A stretch of DNA of 6,259 bases from a bacterium (lineage in GTDB: Bacteria; UBA9089; CG2-30-40-21; SBAY01), in contig JBFLYA010000217.1 of NCBI GenBank assembly GCA_040757115.1, positions 1 through 6,259 of the forward strand. Reading direction: 5' to 3'. Position numbers and translations under genes: made by a program. Under the pieces are notes generated by a model, which had not been told where the DNA came from, did not search any database, and was given only the letters and a program-made list of their open reading frames with translations. Positions 1 to 6,259 of this stretch are shown here, piece by piece; the stretch's first letter is position 1, and each line of letters starts with the position of its first letter.

Positions 1-3000
1 ATAATTAATACAGGTAAATTTAAGCAAGACATGGAAGTAGTTAGTTTTATTGAGGGGTTTAACTTTAGCACTACCACCTTGCTTTCTTTATTACCATCAC
101 AAAAAGGAAATCTTAGCCTTAGCGCACCTATTCCAGCAAGTTTAACTGCTGGGTATTATTACGGTAGTGTCTGCGTCCAGATTGGTACTTCTTCTAAATA
201 TAAACAATTTAGTTTTTATATCCCGCAGGCAAAATTAGAGGTTAAAGTTAATGATAAAAGTTATCAGTTAGGGGAAACAGTAAATATTTATGTAAAGAAT
301 ATCGGCGGTGTAGCGGATAGTTGGGATTATACTATAAGATTATTTGATACAATAGGAAATGAGGTTTATACAGGTGAAGGGAGTATAGATAATTTATTTC
401 CAGCAGATGATGAGAGGATAATAGGATTTGATATTCCAGGTGGACTAATAACCGGAGATTATATCATAAGTTTAATTACGACTGCTCAACTTATACAGTT
501 AAGAGAAAATTTTGATAGATATATCAGTATAGAAGGGATAGATGCAGATATGAGTATATGCACTGCTCAGAAGACATACTCTATTAATGAGCAAATTAAT
601 GTAAATGTAAAGATAGATAATAAAAATGACGCTATTGAAGGTGCTAAGTTGAGCCTGAAAGTAAGAAGTAATTATCCTGGGTGGCAGACTTTTACTGCAT
701 TGGAAAGAATTCGTGATATTAAAGTTGATGGTAATTATGTCTGGTTTGCAACTAATTTGATTGTGAAAAGATATAATAAGGTAGATAATAAGTGGGATGA
801 TTATAATAAGATACAAGATGCTAATACAATAGCAGTAGATGGGAGGTATATCTGGTTTGGGACATGGGATGGTGTATCACGATATGATAAGGAAACCAGT
901 AGCTGGATAACTTTTAATATAGAAAATAGTGGGTTAGTGAGTAATCATATTAGGTCAATAGCAGTAGATGGGAAATATATTTGGCTTGGGACATGGGATG
1001 GTGTATCACGATATGATAAGGAAACCGGTAGTTGGACAACTTTTACCAAACAAAATAGTGGGTTAGTAAATAATGAGATTAGGTCAATAGCAGTAGATGG
1101 GAAATATATTTGGCTTGGGACATGGTATGGTCTATCACAATATGATAAGGAAACCGGTAGTTGGACAACTTTTACTAAACAAAATAGTGGGTTAGTGGAT
1201 AATGAAATTATGTCAATAGCAGTAGATGAAAAATATATTTGGTTTGGAACAGGGTATGGTGTATCACGATATGATAAGGAAACCAGTAATTGGACAACTT
1301 TTAATGAAAATAGTGGGTTAGTGAGTAAGTATATTAGGTCAATAGCAGTAGATGGAAAATATATTTGGTTTGGAACATGCTATGGAGTATCACGATATGA
1401 TAAGGAAACCGGTAGTTGGACAACTTTTACTAAACAAAATAGTGGGTTAGTGAGTAATGATATTAATTCAATAGCAGTAGATGAGAAATATATTTGGTTT
1501 GGAACAGACTATGATGGTGTATCACGGTATGATAAAGAAGGTTATAATTGGATAGATTTTACCCAACAAAATAGTGGGTTAGTGAGTAATGATATTATGT
1601 CAATAACAGTAGATGAAAAATATATTTGGTTTGGAACAGAGTATAAAGGTGTATCACGATATGATAAGGAAACCGGTAGTTGGACAACTTTTACCCAACA
1701 AAATAGTGGGTTAGTGAGTAATGATATTCATTCAATAACAATAGATGGAAAATATATTTGGATTGGAACAGAGTATGGTGTATCACGATATGATAAGGAA
1801 ACCGGTAGTTGGACAACTTTTAATATAGAAAATAGTGAGTTAGAGAGTAATGACATTTGGTCAATAGCAGTAGATGGAAAATATATTTGGGTTGGAACAT
1901 GTAAAGGTGGTGTATCACGATATGATAAGGAAACCGGGAGTTGGACAACTTTTACCCAAGAAAATAGTGGGTTAGAGACTAATTGTATCAGGACAATAGC
2001 AGTAGATGGAAAATATATTTGGATTGGAACATGGGATAATGATGTATCACGATATGATAAGGAAACCGGTAGTTGGACAACTTTTACCTCATACAATAGT
2101 GGGTTAGTGGGTTATAAGATTAGGTCAATAGCAGTAGATGGAAAATATATTTGGTTTGGGACACGCTATGGTGTATCACGGTATGATAAGGAAACCGGTA
2201 GCTGGACAACTTTTACCGAACATAGTATTATGTCAATAGCAGTAGATGGAAAATATATTTGGATTGGGACATGGGTGGGTGTATTACGGTATGATAAGGA
2301 AACCGATAGTTGGACAACTTTTACCCCAGCAAATAGTGGGTTAGTGAGTAATTATATTAACTCAATAGCAGTAGATGGGGAGTATATTTGGTTTGGAACA
2401 GAGTATGGTGTATCACGATATACTACAGCAGGGGATGTGATTTATGAAAAAGAGTATGAGATAACCTGTTTAGAATCAAGTATTAGTCAGGAAGTAATAA
2501 ATATTGGTACTTTAAGTAGTGTAGGTAAGCTATATATTGAAGGAGTACTTACCTCACATAAAAATCAGAAAATAGCTATAGATATGAATTCATTCTATAT
2601 ATTTAAGTCAAATTTATACCTAACATTTGATACTGATAAAAAGGTGTATAAACCTGATGAGTTGATTACTATATCCGGAACTCTAACAAATAAAGGAGAG
2701 AATATAGAAGCAGGTGACTTAGAGTTAAAGGTAAAAGATAGAGATGTAATATTCAGGACGCCAATTAATCTTGGCTCTAACAGTAGTTATAGTTTCATTG
2801 CTACTACTACGGCTAATTCATCTTTTGTCTTAGAATGTATGATAAACGATGTAAAGGTGATAGATTATATCCTGGTAGAAGAGACAAAAGTTAATATAGA
2901 GATAATTACAAAACAGGCATTAACAAGAGGAACAAATACACTAATCATAAGGTTAAAGAATATAAGTAAAGTTGATGTAGTTATTAATCATTGGTCATTA

Positions 3001-5934
3001 GCTATTAGTGATATAAAGCAAGAGTTTGATACTATTAGTATTCCGTCTTTACAAACAGTGGTCAAAGAAATTAATTACCAATTACCAGTTACTGGTTACC
3101 AATCAGACTATGCTACAATTACCTTAGTTTTATCAGGAAATGTAAGTGGGACTTATACTAAGCAGGTAGAGTTTGGAGAGTTAGTAGATTTAAGTATTAA
3201 TCCTGACTCAGTATATCCAATAGGGTATCTGGAAATACCGTTTGAGGTAGTAAATAGGGGTAAATTAGATTCGGAGTTTCCTGCGACATTTACGATATTC
3301 GCCACAGAGACACAGGGGCACAGAGAAATGTCAAATTCCAAATCTCAAACTACCAGGTTAGCCAATTACCCAGTTACCAAATTACCCGCTTGGTGTAAGG
3401 TAATGCCGAAGGTAGTGATCAGTGAGCAGAAGGCAGAGAGCAGAGTGCAGAGTGCAGAGAGCAGAGGGCAGAAGACAGAGGACAGAGGAGAGAAGACAGA
3501 AGACACCAGACACCAGACACCAAATCACCCGGTTACCAAATCTTCACTCGGCCCTATCATTTCGCAAGTCGGCCCTAATTCCATCATTCTTGCTTGTAAA
3601 TTCTATGTTCCAGCAGGTGGCATGATTACAGGTAATCTAATATTTGAGTTAGAAGAGGAAGTGTATGAACTTGGATATGAGTATTTTCGTGGTACTGGAA
3701 GTGCTAAGTTCAAGGTAGCAAAAGAAAACATTGCTAAGATTAAGGGGTTAACCGTAGATAGTCCCCAGTTTAGAGTAAGGGTAGAAAATCCTGGCTCAAA
3801 TGAGTTTAATGGAATGCTACAATTTGAAACACCGTTTTATCAAACCCAGACTTGTGTAAATCTTGATGCAGGCAAAGGTGCAACATATACGATTAAAATT
3901 CCAAATCTCAAATTCCAAATTCCAAACAAGTCTCAAATTCCAAACTCCAAATCCCAAATTACCCAATTACCCAGTTACTCAATTACCCAATCTCCCTTAC
4001 CTGGAACTTATACTGCTAAGGCTGTAATTTTGTATGATGGAAATGAGGTAGATAAGGAAGAGATGGTATTTAGTTTAGAACCGAATTTTGAGATTCTGGA
4101 TGTTAGTCATCTTGAATTAGCAGTTGGAAATGAAGGAACGATTAGCGTTGCAGTTAAGAATATTGGGATGGCTATGGGTGAGGCAAAGGTAAAGGTAAAG
4201 TTGTTGGATTTGCTGGATGAGGAAAAGGTGATTTGGTTAGCTCCGGAGGAAGTGGGGACGCTCAACTTCAGGTTATTTGTGCCATCAGATTTTGAGGAGG
4301 GAACTTATACAGGAGTGGTCAGTGAACAGTGGTCAGTGATGAGTAAAGAGTTTTCAGTAAGGATAGTTGGGATAAAGATAGATGTAGAAGCAAGTTTGGA
4401 TAAGGAGTGTTATGGAGAGAATGAGATGGCTACCTTTACCTTGAGGGTAACAAATCTAAGTGATGCAGGTTTAGGCACATTAAACCTATCGGCAAAGGTA
4501 AAATTCAACGATTATGCAGAAACAAAAACAATTACATTAGGTTATTTACAACAGGCTGGAAGCCTATTTTACTTACCTATCAATCATACAGGTCAAAAAC
4601 TTAATTTTGGTATATATTCTTTGGATGATAGGGCCATCTGGCTTGATGCCATTTATGTTCGACCAAAAGGAACACTTACAATAATTTCAGATAAGCAAAT
4701 CTACAATCAAGGGGAAACTGTAACCTTAACCATAATCTCACTTGAGGCAGGCACTGTGAGTTTAACCACACCAGGAGAGCCTGCGAGTGATACAATTACA
4801 TTTAACGGAGCAAGTAGTCAAACATTTGCATTCAATCTACCTGCACAAATGCTAAGTGGAACATATTATGTAAGTGTGGTAACCGCCCAGACGCAGAGAC
4901 ACAGAGAAATCTCAAATGTCAAATTATCCAATTTCCCTCTACTCTCTACTTCCTACTCTCTACTTCCTATTGATGTGCGAGGGATAGAGGTAGTAATAAA
5001 AGGAGCAAGTTTGGATAAAGCAGGGTATTCGTTTAATGAGGCATTTAAGGTCAAGATAAGTGTAGAGGTGAGTGAAGAATTTGAAGGGATGATAAAGGCA
5101 TGGATAGATGAAGGAGATAATTGGACTAAGGTATATGAGAAAGATGAAACATTTGAAAGTGGAAGGCAGGTCTATGAGATAGTAAGTACTACAACTACAT
5201 CCCCCAGACAAACATTAATCTATGGTATATATTTAGGAACACATACCTTAGTTACATCAGGAAGGAAGGGAATAAGTATCTACAACATTCCTGAAGAAAT
5301 GGGTAAGATTATAGAGAAGGAGTGGCTAATGGTAGAAATAATGCCATCTGCACTAAGTAAAAACGCCTTGTTTGATTTTTTTAAGGTAACACAATATCCA
5401 TCACCACCAGCAGGGATACAGCCAATAGGGTGTTATGAGTTTGTTATTTATGATAAGGATGTAGAGATAAAAAAAGATTTAAAGGTAACATATTTTTATG
5501 GACAAGAAGGCATAGAGTATGATATAATAAAAGATAGTTTAAAGGCATATTATATCAGGAATGGGGAGTGGGAAGTAGTCAGTAGCCAGGAATTGGATAA
5601 AGTGAATAATAAGTTAATATTTTATTTACCACATTTATCATTGGTAGGCATAGGTGCAAAGGTAAGTAAATCTTTAGGGGAGGTAATAGTTTATCCTAAC
5701 CCGGCAAGGGAGCAAGTAACTTTTGGTGATAACTTACCAGCTACAATAATGGTAAGGATATTTAATATAGTCGGTGAAGAGGTATATGAATATGAGGGAG
5801 TAAGTAGTAGTGGTAAATGGCTCTGGAAGCTCCAGAATAAAGATAATGAGAAAGTAGCCAGTGGGATTTATATTTATGTGATTAGTAGTTCTGAAGGAGA
5901 TAAGAAGGTAGGTAAGATAGGTGTGGTGAGGTAA
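1..5934 (+). CDS. Giant secreted modular protein: Ig-like modules, 14-repeat beta-propeller array, C-terminal sorting-type domain (5' partial)
   Basis: The frame is open from the first base. The ATG at 31 has no ribosome binding site or signal peptide behind it, and the residues before it (NTGKFKQDMEVVSF) read as the middle of an Ig-like strand, so the true start lies upstream. Numbering from that ATG gives 1967 residues. Ig/CARDB-like modules are recognised by repeated 'Y..GE.v.i.v.N.g' openings and 'G.Y...V' closings: D1 68-170, D2 171-213 plus 801-860, D3 861-952, D4 953-1050, D5 1051-1200, D6 about 1230-1345, D7 1351-1447, D8 1448-1545, D9 1546-1651, D10 1652-1755. A Reg_prop-like propeller array (227-810) sits inside D2. 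The C-terminal YPNP domain (1884-1967) suggests export to the cell surface. No catalytic motif, kinase or transmembrane segment is visible, so a binding, adhesion or structural role is inferred. Residues about 1015-1025, 1091-1170, 1290-1324, 1429-1440 and 1619-1647 are low-complexity and derive from short-repeat DNA. The stop is TAA at 5932. Confidence 0.93.
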   Translation: MINTGKFKQDMEVVSFIEGFNFSTTTLLSLLPSQKGNLSLSAPIPASLTAGYYYGSVCVQIGTSSKYKQFSFYIPQAKLEVKVNDKSYQLGETVNIYVKNIGGVADSWDYTIRLFDTIGNEVYTGEGSIDNLFPADDERIIGFDIPGGLITGDYIISLITTAQLIQLRENFDRYISIEGIDADMSICTAQKTYSINEQINVNVKIDNKNDAIEGAKLSLKVRSNYPGWQTFTALERIRDIKVDGNYVWFATNLIVKRYNKVDNKWDDYNKIQDANTIAVDGRYIWFGTWDGVSRYDKETSSWITFNIENSGLVSNHIRSIAVDGKYIWLGTWDGVSRYDKETGSWTTFTKQNSGLVNNEIRSIAVDGKYIWLGTWYGLSQYDKETGSWTTFTKQNSGLVDNEIMSIAVDEKYIWFGTGYGVSRYDKETSNWTTFNENSGLVSKYIRSIAVDGKYIWFGTCYGVSRYDKETGSWTTFTKQNSGLVSNDINSIAVDEKYIWFGTDYDGVSRYDKEGYNWIDFTQQNSGLVSNDIMSITVDEKYIWFGTEYKGVSRYDKETGSWTTFTQQNSGLVSNDIHSITIDGKYIWIGTEYGVSRYDKETGSWTTFNIENSELESNDIWSIAVDGKYIWVGTCKGGVSRYDKETGSWTTFTQENSGLETNCIRTIAVDGKYIWIGTWDNDVSRYDKETGSWTTFTSYNSGLVGYKIRSIAVDGKYIWFGTRYGVSRYDKETGSWTTFTEHSIMSIAVDGKYIWIGTWVGVLRYDKETDSWTTFTPANSGLVSNYINSIAVDGEYIWFGTEYGVSRYTTAGDVIYEKEYEITCLESSISQEVINIGTLSSVGKLYIEGVLTSHKNQKIAIDMNSFYIFKSNLYLTFDTDKKVYKPDELITISGTLTNKGENIEAGDLELKVKDRDVIFRTPINLGSNSSYSFIATTTANSSFVLECMINDVKVIDYILVEETKVNIEIITKQALTRGTNTLIIRLKNISKVDVVINHWSLAISDIKQEFDTISIPSLQTVVKEINYQLPVTGYQSDYATITLVLSGNVSGTYTKQVEFGELVDLSINPDSVYPIGYLEIPFEVVNRGKLDSEFPATFTIFATETQGHREMSNSKSQTTRLANYPVTKLPAWCKVMPKVVISEQKAESRVQSAESRGQKTEDRGEKTEDTRHQTPNHPVTKSSLGPIISQVGPNSIILACKFYVPAGGMITGNLIFELEEEVYELGYEYFRGTGSAKFKVAKENIAKIKGLTVDSPQFRVRVENPGSNEFNGMLQFETPFYQTQTCVNLDAGKGATYTIKIPNLKFQIPNKSQIPNSKSQITQLPSYSITQSPLPGTYTAKAVILYDGNEVDKEEMVFSLEPNFEILDVSHLELAVGNEGTISVAVKNIGMAMGEAKVKVKLLDLLDEEKVIWLAPEEVGTLNFRLFVPSDFEEGTYTGVVSEQWSVMSKEFSVRIVGIKIDVEASLDKECYGENEMATFTLRVTNLSDAGLGTLNLSAKVKFNDYAETKTITLGYLQQAGSLFYLPINHTGQKLNFGIYSLDDRAIWLDAIYVRPKGTLTIISDKQIYNQGETVTLTIISLEAGTVSLTTPGEPASDTITFNGASSQTFAFNLPAQMLSGTYYVSVVTAQTQRHREISNVKLSNFPLLSTSYSLLPIDVRGIEVVIKGASLDKAGYSFNEAFKVKISVEVSEEFEGMIKAWIDEGDNWTKVYEKDETFESGRQVYEIVSTTTTSPRQTLIYGIYLGTHTLVTSGRKGISIYNIPEEMGKIIEKEWLMVEIMPSALSKNALFDFFKVTQYPSPPAGIQPIGCYEFVIYDKDVEIKKDLKVTYFYGQEGIEYDIIKDSLKAYYIRNGEWEVVSSQELDKVNNKLIFYLPHLSLVGIGAKVSKSLGEVIVYPNPAREQVTFGDNLPATIMVRIFNIVGEEVYEYEGVSSSGKWLWKLQNKDNEKVASGIYIYVISSSEGDKKVGKIGVVR
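709..2460 (+). repeat. 14-copy in-frame repeat array coding a Reg_prop-like beta-propeller
   Basis: Fourteen repeats of about 43 codons begin at 709, 820, 949, 1078, 1207, 1333, 1462, 1594, 1726, 1855, 1987, 2119, 2227 and 2356. The consensus is I-x-S-I-A-V-D-G-K-Y-I-W-F-G-T, then two or three variable residues, GVSRYDKETGSWTTFT, two variable residues and NSGLVSN. This matches the 'nlWiGT..gGlsrYd' pattern of the two-component regulator propeller family (Reg_prop), though no sensor kinase follows. Repeat lengths are 42-44 codons except copy 12 (36 codons, lacking the NSGLVSN part) and the degenerate copies 1 and 14. Copy 14 lacks its W-TTF strand, while residues 217-222 just before copy 1 (WQTFT) supply one, as expected for velcro closure. 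The DNA is nearly identical between neighbouring copies, pointing to recent amplification or gene conversion. Confidence 0.93.
3073..3100 (+). repeat. Heptamer tandem repeat inside the CDS (AATTACC type)
   Basis: Four consecutive 7-bp units AATTACC, AATTACC, AGTTACT, GGTTACC are read in frame as residues about 1015-1024 (NYQLPVTGYQ), between two strands of Ig-like module D4. The same unit type recurs at 3362-3388, 3524-3541 and 3960-3990. Because the peptide fits a strand-loop-strand position, a chance resemblance is possible for this shortest patch alone. Confidence 0.6.
3304..3388 (+). repeat. Composite short-repeat insert inside the CDS (CACAGAGA / CAAATTCC / AATTACC)
   Basis: Three repeat types lie end to end: a CACAGAGACACAGG-type purine-rich stretch (3304-3329), a TCAAATTCCAAATCTCAAA-type stretch (3331-3349) and an AATTACCC/AGTTACC stretch (3351-3388). 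The translation (residues about 1092-1119) is low-complexity and interrupts Ig-like module D5 after the strand FPATFTIF. The first two parts recur in the same order at 4891-4926, and the last two at 3903-3990. It is read as a dispersed repeat captured in frame. Confidence 0.75.
3424..3528 (+). repeat. Heptamer tandem repeat inside the CDS (NNNCAGA type, 14 units)
   Basis: Units of exactly 7 bp run from 3424: GAGCAGA, AGGCAGA, GAGCAGA, GTGCAGA, GTGCAGA, GAGCAGA, GGGCAGA, AGACAGA, GGACAGA, GGAGAGA, AGACAGA, then AGACACC three times, fading into AAATCAC. Three units make 21 bp, so the protein shows a matching 7-residue period (EQKAESR, VQSAESR, GQKTEDR, GEKTEDT). The patch is highly charged and unlike the beta-rich flanks. 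It is followed at 3524-3541 by an AATTACC-type tail that is 16/18 identical to 3365-3382. Confidence 0.85.
3898..3999 (+). repeat. Composite short-repeat insert inside the CDS (CAAATTCC / AATTACCC)
   Basis: A run of CAAATTCC, CAAATCTC and CAAACTCC variants passes into 8-bp units AATTACCC, AATTACCC, AGTTACTC, AATTACCC, AATCTCCC. It encodes residues about 1290-1323, a Q/S/P/N/I-rich peptide lying between the strand ATYTIKI and the strand PGTYTAKAV of module D6. It shares the 16-bp string CCAATTACCCAGTTAC (3963-3978) with 3362-3377, but in a different reading frame. Confidence 0.8.
4315..4349 (+). repeat. Heptamer tandem repeat inside the CDS (GTGGTCA type)
   Basis: Units GTGGTCA, GTGAACA, GTGGTCA, GTGATGA and a degenerate GTAAAGA follow each other with a 7-bp period. 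They encode VVSEQWSVMSK within the last hairpin of module D7, after the strand EGTYTG. Both other forward frames contain a TGA inside the patch (at 4337 and 4323), so only the frame in use is open. Confidence 0.7.
4884..4971 (+). repeat. Composite short-repeat insert inside the CDS (CGCAGAGACACAGAGA / CAAAT / CTCTACT)
   Basis: A CGCAGAGACACAGAGAAAT-type stretch (4892-4910) is followed by CTCAAATGTCAAATT and then five 7-bp pyrimidine-rich units at 4937-4971: CTCTACT, CTCTACT, TCCTACT, CTCTACT, TCCTATT. The product (residues about 1619-1647) separates the strand GTYYVSVV from IDVRGIEV at the D9/D10 boundary. The 11-bp string CACAGAGAAAT at 4900-4910 is repeated at 3319-3329 in the same frame. 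Confidence 0.8.
5341..5670 (+). other. Pre-C-terminal beta module of the giant protein
   Basis: Residues about 1771-1880 read as a self-contained beta module: a Y-E-F-V-I-Y-D core strand, then LKVTYFYG, an 'LKAYYIRNGEWEVV' segment and a closing 'LIFYLPHLSLVGIGA'. From memory, modules with this 'l.iyy...W..v.....d..n..i...l.h.S.f.l.g' pattern often precede sorting-type C-terminal domains in large exported proteins. The family name is not certain and no catalytic residues are apparent. Confidence 0.5.
5677..5931 (+). other. C-terminal sorting-type domain (T9SS type A / FlgD-Ig-like)
   Basis: The last 85 residues start with GEVIVYPNPA and continue with a 'VRIFNIVGEEV' strand, a 'GKWLWKLQNKDNEKVASGIYIYVI' core and the basic end KKVGKIGVVR. 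The order YPNP, V.IFN..G.EV, W..., G.ASGIYIY, K-rich end is the classical layout of type IX secretion C-terminal signals and of the related FlgD_ig fold. It implies export across the outer membrane if the host has that machinery, which cannot be judged from this window. Confidence 0.75.
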
Positions 5935-5999
5935 GAAGGTAGGAAAGAAAGTAATGCCTCGATTATCGGGGGTAAAGAAAATAAAATTGAGTGAAGTTG

Positions 6000-6052
6000 G
6001 AAATTAGAAATTGGGAAGAGAAGTGAAAGCCTAATTTCCAATTTCTAATTTC
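6000..6052. repeat. Long AT-rich inverted repeat (AAATTAG type) in the spacer
   Basis: GAAATTAGAAATTGG (6000-6014) and its exact reverse complement CCAATTTCTAATTTC (6038-6052) form a 15-bp perfect stem, extendable by three pairs (one G-T wobble) around a 17-nt loop. A second, overlapping pairing is possible: TTGGAAATTAG (5997-6007) with CTAATTTCCAA (6031-6041). No T-run follows, so it is a poor intrinsic terminator. It lies 65 bp after the stop codon and could still stabilise the mRNA 3' end. It is read as a dispersed palindromic repeat. Confidence 0.7.
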
Positions 6053-6067
6053 AGTGTAACTATTCAG

Positions 6068-6106
6068 CCACTGATTAACACGGATTAGCACGGATAAATA
6101 CAGAGG
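6068..6106. repeat. 10-bp tandem repeat (GATTAACACG type) in the spacer
   Basis: Three 10-bp units GATTAACACG, GATTAGCACG and GATAAATACA follow CCACT and precede GAGG. From memory, sequences of the form 'CACTGATTAACACGGATTAACACGGAT' are common dispersed intergenic repeats in several environmental bacterial lineages; that recollection was not checked. No coding function is apparent. Confidence 0.6.
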
Positions 6107-6121
6107 TCAGAGACGGGTTGT

Positions 6122-6147
6122 CCCCCGCTGGCGGGGGTTAGGGGGTT
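6122..6147. repeat. GC-rich palindrome with GGGGGTT direct repeat upstream of the DUF559 gene
   Basis: CCCCCGCTGGCGGGGG (6122-6137) is a perfect 7-bp inverted repeat around TG, realistically a 6-bp stem with a 4-nt loop. GGGGGTT occurs at 6133-6139 and again at 6141-6147. The element is sharply GC-rich in an AT-rich region and ends seven bases before the downstream ATG. Its second half supplies that gene's apparent ribosome binding site. Confidence 0.7.
6140..6145 (+). promoter_or_regulatory. Probable ribosome binding site of the DUF559 gene
   Basis: AGGGGG lies 8 bases before the ATG at 6154, a normal Shine-Dalgarno spacing. It is part of the GC-rich palindromic element, so pairing of 6122-6128 with 6131-6137 could affect its accessibility. 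An in-frame TAG at 6139-6141 excludes an upstream start. Confidence 0.55.
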
Positions 6148-6153
6148 GTAAGT

Positions 6154-6259
6154 ATGAAGATTCATTACAATCCGAAATTGAAAACTTACGCCAGAGAACT
6201 TAGAAAGCAAGGGGTTTTATCGGAAGTATTGCTTTGGAAGTATTTGAGAAGCAGAAAGA
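6154..6259 (+). CDS. DUF559 domain protein, endonuclease-like (3' partial)
   Basis: The 35 visible codons begin MKIHYNPKLKTYARELRKQG and continue with VLSEVLLWKYLRSRK. The pattern N-x-x-L-K-x-x-A-R-x-L-R, then S-E-x-x-L-W-x-x-L-R, is the hallmark of the N-terminal end of DUF559 proteins, which are about 110-130 residues long and belong to the Vsr/PD-(D/E)xK-like nuclease fold. Glu24 and Trp28 are the conserved pair seen here; the catalytic core lies beyond the window. The start is the first ATG after an in-frame TAG at 6139 and has AGGGGG 8 bases upstream. The gene is in the same direction as the giant gene but 219 bp away, behind several repeats, so it is probably a separate unit. The biological role of most DUF559 proteins is not established. 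Confidence 0.85.
   Translation, partial: MKIHYNPKLKTYARELRKQGVLSEVLLWKYLRSRK

Follow-up and report, generated by a model that had tools for sequence, protein, structure and literature searches.

Short tandem arrays of 7- and 8-bp units in the gene of a T9SS-tailed protein and across its genome

The second half of a long bacterial reading frame carries several tandem arrays of 7- or 8-bp units that belong to a dispersed, mostly intergenic repeat population of the same genome. The frame lies in a stretch of 6,259 nucleotides (the window, meaning the whole stretch that was analysed), and homologous genes carry arrays at the same sites, in several cases in the same register but with different units. 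A lineage-specific process that makes and homogenizes heptamers probably acts throughout the genome, with selection keeping those coding products that are in frame, mostly hydrophilic, and located in loops. The source lineage is the candidate phylum of Ca. Desantisbacteria.

The host protein and its arrays

Pfam matches in the frame comprise Reg_prop, the PorZ propeller, MG2, and Por_Secre_tail. A C-terminal T9SS sorting domain is present, scoring 34.5 bits with TIGR04183 (cut-off 23) and 27.8 bits with PF18962 (cut-off 27). Against the PorZ equivalog NF052228 the protein scores 171.5 bits, under the curated cut-off of 260. The AlphaFold model of the protein has a mean pLDDT of 54, and a Foldseek search of this low-confidence model against the PDB returned only generic strings of Ig-like/macroglobulin domains. 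The features of the window are as follows.

1..5934, + strand: open reading frame, 5′ end off the contig
within 1..5934, + strand: Reg_prop beta-propeller repeats, then Ig-like/MG2-like modules, then a T9SS C-terminal sorting tail (Pfam, TIGR04183)
2977..3015, + strand: seventh site, a decayed heptamer array (homologue arrays mapped here; window units by eye)
3070..3102, + strand: patch 1, AATTACC/CAGTTAC array (Tandem Repeats Finder, homologue alignment)
3303..3390, + strand: patch 2, compound, 8-bp CACAGAGA, then CAAATTC and AATTACC units (Tandem Repeats Finder, homologues)
3424..3541, + strand: patch 3, NNCAGAG array, then ACACCAG, then ACCAAATC (Tandem Repeats Finder, homologues)
3895..3999, + strand: patch 4, CAAATTC, then AATTACCC units (Tandem Repeats Finder, homologues)
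4312..4349, + strand: patch 5, AGTGGTC array in a predicted strand–strand turn (homologue register, AlphaFold model)
4884..4971, + strand: patch 6, compound, CGCAGAGACACAGAGA, then CAAATTN, then CTCTACT (Tandem Repeats Finder, homologues)

The first-pass annotation had described at least six 7-/8-bp patches in one frame, all after the propeller and all frame-keeping, and these observations hold. Tandem Repeats Finder places period-7/8 arrays at 3073-3103, 3303-3326, 3346-3387, 3426-3522, 3896-3991, and 4889-4969. A self-match test looked for stretches that agree with the sequence 7 or 8 bp further along, with synonymous codon shuffling as the null. It detects six arrays after the propeller, whereas 1000 shuffles yield 0.07 on average and 2 at most. 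The propeller half is free of arrays, and the ORF stays open from 1 to 5934. With only some three good units, patch 5 does not reach the strict threshold of the test; its register matches that of better arrays in the homologues L089, L091, L092, and L097, the last of which belongs to another family of the phylum. The site at 2977-3015 was absent from the earlier list of patches. On visual inspection its window units read GTTATTA ATCATTG GTCATTA GCTATTA, and six homologues (L091, L061, L062, L093, L090, and L097) have clear arrays there, with differing units (TCATTAG, GTGGCAG, GATGGAA, AATTGCA).

The excess over synonymous shuffles and the empty control shifts place the periodicity in the DNA and not in the peptide. 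Across 25 homologous segments, shifts of 7 and 8 give 47 arrays and control shifts of 4, 5, 10, 11, and 13 give 0. Ordinary low-complexity linkers selected at the protein level, with DNA repetitive only by chance, would fit the polar and length-variable character of the loops. This account is hardly credible, being refuted by synonymous shuffling, which lowers the counts from 45 to 1.2 in the window's family and from 82 to 9.5 in a TMEM260-like family; moreover, a period of 7 or 8 bp is no multiple of 3, and the same units occur in intergenic DNA. It is also highly improbable that short-read assembly collapsed or chimerized repeats into the gene. In the contig of the paralogue L089, patches 2-3 do coincide exactly with a gap of Ns, but matching arrays are present in two homologous genes (L091 and L061) of G001, a genome assembled separately, and arrays are found again and again at fixed loops across many distinct genomes, with the frames open.

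Structural modeling supports a loop location for the arrays. The patches had been placed between predicted beta strands, which stands for patch 5, flanked by two predicted strands; patches 2, 3, 4, and 6 are modeled as low-confidence strand-free segments, and patch 1 is too poorly modeled to judge.

A dispersed and mainly intergenic population

As had been suggested, the units in the window are members of the genome's own dispersed repeats. These were surveyed in an 800-kb sample of stretches, with genes called by a simple coding model on metagenome-assembled contigs, and the conclusions apply to that sample. It contains 100 intergenic arrays, 33 in genes, and 4 at gene edges, corresponding to densities of 0.70 per kb in intergenic DNA vs 0.05 per kb in genes, a 14-fold ratio. 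The same 800 kb yields counts of 115 at lag 7 and 23 at lag 8, with 0, 12, 0, and 1 at lags 5, 10, 11, and 13. A unit of an in-gene array recurs in an intergenic array of a different contig in 24 of 32 cases, as opposed to 13 with reversed units and an average of 8.8 with shuffled units. AATTACC, AAATTCC, AGAGGGC, and ACTCTCT of the window are among the ten commonest units in the sample, and CAAATTCCAAATTCCAAA, with up to 2 mismatches, has 280 genome sites vs 18 for its reversed control.

The secreted protein had been viewed as a special landing site for such repeats, a claim that does not survive the survey, because 23 of 601 sampled genes bear arrays, cytoplasmic and membrane enzymes included. 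Other array-bearing genes encode HdrA-like, CobN, PilM, T2SSF, and TMEM260-like proteins. Arrays occur in 1 of 9 T9SS-tail-like genes vs 22 of 592 others, numbers too small to show a preference for secreted proteins. The reading orientation is the polar one in 16 of 19 arrays readable either way, a bias that weakens when identical units are counted once (11/14, p = 0.06).

Unit lengths not divisible by 3, and several arrays in one secreted protein, are features expected of contingency (phase-variable) loci, in which gain or loss of a 7-/8-bp unit would toggle a surface protein on and off. Such switching is nevertheless very unlikely here: the units are degenerate, homologue frames are open across the arrays, and arrays also lie in the CobN, HdrA-like, PilM, and T2SSF genes. 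In addition, sister species differ in array length within genes in three cases, by 21, 24, and 36 bp, each a multiple of three. All the differences seen between sister species concern the length of arrays already present, and no array births were found in three further 20-kb regions, which consist mostly of array-free alignable blocks.

Proposed insertion and turnover at shared loops

The first-pass annotation had read the patches as captured inserts. In this account, dispersed intergenic elements insert ready-made and repeatedly into tolerant linkers of the window protein and are captured in frame. The shared unit families, the intergenic excess, the loop position, and the preserved frame are all compatible with capture, as are the presence of patch 4 in only the window gene and L089 and the different compound arrays that these two paralogues carry at the patch 6 site. 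Capture is nonetheless unlikely as the general explanation. Homologues had been expected to reveal exact boundaries and target duplications, but aligned DNA of six homologues contains neither a clean empty site nor a target-site duplication. Arrays of equal register and unit number with different units, as at the patch 6 site and in loop B of the TMEM260-like family, are hard to obtain from independent insertions, and the compound GCAGAGACACAGAGAAAT..CAAAT is limited to the window gene and its relative in G001 instead of being dispersed. The compound CGCAGAGACACAGAGAAAT..CAAAT was accordingly rejected as a dispersing unit, occurring only in the window gene and the G001 homologue among 19 genomes.

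Individual patches differ in this respect. The peptide of patch 1, NYQLPVTxY, is conserved across the whole order, while more distant homologues lack it and are 6 aa shorter. Since the whole order shares it, patch 1 is not a recent insert; conserved peptides of this kind are what the first-pass annotation itself had named as speaking against capture. Patch 4 is confined to the window gene and L089 and adds 24 aa relative to other homologues. In aligned DNA it takes the place of ~40 bp of the relatives' loop and does not interrupt that loop, and it looks like a lineage-specific gain, nearer capture than turnover.

At the other sites, array peptides vary between relatives. The patch 2 site holds a longer, different array in L091/L061 and other units in L096, L097, L098, and L203; the patch 3 site holds other arrays in L091, L061, L099, L103, L104, and L203. 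At the patch 6 site, the units are CAATTCC in L089, CTCATCC in L091/L061, CTCTACT in L092, and ATGCAGA in L062. L091 and L092 have five units each there, with equal length and register, and unit identity between homologues is 0.49, compared with 0.70-0.77 in the flanks. Co-located array pairs number 24 in the window's family vs 8.4 expected, a value reached in 0 of 1000 trials. Against a null restricted to length-variable regions, 13.0 are expected and 12 of 500 trials reach 24; given this modest excess, loop tolerance alone accounts for most of the co-location.

In the TMEM260-like family, 50 homologues contain 82 arrays, 79 of which lie in three loops. In loop B, 21 homologues share one register with ten unit spellings, and unit identity is 0.82 within an array and 0.50 between homologues, with flanks at 0.75. 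Judged from these sequence comparisons, the pattern in loop B is that of concerted evolution. The same register and length with a different unit indicate that the array turns over in place. All 82 arrays fall in 38 of the genes, and the 12 from family f2 have 0; TMEM260-like surroundings in other phyla have 1 array in 109 kb. The TMEM260 fold itself was rejected as the cause, because of these f2 genes and other-phyla relatives.

The preferred explanation treats the arrays as the part of a genome-wide population of short tandem arrays that lies in coding DNA. Unit length in this population is nearly constant at 7 bp (8 bp in some arrays), and unit sequences are many. A process at the DNA level would create, expand, contract, and homogenize arrays wherever they are located, most likely through slippage and conversion between units, and perhaps also between dispersed arrays. 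In coding DNA, selection would retain in-frame products (net changes of three units) in surface loops and linkers, as mostly polar peptides that may have no conserved function beyond linking. Owing to this selection, a tolerant loop would keep its array for a long time as the units in it are exchanged for others, and the linker peptide would be repeatedly rewritten.

Known repeat systems and implications

The arrays had been likened to the STRR repeats of cyanobacteria. The likeness extends to tandem 7-bp units that are dispersed and mainly intergenic, but not to the named unit sequences. Those of STRR1-3 include CCCCAAT, CCCCAGT, TTGGTCA, and CAACAGT, and the 800 kb contain no exact tandem pairs of these or of TAACTGA. 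TAACTGA heptamer/STRR repeats are described from cyanobacteria, Beggiatoaceae, and some Bacteroidetes, occasionally inside reading frames in a single stop-free orientation (MacGregor 2015, PMC4679880). As portrayed there, they resemble the present arrays in their heptamer units and in their many dispersed arrays, mostly intergenic with some in frames. They differ in having one unit, where dozens of spellings coexist here, and in having in-gene copies mainly at protein ends, whereas the present arrays occupy loops internal to conserved proteins. Replacement of units at one site across homologues, as seen here, is not among the TAACTGA features described in that account (PMC4679880).

Rickettsia palindromic elements (Ogata 2000; reviewed in PMC2229807) are 105-146 bp long and palindromic, with terminal inverted repeats. 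They too are found in intergenic DNA and also, in frame, in genes of conserved proteins, where the protein tolerates them, but the window arrays are tandem and not palindromic. A palindromic element was rejected for the window, where 3050-5000 holds one weak inverted pair (22 nt, 77%) that bounds no patch. Bacillus tandem repeats of constant size and variable sequence (units of 52 or 20-21 nt; Subirana and Messeguer 2021, PMC8161180) likewise combine a fixed unit length with unit sequences that vary among arrays of one genome; the abstract of that study treats them as non-coding DNA and makes no mention of protein-loop rewriting. Intragenic VNTRs and phase-variable repeats share slippage-driven changes of unit number within genes, but the units here are degenerate and replaced between homologues, and the observed changes keep the frame.

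To our knowledge, bacterial heptamer repeats have for decades been portrayed chiefly as intergenic oddities, and we know of no mechanism for them. Here they pervade conserved proteins, at fixed loops and in register, with the unit swapped between relatives. Two questions thereby become testable: how arrays of a single size but with any sequence come into being and multiply, and whether processes of this kind, acting on DNA, are a source of new linkers for bacterial proteins. Within one order, f2 has no arrays in its TMEM260-like genes and its neighbors are rich in them, a natural contrast in which the responsible genes may be sought. One tentative possibility is that an active machinery specific to the lineage, or a mode of mutation, proceeds in inherent steps of 7 bp and has been lost or quietened in f2; it would write and rewrite tandem heptamers genome-wide, coding loops included, swapping units between dispersed arrays. 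If so, it would continually supply new in-frame linker peptides.

Heptamer arrays in the reading frame of the window gene

The window is a complete contig (6259 bp) from a 4.32-Mb genome of 462 contigs. Its main feature was assigned from the open reading frame and profile matches:

1-5934: reading frame with Reg_prop propeller repeats, Ig-like/MG2-like modules and a type IX secretion tail

The protein scores 171.5 for PorZ, under the cut-off of 260, and is therefore not named PorZ; confidence in its structure model is low (mean pLDDT 54). The patches located after the propeller (numbered 1-6), which are arrays of 7- or 8-bp units, were detected both by Tandem Repeats Finder and by a shift-autocorrelation test, although patch 5, with about three good units, lies under the strict threshold. 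Shuffling of synonymous codons in the coding sequences of 25 homologous segments left a mean of 1.2 arrays vs 45 observed; the window alone has 6, vs 0.07 in its shuffles. Shifts of other lengths, used as controls, produced zero arrays in the 25 segments. Because the arrays largely vanish in synonymous shuffles and are absent at control shifts, the signal belongs to the DNA and not to the peptide. The repeat patches that the first-pass annotation placed inside this frame are thus upheld. An additional decayed array site lies at 2977-3015, and the propeller half of the gene contains no arrays.

The intergenic tail (5935-6152) has repeats of its own: AAATTAGAAATTGGGAA and TTTCCAATTTCTAATTT face each other, and 6069-6095 holds a CACGGATTAA repeat. 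A downstream frame begins at 6154-6259 (MKIHYNPKLKTYARELRKQGVLSEVLLWKYLRSRK), which may resemble DUF559 proteins.

Repeat population of the genome

The genomes compared are metagenome assemblies, with genes called by a simple in-frame hexamer model made for this analysis. In an 800-kb sample of the window's genome (40 stretches of 20 kb, chosen without regard to repeats), 100 arrays lie in intergenic DNA, 33 within genes and 4 on gene edges, corresponding to 0.70 per kb in intergenic DNA vs 0.05 per kb in genes. Unit spellings are numerous, and the window units AATTACC, AAATTCC, AGAGGGC and ACTCTCT are all within the ten commonest of the sample. For 24 of 32 in-gene arrays, an intergenic array of a different contig has a unit in common, vs 13 when units are reversed and 8.8 when they are shuffled. 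The density excess outside genes and this unit sharing bear out the proposal that the window repeats are the genome's own, mainly intergenic families. Units in which both strands carry stops (AAACTAT, with 20 exact tandem pairs) were not found inside genes in the sample, and 16 of 19 arrays readable either way use the more polar strand (11 of 14 with identical units counted once).

Arrays occur in 23 of 601 sampled genes, including those for HdrA-like oxidoreductases (up to four arrays per gene), TMEM260-like glycosyltransferases, CobN, PilM, T2SSF and a second T9SS-tailed protein. Given this variety of hosts, the secreted multi-domain protein is one tolerant host among many and not the special landing site first suggested.

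Heptamer arrays are described in cyanobacteria and Beggiatoaceae, reading frames included, mostly near protein ends (PMC4679880). The present arrays behave alike but lack the named units, which were absent as exact tandem pairs from the 800-kb sample. Rickettsia palindromic elements are in-frame repeats within conserved genes (PMC2229807); no such palindrome was found in the window's array region. The arrays are therefore not members of these named families. Bacillus has tandem repeats that are constant in size and variable in sequence (PMC8161180).

Several families of dispersed 200-300 bp elements, apparently mostly intergenic and MITE-like, recur in many copies in G001, a sister genome, with identities of about 80-100%:

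L116:5417-5807 and 9497-9769: dispersed elements
L126:12203-12425 and 16215-16424: dispersed elements
L167:895-1135: dispersed element
L164:1750-2001: dispersed element

G001 and the window's genome differ, at a syntenic position near L116:17920-18173, in at least one of these elements. At L116:16260, G001 is longer by 378 bp between two syntenic genes, inside a stretch that contains CAGAAGT and CTCTGTC repeats. Record DYDG01000125.1 (L106) is titled Marinifilum sp., a Bacteroidota genus, yet it gives the same match as a contig of G006, a genome assigned to the order of the window; the Marinifilum label is probably an error.

Probable array turnover in homologous loops

Homologues of the window gene were gathered from its own genome, genus, order and phylum. 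The peptide encoded by patch 1 is conserved throughout the order, and in distant families the sites of patches 2 and 3 are filled by other arrays. For patch 5, a single register (AGTGGTC-like) is maintained in the paralogue L089, in L091 and L092, and in L097 of another family. The patch 6 site (4884-4971) has five array kinds across five relatives, and patch 4 is found only in the window gene and L089. Capture of intergenic repeats in frame, as first proposed, may account for patch 4 and for the way patch 6 is compounded. Homologues share 24 co-located array pairs, vs 8.4 expected (24 reached in 0 of 1000 trials). Counts across homologues, here and below, do not represent independent events. 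A null limited to length-variable regions already gives 13.0 pairs (24 reached in 12 of 500 trials), so loop tolerance accounts for most of the co-location.

Three sampled TMEM260-like paralogues carried arrays at corresponding positions, and for this reason the test was widened to that gene family. The family (PF11028) is large, with as many as 28 match segments in one genome (L164:8951-11344 and 49 homologues). The 50 homologues contain 82 arrays, vs 9.5 in synonymous shuffles and 2 at control shifts, and three loops hold 79 of the 82. In the second loop, 21 homologues have five-unit windows in one register relative to a conserved YLF motif, and their consensus units are spelled in ten ways (e.g. 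AAACTCA, ATCCAAA, AAGCTCA, ACGCTCA and AAAATTC). Unit identity is 0.82 within an array and 0.50 between homologues at matching unit positions, while the flanks (54 nt) reach 0.75. Units alike within arrays and unlike between homologues, beside more similar flanks, are the signature of concerted evolution. The patch 6 site shows the same pattern in L091 and L092 (0.64 and 0.86 within arrays, 0.49 between homologues, 0.70-0.77 in the flanks). The searchable literature yielded no description of such same-register unit replacement in coding loops, although one may still exist. Unit number is two in L274 and L276 vs five in L279, and this difference of three units is the smallest step preserving frame.

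Recent change, lineage and a proposed process

Between the window's genome and G001, a genome of the same genus, in-gene arrays differ in length by 21 bp in a T2SSF gene and by 36 bp and 24 bp in an HdrA-like gene, each a multiple of 3; among the few arrays compared, none was seen to arise or disappear. Heptamer arrays occupy the three variable TMEM260-like loops in most families of the phylum and are absent from those of family f2 of the window's order (0 arrays in 12 genes vs 82 in 38 others). In small samples enriched for studied genes, f2 genomes have few 7- or 8-bp shift matches (2 in 66 kb in G006, 5 in 53 kb in G007), vs 20 in 101 kb in G001 and 15 in 101 kb in G003. Loci around TMEM260-like genes in other phyla contain one array in 109 kb. 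The f2 and other-phyla results indicate that the array habit goes with the genome, not the protein fold.

The account best supported here is of a process that acts throughout the genome in steps of 7 bp and would expand, contract and homogenise arrays, filtered in genes such that the products keep frame and occupy loops. Slippage with unit conversion would be the simplest known chemistry for such a process, and unit sharing among distant arrays hints that exchange between loci may contribute as well.
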